In this document: piece after piece, positions 1 through 64,000 of the stretch
Numbering within the stretch: position 1 is the stretch's first letter
How the letters are laid out: each line of letters begins with the position of its first letter
Assembly (NCBI GenBank): GCA_018524725.1
Contig: JAEUWP010000611.1
Location: 1-64,000 of the forward strand
Reading direction: 5' to 3'
From: Podaxis mareebaensis
Taxonomy: Eukaryota; Basidiomycota; Agaricomycetes; Agaricales; Agaricaceae
Length of the DNA: 64,000 nucleotides
Notes under the pieces: generated by a model
What the model saw: the letters and a program-made list of their open reading frames with translations, nothing else
Databases searched by the model: none
What the model was told of the DNA's origin: nothing
Position numbers and translations under genes: made by a program

Positions 1-1100
1 TCTAACTCCACCTTCTGGAGGTGGAAGGAGATGTGGAGCAGAATGTTGAAGACTTCATTTGCATGATCCAGGAACATTGGAGCCTCAAGGTAGCAAGTTG
101 TCAGTGATTTCATATGGGAGGAGGGAGGATAGTGTCTGTGATGCCAGCCAAGCTCTGATCCCCCATATTTCCTCTATAGACTAGTGTCGTATTCCACTAA
201 CAATGCTACAAGTTCGATACCAATACCTGTTTACAATCTATTGCTTTTGGTAAGTAGATCTAGAGTATTACTCTTCTATTCTTAATGTTGGATGGCCTTT
301 GGTAGTTTAATGAAAGCAGGTGACTTACTACCAGTCCTATAAGTAACTGTCCAACAAGATACCTACCCCAGTATCTAGTGCATGCCATGAAAACAAGTGG
401 ACATGATTCTATACTGCTATGATGTGTTTTGAGTCAAGAACAATGACCTGCTTCTTTATACATATGGATAGAAGAGATATATCTGTGTATTGTGATATAT
501 GGGCAAGCCAAACATACAATGAAGGCCAACTGATGTGTCTGGTTGAGTTAGCAGAGCATGGACAAGTTATGGCCACAGCTGTATGTTCTATGTCCCACTA
601 ATTCATGTCCATGGATTAGTGGGATATTTGAGGCATAGTAGACCTTGTGGGTGATGCCAGGTATGTGGATAGCTGAGGGCCCGCCAATTAACATGGCAGG
701 ATTAGAGGGGATATACAATGTGTGGTGTGTCATGTAGAGACTAGTATTAATAGTTTGCTACTTGCCTTGTGATGATTGGCAGGCCATGATGTACATATTA
801 AGAGGTTGTTTGTTGATCTCGCTGATTGAGATACGTAGATTGGTGGAGATATTAGGTCAGAAAGGCTAGCCTTAGTCCAATATATCTTACAAACTTTATA
901 CATGTTATAGATGCCTCAATATTTGGGTATAAGTAGGGGTGTAGTATGTGAGAAACCCCGCCAATCAATGATAATTGATCAGCGGAATCATAAATGTGGC
1001 CAAACCTAGCCCAAATGTAGGTATAACCCTGACCTTTATTGAAAAAAGCCTTAGAATAACAAGCACATAGAGCACCTGATAAGTCTATATAAGACAAAAC
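1..1100. other. AT-rich, CpG-poor repeat-derived flank
   Basis: No convincing gene. The stretch is AT-rich and has only about a dozen CG dinucleotides, while TG and CA are common. That is the usual mark of transposon DNA that was methylated and then deaminated. Open frames here are short and lack recognisable motifs. A TATA-like run lies near 1086-1093, just before normal composition resumes. The element type cannot be named from this sequence alone. Confidence 0.5.
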
Positions 1101-1324
1101 GGGCAGTTGTCGAGGTTTTTCCTCAACACCGTTGTGCCAATTGTCTCAGTACTCATCATTGTCTTTTTTATTGCACCACCCCCTACTTAAACTGAAAAAA
1201 CAGTATGAATACCTCAGAATAATTCTATACGAGTAAACCACAGGTTGTGCGTTGAAATAAAGTAACGTTAGGGACACAAATAATACAATAAAAAATCCAA
1301 AACCAACAAGCGTTCGCATTGCCT

Positions 1325-3207
1325 CTAGTGTCCTCTCCGTCCACCCCCATGGCTGTTAAAATGGAACTGGAACCCTCCCGGCCCACCGCCTCCACTACCA
1401 CCAGGGAATCCACCAAATCCACCACCAGGGAACCCGCCGCCAAAGAATTGAGCAAACGGATGTCCACCCTGAGCGAACGGATTCCCGCCCATACCACCAG
1501 TAGGGTCATTAGGGTCGTCGCCGGCATCGAACCTCGCTCGCAGTTCTGGATTCGAGAGAACCTCATACGCCTCGTTAACAGCTGCCATCTTCGCTTCAGA
1601 GCCACCCTTATCAGGATGAGCGACTTTCGCAGCTTGACGGTATGCCTTTTTGATGGTTTTTTCGTCGGCGTCGCGGGAGACTCCGAGGACTTTGTAATAA
1701 TCCTTTTGTTTGGATTGTTTAAGGAGTTTCTGGGCCTTTGAAAGGCGAGCGTGAATCTGGTTGGGGAAATCGTGAGTGATGCGAAGTTGGAAGGTGCGAG
1801 GTAGATGAAACATACCGTACGGTCACTGCGCCCGCTGGCCTCAAACGCCTTGTCCAGAACACGGACAGCCTCTTCGTACTCCTCCTGCGCCAACAACACC
1901 TCACTCTTCCCGATAAGACCATCCACATCCTCTGCGCAGCCTTCAAGCGTCAACAGCTCACTACACCATTTACCCATTTGTTTCCTATACTCTTCCCCCT
2001 TTGATTGATCGGCTAAATGCGTGAACGATTTACACAGTGCTCGAACAAGAGTTTGCCGTTGGATCGAAATCTTTGCGGCTTTGGGCATGGGAAGAGACTT
2101 CATTACCAGTTTCTTCTTGTCTGCGTGAGGGACGGCCGATTCCAGGAGCTTCGGAGGAATGAGCGGGAGAAGGGCCTCTTCTTTTCCAACGTTCTCTTCC
2201 ATTGCGTCCTCGAACTTGCGCCAGAGGTCCCCAATCTTGCCCCCGCCCGGGGTAAGTAGCAGCTTGACAACGCCACGCCAGTCCTCCTTGCCCAACAGTT
2301 CCTCGACTTTCGCGAAACCCTTGTCAAAATTCTTGACGAGACGGTGCTGTGAGAGACAAAGCTTGGAATCGGGGTCATAGTGGAGACACTGTTTAATGGC
2401 GTTCATGGCGCCAGGAGAGGGCGGTAGGAGGAAGTATGAGAGTCGGAAGATATGGGTTAACAGGGTTGTAGACGGCGTTAGGAGATTAGATAGACGGCTG
2501 TGGGTAACTCTCAGTAATGCTTAGTGCATCAACGAGTCATGGTACTCACGAGAGGTCACCAACAGAACTTTCGAGGTCGCCAGCCGCGAATGCACATTCT
2601 GCGCGCCACGTCCGCACCTCAACCGAGTAGCTTGCCTTTCGTAGCAGCGTACTCGCAGTCTCCACACATGCATTCCACAACTGAGCCTTCCGCTCCTTCT
2701 CGAGTTTCGCATAAAGCTGTTCACCCTCCTCGATATCTCTCTCCAGTTCTTCGGCATCCTGGTCTTTGTTCTTGCCCTTTGCTTTGATGTACAACCTAAG
2801 TGAAGGCCTTGCAAGGTCATACTTGGCCTCCTTGGCGTAGATACGGGCTTTCATGAGATGGGCGTTATCGAAGGTATTCGAGGTCAACGAGAGGACCTTG
2901 TCGAAGTCATCTAGAGCTGCGGTATGCCGCTGTAAGGAGAAATATGCAGTTGCACGTTTATAATACAACAAGTAGTCGGTAGGAGCCTGGCCTTCGAGCA
3001 CGTCAGTAATTGTTCTGTGCGGCAATTTAACTGGACCATACTAATGGCCTCGGAGTAGACTTTGGCTGCTTCGTTGAACTGGCCAGTGGAAAGCAGAGCA
3101 TTGGCTCTGTTGATGAGGGGAAGTAGTCCTGGAGGGTATAGACTGCCCTGGTCGGCACAGACGCCACCGAGGAAGAGCAGGCCCAACGCCAGCCGTGGTA
3201 GACGCAT
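1325..3207 (-). CDS. ER-lumenal co-chaperone P58IPK/DNAJC3 (TPR repeats plus J domain)
   Basis: Four exons join in frame: 3207-3042, 2991-2550, 2497-1816 and 1756-1325, giving 573 aa. The three introns are 50, 52 and 59 nt, and the first has a clear CTGAC branch site. The N terminus is a signal peptide (MRLPRLALGLLFLGGVCA). TPR-type helices follow through most of the protein (for example QAPTDYLLYYKRATAYFSL). A C-terminal J domain starts at KDYYKVLGVSRDADEKTIKK and carries the HPD motif (VAHPDKGG). The tail is Gly/Phe-rich. Family members bind unfolded clients in the ER lumen and stimulate BiP ATPase, and are usually induced by the unfolded protein response. A fragment of this J-domain exon recurs in the opposite orientation near 5.6 kb. 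Confidence 0.95.
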
Positions 3208-3534
3208 TATGTTCTGTGTAGGATCGGTGCAGAGCTGTACAACTCCATAAATGTGAATAGACACGTAGCGTTCCCACGGTCACTAAACTATGATCTCATT
3301 GTTTGACTTTGACTTGCTTATCACGTCGGTAAGGCGCTGGAAATTTCGTCTTCTTGCTCTGGAGGGTGGCGAGATTGTACGCTGAACAACGGTATCTGAG
3401 TACAACCGCGAGTCTTATGTTGTTGCGCTGCCACTTCCGACATCACCAGTCCAAGGTCAAAACCCAAGATCTGTCTCGAGCACTCATAATCATATCATTT
3501 CATCTCTTTCATTCTTTATCTATGGCGTTGTAAC

Positions 3535-4091
3535 ATGTTCACTCAGAGCACACCCTCTGTTGAAGATTACCTCAGCGCCACCTTGCTGGCCCGGAGGGCC
3601 AGGGCAGCCCAAGCAAGCGTTTGGCTGAGAGAAGGTCATATGGGACCGCATATTTCCGGCGATCAAAGGACTTACAATAGCGAAACCGGCAGAAATGGTC
3701 AACGCAATATATTGCGCACCATTTGCAAGGAGGCCGAATTGATCAGCTTGAACTAGGTTTGTGGTCAGAAACTCACGCTCCTCACCTCTCACGCATACCG
3801 CGGACTTACTAGATTGTTGGCCCTGGGATTGACTTTGTTAGACGGCCTGCAGGTTGGCGGCGGCAGCTTCGCATGGAGCAATGAACCCCGGTCTGGCTGG
3901 CAATCGTAAGAAGGCAGCCTGTAGAAATAAATCGGCTAGCCGTCAACAACCCGTCTCAACCAGGACAAAGGACGCTTTACCAGGAAGGTCGCATTGGTGC
4001 TCTTGTTGCTGACGCGCGTCGAGCTCTACTGGGTTGCCCATGCGGACAATGCGAGAGCAACAGGGACGAGAGTAACAAGAGTAAATTTCAT
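3535..4091 (-). pseudogene. Small secreted cysteine-containing protein, decayed copy 1
   Basis: The copy starts with a good signal peptide (MKFTLVTLVPVALALS). A one-base deletion relative to copy 2 then shifts the frame: TTGTCCGCATGGGC here against TTGTCCGTCATGGGC at 6317-6331. Restored by comparison, the product would run through CDLPG, an intron, a segment rich in Ala and Cys, a second intron, QADQFGLLANGAQYIAL, a third intron (GTAAGT...CTCAG) and an NACLGC end. A second frame break lies in the second exon. The pattern resembles short secreted Cys-rich families common in agaricomycetes, possibly the fungal calcium-binding protein type. That family assignment is uncertain. Confidence 0.6.
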
Positions 4092-5029
4092 GACTGCTAT
4101 GGATGGGCCGTAAGAAATTGTTGACACAGGCAGCTATAGCACGCTGGGTCTGCTCTATTGATTCTTGGTTTCTTTTATACGATATATCACATGTGCTTTC
4201 CTTAGTGTATTCTTGAAAGAGGGCTAAAGAGCACCAGTAATCCTGGCGCCTCATGACGATGAGAAGCTAACAGTCGTGTCGAGAAGCTATAGCCTGGCAT
4301 GTCGTATGCTGCCTAGGACAACCAGAACTATGACTCGGGGTATCGGGGCTCGAACGAATACGATAACGAGTCGTGTTCCATCTATCATCACCTTATGACA
4401 AAACAAGTGCATGTATACGTATATGAGGCATGCATAAAGCAAGAATAATCTAATCTTGCTACTGGTAGCTCCTTTGCGGCCAGACCATCATAGTAAGAGA
4501 TCGACAACAGTGAAGACGTACATCCTTTATTGCTAGCTGTTCAGTTTGCCAAGACACCCGGGCGAAACCTTTTTTGACTAGTGTTTCGCAACGCAAGTCG
4601 AGCTAGAGTGCGAAACATACCAGCAAGGAAGTATCGATAGCACGGTGAAGAGGCGGGTTCGGGGTGTATAGCGAAGGGTGCCAGCATCCATCTGGCAGCG
4701 AGGGGTCCGAAGTCCTTCCTCCGGATTGGATAATCATAGAATGAGATTAAGAAGAAACAAAATAACGGCGACGATTCGAGACGAGACGAAGCGAGACCAA
4801 CGAAACAAGACTACGAGACTAGTGAGACATCTCGATTGCAGGGAGCTGGGGCGTATTGCATGCAGACGGTCTCCTTAAGTACATGAGACTACCTATAATG
4901 CTCTACACTAAATGAGTCATACGAATATTCGAGAACATTCTGAAATAGTGGACCAGAAATGAAGGAAACGCATTTTCATGCATAGCCGAATTTCTGGCTC
5001 CACAACGGAAATAAGTGTTTTTATCCCTC

Positions 5030-5420
5030 GAAGCTGGGAAGAAAAACGTTCTGAACATCCCTATAGAACAGCTTGCACTGCCTCTGTGTCCAAGAATGTT
5101 TAGGAAAAATAAACCAGAACATATTGTATTCCTTGGAAGGATCGCTTTCCAACTATGTCAGGTTTCTTTGAGCGTTCACCAAGGCTGAATGCCGTTAGCT
5201 CATGATTTAAAGACGAAATGGATGAAATGGAAGGACTGGATCCATGTTGCGACATTTACTTGAACGTACAAGTGGATCCCTATGGCACGATCTATGCTGC
5301 ACGGTGGAAAGCCTGATCATCCGTGGTAATTTTAGTGGTAAAACTCCAAATGCAGCCCTTGTCTTTAGACCACGAGCTAAGATCCTGCACCTCGATATCC
5401 ATCGCCAGATGTGCGTGAAT
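5030..5420 (-). pseudogene. Dead 3' remnant of a GH3 beta-glucosidase gene
   Basis: On the minus strand the frame VQDLSSWSKDKG aligns with VQDLSLWTKDNK near the C terminus of the intact GH3 gene (about 7290-7350). The flanking noncoding DNA also aligns, for example the ACTTGAACGTACAAG and ACTTGAACAAACAAG segments. Only the last exon and downstream DNA survive, and the rest of a GH3 enzyme is absent. This is the 3' end of the duplicated unit, not an independent gene. Confidence 0.75.
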
Positions 5421-5594
5421 TGGAAAGGGGGAGGAGCTATTAGCGCAGGAGGAGCATGGGGAGGCTATTCACGGTCTGTTCAGGGTATTTAACAACAGCC
5501 GGTATGGTGGCCCTACGCTTCCCTCACTTCTCACCTTTCAGGTTCAGGTTCGCTGATGATGCAGCTCAGTAGCTTCATTCCCGTCTACCAAGAA

Positions 5595-5665
5595 CCGAGA
5601 GACTCCTCAAACAATCCAAACAAAGGGACTATTATAAAGTCCTTAAAGTTCTCGCTCAGCAGATG
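5595..5665 (+). pseudogene. J-domain exon fragment of the P58IPK gene
   Basis: The plus strand reads RLLKQSKQRDYYKVLKV. This closely copies LLKQSKQKDYYKVLGV at the start of the J domain of the neighbouring P58IPK gene, and the bases match as well (CTCAAACAATCCAAACAAA against CTTAAACAATCCAAACAAA). The similarity stops soon after; there is no HPD motif and no complete domain. The parent gene is on the opposite strand, so the fragment was inverted when it was copied to the junction between the two duplicated units. Confidence 0.75.
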
Positions 5666-5875
5666 ACAAGACCCTCAGACAGGCACAATGCACAAAACTT
5701 GAGTCTTATCCAATCATGCTACCATTTGCAACGTGGCGAATCCAAGCCAAGCTCCTCAGTGTCTCAAGCACTCATCGTCACATTCTGCCATTCTTCCTCT
5801 ATAGCAATACAACATGTTCATTGGAAATGTACTCTCTGTGGAGTATCCCATAGAGCCATTTTATTTACTTCCTAG

Positions 5876-6370
5876 GAGCGCCTGCGCGTCCCAAACATGC
5901 GTTTAGCCGAAGTGACGCATCTAAGTAAGCTACCGGTTATATTTCCGCCAACCAAAGAGCTCACGATAGCAAAACCAGTAGAAATGCTCGCCGTGATACA
6001 TTGCGTCGTGCGCGGAGCGAGAGCAAACTGATCAGCTGCGCCTAGGTCTGGGGTCAGAAACGTGCACTCACTTATATCATAAACAACTGGGTGGCTTTCC
6101 CTAAGTCGGGCTTTGCTGAATGGTCCAGAGTTTGTTTCCAGCAGCGATGCACGCAGCAATATTTCTTGGGATCCTACTGCAAATCGTAAGGGGGCAATCT
6201 GTAGAAAGGTATTTCCAATTGTTGGCTATCCGTTTCATGTAGGGAAAAGGACACGGGCCAGGGGGGTTGCACTTGGGGGTCTGTTTATGACGCTCGTCAA
6301 GCTTTACTAGACTGCCCATGACGGACAAGCCGGGGGCAGCGGGAACGAGGGTAGCAAGAGTAGATTTCAT
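5876..6370 (-). pseudogene. Small secreted cysteine-containing protein, decayed copy 2
   Basis: Paralogue of the copy at 3535-4091. The start is intact (MKSTLATLVPAAPGLSVMGS) and reads into LVKLDERHKQTPKCNPPG. An intron ends in CTACAG, and exon 2 carries CPLTICSRIPRNIAACIAAG. An in-frame TAG at 6101-6103 then ends the frame early. Downstream, ADQFALAPRTTQCITASIS still aligns with copy 1, but the last acceptor is lost (CTCAG in copy 1, TTCGG here). One C-terminal cysteine has become arginine. The gene is probably no longer functional. Confidence 0.55.
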
Positions 6371-7198
6371 GACTATTCTGAACGGGCCGAAAAGAGTTGC
6401 TTGCAGGTAACTTTAGCGTGCTGGTTCTTCCGGCGGACTCTTGATGCTTTTATACGACAAAACATGTATGTTTTTGTCAGTTTATTTTTGAAAGATTACG
6501 AAGGCGCCCCACTCAGCGCCCGATGCCTCATCGCTGCAGCTGAAATTGTATCTTAAGAAGTCATGATATATGCTGTCTAGAGCAACCAGAATCGCAGGTC
6601 CGAGAAACGGACCTCTGACAATCACTGTACGAGGTTGCTATCTGCACTGGGCATGTAGGCATCCCTTGGTAATCTCACAATGATTAAAAAAGTTGCTAGG
6701 GAGTCTATGATACGTATATAGGTCAAAAGATAGGGCGGCGCCGTTATGGGCGGTATGTTCAATCATTGTAGCTTGAGGCAGACAGTAATGGAGGGGTGCA
6801 TTCGTCCTCATTAAAGAACTTCGTGACTTGCCAAGGGCTTGAGCCAAACCGTTCTTCGATCTAATGTCGTCCAGCACGCTTGCCGAAATATAGTGCAAAA
6901 CATACCAGCAAGGAATGTCGATAACACGTAAACAGGCATGTTCGTCCTTTCGATCCCGGAAGAAAACTATTCTGAATATCTCCTATAGTATAGCTTACAC
7001 TGCCTTTGGGACCAAGAGTTCTCCGAATGAGTGCCCCAGAGGATGTTCTACCGCGTTGGAGGGATCAATTGCTATCTACATTCAGTTTTTGGGAGTGCTC
7101 ATTGAAATTGACGGAAGTTACCCCATAATTCCGCGGACGAAATGAATGGAATGGAACGACTGATCTATTCTGAGTCTACTTGAACAAACAAGTCATCC

Positions 7199-10100
7199 TT
7201 ACGACACAGTTAATGTCGCATTCTGGAAGGTCTGGTCACTTGTGCCGACTTTGATGGTAAAGGTTCCCGGTTCAACAATCCACTTATTGTCTTTAGTCCA
7301 CAAGCTGAGATCCTGCACCCTGATATCGATTGTCACTTTCTTGGATTGGCCAGCACTGGGTTCCCATCAGCAACGTGCAACGATAGAAGCGAGAGAGCAC
7401 ATACGGAATTTCGACTTTGGCAAAACCTATGAGCTCCTGGTTTGGTGTTACGACGGAGCTGCGATCATCGGTGGCATACACCTGGACAACTTCCTTTCCG
7501 GTACGTGATCCTGTATTGGCAACTGTCACAGAGACCTTGACAGATCCTGCTTTACGGCTGACGGTCGGAGGGGAGAGGCTCAGATCCGAGCTATCAAACC
7601 AATGAGTAGGTGTGAGCAGTACATTACAGGAGGCTCACTATTCGAAGGTGGTGTAGCTCAGGCCATGACCGAAGCTCCAAAGAGGCTGAGGACTGTTGAG
7701 GACATACTAGGAAGGCATCAACGAGGGAAGCCAGTGTTAATGTTGGGGAGCTGTCTACCTGGTTTCCAAACTTGAAGGAGCCGTCATCAAGGATTACTCC
7801 AGGATTGGAAGCGGGTCGCCCTCCTTTGAGATAGTTGTAAAAGACCGGAGTGGTCCCAACGTCGCGGGGAACGGAGACCGAGAGCTTTCCAGAAGGATTG
7901 ACATCTCCAAAGATAACCTCCGCGAGGGCACGACCTAGAGCAGGAGGGAATCATGAATAATGAGAAGTTGTCAAGATGGCCATACATACCTCCGTATTCA
8001 CCAGGATAGAATTGGTGAACGATTGCGTCAGCATCTGCATCCATGTTAGCAGGGATATAACGCTACTAAGCTAGGGACTTACGGTCCTTGACCCAGGGTT
8101 CCGCGATCGGCTTTCCAGTGACATACACAACGATGGTCGGTTTTCCAGTAGATTGAACCGCCTTGATAAGCTCGAGCTGAGCACCGACGAGCCCGAGATC
8201 CGACTGATCACGCATTTCTCCCGTTGTCGCATTAGTACCCGGCGTCCAAAGCAAAGTCTGATCGAGGGACCATGTTCCAACCTGCACAAACAGTCTGTCA
8301 AGTCCATCGAGCTTCGCTCTTCCTGATGGAAATTCACCATAACAATTACGACATCGGAGTTTTGAGCCATCTGAACAGCCTCAGGGAAGCCAGGCTGATC
8401 GTCTGACCACAGCTGGGCACCTTGGGCAAAGTTAATCTTGGTAGAGCTGGAGATGCTGTCGAGGTGCTGGCGGAAGCCTTCGAGAGGAGTGATACCGTTG
8501 TTCGTGGCGTTGAAGAAAACATAGTCACCGAACTGCATGTGTCAGGCCCAAGTCATTAGTTGCTTGGAACTGCGTCCTTACCGATACGCGGTTGACTTGA
8601 GGACCAATTAGCGCGATGGATCCGATACCTTTGCTAAGCGGTAAAGCATTGTTCTTGTTCTCCAGGAGTACGGTGGTTTCGCGATCAGCGCGCTGAAGAA
8701 CGACTTGTGAGGCGGGAGTACGAAGTGTCGACAGGTAATCCGAGTAAGGATATGGGTCTGCAGAAGATGAGTGAGATACCGACACTAAGGCAGCCTCCGA
8801 CATACTCTCAAAGAGACCAAGGGAGAACTTGGTGCGCAACAGGTACCGAACTGTTTCGTCAACGAACTTGATATTTACTTGGCCATTCCGCACTTGCTGC
8901 ACTAAGGTTTCGTATGTGTACGTGCCTGATGATTAAACGAATAAGGTACACTTCTTGAGAGACACAACGGAATGCGAGCCTACTCACCCCCACCCATTTC
9001 ACCACTGAGGCCATTTTCAAGTGCAGTCTTGGCCGCGCATTCACGAGTATCGCATGTTCCGTGCATCGTGATCTGAAGATCAATGGCCCCAGCATCACAA
9101 GTCACCCAGTATTTGTATCCCCATTCTTTTCGGAGCTATAGAGCAGAGTTATTGGTATGAGCATATTCCGAGATCTTGCACTCACAATATCTATCAGGAG
9201 ATCTATACGTTATCAGGCCCCCAACTTGAAGACGGCGACGGACGAGTACTACGTACGGGAGTTAGCAGCGGCAGGAATACCGTCATAGCTCGCATAAGCT
9301 GTCATGATGGAGAGGGCATCCAAACAGGCGCGATTGAAAGGTCGTAGATAGGCGGTACGGAGTTCTCTTTCGCCCCCAGATACCTGAGCAAGGTTTCTGC
9401 CTTGAATGTGAACCCTCTTCACGAAAAAGATAACAGAATTAACTCACAGTCCACCCTGGGGTGTTCCAAAGGCTGCAAAGTGCTTACAAGTCGCGGCCAT
9501 CCGAGCAATGGCTGTAGAGCTTGCATTGCGGCGCCTCCCATCTTGCAGGCCATGAACATACGCATAACCGAGTTCGCCAGTGAGGTAAGGACATTCGCCA
9601 AATCCCTCCTCGATACGGCCCCACCTGAGTTCACGCGCAAGATCAAGAACGGGAGCAAAGATATGGTTGATACCGAGGCCTTCCGCTTCCTGTGCTACCA
9701 CCCCTGCAACGTCGTGGATTAACTGTGTGTCGAAGGACGCAGCAAGTCCAATAGGCGAAGGGAAGATGGTGCCGTTATTGGTAAAACCATGGAGACCTAA
9801 AAGATAACATCAGCGCGGGAGCAAAAAGGAGAGACAGAGATATAGACCCTCAGATTGGATGAGCGCTGGAATTCCCAAAGTCGTGTTCTCCATCAAATAC
9901 TTTTGGCCAACGGTGACGGCGTAGACGAATTTCTCCCACGGAGTCTGATACCCTCCCCAAATGCTACCTGCTCGGGTACTCATCATATGTACCTATCCAA
10001 GGTATCCTTATCACGCAAAGGGTCGTAATACGGGAGGTATGAGACTCACTAGGCCTGTTTCATTATGGACAAGAGTATTATCCAACGGATTGCTCATGTC

Positions 10101-10436
10101 CATCCAACCATTAATATCACCCTGAATTCTAAGGAGAATTCGCGAAAGCTCATTAGAAGAATAATCTGACTCTCACAATTGGGCGACCTTCTCCTCTAAT
10201 GTCATGCGTGGAAGGAGATCGTTAATTCGTGCTTCGATTGGGGCTTTTGGATTCTTGTAGGTGGGCGTTGAACCGTCCTTGTTGGCTTGACGCGCCCCGA
10301 GGCTAAAATGCAGGTCATCCCGAACGCCAATTGGGTCATGGGCGAGGCAGGACAAGGAGAGATACAAGAACAAAGTAGACAACCCCAAGAAGTTCTTCGA
10401 GCTGCCCATGGTGTGGCAGGACGACTTCGCGAGCAA
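7199..10436 (-). CDS. Secreted glycoside hydrolase family 3 (beta-glucosidase type)
   Basis: A multi-exon gene that splices in frame throughout. The first ATG is at 10436; an internal ATG at 10409 (MGSSKNFLGLSTLFLYLSL) also gives a good signal peptide. The GH3 N domain is marked by DINGWMDMSNPLDNTL, TTLGIPALIQSEGLHGF and CKHFAAFGTPQGGL. The nucleophile loop reads YWVTCDAGAIDL, with the Asp codon at 9096-9094. The GH3 C domain is marked by VYVTGKPIAEPWV and IVHQFYPGEYGG. A fibronectin III-like domain follows (GSVKVSVTVANTGSRTGKEV), and the stop is TAA at 7201-7199. Members release terminal beta-linked glucose or xylose outside the cell; exact specificity cannot be read here. Its own 3' end was duplicated upstream as a dead stub. 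Confidence 0.9.
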
Positions 10437-12335
10437 TGCAGTGAGGATTGGGTGCTTTCTGAAACCTTCAGGCCAGTCTTATTAACACGCAGGACGGTCC
10501 AGAGGTAGCACATGTCCAGCGTTCCGGAGGGAGCCAATGCGGTCATCATTTGCATTGAGCTGGCTCCTCACATGTATAATTCTTGTCGACTTGTCCGAAA
10601 TATAAACATTGAGAAGCCAGCTGACCTGCAGGACGGACTCACCGGTTTTCTCTGGATTGTAAGTCCTCCACGTTGTCCTTCATCATGGTCCGAGGTTTCC
10701 CCTAGCTGCATCTCGCTCCGCAAGTTGCAAACATGGATCAGAAGCTTCGATGCGCGTTTTAGACTTGAATTCCCATCGAACGAGATCACCAATTTCGGGT
10801 ACGGATATAGTCTGATTTCACATCCCCCAAATCAAGGGGTCACAGCCTTTCAACTTTCGTAAGTCACGTGTGTGTACAAACAAATGCGTCGCGCTAATTA
10901 AGCAACTGAGACCCATAGTCATATTGGCCCGCAGGTGAATACATCCCAGACAATGTAAAGCGACGTATCAATTTTTCCACCTAGCTGCCATGAGTGCTAC
11001 TGCGCCGACTGACCAAGTGCCTCGAGCTCGTGTCTACAATACGCCTGCTGGAGTGTCTCTTGTCCGACGAATCCTCCATGAGTCAAAGCCTGTTTCAATT
11101 GAGCTGCACAAACTATCAAGAGGAGGGAATATGCCGGGTGTTGGACACGGATGGAGGCGCAGGCGTTGTAGGTGCAGGTGATGCGGGGCTGGTAGCATGG
11201 CAGGGCGACTTTGGGGTGAAGAAGTCACAGCTTGGTGCTGCCAGCAGACGCGAAGAGGCTGCAGTCTCGTTCCTAGTAAGCGTTTCTGGCGGGGGTAGCC
11301 GATACCGTGAATATTGAGGATCCATAAACAGGGAAGTGGCCAACGACGCGGTACATGATATGAGGTCACCGTGTCGCGTCTTTGTTTGTATTGCACGTGC
11401 TCATCCAAAATCACCTTATTAGGAAAATCTAGACGTGAAAGTCTGTGACCCGCGTTTTTGACGCGCGTGAAATCAGACTCTTACTAAGTGTGTCTACATC
11501 AAAGATCACAAAAAGACACACTTAGGAGTCTGACTACGGGAGACTAGTACGGATATATCAAATCGGTTGCGATATCAGTTTTCCTTGTCTAGCATGATTT
11601 GCTCCGGGGTACGCGGCCCGTAGAAAGGACCGGAAGGAAGCCCTAAGGCCCGGAGGCGCCCAGCGTGATACAAGCCTTATCCAGGGCGTACAGAGCGCAA
11701 CCGTAGGTCATATAGCGTGCAAAATTTTATGAAAAAAAAAACTACATGCTGTTGTCCGTGATTTGTAGAACGACTATACTTAATAGTCTTGCCAAACAAC
11801 TTCTGACTACTTGACAGCTATACCCGGTAAAACCGATCATATCACTTTCGATCACTTTCGATCCTTAAGTTTTGAAGAACCAACCTCGAGCCACGAATCA
11901 GATTATGTTCACCACATCGGGCACGATAGGCACCGCCACCTAGAGAAACGTACCCTAGCATACCCATGGTCCACCCCGCCTTGTGCTTTGCTCATCACAT
12001 CAAAAGTCACACCGGCCGAAAACTCAAAAAAAAAGTCTACAAACTGAACAAGACTAGGAGAGCCAAAGTAGGCTATGTAATTTAGGCTGCGTTCAAGTAC
12101 GTAAACTAGCAAGCAGGTCATAGGCAGAGTCAGTTGACAAAAACAAAACATGAACATAAAACATCAGTACCGCATTACATGGTGTAAATCGTATTATGTA
12201 CCAAACCAAAAAATTACAAGTCATCCTTCATCAAACCTAGTCATATAATCCAACCACAGCTCGAAGCCCTAGCACGTGAGAAAGGTCACCTCATGAGTGA
12301 GTTCCAGGAGCGGCAGTCAGGGAGGAGGTATAGAA
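10437..12335. other. Intergenic region, no supported gene
   Basis: This 1.9-kb gap separates the GH3 start from the 3' end of the peroxidase gene. Open frames near 10.5-10.9 and 11.0-11.3 kb are short, overlap on both strands and have no recognisable domain. A strong hairpin lies at 11473-11533, and an A-run follows near 11.73 kb. The part next to the GH3 start must hold that gene's promoter. Confidence 0.4.
11473..11533. repeat. Imperfect inverted repeat (hairpin)
   Basis: TCAGACTCTTACTAAGTGTGTCT at 11473-11495 faces AGACACACTTAGGAGTCTGA at 11514-11533 as an inverted repeat of about 19 bp. The left arm has four extra bases, and the spacer is 18 nt. It could be a DNA hairpin, a small palindromic element or the ends of a collapsed inverted-repeat transposon. 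No target duplication was recognised. Confidence 0.6.
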
Positions 12336-13227
12336 TTACAGTCTCGTCTTCTCATTCGTGGTCTCGTTGGATGTCGTTGAGGAAGTCTTTCCCGACGCCG
12401 AGCTCGGGGAAGTATTTGCTTCGGCATTTCGCATCTCCTCCATCGCCTTTCGGATGGACTTGGCGCGTTTAATCGTATCCAGTAATCCTTGTTTGTGGGT
12501 CGGTCTCCACCCCTCTGGAAGTTCTTCGTATCCAATCCACCTCCGCATCCATTCAGCGGGCACTCCCACTTTGTCCTTCGACTTTGTCTCCCACACACCC
12601 AAAATGATCGCCATCTCCCCCCGTGCAATCTCAGCGTGCATAGAGTCCAGTGGCGGGGACGCCTTCTCCCGACGCACTCGGGCACGCGCCACGTCAACAG
12701 CATTTATGAGCAGTTGTTGTTCCACAGCTCCGTCGCCGGGTGTTTGAGAAGGACCGCGTGCGTCATTAATAAGCTCTGTCACCAGTACATGATCGATATT
12801 GATCGGGGCATACGTCTCGCCTGCTGGTGTGTCGTGGTGTACCAGACTTGCATCATGCTCAACCGCACCGTGCTTGCCGCTTTCATAAAGGCTGATAGGT
12901 CGTAGACGCTTGAGCAGAGTAAAACCCCCATACGAGAGGAAGAGAGCCAGTGGTGTAGAGAGTCCATAGCAGGCTTTCAGTCCACGAGAGATATGGAACG
13001 CTGAAAGGTTCTTTCCATCACGATTACTTTGAGGGTATTAGGTTGGCATGGGGACAGGTATGAAATATTGTGGCTTACATGTAACCGTAGTTTGCCATAG
13101 TATTGAGTGCAGGGCACGGTGAGCGACTGTCACCCGGTTGTGGAGAACAGAAACTGTGAGCCCCCGCGACAGGACATCTTTGACCTTTGTGTTCGTGGGC
13201 CTTGGGATTTGAGTCGGGAAGCGACAT
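12336..13227 (-). CDS. Heme-thiolate peroxidase (chloroperoxidase/peroxygenase family)
   Basis: Two exons, 13227-13079 and 13026-12336, give 279 aa. The proximal heme ligand motif is SPCPALNTMANYGY. The acid-base and cation site motif is GAVEHDASLVHHD (EHD type, as in chloroperoxidase). A further conserved acidic helix reads HAEIARGEMAIIL, and the family C-terminal signature is GWRPTHKQGL. No signal peptide is seen after the chosen start MSLPDSNPKAHEHKGQRCP, so a cytosolic form is likely. The tail is Ser/Thr-rich. A TATA box about 70 bp upstream supports this start over a further-upstream ATG. Family enzymes use peroxide to halogenate or oxygenate substrates; the substrate is unknown. Confidence 0.9.
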
Positions 13228-13765
13228 GTCAGGGATGGGAAGAGGGGGAAGCGCAGACCAAAAAGGGGATAGTATATATTGCATGGTGCATGTCTTCTTA
13301 TATAAAATGCGTGGGGGGAACAGGTACACTAAGCCAGTAAGAATTCCAGGACCACTGGGCCTTCGTCACAAGAACCCTGACGCAAGTGTGATGGGGGAGC
13401 CGTGGCCCTGGAATAAAGCCGATCTGCAAGGACGTTGACGTGCAAGATGGTCGGCGACAGATTTAGAGCGATGAAGGTGTGGGACTACCCGTTGGAGTGG
13501 GCAACGGATAAGTTACATTACAAGTGTTGTATTTCCTTGGGTAAGTATTACCGGTGTAGAATGCCCGCCGACAATTGCATGAATCAGGCACGAAAAAGTC
13601 TTAACTAAGCGCAAACATCACATTCCCGTAATCAAAATGTGGTGCCCAAAGCATCACTCCAGCTGCATCCAAGGTCTTCTCTGCTAATAATTATCAAGAC
13701 AGGCCTACAAAGGCTAAAATACACATTGCCCTGGGAATCAGGCCCCCCACTGGTGGGGCCATGCT
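13228..13765. other. Intergenic region between peroxidase and GH92 genes
   Basis: About 540 bp that holds the peroxidase promoter and the downstream region of the first GH92 gene. No gene is seen in it. Confidence 0.4.
13297..13306 (-). promoter_or_regulatory. TATA box of the peroxidase gene
   Basis: TTTATATAAG on the minus strand, about 70 bp before the chosen ATG at 13227. The spacing fits transcription starting near 13270. Confidence 0.5.
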
Positions 13766-16700
13766 TCAACCCAACAAGCTTTTCAAAACGTCCGGGTTGT
13801 TCCCCCATTCCTGTATTTCGTCGCTCATCTCGAAAACTATTTCTCCGCCATTGATTATCTGCTCATGAAGAAGTACGGGCGCATTGATCGGTTCACCATT
13901 GACAGTTAGAGGTTTGACGTATTGATTCTGCACCGCTCCAGAAGACCTTATTGTTAACCGCCTTGAACCTGGTTGGACGCTATTTGGAACGACCTGTGGC
14001 CAATCAATGATCATCTCATCGAAGAAGGGTCTTCCGGACAGAATTGAATTAGTCGTTGAGATGACACAGGAGTTAGAGGTAGCGCTCACGCTCCAACTAC
14101 ATATTCTCCAGAGACCGGATTCACAGGATAGAATCCCATAGAACTGAAGATGTACCAGGCGCTCATCTGACCGCAGTCTTCATTCTACACAGCAATTAGT
14201 TCTAGTCATCCTCGAGTCCAGTACCCTTACCCCGGAAAGGCCTTGTGGCGTGTTGTTATAGTTAGCCAAGGCAATATTACGCACCCTCTCTTGTGTTCGA
14301 AACGCGGCTCCGGCCAGTGAATAGAGATAAGGGATGTGATGAGAGGGCTGTTCCAAACACGATCAAAAGGCACAGCTTTATTGAGGTCTCAAACCAAAGA
14401 TACCTCGTTGGTGTGTTGGTTGTGGCCCCCGTTGAAATGATCTTCCAAGCTCTTCACGAAGCTAACATTGCCACCTCTGTGTAGAATGAGCTGCGGTACA
14501 TCATGCACGACATCGAAGGTGTATATCCATTTGTCGCCTATTTTAAGTTAAGCGGCGGTCACTAGTGTTAGAAAAGTGATTGGTGCGAACCTTCTGTCCA
14601 CCCTTTGTCCGGCCCCGCCCTACTTCCATCAGCATTACGAGCTTCCATGAAACCTGTTTCATTGTTAAACAAGGTGAACGGAGCGCGTTGAGAGCGGTTC
14701 AGGAGGAAGGAAGTGATATTGTCCGGCTTTCCTAAGGCCTTGGCCACAACGTAAACTGCGTAATCATCATCTACGTTTCCCGTTTCGGAATGAATGAGTC
14801 ACCAGGTGTATCACTCTACTTGACAGACCTACATGCATAATCCAAAGTCCGGGAGCCACTCTCGGAATGCACGTCGTTCGCAACCCATCCTTTGCTTGGA
14901 TCGTCGTACACGGAGGATAATCCTGCACGAGCTTCGAAGTCGACGTTCTGGTTCGAAATCAACGGCTTTTATAGGAGATGACATCACGTAGTGTATACCT
15001 CCTGGCGATCTCCGTATCTATTACCCTTGGAGTCAGCCAAAACGGCCATGGGGAATACGAGGTCCGACTACTTACACTGTGTTACGGTCTGCGGTGGGTG
15101 GGACCGTCGCATCCTTCCAGACGGCCTCCCAAGCGAGGTCACGGTCGAATCCAGTTACACCTTTTCGGAATGCCTCTCCGATAAGTGAATCTGCATGTGT
15201 CCCAACCTGATAATAGCTGCAGTTGAGCACCCCGTTTCACGCTGTATTTCGCGGACCTCACCATAATATTGGTTTCGACGATATTCTTCCACATAGGTAG
15301 CCAGCCTCCCTGAACTTGACATGATTGTGCGAATTTCGGGAAAGTGCTGCAGACACGTACCTCCCGGAAATCATTCAGCATGCTGGTGACCATACCAGGC
15401 AGTCGCTCGGGAGCGAATAGGATCGTCCAGGCCCAGGCCGCTCGGTACGTATCCTATACGGGAAAGTAACTCAGGAAACACGTCGTGCCTTCATACAGTT
15501 GATCCTAACCCAGATTGAATAACCAGTGTATGATTCGCTGCCCTCATGGACTTGGTTGTCGAAAGCCGAGTAGTAACGATTTTCCTCGTGTTGCTCGCTG
15601 GGATACTGAAGTCCATGAACGGCGGCGGTATAGAAAACTTCGAGGTCCTCATGGGATGCGCCTTTGATCTGAATCCGGTCCAACTTCTCTGCCCATTGAC
15701 CTCTGACGGACGCTGCGGTCGCTTCCAAAGTCCCTGGAACGAGGCTTGTATTCTTATCTAGAAATAGGTCAACAAGACAAACAAGGATTTTATACTCCGG
15801 CTTACCAGAATTCTTGGGCGGATTGGGGACTTCTAAGTCTATATTGCGCCTTGCCTGGTCCTGCGAAATGAAGCTAGTTCCAATCCTTACGTTTACCACA
15901 AGGCTCCTTCCATCAGCTTTCGCTTTCGGGAACAAAGCAAATGCGCTCAACAAGGAGCCTTCCGCATCCATCTGCCCAGAAAGAGTCGTCTGGTTTGCAA
16001 TAATCCCAGTTTTCCCATTCCCGTTCAACGGCACATCGAACCGGGCACAGAAAAATCCCTTGAAATGCGAGGCCGGCTCCTTGATGGAATTGGGAGTTAT
16101 AATAGCATCTTGACGCTCGTTGGATGAGCCGCAGATCTCATTGCGAGATTGTGAAATAGAGACAGTGCCAATGGGGAATGTGATGTTGGTTTGGTCATGC
16201 GCTTGAATGGATTGGCGAACAGCATCAATGAGGATATACGGGGTTGCGGAGCTAGTGGTATTTGTCCCGGCAGTGAAGGTAAATCGGAGGTGGCCAACTC
16301 GTGAAGCTAAAAGGTTATTTGTTCCGTTAGTCAAGGAGATAAGCGTAAAAGATTGATACCAATCGCACTCACTGGAGCTCTGTTCGACCGAAATTGTTCC
16401 TCCGGTCCCGTCTTCCAGTTTAACGCTGTAGTATCCCGGACTAATGACTTCCTCACCCCTCTGTTCATGCCCACCCACGAACCTCAACCCGCGAGCCCGG
16501 AAGTCCGTCTTAATCTCGTTTGGATCTCCAGTGGGCGCAATCCCAGGAACAAGAGCCAAACTGGCGCTTTCGCCCATCCAAATAGCAGGCTGACGTGTCG
16601 CTTGGAATCCATGTATCGTAGGTGTGAGCTCCGTGACGTTGTATGGCGTACGAGAGACATAATTGACACGAGTTTGTGCGATCCAGCGGGTCATAGCAAA

Positions 16701-16996
16701 GGGAGGGCCTGTGGATGGGATCATGCCTCCTGTGAAGCTGGGCGCGATGCCTCCATTTCCAATCAACCTGCATTACAATCAACCGCTCGCGGGATGTGAA
16801 AGGGGCTGTTATCGTACAGATTTACGTGGTCCACCGCATCACTCGCCGGAACTCGAAACTGTGGAGGTGGCAGGATACGCCCGGTTGGAGTCCTATCTTG
16901 TGCAGCGGCTGGGATGGATGTCAACAACGCCACTAAGGGCAGCGCCGTCACTTTGAGCAATCCCATTTTGGGTACCTCAATGGTGCCGTTGGCCAT
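13766..16996 (-). CDS. Secreted GH92 alpha-1,2-mannosidase-like enzyme, copy A
   Basis: A multi-exon gene. The start is MANGTIEVPKMGLLKVTALP at 16996; the internal ATG at 16966 gives a cleaner signal peptide (MGLLKVTALPLVALLTSIPA). Exon 1 ends in DAVDHVNL and joins to IGNGGIAPSFTGGMIPSTGP, the typical GH92 N-terminal glycine-rich region. The GH92 catalytic core is recognised by QGGWLPMWKNIVETNIM, GTHADSLIGEAFRKG, GHNQHTNE joined across an intron to PSHHIPYLYSLAG (NEPSHH carries the catalytic acid), and SGNEDCGQMSAWYIFSSMG. The stop is TGA at 13768-13766. The family is calcium-dependent and trims mannose from N-glycans or mannans. All junctions checked keep the frame. It is the tandem partner of the GH92 gene just upstream on the same strand. 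Confidence 0.9.
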
Positions 16997-17277
16997 GGTT
17001 TTAATGTCGGCCGGTACTAAGTCAAACGTTCGTCCCCAGGCTTCTCGATGTCCAGAAGCCCATGAACGGGATATTGTATAAAAATGCTTCGTGCTTCTCC
17101 AAGGTCACCTGAGTTTCATTGTATCCCACATCGTCATTCCCGTGAGATATTCGAAGTTACGTCCAGGTGGCGAAGGGGCAATTTTGACAACAGGTATATC
17201 CTATTTTTTGAAGGAGTATTTAATTGTTAAATGTACAACGTGTTGTTACCATCAGCTCAACATGGCATTATGATGAA

Positions 17278-20200
17278 TTAAAGCTCAGAACGATCAGGGA
17301 AGGGTTCTCGGTTAGCCTGCTTCTGTTCTGCATCTTTTTCTTGCTGGGCAGTCGCTCTCGGCTTCACGGGCTCTTGAGGAGTCAATTCAGGTGCCTAAAA
17401 CACAATCAGAATCAGATTTGCCGTATAAATCAGACTTGATTTCACTCACTAGCTGGCCGATATTAGTATCCAACGCTTGGAGCACTTCAGGATCGTTGCC
17501 CCACTCCTCAATTGTTGGACTCATTGTGAACACGATGATACCACCATCAGCAATCTGCTCGTGCGTAATGATAGGCTTGTCAAGGGAGACGCCGTTGACC
17601 TGAACAGACTTGATATAGGGGAGCTTCGGCCCACCAAGGGATATGATCTGGAGTTTCTTAGACTCGGTGCTGCCGGGACGGGGAGGTAGATCAATTTCAA
17701 CGCGGTTGAAAAGGGGTCTATTGGCGTGTGTGGAATAGCGATGAATAAGGATGGATCGGGGAACGGCGACAGGGGGAGGGGACGTACGATCCAATGACGT
17801 ATTCTCCAGAAACAGGGTTGACAGGGTAAAAGCCAAGAGCGGAGAAGAGGTACCATGCGCTCATCTGGCCACAATCCTCGTTCTGTGCAAATGGTTATAG
17901 ATAGAATTGTGACGAGACCCAGTGGAACGTACACCTGAAAGGCCGGTGGGGGTGTTGTCATAGTTGGCGCGCGCGATCTCGCGTACTCGTTCTTGGGTCT
18001 TCCACGCTGCTCCAGAAAGGGCATAGAGGTAGGGAATATGATGGGAGGGCTACAGGTGTGAATGAGCGACGTTTTGAAGGCTAACATATGGCGGAACCCA
18101 CTTCGTTGGTATGATCGTTGTGTCCACCATTGAAGTGGTCTTCCAGACTCTTTACAAACCCAATCTTGCCACCACGTTTCTCGATGAGTTGAGGAATGTC
18201 GTGGACAACATCAAACGAGTATGCCCACTTGTCACCTGGTAACCAGCCTCAGATCATGCAGAATGACGTCATTGGGGGATATGCATACCTTCAGTCCATC
18301 CACGGTCTTCACCAGCCCAGCTACCGTCTGCGTTTCTTGCTTCAAAGAAACCAGTCTTCTCATTCCAGAGAGTGAATGGAGCACGCTTGGAGCGTTCGAG
18401 GAGGAAGTCAGCTTCGGGTTTGCCGAGTTCTTTCGCAAGCACGTAGGCGGCATAGTCATCGTCTAGTCAAGTTAAACCATGGATACCCTATGCGATAGAA
18501 CATAAACAGAATTAGCAGACTCACACGCATAGTCAAGTGTTCGCGAGGCACTCTCGGAATGAAGGTCATCAGCGACCCAGCCCTTGCCTTCAACGTTGTA
18601 CGAAGATGAGAGACCGGCTCGGGCCTCGTAATCAACGTTCTGAGGAAGGGGATAAGGGTCTATGTGTGTATGATAAAGATTTGAGGGTTACCTACCTCTT
18701 GACGGTCCTCGTACTGAGTAGTGGCGTCATCCTTAGGAGCAACGGTCGCGTCCTTCAACACAGCCTTCCACGCGAGTTCACGGTCGAAGCCAGCAACACC
18801 CTTCTTGACTGCCTCAGCGATGAGTGAATCAGCGTGAGTGCCAATCATGATATTGGTCTCGACGATATTTTTCCACATTGGTAGCCAACCGCTCTGAGGA
18901 CTACAAGTGAGCAAAGCGGGCCAACACGAACCAAAGGAAGTACACACCTGCTTGTAGTCCTCCAACATTGAGTTGATGAAACCGGGAATGCGTTCAGACG
19001 AGAAGAGAATCTGCCATGCCCATGCGGCGCGGAAGGTATCCCAGATCGAGTACCCAGTATACGATTCCTCGCCCTCCTTCAGATCATGGACCCTCCCATC
19101 ATAACCAGACCAGTACTGCCCGTGCTCGTGTTGTTCACTTGGGTACTGAAGTGTACGGGCGACAGCAGTGTAGAAGATCTCCTTCTCAATGTCTGTTGCG
19201 CCATGTACCTGGAACCTATCGAGCTTTTCCGCCCATTGTTTCCTAACACTTGCAGCGGTGTGTTCTATGGTACCAATCATCAGTCCATACTCGTCATTAA
19301 GCTCGGGGTTGACATCAGGAGCTTCGAGATCAATATTCTTCCTAGCTTGATCAATCGATATGAAGGAAGTGCCAACGCGGACAGTGACCAACGCAAACTT
19401 TGCAGCGGAGGAAGGGGGGAAGAACGCATAGGCGCCAAGGGGGCCACCAGTTGCGTGACCGACGCCGCGGAGGACTTGACCCTCCTTGATGACACCGTGC
19501 CAAGCAAACTTTGCGTTGAACCGTGCGCAGAAGAAGCCGTGGAAGCCAGAAGCGGGTTCGCGACCGGAAACGGGGGTGATGATGTCGTCCTGACGTTCGG
19601 ACGAGAAACCGCAGATTTCGTTATGCTCGGGGGAAATAGTAACGAATCCTGTGGGCTGAGTCCTGTTCGCCGGGTTGGAGCCCGTAACCGAAGGACGCGC
19701 GACGTCGATGTAGATGTAGGGAGAGTCGATCGAGTTGTGAAGATCGAAACGAACTCGGAAGTGACCGACGCGTGAAGCTGATTGAAACGGTTAGCATCTC
19801 GACGATGACGCCTGAATGAATGACTGACTGGAAGATTGTTCGACAAGAATGTGACCATTCTTGTTGTCTGACAGTTCGACGGCGTAATAAGAGGGGCTGA
19901 TGATTTCCTCTCCTGGAACGCGGAATGACGGGTCGAATGGAAGGCCACGTTTGTCGAACTCCCACTCGATGCCTGCGGCGTTGCCCTCCAATGCAACACC
20001 GGGAACGATGGCAACACTTCCACTTTCGCCCATCCAGATTGCTGGTTGACGAGTGGCCTGGAAGCCATGGACCTTCTTGTGCGTTACATTGTATGGTGTC
20101 GCTGACACGTAGTTTTCTTGCGTCTGTGCGACCCAGCGGGTCATGGCGAAAGGTGGGCCTGTAGATGGGATCATACCGCCCGAGCCATTGGGGCTATCGC

Positions 20201-20416
20201 CACCATTACCTATTAGGCTTTGAACCAGTTAGTCGCGATACACCAGGGAGGGGAATACATGACATACAGGTTAACATGGTCCACGGCCTCACTTGCTGGG
20301 ATGCGGTGCTGAGGGAAGGGTAGAAAACGGCCGGTGGATGATTTGCTTGGTGCAAACTTGTATGCTTCTGTGAGAGAGGTAAGGAGAGCACCAAGGAGAA
20401 TTGTCCTGGCTACCAT
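17278..20416 (-). CDS. Secreted GH92 alpha-1,2-mannosidase-like enzyme, copy B
   Basis: Paralogue of the neighbouring copy A. The start is MVARTILLGALLTSLTEAYK at 20416, a clear signal peptide. The core carries GGMIPSTGPPFAMTRW-like, SGWLPMWKNIVETNIM and GTHADSLIAEAVKKGVAGFD motifs. The C-terminal beta-sandwich ends in EEWGNDPEVLQALDTNIGQL. An extra last exon follows after an intron (GTGAGT...TTTTAG) and adds about 38 charged, Gln-rich residues (APELTPQEPVKPRATAQQEK onward) before TAA at 17280-17278. Copy A lacks this tail. The two genes are 281 bp apart and head to tail, so a tandem duplication is likely. A signal peptide and the family's known role suggest mannose release outside the cell or in the secretory path. 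Confidence 0.9.
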
Positions 20417-21070
20417 GACTGCCTGTACATCGACGAGGAGGCTGGGCCCAACGACAGTGACATACTGCAATTAATCCAAGTCCGGCTAAACTCCGGTCCG
20501 CGGTCGGGTTGACCTCGGTGCCTCCGTCGCCGTCACATGACTTCCCCACATTGCGCTCACTCTCCTCCCTCGAATTTTCTCCCTATGTGTGTCCTGTCCC
20601 CTAATCTTTTGTCGCTTAACTTATCGTATATTGCGAACGCGACTGTGTAGTCTATTCTCCAAAAATGTGACCCTCCTTGGATGCATCTCCGTTCCCAAAA
20701 TTTCCTCTGTGTGGTCTCCAATTTCCTCGTTCTGCCACGCCTGGGCCACGTCACCAGCTTCTCGAAAAAGCCGTCGCATCATTCCTGGAAATTCTTAGAC
20801 TTGATACACTGTGCTCGCTTCTGCTTTCTGGAGCCCGTGATTCCCAAGATGAAGTATCTTTCTCACAGGCTTATGTCTCGAGCAACAGAAACATTTAAGC
20901 TTTGTATGCTTCGCTTCTCGCCAATTCTGCCCGTGTCGTGGGTACCTCATGACAATGGAGCTCGCAGTGGTCGCTAAATACCAGGAATAAACGGCCGCAA
21001 GCGGTTCTTTAGTCAACTATCTGAGACAATCACACCAAGGTCGGAGCAAAGGCGAACGTGTAACCGCTAG
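20417..21070. other. Intergenic region
   Basis: About 650 bp upstream of GH92 copy B and downstream of the DUF6987-like gene. Short open frames occur but show no domain. Confidence 0.4.
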
Positions 21071-22091
21071 TTAATTCTTCCCTTTCACCCACTTCCCGAG
21101 ACCCAACCCGGAATAGATCTTATCCAAACCCTGAGGAAGCCCGTGATCAGACAAACCAGCGGGAAACCATGCCTAGGACTTACGGTAGCGGCGATGATGC
21201 CCTTCAGGAGACTGTCAAGTCCAAGGCCGCTCAACTAATTACAATAAGTTCTGTCGTTCTTTCGACCGTGGTACGTGCGACTTACGAGTCTGCCTAACAG
21301 GTTGAGGACACCGGCCAAGAGCAACGCCACTCCGCCCACGATTTGTGTTAGAGGTTCTACGTATAACCGATATCATTAGAACCGAGCATGAGCTCAGAAT
21401 AGGCAATTGGACTCACGGCCCAATGCGTCGAGCAAGGGACCAAGATCCCTCTTCGCCTTGGGGAACGCATCAAGTTTATTCCTGGCCCAGTCAATAGTTC
21501 CCTGAACCTCTTCGATCATCTACCCCGCTGTGAGCACCAACTCATTCGCGTTCCAGCAGGATAGGGGAGGCTTACCACTTTCAAAGCTTCAGCAAGACGT
21601 TGTTCCTGAGGGGTCGCCTGATGATCAGCCAAATTTCGCTTCGCTTTGTTCGTAAGACGGTGATCAGGATCTGCGCCTCGAATGGCGCCATTTGTTTCGT
21701 TAAGGATCTTCTCCGCTTGCTGGAGGAGAGGTTTGACTTGCTTCACGAGCTCGGCTTCATCACGATCTTCCTCTTTCTGTGCCTCGAAGTTCTCGATATG
21801 CTGCAGAGCCATCATCAACCGATGTATCAAAATCAGACTGAATATACTCACCTTCCGGATCATTTTACAGAGGGGAATGACCTGTTCGTTTGCATGCTCG
21901 ATGAGAGCTGAGAGGCGATCAGCAAGAGCATTGTCCTGCTCTTGGGCCTTGGCGTCATCTTGGGCCTTTGTATCAACTTTCGTGTTCGCGGGAGGGTTGT
22001 TGTGAGTGGGTGTAGCCTGGGGAACTGGGGAATGAACTGAACCTTGGGGAACTGGAGAGTGAACTGATCCATGAGCTGATGCTTCAGACAT
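21071..22091 (-). CDS. DUF6987/LEA-like protein with hydrophobic C-terminal segments
   Basis: Six exons with introns of 51, 56, 60, 51 and 53 nt splice to 249 aa. The start MSEASAHGSVHSPVPQ is followed by a tandem GSVHSPVPQ repeat and a charged linker. A helical region includes NALADRLSALIEHANEQVIP and NFEAQKEEDRDEAELVKQVK. The C terminus is Gly/Leu-rich (QIVGGVALLLAGVLNLLGRL, then LSGLGLDSLLKGIIAATGLD) and ends LGKWVKGKN. This matches my recollection of the fungal family called DUF6987 (some are named LEA domain proteins); biochemical role unknown. It lies divergent from the disordered protein gene across a shared 709-bp region. Confidence 0.8.
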
Positions 22092-22800
22092 TGTGAATGG
22101 AATACTTTGTGTAGCTGATTGGATTTGTCCGGTCTTCTTGTCAGTTTTATATATCATTTGGTTTATTTTTTATTTTTTATTTTTTTTTTGCTCCGCTTGA
22201 CCAGCTTGGCTCAATGGACTACACGCCTGCCACCAAACGTACGTCATAATCAAAGACCCACTCTTGAACCACCGCCCGCGGGGCGATATACGCATATTGT
22301 TTGTACAAAGTCTATCCGACAATGGAGCTTATGAGCGCATGGCGTCGCTTTTTCTAACAATGCCCTGTGGGTATGATTTCAGCTCTCCGTACTGCAAAAA
22401 TATCCCATGGACAGCCAAACTATGTAAACTATGTAGCGCCACAACGCAAAAGTGAAGAACGCTTGGTTGTTCCACCTTAAGCTATAACAGGGCACAGACC
22501 GCACCAGTCGGCGCTATTCTTATGTCCTGGGGACCAATGATGACGTTCTGCTCCACATGAGCTTGTGACTATTTCCGTATCATTTTGGAAGGCCAACTCC
22601 TAACCGGGATTTGGTTAAAGCTACACCAGGACTACCTGACATACTCGTCCCACTTAGCCTTGGCTTCAACTGTGGATCATGACCTTAGCCCCACGTCACT
22701 GCGGATGGAGACCTACAAGGCCTCGGATATATAACTCAGATCGCCTGCCCACCTGCCCGCAGGAAACCCACCTGTCGAGTCCTAATCACAGCACTTTGCC
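22092..22800. promoter_or_regulatory. Shared divergent promoter region with TATA box
   Basis: The region lies between two divergently transcribed genes. TATATAA at 22728-22734 is about 67 bp before the plus-strand ATG. A T-rich tract at about 22158-22191 lies upstream of the minus-strand gene. No other gene is seen. Confidence 0.45.
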
Positions 22801-23232
22801 ATGTCGTCGCCGAAACCAGCTTCCCGCTCCCAGTCTCGTGAACCCTCACAGGCCAGAGGCAATGGTCCACAGCCTCAGCCCGAGCGCGGGCGTAGCCGCG
22901 GTCACCGCGATCCGTCTGTTGCCAGCACCATGAGCAGCGGCTCCGAAGAGGAACCTCAAGCCCGCAACAACCGCAAGCGCCGTAACAAAAAGCGCGGATC
23001 TGGTCTTCCCGCCGTTGAAGAAGTTGGGGATACGGGCAGAGAGGTTGCTAATACGGCCAAGGGTGCTGTCAATCAGGTTGGTGAAACAGCAGGACAGGTT
23101 GCCGGAGGCGGGGGCGGCGATGACGAAAAAGGGTCGGATAAGCCGTTGAAGCTGAGATTGGATTTGAACCTGGACGCGGATATTAGGTTGACGGCCAAGG
23201 TGCATGGAGACGTGACACTTTCGCTGCTGTAA
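22801..23232 (+). CDS. Disordered protein with conserved C-terminal LRLDLNL motif
   Basis: Intronless, 143 aa, starting MSSPKPASRSQSREPSQ. The N-terminal half is Ser/Arg/Pro/Glu-rich with a basic patch (NNRKRRNKKRG). A repeat-like stretch GREVANTAKGAVNQVGETAG resembles LEA-type repeats. The end is ordered-looking (KPLKLRLDLNLDADIRLTAK, then VHGDVTLSLL), a C-terminal signature I recall from other fungal proteins. Function unknown. Its divergent neighbour is also LEA-like, which hints at a linked stress role; that is inference. Confidence 0.75.
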   Translation: MSSPKPASRSQSREPSQARGNGPQPQPERGRSRGHRDPSVASTMSSGSEEEPQARNNRKRRNKKRGSGLPAVEEVGDTGREVANTAKGAVNQVGETAGQVAGGGGGDDEKGSDKPLKLRLDLNLDADIRLTAKVHGDVTLSLL

Positions 23233-23507
23233 GTATAGCATCTTTGGTTTTATTTCCTTGGGCGGAGAATGCTCAAACTGAGACAAGGCGCTGAATTAGT
23301 TAAACCTGGATTAGAATGGTTTGAGCCGTTTCTGGCTCTCGTATACATTTTCGGACGGTACTGCCACGGAGGATTTTCCTTTTTATTTTACTTCGTTTGA
23401 ACAGAATCCTTGGCGTTTGTAATACCTGATTCTGTAATTTGAATTCTTTCTGGATACGTTTAGATGTGGCCCTATAGATATACAAAATCTTATGTTGTTT
23501 AGACCAT

Positions 23508-26326
23508 TCATTTTTCTATGCCAGAGATAACTTGACTGCCTTCGACATCGTGTGATCCGAGCGTCTCGAACACATCCTTTTCATCCACTTCCCTGAGTCC
23601 AGGTGGAGGCCAGATGAAGTTCAATCCAAGCCAAACCGCTCCACTGATGAAAAGACCAAGGAACCAGGACATGTAATAGACATTCCTTGGAGTAGTTCAG
23701 CGTCAGGCAGTGCTTAGAGCACGGTGAGGAGAGATGAGATGCTTACATCCACGTCATGTTCACTTTAACTACCGTTGCGCTAACTGAAGCAGCGAACCCT
23801 GGCAAGTTTGGAAACACACCCTTGACTTTACGTGAGCACATCTTGGCGTTACAAAGCAATTTTGGGCATACAAGAATCCAAGCAATTGGTGCCCTCCAAT
23901 TGACTCCGTGCCAGAACCTGAAGTTGGTGTTAAACTATAAAGTATATTTTAGAGGTGATGATTTGGCGTACCAATAATCGCTGGAGGCGTTTGGGATGAA
24001 CAGGTGCGAAAGTTTGAGGCGTCGCCGCCTCACTATGTGATACTCGGTCTGAGACGATGACGGAGTTCTATGTTCCTCTGAGCGAGATGGGAAGGATGGG
24101 ACTCACGAGCATGATTCCAGTTAGAGGGCCAAGGAAGACCGCGTATCCAGAGAGTGCCGTTATGAAGCTGTTTGGACTCTATACATGTTTCAAATGAGGA
24201 GTGACGAAGCGAGACATTGAACCATGAAACTCACGTTCAGGATCCTCCATGGCTGGATGAGAGCGCCAATGATCGCGATAACAAATGAACCTCGCCGTAT
24301 GTTGACATAGCTAAATAACGTGAGCGAACCAGGGTGAACAAGGATAATGAAGTTCGTGTCTATTACCGTGGCAGGAGTGCAGAAAGGTCGATTCCACCAA
24401 CAACGGCACTTGCTACGATCTCCATTGCCCGGTCAGAGGCAGATTGTGTTCAATGAGCCTGAACTTACTGTAGAAGAAAGCGAAGACAGGAAGAACGCAA
24501 AGCCACCAAAGAACACAGCTGCCCTCGCTCCTTTCCCTTCGTGTTTCTGGATTGCGTACAGCAGATCATAGAGCTTCCTGCCGATACTTGTCAAACATTG
24601 AAGCAGGGGAAGAGTGAGTTGCGAACAAACCAGAGAAGTGGCTCGTCTGGATAGAAACCACGCGCGCATGAAGTTGTGATTATCCCTAAGATGTTCGCAG
24701 ATAGGAAGCAGATGGGGACAACGAAGATCTGTCCCCAAATCTGATCGTTTGGGCGCTTCGCGTATCGAGTAAAGTCTAAGAAAGATACCATTAACAATAG
24801 GTAACCATTCCTAAGATAACGTACCGCTTTGGTATAGAATCCCACTTGACCAAGAGCCTATACCCCTCGTCGTCATCCACATCATCGTCCAATTGATTTC
24901 GGACCCAGAAAGCTCAGTGTCGAATGTATCATCGGGGTCATTCCACAGGGGACCAACGTTTCCTTGTTTCACGAGTGCCCATATGAAAATCACGAATACT
25001 GTGATCGTCACGATCACCGAAGCAAATAGTGCAGGTAGGTGGTACCTGGATATGTCATGGTCAAGGTTCGCCAGCCACAGCCAACAGAGATGGAGCTGAC
25101 CGTTCAGGCTTGAGGAGAATCAATGGTAGCCCGATTACCCAAAATATTACGAACGATACTAACGAAACAATCAATCAACTCTCCTGTTCCTTGATGGAAC
25201 ACTGGAAACCTACCGAATTCGTTAGTCTTCATAGCTGCGCTCTCTGGGAAATGGTTCTTCATTTGGTGAAAACTCGCTGCCACCAAGCTCAGGAAACCTG
25301 GAAAATGGAATGAGCGGGAGGCACTCACGCCAAATTGCTCCTATCATAATCTTCACCATCTGTCCTCCGTACCATGCATCAACGCCAAACCAGCAACATG
25401 CCAAAATGACACGATTTATCACCACAAACCACGATCCTCGGCTATACACACCTTCAGTCCCAAGAGAATCCCAAGAACAGTGTCGTAACGGGATGAGACG
25501 TACATTCCCCAACAAGTTCGGTTGACAACAGCCTGAAGGTTGAAGGATCGATAGTGTATGTCTGCAAAACGACAAATCACACGCACGAATGGAATATGCC
25601 ACGTACTTCCTGCTTGTCCGCTGATGACCATGCCAAGGGCAATGCTGGTCAAGAGCCAGGTGTGAGTCAAGAGCCATTGAAAAGGAGGACGTCAGTGGAG
25701 ACCCACACTACGTTGCTAACGGCACAGACTGCAAGGGAGACCGAAACATTAGAGAACCACGTACGATGGGCGAATAACTACGCTGTCAGGGCATACCTGC
25801 GATTGCTTGGCCAACCGTGAGCCCAGCGGCCACTACGACACATCTTGTAAGCGAATACTTCCTGCAATACATTCTTTGAGACTTACACGCCGTTGATGCT
25901 CCGGACCATGAACCAAGGCTGATGCCTAGAGAGCCGGATAAGCACGGAACATAATGACAAGACCGACACATACCTACGGAAAGCCAGAAGTATACAAACG
26001 TTCTCTTCGTCCATGTTCTGCGCGCTGGGGGAAAAGGAAGAACGTCCTCGTTCTGATACGGCGTCGCCGTTGTAGAAACCTTCAGAAAATCGTCTCAGTC
26101 CTTCATCATCGCAGGTTACAAATACATGGGATGTGCCTACCTGCAACGATAGCATAGCAAATTTCCGGAGAAAAGAAAGTCGTGTCGAACCCTTCGGTAC
26201 CTCTTTCTTAATATATCATCTGATCCCTGTCAAAAACAGCCTGCTGCGTAGCGCCGTAATAGCTGGTTCTGACTCACGTCGCGAATTCGCCCTCCTGCTC
26301 CTAGCCTCAGATAGGAAATGATGCAT
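23508..26326 (-). CDS. NCS1-family nucleobase/allantoin-type permease
   Basis: A heavily split gene of about ten exons. The NCS1 entry motif reads NEDVLPFPPARRTWTKRTFV. Following membrane segments include SVGISLGSWSGAST and AAGLTVGQAIA, then WFGVDAWYGGQMVKIMIGAIW, the family's hallmark region. Later segments are INWTMMWMTTRGIGSWSSGI, DFTRYAKRPNDQIWGQIFVV and LYDLLYAIQKHEGKGARAAV. The end is YYMSWFLGLFISGAVWLGLN and a cytosolic tail, with TGA at 23510-23508. The family imports purines, pyrimidines, allantoin or related compounds with a cation across the plasma membrane; substrate not readable. The N terminus (MHHFLSEARSRR, then an intron) is the least certain part. Confidence 0.85.
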
Positions 26327-26779
26327 CAAAGACTCTTATGCGGGATTTTGGGCGGTCAATGCAGTAGGGAGGGTCATAGAACGTAACCTGCTCCTGTCCG
26401 ACCCAGGGATACGAGAATGAATAATCGTAACTTGAGGGCCATTGGTTGATGGCGAGGCTGGCAATGAAGGGGCATCAATTTCAGTTGTAAACCAAGCATT
26501 ACAAGGTCATTGAATGCTGTGTGTAATCTTCGTAAATTAGCTGTTTCATCGTTCGGGTTGCTGGCCGCAGCTGGTAGCTATCATGCTTTGCCCAGCGGAT
26601 TGGAGGCCAAGGTGGGTTGGCAGGGGTGTTATTCAAAATACGATGTGACGAAGAATTGAAACTTGTCAATGGTTTGTGTTACCTTCTTCGTATCAATACC
26701 GCCTGGGTTCGCTGGATCTGGCGCTGGTCCTATCCAGGTGCGTTGGAGGGTCCAGAAGTAATGGGGATATCATTCCCAT

Positions 26780-27010
26780 CCGCTCTCCCAAAATCGGATG
26801 GTGACCCAAATAGCATTGAGAAGGAGCCATGTGATCGCAATAATCAAGAACCCGAGGAACAAGGACGTGTGGTACATATGGCTACTCCAGCAGAAATTTT
26901 GTTGTTGGTTGCCAACGAAAGCTTACTTCTACGGTGAATTGATACGAAGGGACGCAGAAGTGACGGAAGCGATGAACTCGGGCTGCCGGGACGTCACCTT
27001 TGCAGCTCAC
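26780..27010 (-). pseudogene. C-terminal relic of a second NCS1 permease
   Basis: The minus strand reads MYHTSLFLGFLIIAITWLLL and NAIWVTIRFWESGWE, aligning with YYMSWFLGLFISGAVWLGLNF at the end of the intact permease. Just upstream, LPGSPEFIASVTSASL aligns with LPGFAASVSATVV. Only about 230 bp is recognisable. It sits directly upstream of the complete gene and is probably the end of a tandem copy lost by deletion. Confidence 0.65.
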
Positions 27011-29257
27011 AGCGACTAAGGAAACATAGAAAAGAAACGGTTAAAATCACCAGAGCCAGTTGCAACGGGTGCTTACAATCGCTTAGGAAGGCTTAGGAAG
27101 CTAGGAGGCTAGATGTGAGTGGGTTTGATATTTTGACTAGAAAATGCCTCGGGATGTATTACACCTACGATTATCAAGAAAGTGGAGTACGGGGTTGGAA
27201 ATCGGTTTGTAATCCCGTGAGCGGGCCTCAGAGGACAGCGCAGCCGGAGAAATAGTAGAAATGAGCTATGTGCAGTGCTGTATACGAGTGGGAAGGTATA
27301 CCGAGGATGCATAGGACGCGTATTGAAGATTTTCCACGGGTTGACGACGGTTTCAATGACTTGATGATGATGGCTAATCTAGGGCGTACGGTGATACGGC
27401 TAAGGGAATACTGCATCCCCAAGTTGGCTTTGCGTTCCAGGAGGACATACCGCGACAGTAAAGCTGCTAGGTGCGCCGTCAGCAGTATCGCGAGGCGCAG
27501 GCAGTTGTAAAAGCAAGAAATGTGGGCCCGGCGGAGAAAGCCACTGCCCCGTTATTGTCCCTTCATACTGATGTATAAGACATTGTAGAATTTGTAAGAC
27601 ATTCACTGGGGTATAGGCCTGGGCGGGTACTCGTCCCGGCGATGCCTAAAATACCCGGACCAAGGGGAAAGGCGGTGATAATAGAAATCCATGACCTCTA
27701 CGCTTCTTTGCATATGGAGAGAGATCTTTGAGATATTTACGTTGGGCGCGGAGCTAGCCATAAATTCTTGGGAGCACATTGTTCTGTTATAATTGAAGAG
27801 AAACGTGGTCAAGGTTGGATACTTGGGATTGTAGCCACATTAACTATTTTTAACGGTGTCAAGGCAATGGTAGCTCACTGGTAAGGTCTCGGGAGGAACA
27901 CTGGGAGCGACATTCTCCAGAGAATTGGGGTACCCGGTTTGTTGGTCTCCATGCTCGCGTCCTTGGGAAAACCGTTTTACCTGTTGCAGAAATCGACTAG
28001 AGGGATGTCAACGGTAATGCATTCATGCGACCGCGTGAATGAGATTCACATACACCATAATACGCCAACTTGACCGTCTTCGTCCCTAGAACATCCTCCT
28101 ATACCTCCACCAATAACAGGGAATGATTCAATAAGAACAATGAACCGAGTCTGCGGCTAATGTTGCCCTTGACAAACTAGTATGCCACGTTGAAGGTTTA
28201 CAGAACTCATGACCCCAGTTCGTGCAGCACACAACCGTTCGAGGTAAAAAGTTCAAGCCGAAAGGAAGTTGAGGTTGGCAAAACAAAACGAGGAAAGAGA
28301 CAGTTAAGATGGAATATGCCACCTTCCTCGGGACTTATCGTTGACAGCAAGACGGAGTGTGATTCTGCCGATGAAGTGAGCTACTTTATTTAATGCGAGG
28401 CGGACAAAAACTGCACACATGGAGGTGCTAATCGCTCAAACTGCGGACTGGGAAGGTGAGGTTCATTCACGGGCAGCTTTTGGTCACCGAGCTGTAACGG
28501 CCTGCCTGAAAGTCAAACCGACGGTCGGTTCGTCTGTGCTAAATACCCGGCACCACTGAACAAGTTGATAGCTGATCAAACCCTCAGGACTCGAAGTCAG
28601 TAAGGAGATGGATTGGAGATAGGATGTTGATAGAAGCCAGGGGACACGAAGGTACTTCTTAACGGAGCCTTCTGCTTTTGAGAGAAGTAGTGAGACGCCG
28701 CCATTTGACATGGGGGAATTCTGGGGGTCAATGGCGTGGGACGGACGTCAGGCAAGCAGGGGGTCCAGGAAGTTCATTGGAGGGATGTCCAGTAATCTTT
28801 CGAGCGGTCAGGGGGTTCCGCATCCAGGCCAGCAACTCAAATCGAAAACAGTTTGTTCACGTGATGTGTCCCCTGGACGCTAGGCCGGTACTGATACAAC
28901 GTTGTTCGCTTGTATAATTTTCAAGACAATCGGCTGGGGTATATAAGCAATGCAAGGTGCTCCAACCAGAGCGTGTGAATAGTAGATTTGAACGGGAAAT
29001 ATTTGAGAGGAGTTCGCAAATGGTTCTCCCAGCCGCGTCTTCGGAAGTTGCCAATTGCCTTGTTCTACTCCAGGTTAGCCTCACCTGACTTGGACACTAG
29101 CGCCAACATTTCATTCAAAGGATTGGTCTTGGAATAGAAATAGTCGTGGGGAATACGTTGCACCTGAAGTTTTAGGCGATGCCGTCCATTTCTTGTCCTC
29201 TACCCACCACCGCCTCACCAGTTTATTCCTCTTCTTGAGCCGCTTTCTGACGATACC
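27011..29257. other. Gene-poor interval before the P450 gene
   Basis: About 2.2 kb with only short, overlapping open frames and no domain. A TATA-like GGTATATAAG lies at about 28938-28946, and a short frame begins MVLPAASSEVANCLVLLQ near 29020. Both could belong to the P450 leader or to a lost gene. Confidence 0.35.
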
Positions 29258-31400
29258 ATGGCTGTTTTGGACCCTTGGGAGCTCACGGCTGTGGCTGGCA
29301 CACTCTTGATAGCGGCATATCTGTACAGCAACCGCCACCCTAACCCGCACCCCCTCCCACCTGGCCCAAGAAGATTGCCCATTGTTGGGAACCTGTTTGA
29401 TATACCAGCCACGTACGCATGGAAGGTGTATGCTGAATGGGGAAAGAAGTACAGTGCGTGTTCCCCCCAGGCTTGCTGTGACACAATATATCGATCTGTC
29501 GAAGACTCAGATATCTTGTACTTGAACGCCGCTGGGAAGTCGATTGTGATACTCAACTCATATGATGACGCCAAAGAGCTGTTGGACAAAAGATCGGTGA
29601 TATACTCGAGTCGGTGCGCATTCATAACCTTTCACTTGGGGTGATTGTAACTCCAAGGAATTCATAGACCGGTGTCAGTTATGCTGTCTGAGCTGTAGGT
29701 CGAATAACCTCTACTAAAGAGCCTATCCTGACCCATACCAGGTCTGGATTTGGCTTCCAGTTTGGCCTCATGCCTTATGGTGAGCCATGGCGAGTTCGTC
29801 GTCGCCTCTTCAACAAGTACTTCAACAACGCCCTCGACCACCAAGTCCAAGAAGTCAAATACATACGCCGCCTTCTTCATCAGCTCTTGGAGCGCCCCGC
29901 AGACTTGATGAAACTGATGCAACAGTAAGGCTTCTTTTCTCTCCAGGGAAAGGTGTGTCCTCAAGAATAGATGATACGCACAGTATGGTCGGCTCCGTTA
30001 CACTTTCAACAACATACGGTATAGACATTCTTGAAGAAGATGACCCAAACATGCTGGTTGCCCGCCGTGCCCAGAGGATTATCGGAGAATCATTGGCGGC
30101 TGGTTCTAAGCTTGTTGATATGATGCCCTTGTTGAAACATCTTCCGGCTTGGTTCCCAGGTGCTTCTTTTCAGAAAATAGCAGCCGAGGCACGCCTTCAT
30201 GTGCATAGGCTACGAGAGGGAATTTTCGAGCAGGCCCATCAAAAATGGGTGAGTGCCTCTCGCGCATAGGTGCTCGGTCAAACTTCACACTTCCTCATCC
30301 CTGGCTACAGTCAACACGTGCATCCTTGAATCCTTCTTTTGTCTCATTATGCTTGGAGAGCTGCCATAACAAGGATGACGAGGAGCAAATGACCCTCTTC
30401 AAGGACGTGGCAGGCATCGTGTACCTGGGTTAGTCCACATCACCGCCCCGATCTGCGTTACTGATGTAAAACAATAGCTGCTTCGGATACAACAACGGCT
30501 GCTCTGGAGACATTTATTCTTGCAATGGTTTGCTTCCCTGACGTACAAAAACGTGCACAACAAGAATTAGATCGCATACTGGAGGGTGACAGGTTACCAA
30601 AACACACGGATATGCCCATGTTACCCTATATATCTGCCCTCGTAAAGGAAGTGTTTCGGTAAGATTCACCTTATGTTTCACAATCACCAGCTGAGCCAAT
30701 TTCGATACAAGTTGGCAATCTATTGTCCCGGGAGGTCAGGTTGGCGCATCTTCATGCCAAATCACTTGCTGACTGTATTGCCAGGTGTCGCCCACAAGTC
30801 CACATCACCCGATGTCTATAAAGGTTATTATATTCCAAAAGACAGTATCATTATTTTCAACGAATGGTAATCGCAATTCTTCCTCCTCTGGCTTGAGACT
30901 CATCCGCGAGCAAGGGCTATGCTCAATGATGACCGCAATTACCCAAATCCGCAGGAATTCCAACCTGAAAGATATCTCACTGCAGATGGCCAATTGAAGA
31001 CGAAAGATGATATTCGAGATCCAACCGATATCGCATTCGGCTTCGGACGCAGGTGGATTGCCTCATTACATTCTTCGTGGTTGATGTACTTATTTAAGTT
31101 AGAATTTGCCCAGGGGCTCATGTTGCGTTGTCCTTCACTTGGTTGGTAGCTGCATCGCTTCTGACAGTATTCGATATTGAGAAGGCACTGGACTCCGATG
31201 GCCGGCCAATCGAACCTACACGAGAATATACTTCGGAGGCTGTTTCGTAAGAGTCTCAGTCTTCTAGTCGATAAACATATGGCTCATTTTTACCGACTGC
31301 TAGACATCCTCTGCCCTTTGCCTGCTTCATTAAGCCTCGCTCTAGCGACGCTGTGATGCTTGTTCAGGAAGTTATGGAAATGGTCAATAATGGCGAGTAA
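29258..31400 (+). CDS. Cytochrome P450 monooxygenase
   Basis: Exon 1 (29258-29453) begins MAVLDPWELTAVAGTLLIAA, an N-terminal membrane anchor, followed by the proline hinge HPLPPGPRRLPIVGN. Spliced exons read SDILYLNAAGKSIVILNS, then GFQFGLMPYGEPWRVRRRLF with the helix C WR motif. The helix I oxygen-binding region is AASDTTTAALETFILAM. The ExxR region is KEVFR, and the PERF-type motif is FQPERYLTADGQLK. The heme loop FGFGRR joins ICPGAHVALSF across an intron and supplies the Cys ligand. A short exon (WQSIVPG) between two introns is needed for the frame. The stop is TAA at 31398-31400. Substrate unknown. The first intron interrupts just after GKKY. Confidence 0.9.
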
Positions 31401-32642
31401 ACTACTAGTACAACCCCTAGGTACTTGTCCTAATATGCTGTGTTTTGATAAAACGATATGAAGACCTACTTCACTCTGTCCGAATGAATGCTCACGAGGC
31501 ACCGTCCTTCGGCACGTGATTCAGATTGAAGCCTGATAGGGCGTTCTAAGAGGCATATCAATAGCTTACACTGAAGCAATGGTTATGAAGGAGGTGCCTC
31601 CAGCCATATGAGCCATTGGGCGTACCGTGACTTTCTCTCGTCTCGGGTTCTGTGGGTACTTCCACGTGCTAATCATTTACCGGAGCACTAGCCTTGAATC
31701 TCCCTAGAACGGTCATGAAAGATTGCCGGAGATGTGTGTTTCATTGACAGCGGGTGTTGCTTGATTTGATTTGAATGATGACCCTTCGACATGCTGTCGA
31801 GCTCGCATGGAAGGCCTATACGAGATGAAGGAAGGTATAGCGGACGCTCTTTTCCACACGATGGAATCATAATAATTCGTTTTGAAGATTAGGGTACCCC
31901 GTATCCAAATGCAGCCGACAAGTCGGTTGTCGTCCTCAGCAAGTGTAAAGTGGCCAAGGCCTGCTGTAACAGTGGTAGGTGATATATTCAATTTAGTGTA
32001 TGAGTCCCTCACGTCGTCATCGCCATTTGAGCTCGATAGTTTGCAGACCAATAGGCACGACGGAACTTAATCAGCGCTCTTCCTGGAGGCTCACCGCGAT
32101 CCGCACAAGTCAGTTATGGGATCCATACTGGTCCAATGTACATAGTATGGGGAGCTATGGCATGTCCGTCGTCGACATCTCAAAGAGGTACATCAACTCG
32201 TCAAACGCTACCGTCCATTAAGTTCGGGAAGTCAGGTATGCCCGTCGCATCCTCCATCGGCTTCCGATGACACCACAAATATCAGAAACTAGTGTAACCT
32301 AATCTCTCCTTGAGTCTTGAGGTGGTTGTTGACAGCATGGATTAATTCTATTGCGTTCCTAGTCGCGGGTAGATATCCTTCCCCTCAGAGTGATCCAAAC
32401 ATCCAGGTTTCAGGTCTAACTGGCAAAACGGGTATAATACTATCACTCGCAGAATGTCGACATGTTTCCTGTGCTTAAGCACTTTCCCGGACCTGCATTT
32501 TACATAAACAGTAGCCAAGCGTTCTTCGGTCCGAAAGCCAAGGGAAGTTGATGTTTTAGCCAGGCGTACAAGGAATGGGCCATATTTATATTGACCGATG
32601 GTCATGCTATAGAATTACGCGATCATACGATACTCCCCTCCA
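31401..32642. other. Intergenic region
   Basis: About 1.2 kb between the P450 stop and the GFA-family gene end. Open frames are short and unlike known families. Confidence 0.4.
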
Positions 32643-33262
32643 TCAACTACACCCTCCCGGAGCATCACCAGATGTTTCAGACATTAGTTCACTTTCGTCT
32701 TTATGCTTTTCCCATTTCGGCAGGCCATCTCTTACGTCCATCGAGCGCATTGAATAGAAGATGTGACACCTTGGAATTGTTTGTTAGGTCGGGTATGAAG
32801 GGATGTAGCTGATGCTCACGTTGGGTACCACTCCTTCTTTTCCTCCATAGTTTGAAAATTAATCAACGTAGGAAATATCAAGAGCATGTTCCGTCCCTCA
32901 TCCATAATTGGGGTACGACAATTAGCGCAAGAGACCTTGCAAGGCAACAAATATTCTTGCGTCTTCTCCGCTGGATGCCAGTAGATGAGTTGATCCTTTC
33001 CTTTTGTAAAGTGCATGTCGGTCTTGTGGATTATGGCCGCCTAGCTCTCATTATTCCAATTCTTCTAGAGGTTGAGGTAAAGTCATACCCATTGAAATGG
33101 TGCCCCATGCAATCGCTGACAGGTCGGGCAGTGACAGAACTTTGCGTCGAGAGGCTTCTCACGGGAAATCTCGTACTCAACTCTTCCGCAAAAGCAAGAC
33201 CCTGTGTAGACCACATGGAACGGCTGATTTGGGTGGCCGAGTGAGTAAGGTGGGCGGTCCAT
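32643..33262 (-). CDS. GFA/CENP-V family zinc protein
   Basis: Three exons with introns of 48 and 50 nt give 173 aa. The start MDRPPYSLGHPNQPFHVVY is the usual length for the fungal family. Zinc ligands are GSCFCGRVEYE, KFCHCPTCQRLHGAPFQW and CKVSCANCRTPIMDEGRNM. The C-terminal region is CHIFYSMRSMDVRDGLPKWE. Members are often annotated as glutathione-dependent formaldehyde-activating enzymes, but many have no proven activity. An upstream in-frame ATG at 33364 would add 34 unlike residues and is less likely. Confidence 0.88.
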
Positions 33263-33650
33263 TCGGTTACGGTGCACTTGGTCTTTGATTGGGAGTGGAA
33301 CATCGCGGGCATTGTGAGAATTTCGTTCTGGTGAAAGATGGGATATATGAGAATCGCCGGACATTAGACTGGAAGACAGAATTTGGCTTGACTGCTACGC
33401 CAACATTTCGCTAAAGAGCGCCCGGAATGTGAGGAGAGAGGACTGACTGACATCATCATGGAACATAGGGGCAGGATTGATGATATATGACGAATATGTG
33501 ATACATGCATATGATGCCTTGTCCCGGTATGGCACTCACAGGCTTTATCTATAGGAAGCTCTTCCTCAGCTGACATTTCCCAGGAAGATGTAACCGGGTG
33601 AAGTCTCGTCCACTTGCTGCGGATGAGTCGCCCTTTCCCCTTCGAATGCG
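33263..33650. promoter_or_regulatory. Divergent intergenic region of GFA and zinc-finger genes
   Basis: About 390 bp separates the two divergent starts and must hold both promoters. No clear TATA box is seen. Confidence 0.4.
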
Positions 33651-34719
33651 ATGGCTTACGAGTGCTCCGAGTGCAAGCGCAGATTTTCCTCTTCCGAGGG
33701 GCTGCGACAGCATTGCAGAGCAAAAGGCCACCCCCCATACGAATGTCTGTGGTGCAAGTGTTCTTTTGCAAAGGGGAAACACCTGATCAAAGTAGGTATT
33801 GTATCGGTCCTACCAAGCGCAATCCCTCACCTACACCCTAAATGGTAGCATATTTACGATAAACACAACGCAGAGACATGCCAGACAGAGCCACCAGTCA
33901 ACCACAAGGTGCTTGATCAGGCAAGTATATTTGTCAGTCTCCGTTTACTGAGAGCCATTGATGCTAGTCGATACAGCATTTGGAACGTTACATTGCCAAG
34001 GAGCGAGTTGAAGCAATCAACGAAGATGCTCTATCGTATACTCAGGAGTTACTCGACGAGGAGGAGGATACATACTGTATCCAGTGCAATAGATTTTTCC
34101 CGGATAACACTGGGTTTAAGCAGCATCTGGAATCGGTACACCACTGGTGCTTTACTTGCTCGCGTGGCTTTGATAGTCCCTTGAAACTCGCACAAGTACG
34201 CCTTTACACTCTATTCCAGAACGTTCCCACTCAAGCTCCGGCGTACAGCACCATAGGTCCCTCGTGCATGATGGCATTCGAAATTTCAAGTGCCCCTTCT
34301 GCAATATTGCCCTCAAGACCACATCTGCTATGGTTATACACCTAGAGGGCGATTGTCCCGACATGAGGCGTCCGACGGCGACGAAACACGAGCTCACGAA
34401 GCCGCGCATTGAAGTAGTACCTCGGATGAACCCCTCCTGTTCAGTCTGTGGACGCGAGCTCGCGTTACTCACCAGTCCTCCCTTCAATATAAAGAAGCGC
34501 AAGTGCCATCTTTGTTGGATGCGGTTCGAGACCCCTCAAGATCTCATAGCCCATATGAAGGAGACCCCAGAGCACCAGGGCCTTCTCTTTCACTGCTTAA
34601 ACTGTGAGACGGAGTTCCAGAGAATTCGTGAAGTCCTCTGGGAGGTGGGGATCAAGGACAAGTATATGAACAAGGCAAAGTCGCTGCTTATGTTGAATCG
34701 TCGGAGACGTTTGGTATAG
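33651..34719 (+). CDS. C2H2 zinc-finger protein
   Basis: Four exons (33651-33791, 33849-33920, 33968-34195, 34249-34719) splice to 303 aa. The first finger is YECSECKRRFSSSEGLRQHC. Later fingers are YCIQCNRFFPDNTGFKQHLE, CPFCNIALKTTSAMVIHLEG and CHLCWMRFETPQDLIAHMKE. The last is CLNCETEF near the end. Several have irregular histidine spacing, as is common in fungal proteins of this kind. The second intron can be read as GC-AG (GCAAGT donor, exon ending LDQ) or as GT-AG starting 12 bases earlier; both keep the frame. DNA or RNA binding is likely; targets unknown. Confidence 0.85.
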
Positions 34720-34886
34720 AGCCTGGGTGGGAATCACATACAAGTATGATGTCTCTTACAGGCTGAGCAGCAGTTATAATTTGCTTGAAACCCCTACAGT
34801 ATGAAATTCAGAGGAGTTATCGTTTTGCCACAGCACGCAACTACACCGCGGTGTTGTCCCTAAAAAGAAGATATATGAAAAATTGA

Positions 34887-34958
34887 TTCGGATACGGGGA
34901 ATCGAACCCCGGGCTATCGCGTGAGAGGCGATAATGTTAGCCACTACACCATATCCGA
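34887..34958 (-). tRNA. tRNA-Glu (anticodon CTC)
   Basis: Minus strand, 72 nt including the discriminator A. The acceptor stem pairs TCGGATA with TATCCGA. The D arm is GTGTAGTGGCTAAC. The anticodon stem ATCGC/GCGAT encloses the loop CTCTCAC, with anticodon CTC. The T arm is GGGGTTCGATTCCCC. A short T-run (TTTTT) lies just downstream as an RNA polymerase III terminator. No intron. Confidence 0.95.
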
Positions 34959-35527
34959 TGTTACTATGTAGGCGATCCCCTCCTAATTTATTTCTATAAT
35001 TCTTGTGAGTACGCTGTATGGCCTATTAGACCAAGGCCATAGCGCCCGTTATTGATCGACGAGCCAAACTGTAAGGATCGGCTAGCCTGAAGAGTATTTA
35101 GGATGAGAAAAGCTGGCGCATTACGCCTTTTATTCTGGTAGGGTCTTTCGTGGGCACTCGGAGTGAAGAATCAGCAAGTGTGGGAGACGGAAGAGAAAGA
35201 ACTTACACCACCGGCATTGGGAGCCTCTTCGGTTGGAGTGAAGCTGGTCAAGCTGGTTCTGTGACGAAGGCATCATGTCCTTATACTATGAGGTTGGTGG
35301 GTCGTTGATCCATCACGTGGCAGCCAAACCTTAGGCATCCCGGCACTCGATTTTACTCAGGGGATGCCTCACGTACCACAGGAACAGGGTTGTCTCTGAT
35401 TATAAGAGATAGACGGCAGCTTGGGCCTCAAATCCCACTTCTAACCATCGCATAGACAAGTAATCTGCGCCATCATACAAATAGCATTCGCTGAGTGTAT
35501 TCGTCGAGTCCGAGAGGTGAGCACCAC
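34959..35527. other. Intergenic region
   Basis: About 570 bp between the tRNA and the first defensin-like gene. Nothing recognisable. Confidence 0.4.
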
Positions 35528-35791
35528 CTATGTTATGCAACGCCAAACTATCCTTCCATTCTCTGTGAGGGACATAAAGTCAAACGAGTGCCGAGACTCA
35601 GTTAGACAGCACCTACCGTCCTGGACGCAGGAATGATCTCGGGCGCCAATAGTCACGCAAAGATCGAGGCAGGCAGCCTCACCTTGCGCAGGGCACATTA
35701 CATCCACCTCGCGCGCATCAGGAGTTGGGACAGCAATGGTAGTAGTTGAGAAGAGAGCAATGAAAGCAAAGGGAATTTGGGTAGGTTTCAT
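35528..35791 (-). CDS. Defensin-like secreted peptide with a five-cysteine framework
   Basis: Exon 1 (35791-35617) encodes a signal peptide (MKPTQIPFAFIALFSTTTIA) and most of the mature part. The intron 35616-35563 is 54 nt, and exon 2 ends at TAG 35530-35528. Spliced length is 69 aa. Cysteine order is C-x7-C-x3-C-x9-C, then W-x-C where the two clear defensins have C-x-C; the fifth cysteine codon is TGG. The intron sits after codon 58 in phase 1, exactly as in the two clear defensin genes, so common descent is likely. The intron is a multiple of three and has no stop. If it is retained, the product is 87 aa and gains an adjacent Cys pair. It may be a diverging or decaying defensin. Confidence 0.65.
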   Translation of the reverse strand: MKPTQIPFAFIALFSTTTIAVPTPDAREVDVMCPAQGEAACLDLCVTIGARDHSCVQDGRCCLTESRHSFDFMSLTENGRIVWRCIT

Positions 35792-36366
35792 GATGCCTGT
35801 CGGTTTTGGTTTACTTCCTCAAGGCTTCTGAGAGTCGAGCCTGACAGGCATAGGAAAGCGCAGCTGATATTGGTTCCGGCCATTAGTTCCAGTCAGACTG
35901 TCAGCGTATACAGCACATGCTACCAGTGGTCGCGAAGCGCGAGAAAACACAAGCTTTGCCCGGTTACATGTCCTTTTGAGGACGATGATTGACCGAGGCC
36001 TATCTCGTTCGTTGCCCATTCCATATGTCGAAGTAACAGTGCTTTTTATCGATTATCAATGGATAGCTGGGTTGAAATCAGGCAAGCGTCAGGCTTGGAA
36101 ATGATTTATACATGTAGGTAGTGACGGAGGCCTGCTGAGTGATAAAGTATCGGATTGAAATTGAATATTTTACGAGTTCATTACAGATTAGATATATGAG
36201 GTAAACTATATTGACTGGCCGATAGACAAGGGATTCGCAGTTTGAATCGCAAAGAAACGTACATAATACAAGGCCACTACTAACTATCATGCATACAAAT
36301 GATATCCTCTACCATAGTAAACAGGGATTCAAGTATATCAGTTGGGATTCCGGGGACAAGTGCCAT

Positions 36367-36617
36367 TTAATGACTGCAGAGACAGGCCAAGTCTAGGAAT
36401 GATACGAGCTTAGGTAAACGCTAATTGCCTGGATAGGGATCGACCTACCTCCGTTGCTACAGAAACCACAGTGGCAGCCTAATGCGACACAAAAGGAACA
36501 AGAAATGCGATATCCATTTGGGTATGTACTTGCCCTACAGGGAATCTCCGCAGCAGGAGCAGGAGCAGCCATCGTTGCAGTGAAAAAAAGGATGACAAGA
36601 GCAAAGATAGGCCTCAT
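36367..36617 (-). CDS. Secreted eight-cysteine defensin-like peptide
   Basis: Exon 1 is 36617-36449 and exon 2 is 36392-36367, with a 56-nt intron (GTAGGT...CCTAG); 64 aa. The signal peptide is MRPIFALVILFFTATMAAPA, ending in the same APAPA pro-region style as the two clear defensins. The mature part has eight cysteines: C-x12-C-x2-C-x4-C-x-C-x2-C-x6-C-x-C. The final C-x-C and the phase-1 intron just before the last two cysteines match the defensin genes nearby. The CxxxC step of a standard CS-alpha-beta motif is shortened to CxxC, and two extra cysteines are inserted. The model depends on the acceptor at 36395-36393, which supplies the last two cysteines. Confidence 0.65.
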
Positions 36618-37218
36618 GGTTCTGCGTTTTGCTGGAAAGCTGTGAATTTGGGTTTGTTACGTCGGGGGCAGAGGTCAGCCTCTTTAAATCTGGCTGTGAG
36701 CAACACTTGAAGATAAGAATATGTGACTGATGGTGTCTTTAGTGGTTAAGCCCATTCAAGTTGTAGTGCCGAAGAGTCGGGCAATAAGCAGTCATAGTCG
36801 GAAACTGTCTAGAGCCCAGAAGTCATTCCAAAACACGTGGCGCTTCTGGGCGAAGGTGAAATCGTGCCACGAGTCACTAACGTACAAAGGGCATCTCATC
36901 GTACCGGTGCTCTCGTACTCAATAGAACTGGTCTACACGTCGATCATAGGGCTCTTCCTGAGTTAAGTCCACCTTACACATATTGAGAAATCATGCTACT
37001 TTTGGCTAAATATGGTTGAGTCAAAGTCACGTAGAGGGACCGGGGCCTGTAGGCAACCACCTCGCAAATACCCTTGATGTTGCTGGATCGTACGCATGCC
37101 ATAGTCCGGGACAGCAATGATCATAAGTGTATAGTTACATGTCGATCGTCATATTTACAAGCTATCATACGCTGTGTGCATATGACCCCCATTCCTTGGT
37201 CATGGACGTGGCCACCAC

Positions 37219-37481
37219 CTAGTAATTGCAGACACAGATTTTCTCTGTTATGGCGTCAGTTCACTTGGATGATAGATGTGCAGAAGAATACACAGTGACC
37301 ACTTACGGTCATTGCAGTAGCCACCGTGGTAGCCCTGGCCTTGGGCAATGCAGCTGGCACTGCAAAGTGCATCAGCTGCACCAAAGATCCCGCCTACTTG
37401 ACAAGAAAGCTGAGTAGCAGGAGCTGGGGCGGCGAGAGCGGTGGTAGAGAAGATGGCGATGAGAGCAAAGAAGACCTTCAT
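37219..37481 (-). CDS. CS-alpha-beta defensin (plectasin-like), minus-strand copy
   Basis: Exon 1 is 37481-37307 and exon 2 is 37244-37219, with a 62-nt intron; 66 aa. The signal peptide is MKVFFALIAIFSTTALA, followed by a short APAPATQ pro-segment. The mature peptide has six cysteines in the order C-x12-C-x3-C-x11-C-x5-C-x-C. The GYHGGYC segment matches the GYKGGYC step of plectasin-type fungal defensins. The CxxxC, GxC and CxC features are those of the CS-alpha-beta fold. The last two cysteines come from exon 2 (ICVCNY). Such peptides are secreted and often kill bacteria by binding lipid II, but activity here is untested. It differs from the plus-strand copy at only a few residues. Confidence 0.9.
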
Positions 37482-37548
37482 GGTGTGGTTTGTTCACTGG
37501 TGAGTTGCAAGTTCGTGTTTGGTACTTGAAGTGGTCGAGTTTAGCTGT

Positions 37549-37556
37549 CTTTTATG
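37549..37556 (-). promoter_or_regulatory. TATA-like box of the minus-strand defensin gene
   Basis: CATAAAAG on the minus strand, at the same place relative to the ATG as TATAAAAG in the other copy. The first T of the box is changed to C, which may weaken it. Confidence 0.5.
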
Positions 37557-37820
37557 TCTGTGGCAGACCCACTCAATCCTTCCGTCCACCTCACGTTGCT
37601 CACTCACCATATGCACATGTGCAACAGCCCACTCTTATGCCTTGATACTCTGACATGACAACCGCGAGGTACTTCCGCCATTTCGCTCAGTACATTGACA
37701 TGGGTGTGAGCACTAGCCGGCCGACAGTGCAGCCGCCTTGGCATTCACTCGCTCGCTACTGTAGCTATAAATATCAAGTTCATTATCAATGCTTGTCCCA
37801 CGGTGTCCCTCTCTTTCCCA

Positions 37821-39279
37821 TTTTATAATTCAAAGGCTAGCTCCTATGACCTTACTTGGCAACAAGTAAAATTCCTCTTTTCACCTCAGGTCAGATCCAA
37901 GCCTGAGCAATAGTGACACTAGAGTCCCGCTCACAAGGCACGAACTGCTTCCATACATCATTGGACTCAAGCCATCTTGTGGCAGTGATTTCCATCTAAT
38001 ATCACATGTATTCCTCGTTGCTGTTATGCCCAACTTCGCCGTTCTTTCAAAAGACTGTGATTCGTGTTCCACTCTGAATCACGATGGAAAACAAATGCAT
38101 TGGGCATTGGTAAGAGGACCTGAGTAATACAAAGGAGGCACGCCCCCAAATCTCTACTAGAAACAGCTATCCTAGATCCAATCTGCGACTCATCCACAAG
38201 TGACCCGCAATGTCACTTCCTTGATCGTGGGCGGAATGCAGCGAAGTATCCCCGGCTGACTGGTGACTAGAAAGCACACTAGACTCATATGCCCAGATAC
38301 CAAGGTTGCACTGTGCGAGAGATAGACTTGTTGCCAATGAGTCCTTCTACTCTAGATGACAACTGCAGCTGCTCCCGAAGCCACGGGCATCAAGACTCTG
38401 TATGAAATACGCCGTATCACTCGCAACAAGGATGAAAGAACCCGTCTATTGGTAGGTGACCTGGCATACATTTGTTTCAAATGGCCGGGTAAGAGCAGGA
38501 GGCAGGCAATGGTTTACCTGGCTATTCTGGATATAGCTTACCATCCACTGTCAACATCTTCACCGTGAGATATAGGAGTGCCATGCCAAACAGACCATAA
38601 TTCTTCGTGCTGACCAGATAGCTGCCAGAGTACGCAGTTCTAGCCAGCTGATAAACGACCGGATGAACGACCGGATGAGAGACATATCCATTGATCCATG
38701 AAGACGGCGGTAACCCCGATGACAACATATCCACCGCACAAAGTGCTAGCCTCACTGGTGAGACTTACTGAGTTGAGCTTGCAAACGAAACTCGCAGAAG
38801 AGGATTGTTTGTGCAGTCACTAATCTATTCTAATCCCATGATTTTGCTTGCGTGATAGTCAGTCCACGTGCGTAAAGACTTCCCAATCTTCAGAGTGTAC
38901 AGAGAAGCCACCTACCTCAAGTCATGCAGGATTGACATGTGCCGAAGGCATCCCATCTATCTGCTTATGAACAACGTAGAGCCGAGCCGGAAACATGGGT
39001 GGACCAGGTGCTGCTACATAGCTCTACTGCTATGCCAGAATGAGAACGTGAGATATCATTCTGCTCTGACATGAATCATTCATATGGCTCTTGGATGTGA
39101 GTTCTACTGTCTTCAATGATTAGATCCTTTCAGGACCTGTTACCAGGCGGAGGGGCACCTGGAAGTGTCCAGAACAGGGTGTGGACATGGGTCTGGGAGG
39201 CCATGCCGTTGGAAGAATCGAAACACAGTGCTTCTTCGCTGTCAGCTAGCTCGACGTCAACTATTTTAAGGGATGGACG
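37821..39279. other. Spacer between the two defensin duplication arms
   Basis: No supported gene. An open frame at 38356-38568 begins MTTAAAPEATGIKTLYEIRR and could be a first exon ending before GTAGGT at 38452, but no continuation was recognised. A 13-bp direct repeat (AACGACCGGATGA) lies near 38.65 kb. Confidence 0.35.
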
Positions 39280-39554
39280 GGCCGTAAAGTGGAAGAAAGA
39301 GAGGAGACACCGTGGGATGGGCAATGATAATGAACTCGTTATTTATAGCTACTACGCTGCAAGCGAGCGCCAAGGCGGCTGAACATGTCGGCCAGCTAGT
39401 GCCCACACCTATGTCAAGGTACTGAGCGAAATTTAGAAGCACCTCATGGTTATTATGATCACCGATGTCAAGGGGTACAAGTGGGGTACTACGTGCATGT
39501 GGTGAATAAGAAACGTGAGGCCGACAGAGAGATCAAGTGGATCTGATACATAGA

Positions 39555-39562
39555 TATAAAAG
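39555..39562 (+). promoter_or_regulatory. TATA box of the plus-strand defensin gene
   Basis: TATAAAAG lies 67 bp before the ATG. The same box with its flank AAAAGACAGCTAA occurs before the minus-strand copy. Confidence 0.6.
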
Positions 39563-39628
39563 ACAGCTAACCTCGACCACTGCAAGTACCAACGCGAACT
39601 CGCAACTTACCAGTGAACAAACCACATC

Positions 39629-39892
39629 ATGAAGGCCTTCTTTGCTCTCATCGCTCTCTTCTCTACTACTGCTCTTGCTGCCCCAGCTCCCGCCACTCAA
39701 TTATCCTGCCAAGTGGGCGGAATCTTTGGTGCAGCTGATGCACTTTGCAGCGCCAGCTGCATTGCCCAAGGCCAGGGCTATCACGGTGGCTACTGCAATG
39801 ACCGTAAGTGATACTGCTGTGCGTCTTTCTGAATGATTTACTCACACAAATGTATGCGATGCTTAGAGCAAATCTGTGTCTGCAACTACTAG
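39629..39892 (+). CDS. CS-alpha-beta defensin (plectasin-like), plus-strand copy
   Basis: Exon 1 is 39629-39803 and exon 2 is 39867-39892, with a 63-nt intron; 66 aa. The signal peptide is MKAFFALIALFSTTALA. The cysteine spacing C-x12-C-x3-C-x11-C-x5-C-x-C is identical to the copy at 37219-37481, and all six cysteines are present. Changes between the copies lie in the signal peptide and at one exon-2 residue (Gln instead of Lys before ICVCNY), so the mature cores are almost the same. The gene sits in an inverted duplication that includes about 350 bp of upstream DNA, so the two are likely expressed under similar control. Confidence 0.9.
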
Positions 39893-42596
39893 GACGTGGT
39901 TAGCTACTAGGACGTGGTTATGTGCATGTTCTGCCGATGTATGAGGTCGCTTGTGTTAGTGATACCCAACTGTGAAACCGCGTCAGCAATGATCTCTGCC
40001 ATCCTTTTGCATATTCACCATGGAAATGATCAATGCAAGCGAGCTACAAATGAGACACTTCAGCATGCCCAAGATCATCGCTCATCGGTCCCTTTCTTCA
40101 GGTGTAGCCATTGAATAATAACTGGCTCCACGTAAGAGCTACTTGCGAGCCGCCACACTGTCGTCTAACACGACATCTCCTAGGATTCACTTCTATGTTG
40201 TTTTCCAACTTCAACATAGGATTCGCTGAAGATAATTCTTCTAGGTCTCTCTACTTCTAATAATCAGTACAGTCCGCCATAGACTACCGATATGACACAG
40301 ATACTGCAAATGCTCGATGCGGGCAGATCAACACCCATGCGCTATTGTGTATTCATTGGCTAGGGCCTCCTCCCTGACTCAAATATGGTGCACCGCTGGC
40401 GTTGCGACGATTGATATTATACTCCCGAACTCAGGGACCTAATACCTAGTCACTATACAGCCAACGTCTCCTGTGCGCCGCTTTTCGGCTTAACGCTGCC
40501 TCGTCCGGGTATTCACTATCCTCCGACTGAGAAACCTGCGATGACTCATTGACGTAGGCTGCATGGTTCAAAAATGAATGGCGGGGCAGAACGTCGACCT
40601 CCAAAAGGTTATCGTGTTAGTCAATTGGTCTGGGGCTCAGTGGGCCCAGGTGGAAACCATACCATTGGTCAAGGCAGAATGGAGCAAGGACGGACTGATG
40701 CTATCTACGTACATTTCCCGCGATACAATAGTCATCATTGGTACGGAAAACACGAACACTAGATTTTCTGAGCTTGGTGGACGTCGGTTACCTTTGACCA
40801 GAGCCCAACCAAGTGATGGCTGCTCCGCAAGGCCTCGCCCACAACCAGACTCGCCCCGAGGCGCCGAGCATCACTACTATCCTTCACTATTAATACTACT
40901 TAACAGACAACACTGACTCTACCAGCATTATCCATGGAATTCGTACCAGGGAATGCCAGCACAGGATACCCTCTTACAGAAGTCGGCGGGACGTGAATCC
41001 ACCTTGGCCATTTTCACGTCCAGCACTCTCTGCTTACGACTCACTTCATGTCCAGCACTCTCTGCTTCCAACTCACTTCACATCATGCTCGTAACTGCGC
41101 CAGGCATTGGCTTTCTGCCGCACGAATAGCTCTTCATTGTATTACGGCTTCATTGGAGAATACAAAACAAATGCAGGCCAACTCAATCGCCCGCACTCAA
41201 CCATACTGCCTGTTGTTGTTGTTCCAATTCTATGCTTTGATAACGATCCCATCCAAACAGCTGCAGCTGCTTCAAGAGAGAGAACACGACTGTATCAAGT
41301 GGATCCAGTTTGAATATGTTGATTAACCTCGGTTGCCACATATTGCTCACTTATTTATTGTATGACACAGTCAAGTCAAAGGGCAAACAACGCTAGTATA
41401 ATCATGCCACCGGAGAGATCATTGGGAGGCTTAATATAATTGGGAACGCTTTACCGTTGGCGCAGGGACCGCCATGTGCATAGCCCCGAGGAAATCACAT
41501 CTGTGGCGTGCAATACTGGTCAAGGTCCGAGTGGGATGAGAATGAGACAGATGGTGAATTAGACGCGTCTTTCTTACATAGGCTAAACAGGGTACATATA
41601 CCTATGGTCCTCATTGATTACCCGCGTCATGGCCAGGGAAATATTACAAATGGACGGGCCCGTTAAGTCCATTATTTGAGCTTCTTACGAAGCATCGCTC
41701 ATGTTTTATTGCCTCTCTTCAGATGTCATTCGGGGTCCATGTCATGTGAAACGATCAGCTAGTCGCAAAAGCCGCATTTCGACAGGTAAAGGCACCCATG
41801 CACGGGGATTGGTAAATACTATCGGGCCAACGAGAGTCCTATGCACTGTTCAAGGTGAAACTTCACGAGTCCACCTCCCTGGTGTTGGAATAAGGCAACG
41901 ACGTGATAGATCCAGGATTTCACATTGCCTTAAGCGAAGCCTTGGGGGGTCAATGTAGTCCGCTCTTCTTCGTGGTAGGGCTCGATAAGCGAAGGTGGCA
42001 GGAGCATAACGAGCTACTAGTGGATAATCTTGCCGTTCCTAGGGTTAGATATGAGCGGCGTTGCTCGTGAGAGGCGGTTGAAGCATTATACCATGCGCGG
42101 GACCATTCGCTACAATTCGGAGCAGTGACGTTCATCTTTGCGTAGAGAACAGGATGTAGGATGGTTCATTGGCATAATGAGTGGCGGCGCCTGGATAGCC
42201 CATTCACGTGTGGATTGATGAGAATGACATGCCGAGTGGTCCATCCAGAATGGCACATAAGATGGACGGTAAAGGATCGCAAGCGCAATCGTCAATGATC
42301 CGTGTTATCTTCCATAAAGTCCGTGGTGGCACGAGACTCTCCAAGTTTAGACACATCTGAAAGCTCTCGCAGAGCTGATCACAACCGTGGTACTACAGTA
42401 GTGGGAATGTGTTGTCCGCTCTCATACTGCACATCCTCGCACTGTCAACCTGGGGATAAAGCAAGACGTATGACGCCACAAAGACCGGGAGCATCTAAGA
42501 AGCGGCTAGTCCTTGCAGGCTATGCATGGTTGTTGCACAGCCCCCATAACGTGGAGGTTGTGATACTAGCAGTCAACTACATAGCCCTCATCTATT
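39893..42596. other. Gene-poor interval
   Basis: About 2.7 kb without a supported gene. The longest frame with protein-like character is 40578-40916 on the plus strand (112 aa, MAGQNVDLQKVIVLVNWSGA at its start), which resembles nothing I can name. A tandem repeat of 32 bp lies at 41019-41082. Confidence 0.35.
41019..41082 (+). repeat. Two-copy 32-bp tandem repeat
   Basis: TCCAGCACTCTCTGCTT followed by a 15-base variable part occurs twice in direct succession, 41019-41050 and 41051-41082. No coding role is seen. Confidence 0.7.
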
Positions 42597-42599
42597 TTA

Positions 42600-43391
42600 G
42601 GTCAAAAAAAAAATACTGCTAGCAACTATTTCTGTATGACACGAAGCGAACACCCAGTGGAACCGAATAACAGCGGAACTTTGGTGCCGCCCAAAACCAG
42701 TACCAAAGTAAACTCCAAGTTCGTCATTGTCAGCAATGCTGATTCCGGGGTAATCAACCATCCAACACGACTTCGCCGGTAGTCCGCATTCTCCCAATCT
42801 TGCCTTGAATTGGCGATCTAATCCCCCGAAGAGCGCCCAACGAAACGGAAGTGTTTCGGCAGAGTCAATAATGATACGGACGGTCTCGCAATAAATGGCG
42901 ACGTTTCCACCTTCCTCTATTCCCTCCACAATAATGAGCCTCCGTGGTCTTAATTCAATTCCTTGTGCTAGAATTTTGCGGAACGGTGTATCGATGAGCT
43001 TGTGGAATTGGACACTCAATGCCTTTGAGACAAGGTGAGGATTACGCCAAAGTTTGGTGTCCAAGATCCGGGGAAATGGACGGAGTGTTGGTCGGCAAGG
43101 GTTGTGAAGCGTCTGGGATCGCCAATCCCATATGACTGAGAGAAAAAGAACGTCGCAGCCAGTTGCTCCTCAGCCTTCACTGCACAAATTTGAGTCAATG
43201 TTGACTTGGGCCCATTCAGCTGTATCACAGAGAAGGGTGTATGTTCCCGATGAACCCATGCTATGAATTCATCAACAAACTCCTCATGCCGGGTCTTCGG
43301 GATGGAGTATAGGGCTAGTTGGCGCGTTGCAGAGTCATGTGCGGCACCCGGAAGCGAGGCATCTCGAAGGATTTTGAGGCCTTGGTAACTG
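42600..43391 (-). pseudogene. Decayed NACHT/STAND NTPase gene fragment
   Basis: The minus strand reads GLKILRDASLPGAAHDSATR, then EEFVDEFIAWVHREHTPFSV, then a damaged P-loop NGPKSTLTQ that lacks the GAGK part. AEEQLAATFFFSQS follows. After a frame break near 43060 come SVQFHKLIDTPFRKILAQG, a Walker B-like RRLIIVEGIEEGG and LPFRWALFGGLDRQFKARLG. These blocks follow the order of NACHT NTPases that are abundant in agaricomycetes and linked to non-self recognition. Loss of the P-loop, frame breaks and a missing C-terminal sensor region show that it is dead. Confidence 0.7.
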
Positions 43392-44902
43392 TCAATTCCC
43401 GGTCAAATACAGCTGAGATGAACGGCCTTACCATTTTCGTTTGCTATGTTATAGTCCGCCAGTGTGCAATTAATAAGGGCGAAGTTGGTCGAGTTTGAGA
43501 ATATCGTCGTGTCGAGAGGTCAAACCGCGGTATAGGAATGGCTTAAAGCAGGTGGTGGAGATTGAAGATACTTGTTGAGGGGTTAGCGAAAAGTGCTGGA
43601 ATGGCGCCGGAGCTGTTCAAATGCTGTTTCAAAGCTGTTGTGTCTTATAGTATAGCGCCCGCTTTTGGCGCCCGAGGGCTATGGATGCCGTGTTCATCTT
43701 CGAGAAGAACGGGTGAAAGACCTTGTGTTCTTCTCTACTCCTCTCAGTGCGGTAACACCCCATGAACCTATCTTCTACAAGCTTGTCGTGTTTTTGCAAC
43801 CATAATACGCCTTCGTCTTCCCTGACACTGATTGATGGCACATTGCTGACGGATGTCTTGAGTACCTATCCTCAATCAATCGGCGAGATGGAACTGATTT
43901 AGCGACCGTTGAATCTATCCCCACTTGCACGAAAACCAGGCGAAACCGACGCCGGATCCACTGCCAAGGCGTGTATGGATGACTCAGAACATATTCTAGC
44001 AAGGTTATCAATCCACTACGAGCAGCAGGTTCCACAACTGTCCCTATTGATGTTTTCGTTACAGAAAAGACATACACGAAAGGGGGCGGTGTGGATCCTT
44101 TGACGGAAATGGAGCGGGTACCTTATAGACCTTACACCTTCTGTGGGGTTAGATCGAGTGCTCGATATCGTTATCGTCTGTTTCCCATTACTGCCGTCTC
44201 CAGTTCTACTAGATTCTACTCCAACGAGTCCTGCGAGGGGATGGTTCCCTTGGATTCGCCTGATGCAGAGGCTCCTGTTGCTTGTTGCGTCACTCATTTC
44301 TGAACTTGTAGTGTCGTCGGCGATTCGTAAGTTAATGTTGATGCATGTTCCTTCGATTTCATGTGCGAGATATTTGCGTGAAATTGCTTTTCCGCTGAGT
44401 GGTGTGGGTAGCTCGTAAAGCAGACACGGGATTGCGAGAGATTACTTTGGGCGGCAGATTGGATGGGCCCCAGATACGTGTTCAAGCACAAAGGGAACTG
44501 GATACGGTCAATCTTTTTACCTCAATTAGTCTCAAAGCCGACCCAGCTTGCGCATTATTTGCCTTTGCTCGCCGAGAGGTGAAAATCGTTAGGGAGAACG
44601 CTGCAAAGCATGGAGGTTATCTATGCTGGTATGACCTTTTCGGATCAACGCAGCGTGATCGGACCCGCATGAGTAAGGAATACGATGTAATAATGTCGGC
44701 CCTCAGAGGACTCTACCTTAGTGTATCACGCGATATCGATTCGAGCCTCAGGTTGGGTGGCATTTCTAACTGGCGAGAGTGTTCGGGTTCACAGGCTCAT
44801 CGGTGCAAAGGAAGGATATGTGCGAAAGAAAAGGATTCGCAATATAGTGCGGGATATAATTCGACGGCGTAATAATACAGGGATGATATTTGTTGAGGGA
44901 GA
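43392..44902. other. Gene-poor interval with one unexplained open frame
   Basis: No family recognised. The plus-strand frame 44399-44872 (157 aa) has a protein-like segment REVKIVRENAAKHGGYLCWY. Upstream, 44143-44340 encodes a hydrophobic run (LMQRLLLLVASLISELVV). They may be pieces of one old gene on the plus strand. No start, splice set or domain supports a model. Confidence 0.3.
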
Positions 44903-45581
44903 CTAGACCCACTGTGACCTGTCCCAAGCTGGATCCTGCAAAAAGGCACAGAGGACTTTGCTGCCGGTCTAACAGCGACTCAGAACTCGCAGAACAGGAG
45001 AGATACAGGAGCGCACCTGGAGAAGTGGATGACCAGCAACAATGCTCAAAAAACGCTCTAGTCCTTCCCTTCTAGTCTCAATAACTTCGTCGGAGAAACG
45101 GTTAGTGAATACTTTCCCAGGGAGGGGTGGAATGTTAACGCGAGTGGATTCGTGCTCGAGGATGTCACGGAAAGCTTCAAAGTCGGAGTAGCGTCTACGG
45201 ACGACGGAATGTCGGAGCTTGAAAGCAGGGATATTTGTCTGCAGCGGCTATGAGTGGGTTGGTGGAGGAAATAATGTCTGGCGTGCCTTGCACACGATCT
45301 CATAGTCAGTGTACATCTTGCGGCCAAAGCCTGGAAGTATAATAAGCATTGCGTGTGAAATGTAAGAAAAGGCGGTCAAGAGGATACGCACCGTGCGTTT
45401 GTGGATTCCTGACCTCGATTTCGAGGAAGCTTTCTGGGATACTGTACATTTCCTCGATCTGCATACGTGAGCTGCTGCATAGGGGGAAGAGAAATATGGT
45501 GCCTACTGTTTGTTCCCTTCCAGCGAGGAGGGAATCCTCAAAGGCGGTACTACGCGCAAATGGAGACACTGAGCTCGACAT
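44903..45581 (-). CDS. SNX3: Sorting nexin-3 (PX domain)
   Basis: Five exons give about 157 aa, the usual SNX3/Grd19 length. The start is [20 protein letters not shown] at 45581. The first intron (48 nt) joins REQT to [20 protein letters not shown]. The PX domain runs through [35 protein letters not shown] (phosphoinositide-binding RRYSDF), VNIPPLPGK and [18 protein letters not shown]. The end is [19 protein letters not shown], stop at 44905-44903. The third intron appears to use a GC donor (AAG|GCACGC). SNX3 binds PI3P on early endosomes and works with retromer in cargo recycling. Similarity across the whole length leaves little doubt. Confidence 0.93.
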
Positions 45582-45732
45582 CGTAGACAACGGCGAAGAG
45601 TATCCAGTATCTAGTGGCTGTGTTGTGCCTATATTTACAGATCACGTGACCTATATTGTAAGCCAGCCGCATGGTGTAGGACAAGTAATATCTACAGCAG
45701 TTCTTTGAAATATATTGAAGGAGTTCGACTAA

Positions 45733-47296
45733 TTAACGGAAGATCCGCCGTCGACCAAAGGAAACAGCTGCCACCATTCTATTTATGGCCTTAATGATTG
45801 CTGTCAGATCATGAGTATCCTCACATCTTATTGACGGCCAGACTATTCGAAGTCGCGGGAATGGAGCGAGGAGGTTTTGTGCTAGGATAAGCTTCTCTTC
45901 CAGGACTGGGGGAATCTGGTAGTCTCCGAGGACACATAGCCCCTCCAAAGAGCCTCTTGGAAGAGGCACCGCGTCATCGTCGAGAGGATGTGTCAGCAGC
46001 CGAAGATCGACACTAATCGAGAGCGCTTGCAAGATTGGGCTTTGTGATAGTACCACTAGAGCGTTGGCATCGAAGGACGCGATAAAAGGGCTGGAGAGGA
46101 AAAGAATGCGGAGGGGGGGCCACGCGGTGATCATGGTATTCAGGTCCGATAACGTGAATCGATGTGGAATCCGATCCAAACGAATGGTCGTGAGTTGTCG
46201 GGATAACAGTTGAGTAATGTCTTGCATCATCACAGGCGGATAGATGCCGCCCAGGACCCGGGGCGGAGAGGTGGACAGAGCTGGGAAGTGAGCGGCGGCT
46301 CGATTGCAAAGGGAACTCCAGGGAAAATCCCATCCCTGTGATATAGACAGCCGTAATGACCGAAGTGAGGGGAATTCTGTTCCCATGAGCAGTGCCTCTA
46401 ACTCTTCCGGGCTGCCAGTGACATTGAACACTTGGAGAGTGTAGTTCCGACAAGATAGATGTCCCACCTCATCAGTCACCGAGAAATAGGACTGGAGATC
46501 AACCCGAAGTTCCGTAAGAGATGAAAAATTCTGTAGTATCTCGGAAAGCGGGACAGCGATTCGTCTCGGATCGTATGTAAACCCTTGAAGATACAAGGAC
46601 TTGGGACCTGTGAATGTCACGAATATCGGAAGAGACTCCCGCGGGCTGCTCTGTGTAATGGGTGATGCCCTCCAAGTAACATCCACGAGAATGGAGTAGT
46701 TTATACAGTGGCTGTATTACGACACGGCAGCGTTGTGACACGTCTCAAGGTCGGAGCTATGAAGCGTGCGAGGTAATTGAAATATGCCTCCTCCATCTCG
46801 GGAACCGTTAATTCGTGTAAGTTGGGAAGAAGTGATTCAGTTTGACCCATGCACTCCGCAAGGACGATCCAAAGGGATGCCTCCTTCATCTCTACCCCCT
46901 GACTGAAGTCAAGTACCCGAACTTGGCGAGCATAATCCAGCACGCGGGAGCGAATGCTGTCATCGGGAGGTTCGCATAACTTCTTTATCCAATGGGACAT
47001 CAACAACCAGTACACATATCGCGGTGACTACTAACCCAGTAGGACCCCCCAGCATGCTCGAGGATCTTGCCTGCAGACAATGCACAAAGGTTGATTATGT
47101 GCGCTATGGGCTGCAGGGAGGCCATTCTCTTCCATAGTATATACAAAGCACAGTCGTTCAACAATCGTAAGACACGCGCCAGACTGACGATAGTTTTTCG
47201 TCCCATAGCTTCTTCTTCGTCCAGGGTTCCAGGACCATAGTAGAGGTGCTGCAGGACTTCGTACCAAATGTCACCACAGACGTTGTTGGCATCCAT
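45733..47296 (-). CDS. F-box protein with leucine-rich region
   Basis: Three exons with introns of 53 and 56 nt give 484 aa. The N terminus MDANNVCGDIWYEVLQHLYY is F-box-like. A conserved segment LARVLRLLNDCALYILWKRM follows, as in the many agaricomycete F-box proteins. The signature VLDYARQVRVLDFSQG comes next. The remainder has leucine-rich stretches (ILQNFSSLTELRVDLQSYFS, GTEFPSLRSLRLSISQGW). Proteins of this kind recruit targets to SCF ubiquitin ligases; the family is expanded and variable, and its targets are unknown. Confidence 0.85.
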
Positions 47297-48347
47297 CGGA
47301 AGGATATACGAACCGAGGGCCAAGATTTAGGTGGATATTATCGTTGGGATCTGCCCAATCATGCGGGAAGATTCGGCACGAATCGATGAGGGACAGCCTG
47401 GGCGCCAAATTATGATTGTAGACCCGCCAACAAAAAACTTGCTCCTTTAACGGCATAAAGTGTTATTGATTCAAATAATTTATTTATTTCTTATGGCGAA
47501 TGGGAAAAAGATTTTCAAGTTTCAATCGAAACATCTGAGAGTATCATTGCTTACACACTATGGCCGAGGAAGTCCAGGTTATTACTTACCGTTATGGTTC
47601 ATTAAGGAGCCTGATCCTGGTTCCTATATGTAGTTGGTAGGTTTAGGAACAGTTTCAGATCTTCTGTTTGTCTTACAGTTGTAGGAGGAAGCTGGGCAGT
47701 GAGATATCAACCGACGGCACTGGGCCACCTCATGCCGGGATTTTATTGGGCGACTGACACAAGCCAATTGCGTGAGACCATTTCATATCAAGGACTTATC
47801 TCTCGTCCATCAGTATCGTAGAGGCAGTACTAAGGACTCCAGAACACTTGTTCACACAACATTATTAACGCTCCTGAAATTAGTATTCAGTCGAACTTCT
47901 AGAAGGCTCATTTGTCGTAGCTGAAAGATTACAAGGCGGTCAAATGCAGCGACTTGTCCTGATGGCAAAGGTCTACTTGGGGGAATTCAGTCTAGGCGCT
48001 TGGAATGGCACTAGGCAACCCTAATGGGCAGCGCATACCCTCTTGATGAGTGAGACATGGTTAATGCCGAGTTGGTCGCTGACCGTAATACAAAGCTTAA
48101 TGAGATTTCTCGCAAAATGTGTTTCAACAAGGCATTGAGGCTACGAAATATACAAGCTCGGATACGGCGGTCAAGGGCTCGCGTGAGGATGCTGAGTGCC
48201 TCACTCGCTACAGCGGAAATTATGACGAGCCACCACGCCTCTCAGCGAGGGCCAGATAAACTTGGTAAATAGACATCGTAGATCATGATCACCATGGATC
48301 GTATCGCGTCGTATGAATAACTCGTGATGCTCGAGTACTTAGGTTCA
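47297..48347. other. Intergenic region
   Basis: About 1 kb. A short plus-strand frame (48057-48272) is Arg-rich but has no known domain. An AT-rich patch at about 47460-47500 precedes the F-box gene. Confidence 0.4.
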
Positions 48348-49312
48348 CTATCGTGGTGTCGACGGGGATTCACAAGAGCGGTCCGGGACGTCCCAGATAC
48401 CAATCACAACGTCTTGAATCTACAGACAATATCAACATGAGCATGCAACGTCGAGCGCATTGAAACGTACTCGTTCGCATCTTGAAGGCACGGATAGTGG
48501 TTTTCCGTGTAGAGTGTACTCCGGAGGTGTGGTCGAGCACATTATTAGCCAGTTGTCACCCCGATTCAAGCGATCTAATTCGGCTGTAAAACGCTGATGC
48601 GAAGAGCAAGATTGGCTTCCCGGATGATTCACATATGACGAGTAACGTACGTGGCGACCTGTCACTGTTTGACAGCCCTGGAAAAGAAACAAGATTATAA
48701 AAGAAATGTCATGGGAGCTGAATATGCAACGCACTTGATCTTGGAATTCTGTCCAAGATGTTTCACAATCAGGTTCTTCGAAGTCTATGACCCAGTGTCC
48801 CCATATTCCACTCCAAATACCCTTTGCGGCCGATCGTCAGCTATATTGTGAAAACAAATTCCAAGTGGACAGTACCAAGTCCTCGCAGAACGTAGGTCGG
48901 AGTGCAAGATCATGGATCTGCGCTTGCGACCTTCTACATTCCTCCAGCCCTGCCTGACCTCGGATCGTGCCAATAGATTTTGCAGTATATTCCCGTGTCT
49001 TATATCGTAGGCAGTGTTCTCCACGCTTCAAATTCCGCCAGATCAATGGTTGCAGTGGTTCTCCTCTTGCACCAGCATCTGCACAGGTCGTCCGAAGAGA
49101 GCACTAGCCCTCGTGGCGATGTCCCCACCCGTTCCACCTGATATGATTATCCCGATGGGAAGAAGCCAGACAATAACAATACAAAGGAGACCAATATAAG
49201 TTCCCGATGAAGACTTTGCAGTCATTCGGTAGTGGTCGGAGTCGTAAGGGAGTGCTTCGTAAGGGGTAGAGCTGGCAGGGTCCCTAGATGGGGATGGTTG
49301 TGACGAGGGCAT
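48348..49312 (-). CDS. Cysteine-rich type II membrane protein, conserved basidiomycete family
   Basis: Five exons with introns of 47, 54, 57 and 51 nt give 251 aa. A Ser/Pro-rich cytosolic N terminus (MPSSQPSPSRDPASSTPYEA) precedes one membrane segment (YIGLLCIVIVWLLPIGIIIS). The outer part carries the recurring motif CLRYKTREYTAKS. Evenly spaced cysteines follow: the CEDLG segment, VIDFEEPDCETSWTEFQDQG, CQTVTG, WLIMCSTTPPEYT and GIWDVPDRSCES. I recall this arrangement from many unnamed agaricomycete proteins; function unknown. Intron 2 contains a CTGAC branch site. The 47-nt first intron is the weakest call but is required to keep the frame into RGEHCLRYKTREYT. Confidence 0.78.
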
Positions 49313-50886
49313 AGGTAGGGACGGGAAGCGGGAATAGGTTTGAAAACGGGGAATCGGGAGGAGAGGTTGAGTCGGGTCATTTGAGGAAGGGATTGAAGGA
49401 TGGGGATAGACGTTTTGTGGACGATCGGGCGCTGGCTCGAGCCTTTAAAGCAACATTGCATCAGACAGGGCCGGTTTCGGGGAGGATACTATCTGGACGC
49501 TGGAAAGAAAACTCACGCTACTTGGCGTGGGCGCTGGGTGCTATTGAGGTTTGAGTACATTGAGGTATCGCAGGCATGGTAATCCGGATGGTAGTGATGT
49601 ACTGGTTGAGGGTCGGTTCTGCGATAACTTGTCAGGGGTTAACGAAGGGAGAGGTGAAAGACACTTGCCGAAATCGTGCCTCGGCCACTGACCCAGATGT
49701 AGTCGTCGCTCGGTGTATAGCCATTCCTCAAATTTGGAGGGTACGGCCAAAACGCCAAATGGATTATGGATTGGGAGGAATGGAGACAGGAATTCACGGA
49801 CCCGAGGGCTCCCTATGCAGAGGGGCCCTTTTCATTGGATACACACGCTGGGGAAGTGCTCTCTCGCATGGACAGAAGGACGAGATTAGTTGCTTCGAGG
49901 TTACTGGCGGAAGCGGAAATAAGCGATGGATTTAATTTGGGGAGGTCTGGATTGGTGACGCACAAATGGCAAAAAGCCGACGCACGTTTGTAGCATATGT
50001 ATGGTCAATGCATAGGCCAAGAGCGATGGTTGATATGGGACGTGCTGGGGTGTGCAGCACAGTGCGTGCATCTGGCTGGAATTTGCGTTGAACATTAACA
50101 GGATTATGAAGGGCGGATGAGTGGTGTGAACGAGAATATGAAATTCAGCCTGCAGCCTCAAGCAGCCTCAAGCCTGTAGTTGGGTCATGGATCCGCAGAG
50201 CGCCGGATGACATGCATGGTGAGCGGCACGTGGGTGGTGGCCCTGTAAGGCCCCTACGTAGTGAGCTGAGATAGGGTGGGCTTGATCTGTTCTCTGTTCG
50301 TACAGTACTACTTGCGCAACATGGACCACAGGAACACATTGGATCAGCAGGTCAGCTATCTCAACTATAACTGACACTTATAGTTCTCTGGCTTCGAACA
50401 CCATATGCGCCCATGGCGACCATTGATAAAAATATCATCCGGGTATCACCATACCCCGCATTCCGGGATGTCTGCACTTTAAAATCTACGTCGAAATGCA
50501 GCAACAGGGGGCGTAAAGCGACGAGAAAAGGTTGGCATTGCCCCATACACTATCTAGCAGATGGACAGGAGTAGTGTTGGACACCTTCCAAGCGAAGTGT
50601 AATGCCCAAATTCGCTGAATCCTGGACGGAATATCTAAAAATCACAACCACGAAATGATTCTTGAAACGTGGTTGTGGCTTTCACGTATGACTACGCCAT
50701 GGGAGCATCGTCACCTCTTTCTTCCACGCAATCAAACAATAGATTCTTTCAATTCAATACGTATCAGCAACATGACCAGCTGCCGTCACAGTTCTCGCAA
50801 CATATGCATATATTTGACAAAGTGCACAAGCTGCAGGCTGCATCATTCACAAATCCTGCCCGCCGCCTCGCAGAAGCGATAACGAT
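49313..50886. other. Gene-poor interval
   Basis: About 1.6 kb. Overlapping open frames on both strands near 49.4-50.0 kb (for example MDWEEWRQEFTDPRAPYAEG at 49766) have no recognisable domain. The last few hundred bases must contain the promoter of the DUF6534 gene. Confidence 0.35.
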
Positions 50887-51721
50887 ATGGCTGATAGTCA
50901 GTTCGTAGATCCGGAAGTGAAGCTCCTTGGGTATTCAATGATGAGCTTTGCGGGACTTGGGGTGCTGGAGGTTGGAGTTTGCATTAGCTTCTTATTATTC
51001 GGTGTCGTCATCAGTCAGAGCGTTATTTATTTCCGGCGGTACTCGAGGGACGATCCTTGGGTTTTAAGATTTTTGGTACGCGTTTGTTGTCCACCTTGCA
51101 ATGCACAGCACTAATATAGTTTCTGTAGGTTTCGCTTTTACTGTGAGTTTGAGTCCAATGAAATAGTGAGCTCGACTGAGGCCATTCAAGTTTCTTCGAG
51201 CTCGCCCACTCAGCGGTCATATTAGGAATGGTCTATTCTATCTCTATCACATTCTCCCGCCTTGACATAATCCCCCAAAACTCGTACTTTCTAGCAACAA
51301 CCAACGTGCTAGAAAATCTCGTCTCTCTTCTCGTCCAATCTTTCTTCTCTTACCGGGTCTATCGTCTTTCCAAACGCTTCTCGCTTGGACTTCTATGCTG
51401 GACGTTGGCCACACTAAGGCTAATCGGCGGTATTGCTGTTGCCGTGGAGAGTTACCTGGACGTGCCCAGGGTCCCTAACGGGATCGTAATGGTTACAAAG
51501 TTCGGATGGTTGATTACGGCAACATTCGTCCTTGGAGCGCTCGTCGACGTCGTTATTGCATTGCTGCAAGTCTGGTACTTGAGGGGTGTCGTAAAGCGTC
51601 TGCAGGACAAGAGGTATCCATGCCGCTGTTCGCGGAATTTGTTCGGTATCTTCTGACGAGTCGTCAAATCGGCAGGACGCTGGCAACACTGGAGAATGTT
51701 ATACAGTCGTCTCTCTCTTAA
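50887..51721 (+). CDS. DUF6534-type multi-pass membrane protein, C-terminally truncated
   Basis: Exon 1 (50887-51075) starts MADSQFVDPEVKLLGYSMMS and carries a membrane helix. A 14-nt microexon (51129-51142) and the next exon join as LVSLLLFFELAHSAVILGMV. Later helices include SYFLATTNVLENLVSLLVQS, WLITATFVLGALVDVVIALL and LQVWYLRGVVKRLQDK. The total is 223 aa. This is the membrane core of the DUF6534 family, common in agaricomycetes; function unknown. The frame ends at a TAA (51719-51721) inside the left terminal repeat of an inserted element, so the usual last helix and cytosolic tail are missing. Probably a disrupted allele. Confidence 0.75.
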
Positions 51722-52321
51722 CTGATAGGTCTCCGTGGACACCTTGGGCTATCAGTTATGACGGAGTATTAGTTTTGAAAGAGAACATATGTTACATAAT
51801 ACTTTCCAGCCTAATAGATGTTGACGGTGAACAGTGCAAACAACGGTTATTTACGACGAAAGAAATCTCTAATGTGAGTGTCTTTCAGTGAAGTGGCTTG
51901 AGCAGCGTGAACTTCTCAAGAGTAAGCTCTCAAGCCACTGGGCCAATGGAGTATGATCCGCGTGAGCAAGAAAACGGTTCACGAGCATTTGTACCTGGAG
52001 AAAGTCACTCAACAATGAATTTTTCTTAATAGATATTTTCATTTTCTGGTCATCCCGAGCGCCCAAGCAACAAATTAAGTGACCCAAAAGTAGCCTCAGC
52101 TGAGCTTGTCCAATGAGATCGGCCCACACTCAGTCAGCGCTCTCAGGCGCTATCTCGGCGCTATCAGTTTCGTACCCTCACAAGGCCTATCAGTTATTAG
52201 GTATGACAAAGTATCAGATATGAGGTCCAAATCCCCGCCTACCAACTCCGTCGCCGCCTCTATCTATCAGTTAGGACAGAGTATCAGTTTTGACAGCTAT
52301 CAGTTATAAGAGAGTCGACTG
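51704..52321. mobile_element. 618-bp non-autonomous TIR element (Tc1/mariner-like MITE)
   Basis: The element is bounded by inverted repeats of about 25 bp: CAGTCGTCTCTCTCTTAACT on the left, and its near match CAGTCGACTCTCTTATAACT read from the right end inward. It is flanked by TA on both sides (51702-51703 and 52322-52323), fitting a TA target duplication. Variants of CTATCAGTTA recur just inside both ends as subterminal repeats. No transposase frame is present. It is inserted in the 3' coding part of the DUF6534 gene. Confidence 0.75.
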
Positions 52322-55300
52322 TAAATTGGTGCCTCCGTACGTAACTCCTTGTACAATGTGCTGTACAGAGAGCTGAGCTAATTGTATTCTATTGTACTCG
52401 TGATATTAGAAACCGGACTAATCACGAGGTACAACAGTTCTTGGACTAAGAAAGCCTCTTCCTCGACGAGTCTAACTAATCTCTAACTTCATGACAGCAT
52501 AACTTCGGTGCTAGTCATCGTCTGCGTCAGTGACCTTCTCTATTCAAACTAGTCCTCAATGTGGCACTGAGAAGTACGCCTTTTTTATAGTTCCAGATCA
52601 TGAGAAACCGTAGGTCTAGTCTCATTCGCCGCGGGGCTTTCCGGCGCTTCACGTTGGTGCTAACTGTACTTTGACTTGATTACTGGATGCAGAGGTGTGG
52701 GTAGCGATCTACCTGGTGCTCGCGAAATGTATGCCGCTTTGCTTTTCTTTCGCCGCTTAGGGTTGATGATCTCGGGATGAAGTGTATTCGAACTCGCTAT
52801 TAACTGCGTACGGCGTTTTCTTGTCCGGCTGCGGTTACGCGCTGATAATATGTTCTCTCTCCATTTCTCATCACTCTGTCGTCTTTGGCTTTTATCATCC
52901 AGATTGCTGCTTCGGCCGACGCGAGATGGCTCCAAGATTGTAGGTGTGAACATCAGCAGTGGACTATCGTCTCTTGGAGGGACGCATTATTCCAGCCGGA
53001 GTACTGGTACGTTGTGCTCAAGCATGGTTTGCGGTTCGGAAATGAAAGGCCCAGGGACTCATTTTCATTTTTTTTCTTTTGTTGCGGGCGTAGATCGGAA
53101 TGAGGCGCCTCAGCTTGTTGTTGCATTAACACCATTTAATGGCAACGGTGTACCTGTACGTGCTCTGTCTCTGATTAATTGGACTTCAATTAACGAGGTG
53201 ATTTGTAAAGCTCCAACCGGTCAGAAAGTGACCGTCGCCGAAGGAGGCTGCGTTCCCTAACCGCGTTTGAACTCGCTCGATCAGCCTTTCTCCAAATTCC
53301 GGGGGTGGTACGATATGTTGGGATCTATGACAGGGATACCCTGCATTTAGGTCTTCGGCGTAGGGCACCGATGACAAGACGTTTCCTTGTATGCAAGTTT
53401 GCAGGGCCTGTCTCCAAGGAAGATAGGGAAAATGTATTATTATTAGCCGCCGTGGCAGAGTTCAATGAAATCTTCTGGAATTCGAAAACGATCATCAGAC
53501 TGGGGGAATCTATGAATGGGCGGGCTCTATGTCCTTTAGGGATATCTGCTTACTTCTGGGGCGAGGAATTCCGGGGGGGTCGGTGAATTGGAAGTATGGT
53601 GATGCGTTGATGAGGGGGCGGTACTTGAATGGGAATCGTTGACATATTGGATGGTCAATCTTGTTATGGTATCAGAGTTCGGGATCAAGTTGAGAATATA
53701 TCCGATGATGTGATATCATATCAGAGATCACCGTGATTCATGCGAGGTGGGAGGGGGATTTATGGCTATATCCATTTTTACCACTGTGTATGGCGGCGTG
53801 ATTGGGGTGAGCGAGCACAAATGATTGAGGCTGTATACGATTTATTACAATGTAGTGTGCCCTACTGTATTGACAACGGAAGTGGGTGATTTGAGAAACT
53901 GAATTAAGTGGCTATTTATAGCGCCAAGTGCGACTCCGAGTTGAGGTGAGGAGGCAGTTGCGGATGTGCAAGGTTCATTCAGGAGCGTTTGTGACCCTGA
54001 GGATCATTGCAGTTACTCCATCTGTACATTCTATTTGCTGCGAGTGCGGAAAATGGTGAAGAGGAATTCGGGAGAGAAAGGAAGACTCCCAGTCCACTGC
54101 GTTGGAGTTGCGCTCAGACTGGGATGAACAGGAACGTGGTGCGGCCGAGGTTGCGGACATTAAGTGTAAAGGTTCAGGATGATAAGTAGGTATGCGGATT
54201 GCAGTGCAGTGCGTCCAGTACCAAGGTACATCGTGTTGATTACAGTAGTGGCGCAGTGCGTGGAACACAAGGACGTTGGGGGTGTGGACTGCGCCTCGGA
54301 TTCCGCTGGAAGAGTGTGGTGGACACGAAGTTTACGCGTTGCAGGAGAGTTGGGGGCGTCGAAAAGAAGCTGGAGTGATGACAAGGAGTCGGAAAGTTAG
54401 AACGCGTTGATGGTGCTTGGTTTACTCTGTTTCTGCGCTTAAAGGCTCAGGTTGTGCCTCGTGCTTGTGGGACCGAGGCTTGGATGGAGAGTCTCGGCGG
54501 GCATGGTGTGATGGCTCCGGAGAGGCTATAGCCGGCGACTGGCTGTGGATTCTGGGATGGGGGCTCGGGAGTATATTTGGACGGCGGTAGTGGTGTGAAG
54601 GTATGTGTTGAGAATGAGTTAGTAGAGTTGTTGGTTAGTGGGCTACCGCACAGCCTACTGAGAAAGAAGTCATTCTGCTTCTGAGATCTCGGGATCACAC
54701 ACATAGAACGGCTTCGAGGGGAAGTGAACTAGCCACAGACTCGGAGGAACATACACGGGAGGCTTTACGGCATTGATAGCCATTCTTGGGCCGGATGCGG
54801 GAGTGAGGATGTGACACGGCGGCCGCTGATGGTGGATGATTGGTCAAGATGAGGGGGGTACACGTGTGCGGGATGTGGGGTAATGGGTTCATGGATAAGC
54901 GTTTGGGACTGTATTACACTTACTCATGACAGGTGGGCGGGCAAGAGCTGATTGGACGGTTGTTGGATGGAGTGAAGGCGTGGGAGAGGGGGCGGAGGAG
55001 AAAAGGGATCGGATGGCGAGATAAGCCGGGGCTAGAGAAGGAAGGGGTGTTCACAGGAGCGGAGAGAAGCGGTGTAGCCGAGGACATGAGCGGGGGAGTG
55101 AGGCGCAGGATGGGCTTGCGGGCGGCTAACAGACATCATATGATACAGAAAATCTGAAAAGAAGGGGAGATGGTGTGTGAAGCGATTATTCCGGGAAAGC
55201 GGGTGGACTTGGTGCGCCGCTGGGAGAGCGGTCGGCAGAAGGGGGGCAAGGAGTACACGAGGACAGCGAAAACGTGTGTATCGGATGTGTACAGTACGCT

Positions 55301-55550
55301 ATGTATAGTATTGTAGGCAGTGCTAGAAGAACTATCTCGAGATATCTACAGCCTCCGCTGGGTCGGGCCCTCGGTCGGCAGGCGGGAACCCCAACGACGA
55401 TATGCCATTTATGGGAGGGGAGTCGGCCACGAGGCACGGGTGTGACGCGGGCGGTGCCGAGATGTGGGATGTGACTGGGTCACGATATGTCACGATGCGT
55501 CACGATACGCGCACTTATCAGGAAGACGGCTTTCTCTTCCAAACCACACT
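52322..55550. other. Gene-poor interval
   Basis: About 3.2 kb without a supported gene. The first bases after the TIR element continue the interrupted DUF6534 frame briefly (NWCLRT, then a stop). Frames at 52850-53260 and 53305-53586 on the plus strand look partly protein-like (FLVCKFAGPVSKEDRENVLL) but match no known family. On the minus strand, 54.4-55.4 kb has Pro/Ser/Thr-rich open frames that are probably by-products of biased composition. Confidence 0.35.
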
Positions 55551-57659
55551 ATGGACAACACCGACGACGCTGCTGAATATTCAAACTCCCAGCTCGCTAC
55601 CCTCCTCGCGGACGCCTACAAGGATGTTGACAACCTCAGGCGCGAGCTTGCAACAGCAAAGAAACGCGCAGAAAAGGCAGAGCGTCTCCTCGTCGGTCTC
55701 CAAACCATTCAGCAGTCCGCTGCCGAGGTCTCTTCGTCCTCTGGTCAGTCTCCAGATGTCGCAAGAATGATCATGGACTATGAGGATCGCCTCTCTCGTG
55801 CAGAGCGCGCCAGGGACGATGCTGAGGCCCGCAGACGCGCCATCCAAGAAAACTGGCTCTCTCTCGAACGCTATCTTGCTCATATTGAACACAGGGCTCA
55901 CGATGCCCGTTCTCACTTTGCTCGCATCGTCTCTGGAGACAATACGACACTCTCACTGCCCTCACTTACGCCCTATGCTCCTGCTTCAGTGAGTCCGTTG
56001 CTACCTCGTTCATCGCCAGTTCTGATTGGGACCAGCACCAGAACTCTTCCCACGTCTTTCCACCCCTCCCACCGCACCCAAATCCCAACCCAGGGCGGCG
56101 GCCACGTACCCCGAGCATGGACTCGAACTTTCCACAGCCTCCCGCCAAGCGATCAAGAGGCGACAACGACGATCGCGGCCGACGCTACCCTGACCCCGTG
56201 CGTCCATCATCATCACAAACTTGATTTTCCGTTCTGATCCTCCTCACACAGGCCTACCCAGCCCATCCGCAAACCTATGACGACTATCGCATTCGCCGGG
56301 AGCCCCGCATGATTCGCCCCGGCGGTCACCGTTCCCGAAGCCGTTCCTCGGAAAAGTCAATCTCATCGGTGGATGAAATGCTCCTACAAGCCACTGCCGC
56401 AGAATCAAATGGAACCAACGGAACCCAGACCCGACGGCCACATAATGCGAACAGCACCAGCAATCACTCACAGAACCTTCATCCGCCGAATGCATACCCG
56501 TCTGTGCAACGTTCTCACCCGGATTCGCCACCCTACCCCGCAAACCGACCTCGTGTTGATCACCCTGGGCCACTGGCCCCCGCAAACCAGGCCCAGCCCT
56601 ATCACTTTGCGCCCGTCGTCACGGGCGCCCCACCGAAAAAACAAAAGTTCACGGGTGGTGTTACTCCCGCAGCAAGCGCCAATAATCTCGGTGGGTGAAA
56701 TGAACTTCTGATTATGGCAATCCTGACCCAAAACCATGCAGGTCCGATCGAAACGCCACCTGTGCCCACGCCACCGGTGGCAGCTTTTCCGCCTACGAAT
56801 GCAGAAGGGCAGCGGATCTGCCGACAATGTGGTCTCCCTGGCCGATACAAGGACGGGAAATGTGTCGAGAAGTGGGGTCCCGGTCCGATGGGACCAGGGA
56901 CTGTATGTGATAGGTTAGTGGGCCAGAAACCCAGGTTGACACACTCGCTAACGACCCTACAGGTGCCGGAAAAAGATGAAGCGGGTGGAGAGACGCGGTA
57001 CACTGGAACAACAGCTCGCAAACGCCAATACACTTGGGCGTGCAGGATCACATGTGGTTGTACAGCATCCTGGGGAGCGGAGCCTTCAACGTTCAGATAC
57101 GGTCCTTACGCATCAGTCACAACAAACTCAGGGTAACAATGGAAGTCAAATGAGCTTTAGAACAGTGATGAACTCATCAAGCCCTGGCAAGACGGGACGC
57201 GCGATGAGTCCACCCCCCGCGATTGCGTCAATAAAGGACGATGATGAGAATGCCGGTCGCAGTAGTCGTTCGAGTTCGCGTAACGGACGGCCAGGGTCGA
57301 AGCAGCAGCCGCAAGCACCTCCGCAGACGCATCTTACAGTGCCTGCGAAGCGGTCACCATTAGCATCTGGGTCTGTATCTGGAGATGGCAAGGATCCGTC
57401 ACCGAGTGGGAGGGTCGAGGTAGATGGAGAGACAGATGCGGATGCGGAAGCAGAGGTAGATGCTGATGCCGAGGGAGACGGTGATAACGAGGAGTATGAA
57501 ATTGACGATGATGACGAACCTCCGCCACGACGCAAGGGCCGGGACATTATCCGTGCAGTACGAGAAGCGGACGAAGAGCTGCTGGAGGCTGTTGATGCTG
57601 CCGAGGCGAACAGCAGCAGCTCACATGCTGGCGGTCGACGATATCACGATGAGGATTGA
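55551..57659 (+). CDS. GATA-like zinc-finger protein with N-terminal coiled coil
   Basis: Five exons (55551-55988, 56036-56197, 56252-56690, 56742-56913, 56963-57659) splice to 635 aa. The start MDNTDDAAEYSNSQLATLLA leads into a coiled coil (KDVDNLRRELATAKKRAEKA) and a second helical stretch (YEDRLSRAERARDDAEARRR). A disordered middle contains SRSRSSEKSISSVDEML. The zinc finger spans an intron: ICRQCGLPGRYKDGKC, then GPGPMGPGTVCDRCRKKMKR, a GATA-like Cys4 arrangement with a long loop. The C terminus is Ser/Asp/Glu-rich and contains RRKGRDIIRAVREADEELLE. A chromatin or transcription role is likely; the exact family name is uncertain. Confidence 0.85.
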
Positions 57660-57945
57660 AATGATGATTTGCTATCTGAAATACGCATTGTTGTCGGTTA
57701 TACCCTGCATTATGAGGATTATACTTGTAGTTGTATCTGTAATAAAACATGCTGCAGTGATAAATGAGTCTATCACGTGATTGCTGTTTATGGATCGCTC
57801 TGTGCGCTCGCCGTTGGCCCCGACGACGAACAAACAGCTCTTACTCACTGACCACGACAACGACAACGACAGAACTCTACTCTATCTGGTCTGGCATTCA
57901 CTTGCTCTGACCATCTATTACGACCCTGCTACAGTTATCTATTCT

Positions 57946-60900
57946 ATGCCTCGCAATGCTCGCAAGAAACAACAGGCTCTATCTCCCCCTCCCCTCCTTC
58001 CAACCCCGCTCCCAGACGTCCCACTTCTTGCCCCAGAGCCTCTTGCAGCAAGCTCTGCGCTCGACAGCCTTATAGACTTTGAACCAGACAACCAGTATAC
58101 CTCGCCTCCTTTCAGAGAGGCACAGCTCCCCGAAGATGAATATCCGCGGCCAGAGACACCGCCCCTGCCCATTCCGCCCAGGATCCATGCGCAGTATCAC
58201 CAAGATGAGGCGGTAGAAGCATCCTATGTGACGAGTGCAGGTCATACACGCACTCCCACAGTGCCGAGGTATGTAAACACGTTGTCGCTGTTCCTCCTCT
58301 CCTTCATGTCCCACTCTGACTCATTCCACAGGTCTCCAACTAGACTCCAGTCTATCTCCCGTACAATCAAGACCTACGCTCCCCAGTCTGCATCTGCCAT
58401 CAAGTCTTCTGCTTCTGCTGCCATCCGCTCTTCTGCCGATGCTATTCGCACCTACGTTCCTTCCTCGATCCATATCCCCGTCCCTTCCGCTGGGCCTTCA
58501 CCGCCCATGGTCTCGCGCCCTCTGAGCTACGGTCGCTTCTCTGTTGATCCGGACCTTTCCCGACAGGAGAGCCCTTATCAACAAGATAGCCAGCTGTTCG
58601 AATATCACGGGCGGCACCCGCACCACGAGGCTTCCGCGCCGCCCACCCGCCCCCCTTCAGGTGTTACCAGAGCGCTGGGTACTGACGCTGGTGCGTCATA
58701 TCCCCGTTCGTCTCTGGAGGATACCCACGCCGATGCCATCGCTTGGGCCCGCTGGGACATCCTTTCTCACAGGTGATGTCTTCTCGTTGATCTCCTGATT
58801 GTTTTCTGAGACTTTGATAGCCGCGTGTTGGTGATTGGATATACGTCGGGTATCCAGATTTGGGACTGCCATGATCTCGGGTCTGTCACCGAAATACTCA
58901 ACCTTACACACTCGTCGGAGGAATGGGTCCTCGACGTCGTTGGCCGCACCGTTGGGCTCAACACTTTTGTTCATGCAGCCATCCTCCCGCCGCCATCTGA
59001 TCTTCGTGGTGACTTGCTTGCAAGCCACCGTCCGCTCCTTGGAATCCTTATGTCTGCGTCCGACTCGCCGACCCACTCGGCGCTTTTCATTTATTCGCTC
59101 AATACCCATCAGCTCGTACAAAGGATTGCGTTGCCTGGTATGGCTTCTACTTTTCAATCTAATAACCATTTTATTGTAATTGTGAGTACTATGTTGATCT
59201 CATTTCCCTCTCGTTTATTGATTCGGTGCACAGAGTACAACTTTGCCCCCGACTGTACATATATTTTCGGCTTCGACTTTTCACACTTTGTGGACCCTCT
59301 CTTCAGCATCTCTTGCAACGTTCTCGCCTGTATCAAATGTATCATTAGCAGCTCAAACTACGCCGATAGAACAACCGCCGAAGCCCCCTCCCGCGCCCGT
59401 CTTTGCGCTATCCCAACGCCTTCTTGCTTATGCTTCCCCTTCGCCGCACCAGCCACGTCGTGTATCCACGTCCTCTACTGGTTCTGGACCGTCGCTCTCC
59501 AGTACCTCGTCTTCGCCTTTTGGATTCACACAGAACGATCTTGGGAATGCAGCCTTAAAGGTTGGAGGGACCGTGTTGAGTGGGATGAAGTTTCTGGGTG
59601 GAATTGCGTACGAGGCAGCAAAGAATAGGATCGCAGACGCTGGTGGCTCGAACGTCACCCCTCCTGGTGCACGATTCTTTTCAAGAAGCGCTCCGACTGA
59701 TGAACGGCCGTTCTCGACGACATCGCCAGTTATCAAGTCAGAGAAGGACAAAGTTATCTCCCCGCATACGAACCCGGTTGTGGATTCGGGATATTATGTT
59801 ACAGTACTCGATTTGAAAGGTTTGCTTGATGGGGCTGATATGCCGATTAAGGTTTCGGAGTTCAAGACATCGAGGAGCCAGCCTGTTGCGTACCTGGCAT
59901 TTTCGAAGGATGGGTGTAAGCTCGTTTCTGTCCCAGAGAATGGACAGGTGGTGCGGGTATTTGCGATCTGCCCACGGCGCGCGGAAGGAGACGGAACCGA
60001 GGACAGAAAGGCTGGCGATGGGGTGAGGTTATATGATCTGAGGAGGGGGCGGACGTCGGTATTGGTCGAGGGTGTGGATTCAGCGAGGGACGGGAGGTGG
60101 GTGGCTATCGCGACGAGGAATAGGACGGTTCACGTGTTTCCGACAAACCCGTTTGGTGGACGGCCAGATGTTGGGGGGCATTTGCAGGGAAAAGTCAGGA
60201 ATATTGACGAGTTGGTGAGTACTTGCTCGATGGATCGTGTGCGCCGACTGATTGCTCTTAGCAATCCCACCTTGTAGAGGTCACGCCCCTTGTTCGCATT
60301 CGTCCAGGGAAGAGCTCCAAGTTGGAATCGTCCCATGCCCCTCTCGCGTTTATGCTTGTGCACCCCGACGATGTGCACGTTCCTATGAGCTTGTTGCCAT
60401 CGGCGCCCCCTAAATTCACTGATCCAACTTCTTCCCCACCCACCTCACCCAATCGTTTACGTCGCGCGGGAAACATTCAAGACGTTCTTGTGTTCGATCC
60501 TGCAGACGGCATGCTTTCACTTCGCAGAATCACTCTCGATCAACGTCCCAGAGATCAACTTGGCCTCGGTTCGGTTTCGACATCTGCTATGGGTGTTGTT
60601 TCGAGGTCGATGCCTGGAGCCGTCGGAAGCCCTGGGCGACTTAGCGCATCTCCCGGTGCGTTGAGTCGTGCCTCATCCACTTCAACTACAGCTGGCGGAG
60701 GAGGAACTGCCCAAGGAGGGCAAGGAGGACAGGATGCGATGGCGGAACTGGTTGGGCAGGGATCACTGGTTGCAACATGGAATCTACAAAGAAAGAGAGA
60801 TTGGGAGGAGATCCGCAAACCGATTGATGAAGTCTCAGGGATCGTTGCACGGCCGAAGGGAGTCTTTGGCGCCGAGTATGTGTTCCATTGCTATCTTGTG

Positions 60901-61843
60901 CACGGGTATGACTTACGTTGTTTGTTCTAGCTGGCTTGCTCGAGCTGAGCTTTCGACCTGCTCTCGTTCGCCACAGGTTCTCCCTCGCTCTCTCTACCTC
61001 TCTCACCAGTTTACGTTCTGGACTCTTGGCGAAGACTATCATGCGTTGTTGCGACAATATCAATTCGACGTCCGCGGCCACAAGATCCACGTCCGTCGAG
61101 AAGTCCAAGTCAGCGTCGGCGTCGGGTTGAATAACACAAGTGACCGCTTCGTCGAAGATCTTGACCTTCAACGCGCTGTTAGTTCATCATTCGACGAGCC
61201 TCTTGCGTCTGCTCTTGCGGGAGATCTTGTTGGTGACTACGCGACTTCTGTGCCGACGATTCTGCCCATGTATCCGAACGGTGTTTCCGGGGCTCAATCA
61301 ATATCCTCTATCAAGACTCCTGCCTTCATCAGAAATTCGATTCCAATTCGCAGGCTTGGAGACGGCATGTCCGAGGGTCTCGGAAGGATCAGAAGGGAGA
61401 TTTCGAGTTCGTACCATAAGAGCAAAGTTCGTTCGCCAAGTTTGGGACCGAGGAGGGATGGAGAAGATAGTATCAGTGTTCCACTGGAGTTTGATGAAGA
61501 AGATGAGGACTTTTTGGGCGTTGTGAGGAGTACTGGGGACTCCGCTATCAAGGGTGCAACAGGTATTAGTGCCGAGTCCGGGACCTCATGTACGAGTGCG
61601 AGCGTAAGTGTCAATGACGCCGCGCCGCCAACACCGGATGTGGAAGATATCTGGAAGGGTTGGGAGAGTCGAGAAGTCGGGCAGGCTGTTGAGGAGATGG
61701 AAAGCTTCGATGATATCTCGGTTGTTGGACTATTGGATGAGGACCATCAGAGGGAGAAGGAGGTGAGGGAGAGGGTGAGGGCACAGGGACTTGAGGCTGA
61801 CGCTGGAGTAAAGATGAGGAAGGGGCGAAGGGGAAGAAGATAG
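57946..61843 (+). CDS. BCAS3-domain beta-propeller protein
   Basis: A multi-exon gene of roughly 1,050 aa starting MPRNARKKQQALSPPPLLPT. The N terminus is Pro-rich. The propeller begins at VLVIGYTSGIQIWDCHDLGS and includes LLGILMSASDSPTHSALFIY. The family core AYLAFSKDGCKLVSVPENGQ continues into VVRVFAICPRR; this is the ATG18-like blade with the BCAS3 signature. TSVLVEGVDSARDGRWVAIA and VHVFPTNPFGG follow. A BCAS3-type C domain has ESSHAPLAFMLVHPDDVHV-like residues, and the tail is charged (VRERVRAQGLEADAGVKMRK). BCAS3 proteins bind phosphoinositides and act at phagophore sites in autophagy with a partner. An upstream in-frame ATG at 57781 would add unlike residues. Confidence 0.88.
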
Positions 61844-61949
61844 GTGTGCACGACGGTTGTAAATGATTGGATTTATTATAGTTTTCGGTAAGTCGTAATG
61901 CGTGGCAAATAATATAAGTTAGTCCAAGGATTTGATTTGGATGATGTGC

Positions 61950-64000
61950 GACCTAGCAAATGAGTCAAAGTATGAATGGATGCCACTGAGAAAACATATA
62001 GGAGAATCACCACAGCAACCAAGTTGCAGGCTATCTGATGGCAGAATAGAGCTATTCAATACCTTTTTCAGGGAATGAGGGAGTTTCCAGTGGGTGAAGC
62101 TAGGCTACTATTTCAGTGAGGAGTCTCTGTGGGGGCATCACACTTGGATACTATGACCTTGAAAAAAAAAAAGGAAGATGAGGTATGAGCAAAAAAATGA
62201 GATCCACAAAATCTACATAAAACAGTGGTTTTTCCCACAAGACAATCAATTCAAGACAAACCACATTAGCCTACCAAACAGGGTATGCTCTGTACCACCT
62301 GTGCTGCATACCAAACTACAGTCACTAGGTGGTCAGTTGGACAACTAGATGATATGAGCTTTCAGGAAAAGTCCATAGCTCATATGGGACAAAAATAAGT
62401 TGATGTTATGTTAGAACTACTCTACTGGTATACATATGTGTTGCTAGTTTAAAGGGATATTATGAGCAAGAGGCTGGTATAATCTAGCAGCCAGTGAATT
62501 CCAGTTGTTAAGCCCAAAGACAGTCAGTGGAATGGTGTAAACCTGTAAGGCCTTGGGCCTCACAGGAGTGTGTTGAGAGTCTTAGATTGTCATGCCCAAG
62601 TGCATAAGACCAGTTATATATGTTGAGGAATTAATCAGCATTATGCTTACACATATACTTTGCCATTGGCAGTACATGCTGAATCCTTGACATGTACACT
62701 CTGCAATGACAGAGCAAGTATATTTTTGGACCTTTCCATAGCTTCATGCTATGATTAGATTGATCTGTTTCTATTATTATACTTACAACACTTGCATAGA
62801 CATATGGCCTGTGTTAGTATTACTTATATCCTCATGGTTTATGACTTGTAGAAATGTTTCATGCTTCTAATGACTCCTGTAACATACAGTAGAGTCATGT
62901 TCTTTCTTATTTTATCTTTTACATGCATCCTACTCATGTTATATGCATGCATGCTTTATGTTTCTGACTCATGCATGTACCATACCCTATGCCCAGTGTA
63001 GCTACTCCCTACAGTATTTAAACCTCTCTGTAGTAGCATACTTTCTTCACTGGAGTTTCATATTCCTTGTCCTCACTTGACTACTAAGCTCACTCTCAAA
63101 CATTCCTCACTATCATCAACTCAGTGTTTTATTCTCTGTGTTATGAACTTAGTAAATGTTCACTATACATTTACAAATTATGTTTTTGATTTTATTTATC
63201 TTTGTTTTATCTGAAAGCTTTAGCCCTTAGTCTGTTTGTTTCATTTCCTTATGTCTCAAACAATGGTTATGCTTATGTAAATATCAAAGTTGTATGACAT
63301 TTATGGATTGATAAGCTTTCATAACTATTGTTAGAAAAGAAGACTTCTTTTACAAAGAACTTTTGTCATGAACTATTATTAGTAGAACTAGGCTTCTTTA
63401 GATCTGAGTCAATCTCTGAGTCAAGCCTCAGTACCTGAAGAACTTCTATTCATCAATAGAAGTTATAAAGTAGATATATTTAGGTACACTGTCTGTAGGT
63501 ATATAAACTGTTGACACTAACAAGTAGAAAGCATTGTTTCTACTTGGTTAGGTGGAGACTTGAATAGAAGTCTTTATCAACTATAAGTGATATGATTTAA
63601 GTTGCTCTTATAATCTTTATCACTCTCTAAGTTGCTTTAAGAGTTCTATTGAGGAAGTAGACATATTGTGCAACTATAAGTGTTAGTTATCTTGATGCAT
63701 TGACTCTATCAGTGCTTAAAGGTAATCTATCTGTTAGTACATGAGAAGTCTCCTTCAATATGATCTGCAGATATATATTGGGCCTCTTTATGGACTGAAG
63801 CAGCCTCACTATAACATTAAGTAGAAATGATCCTTCTCTGTAGCATGGAGTCATTACCTTGTCTCAGCTGCTCAGCATTGATTGCTGAAAGGAGCCCTAC
63901 TTGAGCAGCTAGTGCTTTAGCTTTGGGTCCTAGTTTCTGAAGCTAGCATCAGAAAGAGAGTAGGCATGCATTGCCAACTAGTGCAGATTAGTTGAGGATT
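61950..64000. other. AT-rich block with no CpG, probably a silenced transposon relic
   Basis: From 61951 to the end of the window I find no CG dinucleotide on reading every line, although the sequence is not extremely AT-rich. TG and CA are abundant. No coding frame survives. A TATA-like GTATTTAAACC near 63018 followed by a T/C-rich run recalls a long terminal repeat promoter, but no matching second repeat is seen in the window. Confidence 0.55.

Follow-up and report, generated by a model that had tools for sequence, protein, structure and literature searches.

Four clustered genes for small cysteine-rich peptides in Podaxis mareebaensis: a near-identical pair of defensin genes beside two genes with altered cysteine frameworks

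What does a fungus gain from a local cluster of defensin-type genes? Little is known of how fungal defensins benefit the organism that makes them: some are antibiotic, pechrysin is reported to be inactive and anisin1 has been tied to development. The stretch of Podaxis mareebaensis DNA analysed here (64,000 nucleotides, hereafter the window) offers a natural test of this question, as it carries two near-identical genes (genes 3 and 4) whose cysteine domains differ only in the c-loop, beside two relatives with changed frameworks (genes 1 and 2). The c-loop is the place of a cationic residue linked to antibacterial activity (PMC5234102; also PMC6181372, in the part available to us).

A reading made from the sequence alone had claimed a cluster of four such genes with one intron each, and this is confirmed, with exact coordinates 35528-39892; the first is the last base of the gene 1 stop codon and the second the last base of the gene 4 stop codon. 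Gene 1 (35528..35791, minus strand) consists of exon 1 (35617-35791), a 54-nt intron (35563-35616) and exon 2 (35528-35562), and encodes a 69-residue peptide with five cysteines (spacing 7-3-9-11), in which Cx3C is present and the terminal CxC is replaced by W-R-C. Gene 2 (36367..36617, minus strand; exon 1 36449-36617, 56-nt intron 36393-36448, exon 2 36367-36392) encodes a 64-residue peptide with eight cysteines (spacing 12-2-4-1-2-6-1), with CxC and without Cx3C. Gene 3 (37219..37481, minus strand; exon 1 37307-37481, 62-nt intron 37245-37306, exon 2 37219-37244) and gene 4 (39629..39892, plus strand; exon 1 39629-39803, 63-nt intron 39804-39866, exon 2 39867-39892) each encode a 66-residue precursor of a six-cysteine defensin with spacing 12-3-11-5-1. 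The earlier division into two full six-cysteine frameworks and two altered ones therefore stands.

All four model introns are in phase 1 and lie soon after the fourth framework cysteine, with GTAGGT or GTAAGT as donor; that of gene 2 falls in the third codon past this cysteine, the same place as in genes 3 and 4. The intron had been placed just before the last cysteine pair, which is true of genes 2-4 only, because gene 1 lacks the terminal CxC. Splicing is predicted throughout, with sites picked by cysteine framework and position, and other combinations are open (seven listed for gene 1, about 40 for gene 2, one for gene 3 and two for gene 4). The N-terminus is hydrophobic in all four genes by a crude hydrophobicity rule, and the products are predicted to be secreted. 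A TATA-box-like TATAAAAG upstream of gene 4 (39555..39562, plus strand, about -74 from the ATG) aligns with CATAAAAG upstream of gene 3, as a consensus match only.

Genes so short, with exons so tiny, several open splice choices and predicted splicing, might be chance open reading frames or artefacts of gene modelling. However, a leader followed by C..C..C..C occurs four times in the window, each time at one of these genes, against a mean of 0.4 (maximum 2) in 60 dinucleotide shuffles, or 0.03 per shuffle (maximum 1) when a hydrophobic start is included. The tiny second exon ending in CxC, present in genes 2, 3 and 4, was recovered from shuffled downstream DNA with the donor fixed in 22, 13 and 39 of 3000 trials, respectively; for gene 1, which has no such exon, the shuffles gave 10/3000. 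Relatives exist in several distant fungi, and for the gene 3/4 pair a dN/dS of about 0.06 speaks strongly against chance. We regard a chance or artefactual origin of the four genes as extremely improbable.

Genes 3 and 4 form a head-to-head inverted duplicate. One arm, with gene 3 and upstream DNA, spans 37212..37807 (minus strand), and the other, with gene 4 and upstream DNA, spans 39306..39899 (plus strand); the inverted-repeat pieces (I1, I2 and I4-I8) are 75-91% complementary. The two copies are identical at 157 of 175 positions in exon 1 and 24 of 26 in exon 2, at 39 of 58 aligned bases in the intron and at 160 of 270 in the 300 bp downstream. The exons are conserved while the intron has diverged, which supports the chosen splicing model. 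Their codons show 16 silent and three replacement differences (dN 0.027, dS 0.477), and both genes are under purifying selection. A single residue separates their cysteine domains, K60 in gene 3 and Q60 in gene 4, and both peptides are acidic, with net charges from residue 19 onward of -1 and -2.

The family to which this pair belongs is clear at the sequence level. In a profile (HMM) search, Pfam Defensin_2 matches gene 3 (E 1.1e-07; 32.1 bits against a cut-off of 20.4) and gene 4 (E 1.1e-07) above cut-off, and genes 1 and 2 have no match above cut-off. Both members of the pair show the CS-alpha-beta framework C...Cx3C...C...CxC, with a long N-loop of x12. An alignment search found 57 proteins, four of them the query rows themselves, including proteins of Amanita, Cyathus, Penicillium and Linnemannia. 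In another search the nearest relative, from Lyophyllum atratum, matched at 89% across 68% of the query, alongside three Aspergillus proteins. The family occurs in agarics, in Aspergillus and Penicillium, and in Mortierella kin. A quick tree (24 sequences, 45 columns) pairs genes 3 and 4 with Lyophyllum, its deeper nodes being weak. In AlphaFold2 models of two relatives the Cx3C stretch is helical and is followed by two strands in one and by two two-residue strands in the other, and the PDB structures matched by these models are mostly defensins or scorpion toxins. Actinodefensin matches (E 0.25 and 0.36) were dropped. There were also 62 matches to DUF6533, a basidiomycete family.

The pair had been likened to plectasin, which the sequence matches do not support as worded. 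A sequence search of solved structures ranked insect defensins best (E 9.6e-08), and plectasin matched weakly (a variant at E 2.5 and 0.29, natural plectasin at E 3), so that kinship with plectasin by sequence was rejected; in structure scores, obtained with models of relatives, plectasin variants tie with insect defensins. By their long N-loop and closest match, genes 3 and 4 appear to fit the classical insect-type fungal defensins. Plectasin, an ancient invertebrate-type defensin that binds lipid II and shares the CS-alpha-beta framework, has helix histidines and an anionic DEDD patch (PMC11222147, in part), and a histidine before the third cysteine, usual in lipid II binders, is recorded in 72 of 88 cases in PMC12284004 (in part). 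Genes 3 and 4 instead have CSASC at that point, and LSCQ in place of a GXGCP start. In a motif-biased sample of 28 complete domains, which takes in eight short-loop relatives that a loop-length rule had dropped earlier, all 28 have CSASC, and thus serine where lipid II binders usually have histidine, while 24 are negative, four neutral and none positive. These last two features make a plectasin-like role doubtful.

It is nonetheless conceivable, if doubtful, that genes 3 and 4 encode plectasin-like antibiotics, which would halt cell-wall synthesis in competing Gram-positive bacteria by binding their lipid II, the locus being a defence cluster. Their HGGYC turn, the tied structure scores and the lysine in the gene 3 c-loop are consistent with this; AfusinC is anionic but active, with an MIC of 4 to 64 ug/ml for most of the Gram-positive strains tried, and aclasin increases with bacteria. 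Against it stand the missing GXGCP start and helix histidine (as set out in the available parts of PMC12284004 and PMC11222147), the absence of the DEDD patch, the negative net charges, the insect-type sequence matches and the reported inactivity of pechrysin.

We find it rather more probable that this is a local gene family with one defensin gene as its ancestor, in which genes 3 and 4 encode anisin1-like fitness peptides and genes 1 and 2 are older, altered duplicates. A single gene for a secreted defensin, its phase-1 intron already in the loop past the fourth cysteine, would have given rise to all four. The products of genes 3 and 4, acidic and almost the same, would belong to the classical insect-type group, with conserved SCQ, CSASC, HGGxC and CxC. 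After export and trimming, three disulphides would hold each peptide in a fold in which a helix packs against a beta hairpin, and the site of action would be outside the hypha. Their likeliest role would be that of a development- or stress-linked fitness peptide, as for anisin1, rather than that of a plectasin-type cell-wall antibiotic, and they may have a narrow antibacterial action.

A broader proposal, which we think unlikely, is that SCQ/CSASC/HGGxC peptides form a distinct and conserved class of non-antibiotic peptides secreted by fungi of three phyla. Such peptides would have kept the defensin fold, swapped the lipid II-linked helix histidine for the invariant histidine of the HGG turn, and served as self-directed developmental or stress signals. 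At this locus they would be diversifying, by a K60/Q60 switch of c-loop charge and, in gene 2, by an extra cysteine pair that brackets the HGG histidine, off the Cx3C framework.

Genes 1 and 2 require separate treatment. To call all four genes CS-alpha-beta was too strong, because these two fail the framework: gene 1, with five cysteines, lacks a final CxC, and no two of the eight cysteines of gene 2 are four apart. In a BLASTP comparison within a set of 65 sequences, gene 2 aligned with gene 4 (E 1.1e-11, 37% across 67 columns); a Pfam KCTD match, below cut-off, was dropped. Gene 1, which had no Pfam match at E 1, has a leader resembling those of the metagenomic proteins P0057-P0061, and presumably shares a common origin with the other three. 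Searched with an alignment of gene 2, gene 1 and P0057, the database gave five matches, namely P0057 (a query row) and four kin, with no gene 2-like protein among them. P0058 alone found no convincing solved relative, pieces of proteinase K coming first and drosomycin scoring E 1, and the SLR1-BP and gamma-thionin Pfam matches of metagenomic relatives, below cut-off, were dropped. In the quick tree the branches of genes 1 and 2 are very long, and the tree was not used for placing these genes.

One possibility, to which we give limited credence, is that genes 1 and 2 are decaying, functionless copies and that the working cluster is the gene 3/4 pair only. The five cysteines and missing CxC of gene 1, the missing Cx3C of gene 2, the lack of Pfam matches above cut-off and the failure to find a gene 2-like protein all suit decay. 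Yet the reading frames of both genes are open, from a start to a stop, and their splice sites are usable; gene 2 also has an even number of cysteines and a terminal CxC exon of the kind seen in 22 of 3000 shuffles. Moreover, altered frameworks are on record in the lambda-Zytrisins, whose gene structure is conserved and which are actively transcribed (PMC5234102). Their homology lies in gene structure and precursor layout, their Cys2-Cys3 or Cys5-Cys6 spacing is altered, and some adjoin typical members (PMC5234102). Gene 2 similarly has a changed spacing (CxxC) within a gene structure like that of typical members; the lambda-Zytrisins differ in being ascomycete, with two introns and six cysteines (PMC5234102), against eight cysteines in gene 2 and five in gene 1. 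As older duplicates with a changed framework, the reading that we prefer, gene 2 would plausibly have a rearranged four-disulphide core, and gene 1, with its odd cysteine, might form dimers or be decaying.

With this locus, a peptide family that fungi were known to possess gains new members and some odd variants. Clustered defensins had been called rarely described in basidiomycetes, which needs qualifying: the available part of PMC4165938, published in 2014, counts eight basidiomycete peptides among 69, three of them the paralogues abisin1-3 of Agaricus bisporus. The abisins are likewise mushroom paralogues under one contig accession, anionic and from a single-intron gene family, and two of them encode the same mature peptide and differ at four silent sites, comparable to the near-identical genes 3 and 4. 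Compared by description only, they differ in being filed as fDEF1, in numbering three genes and, as far as that part of PMC4165938 goes, in having no altered-framework member. The protein searches for relatives of genes 3 and 4 returned no entry bearing the name abisin or Agaricus. CITD peptides (anisin1, pechrysin) share the x12 N-loop, Cx3C, short c-loop, CxC and acidity, and the nearest relatives of genes 3 and 4 include members from P. chrysogenum and Aspergillus; P0017 of Penicillium chrysogenum, a family member with a charge of -5, may be pechrysin. Anisin1 and pechrysin were compared by description only, and the Podaxis copies differ by their phase-1 c-loop intron and four-gene cluster. 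Anisin1 has been linked to conidiation (PMC6394349, in part). A beta-rich, four-cysteine protein (PMC7711571, in part) was set aside as a comparison.

Searched with genes 1, 2 and 4, with P0058 and P0028 and with Pfam Defensin_2, the genome yielded the cluster and weak matches; exons this short are easily missed, and the searches therefore do not show that further copies are absent. Defensin_2 matched five places outside the window, all below cut-off, and also gave below-cut-off matches in three of 14 control genomes. Four of the five places were inspected (C340 being left out, as was a C379 match from another search), with frames judged by eye: a zinc-knuckle-like frame lies opposite the C375 place, and no leader plus framework was seen at the remaining three.

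The genes also illustrate the damage that automatic annotation does to genes of this type. Gene callers had been expected to miss such genes, whose last cysteines lie in a tiny second exon, and database relatives show that the end is lost. Of 61 relatives, 26 extend to CxC in its usual position, 17 get as far as the fourth cysteine but have no CxC, and 18 stop short or read through within the helix. In all, 35 break off or read through at an in-domain intron position, P0029 and P0053 among them being annotated as partial. P0048 reads through and yet has a CVCTY end.

Four small secreted-peptide genes, each of two exons, are clustered in the window: gene 1 (35528-35791, minus strand; intron of 54 nt, 69 aa, 5 cysteines), gene 2 (36367-36617, minus strand; 56 nt, 64 aa, 8 cysteines), gene 3 (37219-37481, minus strand; 62 nt, 66 aa, 6 cysteines) and gene 4 (39629-39892, plus strand; 63 nt, 66 aa, 6 cysteines). 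To model them, 34.5-41.0 kb was read and splice combinations were then tried on the relevant strands; splices were chosen by framework and position, and alternative combinations are also open. The introns are all in phase 1; in genes 2-4 they interrupt the third codon past the fourth framework cysteine, whereas that of gene 1 falls one codon later, in the fourth. The pattern of a Met, a leader and C..C..C..C is found at four places in the 64-kb window, namely genes 1-4. This is more than chance, as 60 dinucleotide shuffles of the window gave a mean of 0.4, falling to 0.03 when a hydrophobic leader was also required.

Genes 3 and 4 are held in an inverted duplication, with upstream DNA also common to both arms. 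They differ at 19 codons, 16 of them silently (NG86 dN 0.027, dS 0.477; with 66 codons compared, the ratio is approximate). Identity is 89.7% in exon 1, 92.3% in exon 2, 67.2% over the aligned bases of the intron and 59.3% across the 300 bp downstream. Such divergence, rich in silent changes and lower in the exons than in the intron and downstream DNA, bears the stamp of two protein-coding genes with the splicing modelled here. The silent differences are unevenly spread (13 of 16 in codons 9-31, 3 in codons 32-65), a pattern that may reflect gene conversion or constraint on codons. The sole difference in the cysteine domain is a basic residue in the c-loop, the loop after the fourth framework cysteine, present in gene 3 and absent in gene 4.

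A profile search bore out the defensin identity given to genes 3 and 4 by the sequence-only reading: both match Pfam Defensin_2 (E 1.1e-07). Their supposed likeness to plectasin was not supported by sequence. Among PDB sequences, the top matches are to insect defensins, with that of Anopheles and engineered mutants of it ranked first, and a plectasin variant reaches E 2.5 (0.29 with a family profile). The description of all four genes as CS-alpha-beta defensins stands for genes 3 and 4; genes 1 and 2 fail the defining framework (C...Cx3C...C...CxC), with no family match above cut-off for either, and are classed as relatives. Gene 2 has CxxC where Cx3C is expected, and in alignment an extra cysteine flanks the HGG-turn His on each side. 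It can be aligned with genes 3 and 4 from end to end (37%; E 1.1e-11 in a set of 65 sequences), and genes 4 and 2 recover each other in genome searches. Gene 1 is more distant: neither of those two genome searches recovers it, its own recovers itself only, and its alignment with gene 4 is weak (37% over 51, E 5e-06 in that small set). The two share 51 nt of leader DNA at 84%, and the gene 1 leader is closer to those of metagenomic peptides P0057-P0061 (MQPTQ...; P0059 40% over 62 columns), in which, judging from the protein sequences, GKGGHC turns seem to be followed by intron read-through.

A protein search with gene 4 gave four relatives, one from Lyophyllum atratum and three from Aspergillus. 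Querying with an alignment of these and genes 1-4 yielded 57 relatives at E up to 10, a count that takes in the four query-row relatives. Scoring covered the 7995 candidates with the most words in common, which biases the set towards motifs such as CSASC. Named sources are Lyophyllum, Amanita, Cyathus, Aspergillus, Penicillium, Mariannaea, Mortierella and Linnemannia, which we take to represent three phyla, besides unnamed metagenome proteins. This motif-biased sample contains 26 complete domains, and genes 3 and 4 bring the total to 28. Every one of the 28 carries CSASC; 24 are negatively charged, four neutral and none positive, and 15 have the basic c-loop residue. Three relatives (P0028, P0030 and P0031, of which one is from Cyathus and one from Amanita) have eight cysteines in the layout SCQAC...CCSASC; this is not the layout of gene 2, so the family has probably gained extra cysteine pairs on more than one occasion. 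Eighteen relatives break in the helix: in 16, CSAS is followed at once by other residues (CSASV), and two end soon past CSASC. This fits an intron in the helix that gene callers overlooked; its implied position would differ from that of the c-loop intron of genes 1-4.

Across the 36.95-Mb genome (429 contigs), in which short exons are easily missed, no further cluster-family members were found above noise. The genome has 62 matches to DUF6533, a basidiomycete family, which together with the Lyophyllum match suggest that its source is an agaric. Clusters of such defensin genes had been called rarely described in basidiomycetes, which holds in part. Eight basidiomycete peptides are reported in PMC4165938; three of these are abisin paralogues from Agaricus bisporus, with single-intron gene structure and listed under one contig accession. 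Altered-framework relatives are known from an ascomycete (PMC5234102). Neither a second basidiomycete cluster nor an eight-cysteine form like gene 2 was found in the accessible text of open-licence literature on mushroom and basidiomycete defensins. In view of these precedents and the lack of a gene 2-like form there, the cluster adds members to an already known family, with genes 1 and 2 as unusual variants.

The gene products would be exported with removal of the signal, the Ala-Pro-rich stretch would be trimmed off the precursor (a dibasic site is absent from those of genes 3 and 4), and the peptide would fold by disulphides and act outside the cell. Plectasin binds lipid II more than ten-fold less strongly when either helix His is swapped, and has an anionic patch to which calcium binds (PMC11222147). 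PMC12284004 describes 88 peptides, 72 of them with a His just ahead of the third cysteine, and two groups, one with a GXGCP start and one with an extended N-loop. In genes 3 and 4 neither this His nor a GXGCP start nor the anionic patch is present; they share the extended N-loop with the non-GXGCP group as described there. Among classical insect-type fungal defensins, pechrysin is reported to lack antibacterial activity (PMC4165938), a loss reported for both pechrysin and anisin-1 (PMC5234102), and anisin-1 is linked with fitness, stress and development (PMC5234102; PMC4165938; PMC6394349). We favour with moderate confidence a fitness or development role for the gene 3 and 4 peptides, although AfusinC, acidic yet antibacterial, counts against a non-antibiotic role.

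A tRNA-Glu (CTC) gene (34887-34958, minus strand) is separated from the gene 1 end by ∼570 bp, and a C2H2 zinc-finger frame (34264-34716, plus strand; E 7.4e-07) adjoins the cluster. Elsewhere in the window are GH92 alpha-mannosidase frames (15471-20068, minus strand; Pfam match for 18663-19391), apparently two tandem copies, similar by eye at 15471-16766 and 18660-19391, and an exon of a BCAS3-type WD40 protein (59243-60274, plus strand; E 4.1e-12).
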